A stretch of 9,219 nt of DNA from J088 sp003695505 [NCBI: Candidatus Dadabacteria bacterium]. GTDB lineage: Bacteria; J088. The notes under the pieces are model-generated. The model made no database searches. It was not told the origin of the DNA and saw only the letters and a program-made list of their open reading frames with translations. The stretch is from the NCBI GenBank assembly GCA_003695505.1, contig RFIY01000335.1, positions 1 to 9,219 of the forward strand, in the 5' to 3' direction. The position numbers and the translations under genes are program-made. Positions within the stretch are counted from its first letter, which is position 1, and every line of letters begins with the position of its first letter. This document shows positions 1 through 9,219 of the stretch, in pieces.

Positions 1-2439
<2,439 letters not shown>

Positions 2440-2518
2440 ACAGACCCGACCTGCACGACGCCTCCCGCACGATACCCGCACTGGCGGACTGTCGTAACAT
2501 GGTGGAAAACGGGATCGG

Positions 2519-2526
2519 GAAAGAGG
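2519..2526 (+). promoter_or_regulatory. Ribosome binding site deciding the GTG start of pfkA
   Basis: The run GAAAGAGG ends 4 nt before the GTG at 2531. No other start codon in frame nearby gives the conserved PFK N-terminus. The 91-bp gap after gyrB holds no clear terminator hairpin and only a poor -10-like TAACAT at 2495-2500 with no matching -35. Confidence 0.55.
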
Positions 2527-2530
2527 CTGC

Positions 2531-3517
2531 GTGAAGATCGGGGTACTGACCAGCGGAGGCGACGCACCGGGCATGAATGCCGCGGTTCGGGCCGTCGTGC
2601 GTGCTTCGGTCTGGCATCGGCACGAAGTCATCGGCATCCGCGGGGGGTACAACGGCATCTTCGCGCGCGCCTTCGAGCCGCTCGACCGACGTTCCGTATC
2701 GAACATTCTGCAACAGGGCGGCACCTTCCTGGAAACGGGCCGCTGCGCGCGGTTTCTCGAACCGGACGGCCCGGCTGAAGCGGCTGCGATCCTGCGGGAC
2801 AAAGGCCTGGACGCGCTGGTCGTGATTGGCGGCAACGGCTCGTACAAGGGTGCGCTGGCGCTACACCAGTCCGGGTTTCCCGCAGTGGTGGGCGTGCCGG
2901 GCTCCATCGACAACGACGTCGGCGGTACGGATTTATCGATCGGCTTCGATACGGCGGTCAACACTGCCGTCGACGCAATCGACCGCATCCGCGACACCGC
3001 CTTTTCGCTTGAGCGCGTGTTTTTTGTCGAGGTGATGGGTCGCGATACCGGCCACATTGCCGCGGCGGTTGGTCTGGCCTCCGGCGCCGAAGCGGTGATC
3101 GTACCCGAGGAACCCACGGATATCGATCTGTTGACCACCATCATCGACCGCGGCTTCGAGGCCGGCAAGCGGGCTGCGATTTTCGTTGTCGCTGAAGGTG
3201 ATGATGCCGGGGGCGCCGCCCGGATCCGGGATCGCATCGACGCCGCGACCCAGCACCCGCTGGATGATCGGGTCGTGATCCTCGGCTACATTCAACGCGG
3301 TGGATCTCCGACTGCGCGCGATCGGATTCTGGCATCACGCCTTGGCGTTGCTGCCGTGGATGCGCTCCAGAGCGGCCAGACCGCGGTGGCCGTCGGCGAG
3401 CGTTGTAGCGAGGTTGCCCTGACCCCACTGGAAACAGCCGTTCAGGAGCAGCCACCGCTCGACTTGCAGATTTTGCGACTCGCCGAGATTCTGTCGGGCG
3501 TGAGGACAAGCAGATGA
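2531..3517 (+). CDS. pfkA: 6-phosphofructokinase, ATP-type group (PfkA family)
   Basis: PFK-1 phosphorylates fructose 6-phosphate to fructose 1,6-bisphosphate, the committing step of glycolysis, in the cytosol. The 328-residue length fits bacterial PfkA (about 320). Seen: TSGGDAPGMNAAVR at 7-20 (nucleotide loop, plus effector-site Arg19/Arg23), R70 in the ATP site, GGNGSYKGA at 100-108, VPGSIDND around catalytic D127, R162, the MGR motif at 169-171, and R247 with GYIQRGGSP ending the substrate site. Gly after the N102 position and Gly in PGSID (not Lys) point to ATP rather than pyrophosphate as donor. Two departures from the E. coli pattern are Asn102 where E. coli has the Mg-coordinating Asp (GGDGS), and Tyr253 where E. 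coli has His249 in GHIQRGG. The GTG start is chosen because it gives the family N-terminus and has AAAGAGG just upstream. Its stop overlaps the mlaE start by 4 nt, so it heads the lipid-transport operon. Family assignment is firm; donor and activity given N102 are inferred. Confidence 0.95.
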   Translation: MKIGVLTSGGDAPGMNAAVRAVVRASVWHRHEVIGIRGGYNGIFARAFEPLDRRSVSNILQQGGTFLETGRCARFLEPDGPAEAAAILRDKGLDALVVIGGNGSYKGALALHQSGFPAVVGVPGSIDNDVGGTDLSIGFDTAVNTAVDAIDRIRDTAFSLERVFFVEVMGRDTGHIAAAVGLASGAEAVIVPEEPTDIDLLTTIIDRGFEAGKRAAIFVVAEGDDAGGAARIRDRIDAATQHPLDDRVVILGYIQRGGSPTARDRILASRLGVAAVDALQSGQTAVAVGERCSEVALTPLETAVQEQPPLDLQILRLAEILSGVRTSR

Positions 3518-4296
3518 AGCGCGATGTGGTCGATCCATTCGGCGCATTTTTTCGCAATCTGCTGCAGGAGACCGGCTTCGCGATGGTCATGCTTGGGGGC
3601 GCGCTGCGCTCGATCCCGACGCGCCCGTTTCCGCTCCGTCCGTTCATCAAACAACTGGAACAGGCAGGTGTACGCAGTTTCTCGATCATTTTTCTGACCG
3701 GACTGTTCACCGGAATGGTTCTGGCCTATCAGGGCGCGATCACGCTCGAGCGATTTGGCGGCAAGTCCCTGATCGGTAACGCCATTACGGCCAGCCTGCT
3801 CAAGGAGCTCGGTCCGGTTCTGGCGGCATTGATGGTCGCCGGCCGCGTCGGTGCCGGCTACGCATCCGAACTCGGGACGATGGTCGTGACCGAACAGGTC
3901 GCCGCGTTGCGCGCGTTCGGCACCGACCCGCGCCAGTTTCTGGTGTTGCCCCGCCTGTTGGCGCTGCTGATCATGCTGCCACTGCTGACGGTCTACGCGA
4001 ATGCCGTCGGCCTGTTCGGGGGCTATCTGGTCTGTGTCTACTCGCTCGACTTTTCGACGCTGTACTACCTGCGTTCGATCGAAGAAAGCATGACCAGCCA
4101 GGATGTCATTGGCGGCCTGGTCAAGAGCTTCGTCTTTGCTGGCATTATCGCGACGATCAGTTGCTCCGTGGGTCTCAATGCGCGTGGTGGCAGCGAGGCT
4201 GTGGGCCGCGTCACGACACGCGCCGTCGTCATCTCGAGCATCATGGTTCTGTTTGCCGATTTTCTGGTTACCCGCCTGCTGTACGTGTTCCAGTGA
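3514..4296 (+). CDS. mlaE: MlaE-family ABC transporter permease (phospholipid/lipid transport)
   Basis: MlaE is the inner-membrane permease of the MlaFEDB complex, which moves phospholipids between the inner membrane and the periplasm to keep outer-membrane lipid asymmetry. The 260 residues match E. coli MlaE length. About five hydrophobic segments are visible (roughly 56-76, 97-118, 142-175, 200-221, 236-257) after an amphipathic N-terminal region. The family core KELGPVLAALMVAGRVGAG (97-115) followed by ELGTM and TEQVAALRAFGTDP is clear; most relatives have Asp in the EQ-DAL motif where this protein has Ala129-Ala130. The ATG lies in an ATGA overlap with the pfkA stop and has GAGG at 3502-3505. 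It is followed by the ATPase with a GTGA overlap. Substrate could be phospholipid or another lipid such as a sterol; the sequence does not decide this. Confidence 0.94.
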   Translation: MKRDVVDPFGAFFRNLLQETGFAMVMLGGALRSIPTRPFPLRPFIKQLEQAGVRSFSIIFLTGLFTGMVLAYQGAITLERFGGKSLIGNAITASLLKELGPVLAALMVAGRVGAGYASELGTMVVTEQVAALRAFGTDPRQFLVLPRLLALLIMLPLLTVYANAVGLFGGYLVCVYSLDFSTLYYLRSIEESMTSQDVIGGLVKSFVFAGIIATISCSVGLNARGGSEAVGRVTTRAVVISSIMVLFADFLVTRLLYVFQ

Positions 4297-5033
4297 CGGC
4301 TGTTGACATCGATCTTCGGAATGTCGAGATTGGCTTCGGCGGGCCGCCGGTGCTGCACGAATTCAATCTGTCCGTTCCCTCGTCACAGACGCTCGTCGTA
4401 CTTGGCGAGAGTGGCTCAGGCAAAAGTACGATGCTTGGTGCCATCCTGGGGTTGATACGGCCCCAGCGGGGCGAGGTCGAGGTCTTTGGCGAACGCGTCG
4501 ACGCGTTGTCGGAGCGGCAACTCCATCCGGTGCGCGCACGCATTGGCATGGTGTTTCAGTATGGCGCCCTGTTCGATAGCGAAACGGTGGCTGAAAACGT
4601 CGGCTTTCGGATCCGACAGCAGCCGCGCTTCGACGCCGCACGTTTTGAACGTGAGGTTCAGGAAAAGCTGGAGTTTGTCGGCCTTGCCGAATTCCGAGAC
4701 CGGCTGCCCGGAGAATTGAGTGGCGGGCAGAAGAAACGGGTCGCCATCGCCCGCGCACTGGTGGGCGATCCCGCGCTGATGCTGTACGATGAACCGACGA
4801 CGGGACTCGATCCGATTACGGCGCGCAAGGTGCTCGAAGTCATTCGGCGCATCCGCGAGGAGTTCGGCACGACTTCGATCGTGGTCACGCACGAACTGCA
4901 CTATGCGTACTACATCGCCGACCGTGTCATTCTGATTCGCAACGGGCGGGTCGTGTTCGACGGTACGCCGGAGGCATTCCGGGCCGCCGATGACCCGTAC
5001 ATTGTGGAGTTTCGCTCGATGGAGGCGGAATGA
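4293..5033 (+). CDS. mlaF: MlaF-family ABC transporter ATP-binding protein
   Basis: This is the cytoplasmic ATPase that powers the MlaE permease. The 246-residue product has a full nucleotide-binding domain: Walker A GESGSGKST at 38-46 (K44), the Q-loop in GMVFQYGALFDS, signature LSGGQKKRVAIARAL starting at 142, Walker B LMLYDEP with D166 and catalytic E167, the D-loop TTGLDP, and switch His200 in VVTHEL. The MVFQ-GALFDS Q-loop and the HELHYAYYIADR tail are typical of the MlaF branch. A longer reading frame is open upstream to 4161, but the GTG at 4293 is preferred because it overlaps the mlaE stop as GTGA, matches the expected N-terminus (VDIDLRNVEIGF) and avoids a 130-nt overlap with mlaE. 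All catalytic motifs are intact. Confidence 0.95.
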   Translation: MTAVDIDLRNVEIGFGGPPVLHEFNLSVPSSQTLVVLGESGSGKSTMLGAILGLIRPQRGEVEVFGERVDALSERQLHPVRARIGMVFQYGALFDSETVAENVGFRIRQQPRFDAARFEREVQEKLEFVGLAEFRDRLPGELSGGQKKRVAIARALVGDPALMLYDEPTTGLDPITARKVLEVIRRIREEFGTTSIVVTHELHYAYYIADRVILIRNGRVVFDGTPEAFRAADDPYIVEFRSMEAE

Positions 5034-5971
5034 ACAGTCACAACGAAGCAGCCAGACTGATCCGCATCGGCGCGTTTTCACTCGTTGCGCTCGCACTCTT
5101 CTCCCTGGCGGCCCTGGTGGTCGGGCGCAAGGCCGGTTATTTTGCGAGTTATTATCGCCTTGTCGCGAGCTTTGAGTCGGTTCAGGGACTCGACGTTGGC
5201 CAGCCCGTCTGGCTCAATGGCGTCGATGTCGGTCTGGTCGAGCGGATCAATCTGATCCACGGCGACGCGCGCAAGATCGAGGTCATCCTGACGATCGAGG
5301 AAGACTACCAGGAATTCATTCGCGCCGACTCGGTCGCCATGCTGGGCACCCAGGGATTGCTTGGCGACAAGATCGTCAACATCACGATCGGGTCTCCGGA
5401 CCAGCCTGCCCTGGAGGACGGAGACGAGATTCAGACCGCCGCCCCCCTGGAAATCGGCGACATGATGGAGAAGATCGGCGAAGTGATCAAATCACTTGAG
5501 TCGAGCTTCGACGAGATCGAGGGCATGCTGGCAGATGTATCCGAAGGTGAAGGCACACTCGGCCGTCTGGTGCGCGATTCGTCGCTGCACGACGAGGGTG
5601 TCAGCGTACTGGCGCGGGTCGATGATCTGCTCGCGGACCTTCAACGCGGCCGGGGCACGATCGGCCGGCTGCTCAGTGACAGCACGCTTCATGACGACCT
5701 GACCGAAATCACCGGCCGCCTCAAACGCGGCGAGGGCACCGTTGGGAAACTGCTTGTCGATGAGTCCCTGTATACCAGCGCGACGACGGCAGTCGCGGTG
5801 CTCGAAGGAATCCTGAAGGACACCGAGGCCGGGCAGGGGACTGTCGGCAAACTGCTGCGTTCGGACGAGCTGCACGCGCGTATCGTTGAGCTGGTTGAAG
5901 ATCTCAAGGCGAATCCCGAACGCTACGTCCATGTAGATGTCAGCGTATTCGGGGGCCGGCGCAAACGCTGA
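5030..5971 (+). CDS. mlaD: MlaD-like MCE-domain lipid transport protein with repeat-bearing C-terminal extension
   Basis: MlaD is the membrane-anchored, periplasm-facing MCE subunit that forms a hexameric ring around a lipid channel on top of MlaFE. Here a single N-terminal membrane anchor (about 13-32) is followed by one MCE domain (about 41-120; VASFESVQGLDVGQPVWLNG at 45-64, then GLLGDKIVNITIGS). E. coli MlaD is about 183 residues; this protein has 313, the added part being a predicted helical tail from about 140 that contains four copies of a G-x-GT-(L/I/V)-G-(R/K)-L motif at residues 173, 207, 234 and 268. The end, NPERYVHVDVSVFGGRRKR, resembles the closing motif seen in long MlaD-type MCE proteins. 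Start is the ATG of an ATGA overlap with mlaF. The tail may span part of the periplasm or bind a partner; that is inference. MlaC and MlaB are not found next to it. Confidence 0.92.
   Translation: MNSHNEAARLIRIGAFSLVALALFSLAALVVGRKAGYFASYYRLVASFESVQGLDVGQPVWLNGVDVGLVERINLIHGDARKIEVILTIEEDYQEFIRADSVAMLGTQGLLGDKIVNITIGSPDQPALEDGDEIQTAAPLEIGDMMEKIGEVIKSLESSFDEIEGMLADVSEGEGTLGRLVRDSSLHDEGVSVLARVDDLLADLQRGRGTIGRLLSDSTLHDDLTEITGRLKRGEGTVGKLLVDESLYTSATTAVAVLEGILKDTEAGQGTVGKLLRSDELHARIVELVEDLKANPERYVHVDVSVFGGRRKR
5546..5904 (+). repeat. Four-copy degenerate repeat coding for GxGT(L/I/V)G(R/K)L units in MlaD
   Basis: Within the mlaD tail the units GEGTLGRL, GRGTIGRL, GEGTVGKL and GQGTVGKL begin at residues 173, 207, 234 and 268, giving spacings of 34, 27 and 34 residues. 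Each is followed by an L-x-x-(D/S)-x-x-L(H/Y) segment. The repetition is at protein level; the DNA copies have diverged, so it is an old, functional repeat rather than a recent tandem duplication. Confidence 0.75.
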
Positions 5972-5984
5972 ACGCTGCACCGTG

Positions 5985-6902
5985 ATGGCATCCATTTCGT
6001 TGTACAACCCGGATCGTCAAGCTGTGCGAATGACCCAGCCTGGCGAGATCGCACCGGGCCTCCACTTTCTTGGCTCTCCGGCAATCCTCGTCTACCTGAT
6101 CGAGGGGCGGCAGCGTGCGCTGGTCGACGCCGGGATGTCGCTGATGGGGCCGATGCTGCGGAGAGCGCTGGATCCATTCGGCGGCTTTGGCGCACTCGAC
6201 TGGCATTTATTGACCCATTCTCACTATGACCACATCGGCTGCACACCGCTGATCTGCCGAGAACGTCCAGGAATCCGCGTGGGCGCTCATCCACGGGTTG
6301 GCGAAATCGTCAACCGCCCCGGCGCCATAGAGCTGATCCGCAAGCTCAACGCCTCCGTCGCGGGCGGTCGCCTGCCGGAGGACCCGGACATCGTCGAGTT
6401 CGACGGGTTCGAGGTCACCGATCCGCTCGATGATGGCGCAACCATCGACCTTGACGGCGTCACGGTTGAGGCAGTTTGGGCGCCGGGGCATACTCGGGAT
6501 TCGATCGCGTTCTATCTGCCCGATCAACGCGCGATCATACCAGGCGAGGCGGGTGGCGTACCCGATTTTCAGGGGCGCATCATGCCGGAGTTTTTGCAGG
6601 ATATCGACGCATATGTGGCCAGCCTCGAAAAGATGGCCGCGCTGGAAGTCGAATGGGTCTGCCTGCCGCACAATTACGTTCTCGGTGGTGACGCCGCGCG
6701 GCATTACTTCGCCGATTCGATTGAGGCAACGCACCATTTCCGGGGGCTGATCGAGCAGGCCCTTGATCGGGCGAATGGTGATGTCGACAAAGCCATCGCG
6801 GAACTCGCTGAAGCCCTGTATCAACCCGGCGGGCAACCGCGGGATGCCTTCATGATCAATCTTGCCGCGATGACCCGGGTCGTTGCGCGATCAGCGACGT
6901 AA
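5985..6902 (+). CDS. Metallo-beta-lactamase-fold metal-dependent hydrolase, substrate unknown
   Basis: The 305-residue product has the MBL metal site: HSHYDH at 78-83, His169 in APGHTRDS and His229 in LPHNY. At the position where the family normally has the bridging Asp (a GD motif after the fourth strand), this protein reads PGEAGG, with Glu188. After residue 230 a helical C-terminal region follows, as in lyase- or thioesterase-like MBL members. The fold family is certain, the substrate is not: thioester, ester, lactone or glyoxalase II-type hydrolysis are all possible. Start choice is uncertain. ATG 5985 lies 14 nt after the mlaD stop; ATG 5937 would overlap mlaD by 35 nt, and ATG 6030 would also fit the family N-terminus. 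None has a strong Shine-Dalgarno. It follows mlaD closely and may be cotranscribed. Its stop overlaps the end of the convergent TetR gene by 12 nt. Confidence 0.85.
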   Translation: MASISLYNPDRQAVRMTQPGEIAPGLHFLGSPAILVYLIEGRQRALVDAGMSLMGPMLRRALDPFGGFGALDWHLLTHSHYDHIGCTPLICRERPGIRVGAHPRVGEIVNRPGAIELIRKLNASVAGGRLPEDPDIVEFDGFEVTDPLDDGATIDLDGVTVEAVWAPGHTRDSIAFYLPDQRAIIPGEAGGVPDFQGRIMPEFLQDIDAYVASLEKMAALEVEWVCLPHNYVLGGDAARHYFADSIEATHHFRGLIEQALDRANGDVDKAIAELAEALYQPGGQPRDAFMINLAAMTRVVARSAT

Positions 6903-7562
6903 CACCAGGCCGGTCTCATCGAGCCGATCCGCCGCGACCGTCGGCGGGCATGCCAGCCTGATCAGTTCCGCCCGCGCCCGCTCGATCAGCGAATCTCGCG
7001 TCCAGCGGTCGGGGTGTTGCAGCCAGGCGGCGAGACGGATCTGCAACAGATTCATCATCATGGCGAGCAGATCCTGCGGTTCGCAGGGCACCAGCTCGCC
7101 GTTCTCGATACCGGTCTCGATCAGTGAGAGGCTTGCTTCGAGACCGCGTGCCCACTGCCGATCCTGCTCCGCGGCGCGTCGCTCGGAGGGGTCGGGGCTG
7201 AGCGGACCTTCGCGCAGCAGCAACCGCGCATAGTCGGGGTGTTCGAATGCATAACCGATATACGCCGTCAGCGCGGCGAGTAACCGGTCAAGCGCCGATT
7301 CCGAGCGAACCGAGGCCAGCGCTTCCACGACAGCGGCGAGCAAACCCGCGCCGCGCGCGATACCTACAGCCTGATACAGTTCGAGCTTCGAGCGATAGAA
7401 GTCATAGACGGTCTTGACCGATACGCCGGCGCGCCGCGCAATCTCACGCATGCCCGTTGCGTCGAATCCGTGCGCAGCAAATTCTGCCTCTGCCGCGCCA
7501 AGGATGACCTCAACGTACATCCGCTGCCGCGCTTCATCGATCTTTGCCTCACGTGCCGCCAT
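6891..7562 (-). CDS. TetR/AcrR-family transcriptional regulator
   Basis: A 223-residue one-component repressor. The N-terminal DNA-binding domain is typical: AAEAEFAAHGFDATGMREIA leads into the helix-turn-helix at about 38-59, with RRAGVSVKTVYDFYRSK, matching the usual AGVS-x-x-T-(V/L)-Y-x-(H/D)-F-x-x-K pattern but with Tyr56 in place of the common Phe. The C-terminal half is variable, all-helical and would bind a ligand; a hydrophobic acyl-CoA, lipid or sterol-like ligand is only a guess from the neighbourhood. It is divergent from the sterol methyltransferase gene across 86 bp that contains a palindrome, so it probably controls itself and that gene. Only a weak GGAT-type ribosome site precedes its ATG (complement of 7560-7562). 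Confidence 0.93.
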   Translation of the reverse strand: MAAREAKIDEARQRMYVEVILGAAEAEFAAHGFDATGMREIARRAGVSVKTVYDFYRSKLELYQAVGIARGAGLLAAVVEALASVRSESALDRLLAALTAYIGYAFEHPDYARLLLREGPLSPDPSERRAAEQDRQWARGLEASLSLIETGIENGELVPCEPQDLLAMMMNLLQIRLAAWLQHPDRWTRDSLIERARAELIRLACPPTVAADRLDETGLVLRR

Positions 7563-7584
7563 TTGATCCAGCGTAACACGCCGG

Positions 7585-7613
7585 TGGAAAACGAGCGTTT
7601 TTCATGCTAGCAT
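7585..7613 (+). promoter_or_regulatory. Candidate sigma70-type promoter of the sterol methyltransferase gene
   Basis: TGGAAA (7585-7590, 4 of 6 to TTGACA) and TAGCAT (7608-7613, 4 of 6 to TATAAT) are separated by exactly 17 bp. The transcript would start near 7620 and leave a leader of about 30 nt. The inverted repeat at 7586-7603 sits inside it, consistent with repression. The matches are only moderate. Confidence 0.3.
7586..7603. promoter_or_regulatory. Candidate TetR operator (inverted repeat)
   Basis: AAAACG-AG-CGTTTT at 7588-7601 is a perfect 6+2+6 inverted repeat. The outermost pair G7586/C7603 also matches, with one mismatch at 7587/7602. It lies between the divergent tetR and sterol methyltransferase genes, where a TetR dimer would be expected to bind, and overlaps the candidate -35 and spacer of the latter. 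A second 10-bp perfect palindrome, ATGCTAGCAT at 7604-7613, abuts it. Binding is inferred. Confidence 0.5.
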
Positions 7614-7636
7614 TGCTGTTTCCCACTACCTTCGCC

Positions 7637-7641
7637 AGGAG
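7637..7641 (+). promoter_or_regulatory. Ribosome binding site deciding the start of the sterol methyltransferase
   Basis: AGGAG is placed 7 nt before the ATG at 7649. It favours this start over the in-frame ATG at 7604, which has no Shine-Dalgarno and lies in the promoter/palindrome region. Confidence 0.8.
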
Positions 7642-7648
7642 AAGCACG

Positions 7649-8686
7649 ATGGTCACATTGCCCCGTTTTCACAATCCGATTCCGAAGAGCGTCACCGCGC
7701 GACAGAACACTGCCAGCGCGGCCGCCGAATATCGCGGCCTGTTCCGGCCGGGCGCAGAATCGAAGCGGCGCGAAAAATACATGACGATGGTCAACCACTA
7801 CTACGACCTCGTCACCGACATCTACGAGTATGGCTGGGGCGAGTCCTTTCATTTCGCACCGCGCAACAAGGGCGAATCGTTCGACGCATCGATCCGGCGC
7901 CACGAACGATTCCTGGCCGAGCAACTCGATCTGCAACCCGGGCAGGAGGTTCTGGATGTGGGCTGCGGCGTTGGCGGACCGATGCGCGAGATCGCCCGCG
8001 TCAGCGGTGCGAACATTACTGGCGTCAATAATAACGCCTACCAGCTCGAGAAACTCGCCGCCTACAACGAGCGAGACGGGCTGCAGAAACGTTGCCGCGG
8101 CGTCCAGGCCGATTTTCTGGCGATGCCGTTCGACGACGACACGTTCGATGCCGCCTACACGATTGAGGCTACATGCCATGCACCCGACCGCACTGCCGTG
8201 TTTTCGGAGATCTTCCGTGTACTCAGACCGGGCGCACGCTTTGCCGGGTTCGAGTGGTGCATGACGGATGCCTGGGACCCGGAAGACCCCCATCATGAGA
8301 AGGTACGCGCCGGGATCGAGGAAGGCGACGCATTGCCGCCCCTGCCGCACTATCGTGTGATCGTCGATGCGCTCGAGGATGCCGGGTTCGAGGTTGAAAC
8401 GCACCGGGATCTGGCGGAAACATCCGATCCAGCGACCCCCTGGTATCTGCCGCTCACCGGCAAGGAACTGTCGCTGTCGAGTTTTCCGCGCACCCCTGTC
8501 GGGCAATTGTTCACGCACACGCTTTTACGGGTCGGTGAGTTGCTGCGCGTCGCGCCAGAGGGTTCCGGCGAAATTACCCGTTTCCTGATTCGTGGTGCCC
8601 GCAACCTCGCCGAAGGCGGCCGGCTCGGCATCTTTACGCCAATGTACTTCTTTGTCGCGCGCAAACCGCCAGCGGCTGCCGGCTGA
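7649..8686 (+). CDS. Sterol 24-C-methyltransferase homologue (Erg6/SMT family)
   Basis: SMTs transfer a methyl group from S-adenosylmethionine to the C-24 double bond of sterol side chains, as in ergosterol and phytosterol synthesis. This 345-residue protein has all the family signatures: sterol-binding region I YYDLVTDIYEYGWGESFHF (Y59 corresponds to yeast Erg6 Tyr81, E60 to Glu82), SAM motif LDVGCGVGGP (D103), GVNNNAYQ (125-132), IEATCHAP (172-179), FEWCMTD (201-207) and IEEGDALP (from 223). It also has the C-terminal SMT domain, with PWYLPLTG (264 on), APEGS and IFTPM-FFVARKP (328 on). No transmembrane segment or signal peptide is seen. The start is chosen by the AGGAG at 7637. Tocopherol- or phosphoethanolamine-methyltransferases share the SAM fold but lack region I and the C-terminal domain, so SMT is much the best fit. 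The true substrate in this organism (own sterol, host or diet sterol, or a sterol-like triterpenoid) is unknown. It is probably controlled by the divergent TetR gene. Confidence 0.93.
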   Translation: MVTLPRFHNPIPKSVTARQNTASAAAEYRGLFRPGAESKRREKYMTMVNHYYDLVTDIYEYGWGESFHFAPRNKGESFDASIRRHERFLAEQLDLQPGQEVLDVGCGVGGPMREIARVSGANITGVNNNAYQLEKLAAYNERDGLQKRCRGVQADFLAMPFDDDTFDAAYTIEATCHAPDRTAVFSEIFRVLRPGARFAGFEWCMTDAWDPEDPHHEKVRAGIEEGDALPPLPHYRVIVDALEDAGFEVETHRDLAETSDPATPWYLPLTGKELSLSSFPRTPVGQLFTHTLLRVGELLRVAPEGSGEITRFLIRGARNLAEGGRLGIFTPMYFFVARKPPAAAG

Positions 8687-8689
8687 GCG

Positions 8690-9219
8690 TCAGTCGCTGC
8701 TGCGCCACGTCGCGCGGAAACTGTGCTCGATACTCCGTCCGTCGCTGTCGCTGACGCGGATGATCAGTTCGGCGGGGCCCGTCGTCGTCGCAGACCACGA
8801 ACCCTCGACGGCAAGCTCATAGGTCGAACCATCGTCCTGCTGCGTCGCGGACACATCTGAAATGGTGCCGGTCGTCGGCAGGGCCGACCAGGTCAACCCG
8901 TTGCGCTCGTCGGCAACAATGAAGCGGAAGCGCGTGCCCGTCGTCGTGACTGGCTCCGCATCGGACAGCACGGCTTCAAGCACAACGGGCGGCAACGGCC
9001 CCGCCGCCGGCTGCAGGTCGATACGCGATTGAGACTGACGTAGCACCACGGTCTGGGCGACGAAACGTTCGCTTCGGGTCGGCAAGGCGCGGACGTGGTA
9101 CGTCACACCTGCGGGCGACCACGGCAGCCCCTCGGCCCGATAGAAGCCGTCACCCCGTGGCCGCAGCAACTGCCCCGCCTCCTCGACGACCACAAGCGTA
9201 TCCGTCACCGGTCTCCCGC
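8690..9219 (-). CDS. C-terminal part of an unrecognised protein, probably beta-sandwich (partial at window end)
   Basis: The frame is open from the window edge to a TGA at 8690-8692, only 3 nt from the convergent methyltransferase stop. A GTG at 9206-9208 with GGGAG upstream could be a start giving 172 residues, but no signal peptide follows it and the frame stays open upstream, so a longer protein cut by the window is more likely. The sequence is rich in Thr, Ser, Val and alternating beta-type stretches (for example TYELAVEGSW and AELIIRVSDSDGRSIEHSF), suggesting one or two Ig-like or similar beta-sandwich domains, perhaps extracytoplasmic. I do not recognise the family. Codon use is GC-rich like the neighbours and there is no frameshift, so it is likely a real gene. 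Confidence 0.6.
   Translation of the reverse strand, partial: GRPVTDTLVVVEEAGQLLRPRGDGFYRAEGLPWSPAGVTYHVRALPTRSERFVAQTVVLRQSQSRIDLQPAAGPLPPVVLEAVLSDAEPVTTTGTRFRFIVADERNGLTWSALPTTGTISDVSATQQDDGSTYELAVEGSWSATTTGPAELIIRVSDSDGRSIEHSFRATWRSSD

Follow-up and report, generated by a model that had tools for sequence, protein, structure and literature searches.

The window analysed here, 9,219 bp at its full length, represents the entire contig C33 of assembly G000. It carries an intact, uninterrupted gene for a predicted sterol C-24 methyltransferase (SMT), which is divergently oriented with respect to a gene encoding a TetR-family regulator (TetR1). The annotated features are as follows:

16..2439, + strand: gyrB, a bacterial marker (TIGR01059, 1020.9 bits)
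2531..3517, + strand: 6-phosphofructokinase gene, pfk (PF00365, 335.1 bits)
3514..4296, + strand: MlaE-type lipid ABC permease (PF02405, 253.3 bits)
4161..5033, + strand: MlaF-like ABC ATPase (PF00005, 117.2 bits), a mechanical ORF whose true start is probably near 4300
5030..5971, + strand: MlaD/MCE-domain protein (PF02470, 68.1 bits)
5937..6902, + strand: MBL-fold hydrolase (PF00753, 65.4 bits)
6891..7562, - strand: TetR1, TetR-family regulator divergent from the SMT gene (PF00440, 57.5 bits)
7563..7648: intergenic region of 86 bp between the divergent tetR and SMT genes
7585..7604: operator-like palindrome TGGAAAACGAGCGTTTTTCA, an inverted repeat (89%), proposed TetR site
7649..8686, + strand: sterol C-24 methyltransferase (SMT), 345 aa (PF08498 and PF08241)
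8690..9208, - strand: convergent ORF of no Pfam family, with its stop 3 bp past the SMT stop

Both domains of the SMT are present and exceed their cut-offs, Sterol_MT_C (PF08498) with 75.8 bits against 21.7 and Methyltransf_11 (PF08241) with 72.0 bits against 21.2. The motifs YEYGWG (residue 59), DVGCGVGGP, IEATCHAP, FEWCMTD, GD and PWYLPL were all found, the first being what we take to be Region I and the second the SAM motif. The initial annotation of this DNA, according to which the SMT signature blocks and the C-terminal SMT domain are intact, is thereby confirmed. A Shine-Dalgarno-like AGGAG precedes the ATG at 7649, and the mechanical SMT ORF opens further upstream, at an ATG (7604) where the palindrome has its edge. 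The protein is 47% identical to the sequence taken for yeast ERG6 and 52% identical to that taken for Arabidopsis SMT1, and in a 90-row alignment its identity to three eukaryotic reference SMTs ranges from 41 to 51%. With residues numbered on this ERG6 sequence, it keeps those aligned with Erg6 D79, Y81, E82, W85, G86, H90, E108, D125, D189, E195 and H199; the equivalent of D152 is Ala, likewise found in 54 of the 87 bacterial rows. No other protein matching PF08498 was detected in the assembly (2.83 Mb, 84.5% complete). An SMT-like methyltransferase working on another lipid, e.g. a polyprenoid, would fit an N-terminal domain that matches general methyltransferases too, but the Sterol_MT_C score above cut-off, the 41–51% identity to the three eukaryotic reference SMTs in the 90-row alignment and the sterol pathway genes present in the SMT's own genome render this alternative highly improbable.

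The gene had been described initially as lying beside gyrB in a bacterial chromosome. The two genes do share a contig, but gyrB ends at 2439, 5.2 kb upstream, and pfk, mlaE, the mlaF-like gene, mlaD, the MBL-fold gene and the divergent tetR gene lie in between. The bacterial setting itself is borne out by the presence of gyrB on the same contig and by the composition of the SMT gene, whose GC3 (0.725) matches that of six measured neighbour genes (0.699–0.775), so that contamination with eukaryotic DNA is unlikely. A chimeric bin, or eukaryotic DNA on the contig, has to be weighed for an assembly that is fragmented (395 contigs), derives from an incomplete genome and lacks phylum mates in the genome set, a lack that may reflect nothing more than an unclassified entry there. 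Nevertheless, gyrB, pfk and the mla genes share the contig with the SMT gene, the latter is a single uninterrupted ORF, GC and GC3 match, the contamination estimate is 0.25%, and the palindromes described below connect C33 with contigs C176, C258 and C218, which makes an artefact of this kind barely credible. No 16S match was found in the assembly (84.5% complete), and the GyrB tree joins it to Dadabacteria at 85/69 only, which gives no firm phylum.

Relatives and specificity of the methyltransferase

Bacterial genome contigs were scanned for homologues with a query alignment composed of the window SMT and two eukaryotic reference SMTs. The scan yielded 129 stretches, 109 of which encode SMT relatives, and the best 80 of these 109, corresponding to 79 distinct loci, were kept. 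The relatives are labelled Myxococcota, Gemmatimonadota, Latescibacterota, Alpha- and Gammaproteobacteria, Binatota, Chloroflexi, Acidobacteria, Spirochaetes and others, and the closest SMT among the best 80 of the 109 is that of a Spirochaetes MAG (locus L071; 56% identity). A tree of 90 rows was then built from the window SMT, 86 other bacterial SMTs, some of them second copies, and three eukaryotic reference SMTs. The window SMT pairs with that of the Spirochaetes MAG at 94/91, within a 43-row bacterial group (89/85); ERG6 and SMT1 form a pair of their own, apart from the window SMT, and AtSMT2 is joined by two Myxococcota rows (94/91). Thus, although the enzyme resembles fungal ERG6 and plant SMT1 in domains, motifs and the identities given above, it groups with bacterial SMTs. 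As placed by this tree, which is midpoint-rooted, includes only three eukaryotic rows and gives the window SMT a long branch, the protein belongs among the bacterial, rather than the eukaryotic, SMTs, and the earlier label "eukaryote-type" is not supported.

The conserved Tyr at the Erg6 Tyr81 position had been read previously as pointing to a one-methyl (C28) product. This reading turned out to be weak: Tyr81 is also found in the Arabidopsis SMT2 reference sequence, a second-methylation enzyme, and in 81 of the 87 bacterial rows, a count that includes the window SMT and is biased by the partial gathering of rows through the YEYGW pattern. The residue that varies is at position 83. The number of methyl groups added by the window SMT cannot be read from its sequence.

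Brown et al. 2023 (PMC10070321) count 7966 SMT homologues and describe assays of 24 metagenomic SMTs, 20 of them active: sterols were alkylated by 8 of the 10 enzymes that came from sponge metagenomes and by 12 of the 14 that came from other environments. According to the same paper, repeated methylation is carried out by several of the bacterial enzymes, and three metagenomic SMTs gave 24-isopropyl sterols. The enzyme itself is a further member of these already published bacterial SMTs, since it is likewise an SMT of an uncultured bacterium with both domains. Some of the SMTs in that paper (PMC10070321) lie in sterol clusters with sdmA/sdmB, and for 13 of the 24 the cluster or MAG also includes an oxidosqualene cyclase (OSC). 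In contrast to the clustered ones, the window SMT is encoded on a separate contig from the other sterol genes found and adjoins a divergent tetR gene, and the sets used contain no close relative of its lineage.

Sterol synthesis genes in the assembly

Squalene monooxygenase, OSC and CYP51, for which the initial annotation had suggested searching the same genome, were all found, CYP51 as a fragment. Contig C176 (L083) contains, in this order, a squalene epoxidase-squalene synthase (SE-SQS) fusion gene, an OSC gene and a PadR gene. In the fusion, an epoxidase domain (PF08491, 75.3 bits) is followed by a synthase domain (PF00494, 154.1 bits) within an open frame of 800 aa, or 789 aa from the chosen ATG at 4302 (L083 4302–6671). 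An internal ribosome-site-like AAAGGA with an ATG stands ahead of the synthase part of this frame. SE and SQS share one open frame in 3 of 30 other SMT genomes as well, all of them Myxococcota MAGs, and the fusion was for this reason dropped as a novelty; no report of an SE-SQS fusion was recognised in the literature searched, from which a paper may have been missed. The Myxococcota fusions have about 237–371 aa between the matched parts, whereas the linker in the G000 fusion is short, and at a further locus (L037) SE and SQS are present in different frames. Immediately upstream of the sterol operon, two closely similar small RRM proteins are encoded in tandem (L083 3070–3318 and 3830–4078), the first called by Pfam scan and the second judged by eye.

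The OSC scores 535.9 bits with TIGR01787, over its cut-off, and 632.7 bits with TIGR03463, under its cut-off of 851. It carries the DCTAE motif, and its best PDB match is human lanosterol synthase (1w6k). The residues aligned with human T381/C449/V453 (numbering counted from the alignment) are Y/Q/T, a combination in which states typical of lanosterol synthases and of cycloartenol synthases are mixed; judged by these residues, lanosterol, parkeol and cycloartenol cannot be told apart as the first sterol. A second squalene/oxidosqualene cyclase was not found in the assembly (84.5% complete). The CYP51 gene is represented by a 306-aa C-terminal fragment that opens contig C145 and whose best PDB matches are CYP51 (338 bits). 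Contig C333 was considered as the source of the CYP51 N-terminus and rejected, its best PDB matches being other P450s and its CYP51 matches weak.

Contig C258 contains, in this order, genes for an SdmA-like Rieske protein, a second TetR-family regulator (TetR2) and a 3-beta-HSD family protein (PF01073). The SdmA-like protein, with its final residues overlapping the beginning of contig C266, scores 279 bits, below the curated cut-off of 600, and is 45–52% identical to the 14 best-scoring matches listed, with 27 of the 79 SMT loci matched. The PF01073 protein, two genes from sdmA-like, is only 26–28% identical to the 14 best matches listed at SMT loci and may be SdmB-like. C-4 demethylation is likely in G000, through candidate SdmA/SdmB-like proteins of which the SdmA-like one scores under the cut-off. 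Finally, contig C218 encodes a fatty acid hydroxylase superfamily protein (PF04116, 86.7 bits), a superfamily that presumably comprises sterol desaturases and C-4 methyl oxidases; this protein had no PDB match up to E = 1. An ERG4/ERG24-type reductase was not found in the incomplete assembly by a search that had no matching control. According to PMC10202945 and PMC12004948, the sterol pathway of Myxococcota likewise involves OSC, CYP51 and bacterial C-4 demethylation proteins; G000 differs from it in the side-chain methyltransferase and in the shared palindrome.

The co-occurrence of SE, OSC, the CYP51 fragment and the SdmA-like and 3-beta-HSD-like genes in one assembly argues for de novo synthesis. 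In the predicted route, the SE-SQS fusion would make squalene and epoxidise it, OSC would then carry out the cyclisation, and CYP51, probably together with SdmA/SdmB-like demethylation, would act after OSC. The SMT would most likely alkylate the delta-24 double bond in the side chain of the cell's own sterol. The earlier suggestion that this bacterium may alkylate its own sterols thus gains weight from the SE, OSC and CYP51 fragment in the assembly, and it keeps its "may". Among 30 genomes with other SMTs, of unstated completeness, 14 had an SE match, 17 an SQS match and 11 neither (E <= 1e-20), and an OSC match was found in 22 of the 79 SMT loci within the DNA around each locus. Having SE, SQS and OSC, G000 therefore stands among those SMT-bearing genomes that seem equipped for sterol synthesis of their own.

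Alternatively, the SMT could alter sterols of a host or of the environment, the cell containing no alkylated sterols made de novo. The use of outside sterols is discussed for a Chlamydiae MAG in PMC10070321, and the 11 of 30 SMT genomes without an SE or SQS match at E <= 1e-20 point in the same direction. One of these 11 is the genome of the Spirochaetes MAG with the nearest SMT (L071), which may act on acquired sterols. Contig C213 (L125 4364–9954) encodes a P450, two KshA-like oxygenases, an acyl-CoA dehydrogenase family protein and a BphC-like dioxygenase, a steroid-degradation-like cluster from which it follows that the cell may also break down steroids. This cluster, together with the Mla/MCE lipid transport genes upstream of the SMT gene in the window, would suit the use of acquired sterols. 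Against it stand the SQS, SE, OSC and CYP51 fragment of the assembly and the upstream palindrome common to SMT and the SE-SQS-OSC operon, and we consider it unlikely that the SMT works on acquired sterols instead of the cell's own.

A palindrome shared by sterol loci

The 86-bp gap between tetR1 and the SMT gene, in which no match to a sigma-70-type promoter was found, contains the sequence GTGGAAAACGAGCGTTTTTCAT. It follows the pattern TGGAAAA-N6-TTTTYCA, with one mismatch to TGGAAAA-N6-TTTTCCA. The palindrome at 7585..7604 lies 44 bp ahead of the SMT ATG and 22 bp ahead of the tetR1 ATG. A perfect palindrome, GTGGAAAACGATTGTTTTCCAC, is situated 22 bp upstream of the chosen SE-SQS start on C176, and in the 22-bp form the two differ at 2 of 18 fixed positions. 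The gap between sdmA-like and tetR2 on C258 holds another perfect copy, TGGAAAATTGCAATTTTCCA, with the same 6-bp spacing, 32 bp ahead of the sdmA-like ATG and 23 bp ahead of the tetR2 ATG. On C218, two tandem sites with one and two mismatches are located 31 and 10 bp, respectively, ahead of the PF04116 gene. These five sites agree in half-site and in 6-bp spacing. Copies of the palindrome are found ahead of several genes of the pathway and in the gaps next to tetR1 and tetR2. None was seen for CYP51, the gene of which is truncated at a contig end before its promoter; C145 and C333 have no site with up to three mismatches. No site with up to two mismatches was detected on C213, C145, C333, C238, C198, C102 or C266. 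Sites with three mismatches on C213, C238 and the Rieske locus L130 were discarded as being at chance level. A weaker second inverted repeat (GTCAAAACG / CGGTTTGAC; L083 4212–4230) is present about 47 bp upstream of the SE-SQS-OSC palindrome.

The pattern was first spotted by eye at two sites (tetR-SMT and SE-SQS), and only the sites on C258, picked as a sterol locus, and on C218, picked for a P450 fragment, test it. A genome-wide search with the longer form GTGGAAAACN4GTTTTCCAC, allowing up to three mismatches, recovered only the regions upstream of SE-SQS-OSC and between tetR and SMT, and the reversed control returned none. The core TGGAAAA-N6-TTTTCCA was scanned in the targeted and control contigs against a third-order Markov background derived from 318,059 readable bases of G000. 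In the 85,050 targeted bases, four sites with up to one mismatch were seen (0.0045 expected) and five with up to two (0.16 expected). For the whole genome, the chance expectation is 0.15 sites with up to one mismatch and 5.2 with up to two; with about five such chance sites per genome, sites of two mismatches mean little by themselves. The control sample (every tenth contig, 30 of 39 being readable; 228,782 bases) contained no site with up to two mismatches, and 1,537,796 bases of other bacteria contained none with up to one mismatch and three with two. When the spacing was altered, with up to two mismatches allowed, a 7-bp spacing gave two sites in the targeted contigs and two in the control sample, a 12-bp spacing one in the targeted contigs, and spacings of 2, 5 and 10 bp one each in the control sample. 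Weak sites are therefore not meaningful alone.

TetR proteins and a candidate sterol regulon

The best NCBIfam match of TetR1 is FasR (50.2 bits, cut-off 330), and the KstR model gives 26.1 bits (cut-off 280). FasR and KstR are TetR regulators of lipid metabolism, KstR governing sterol breakdown. TetR1 resembles both in its family and in the palindromic site beside the tetR gene, but it scores far below the cut-offs of the two models. Moreover, in contrast to the breakdown role of KstR, the sites of G000 precede synthesis-type genes, and none with up to two mismatches occurs on the degradation-like contig C213. TetR1 and TetR2 are 36% identical over nearly all of TetR1. A third paralogue is encoded on C102 (L127 about 170–2255), directly ahead of a cytochrome P450 gene, with no matching palindrome beside it; two of the three tetR paralogues thus have the palindrome in their gap.

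Only one of the 79 SMT loci, L049 from a Myxococcota MAG, encodes a relative of TetR1 at E <= 1e-6 (33% identity). At this locus (L049 9770–13343), SMT, a CYP51 homologue and, directly after, the TetR gene stand in a row. The CYP51 homologue, at 54% identity, is the best match to the G000 CYP51 among 19 loci; the frame that contains it is 570 aa long and by eye looks ferredoxin-like towards its C-terminus. No such palindrome was found at L049, where only a partial match with three mismatches and a 5-bp spacing lies in the SMT-CYP51 gap. This locus lends moderate, independent support to a link between the TetR1-type group and sterol genes.

The shared palindromes suggest a TetR-controlled sterol regulon; neither the divergent tetR gene nor the palindrome had featured in the initial annotation. 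Another regulator might bind the palindrome instead, or the resemblance might be partly due to chance, with TetR1 controlling SMT only or nothing. TetR proteins are common, with at least three paralogues in the contigs read (C33, C258 and C102), the C102 paralogue stands ahead of a P450 gene without a matching palindrome, and the pattern was chosen after two sites had been seen. Autoregulated TetR proteins, however, typically adjoin their operators, and the presence of sites next to tetR1 and tetR2, two of the three paralogues, corresponds to that arrangement; in addition, four sites were seen against 0.0045 expected by chance, and half-site and 6-bp spacing agree in five. We hold this alternative to be rather doubtful, though it deserves serious attention. 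In the regulon that we propose, TetR1, its paralogue TetR2, or both would probably bind TGGAAAA-N6-TTTTCCA and probably control in this way the transcription of the SMT gene along with that of three or more further sterol loci, in response to a sterol-pathway metabolite or an acyl-CoA. Taken as a whole, it is probable that the SMT alkylates a self-made sterol and that TetR1/TetR2 control the sterol loci through the palindrome.

No regulator of bacterial sterol synthesis was recognised in the literature searched, from which a paper may have been missed, and the matched passages of PMC4919349 mention no TetR regulator. Lee and Welander 2025 (PMC12004948) note that the proteins with which bacteria regulate sterols are still poorly understood and that bacterial genomes lack SREBP homologues. 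The new element of this work is the candidate sterol-synthesis regulon, which addresses a question left open in PMC12004948.

For bacterial sterol control, the locus thus supplies a candidate regulator together with a site of 20 bp and four loci as putative targets. Whether these amount to a dedicated sterol-synthesis regulon, in which small TetR proteins at the epoxidase-cyclase, C-4 demethylase, desaturase-family and SMT genes would sense a sterol or an intermediate, is in our view an evenly balanced matter. If true, bacteria would have a functional equivalent of SREBP-type feedback, here in an organism that may itself produce sterols alkylated at C-24. Steranes with a 24-alkyl group are used as biomarkers of eukaryotes, and a further bacterial lineage that appears to have most of the route to 24-alkyl sterols would weaken this reading.
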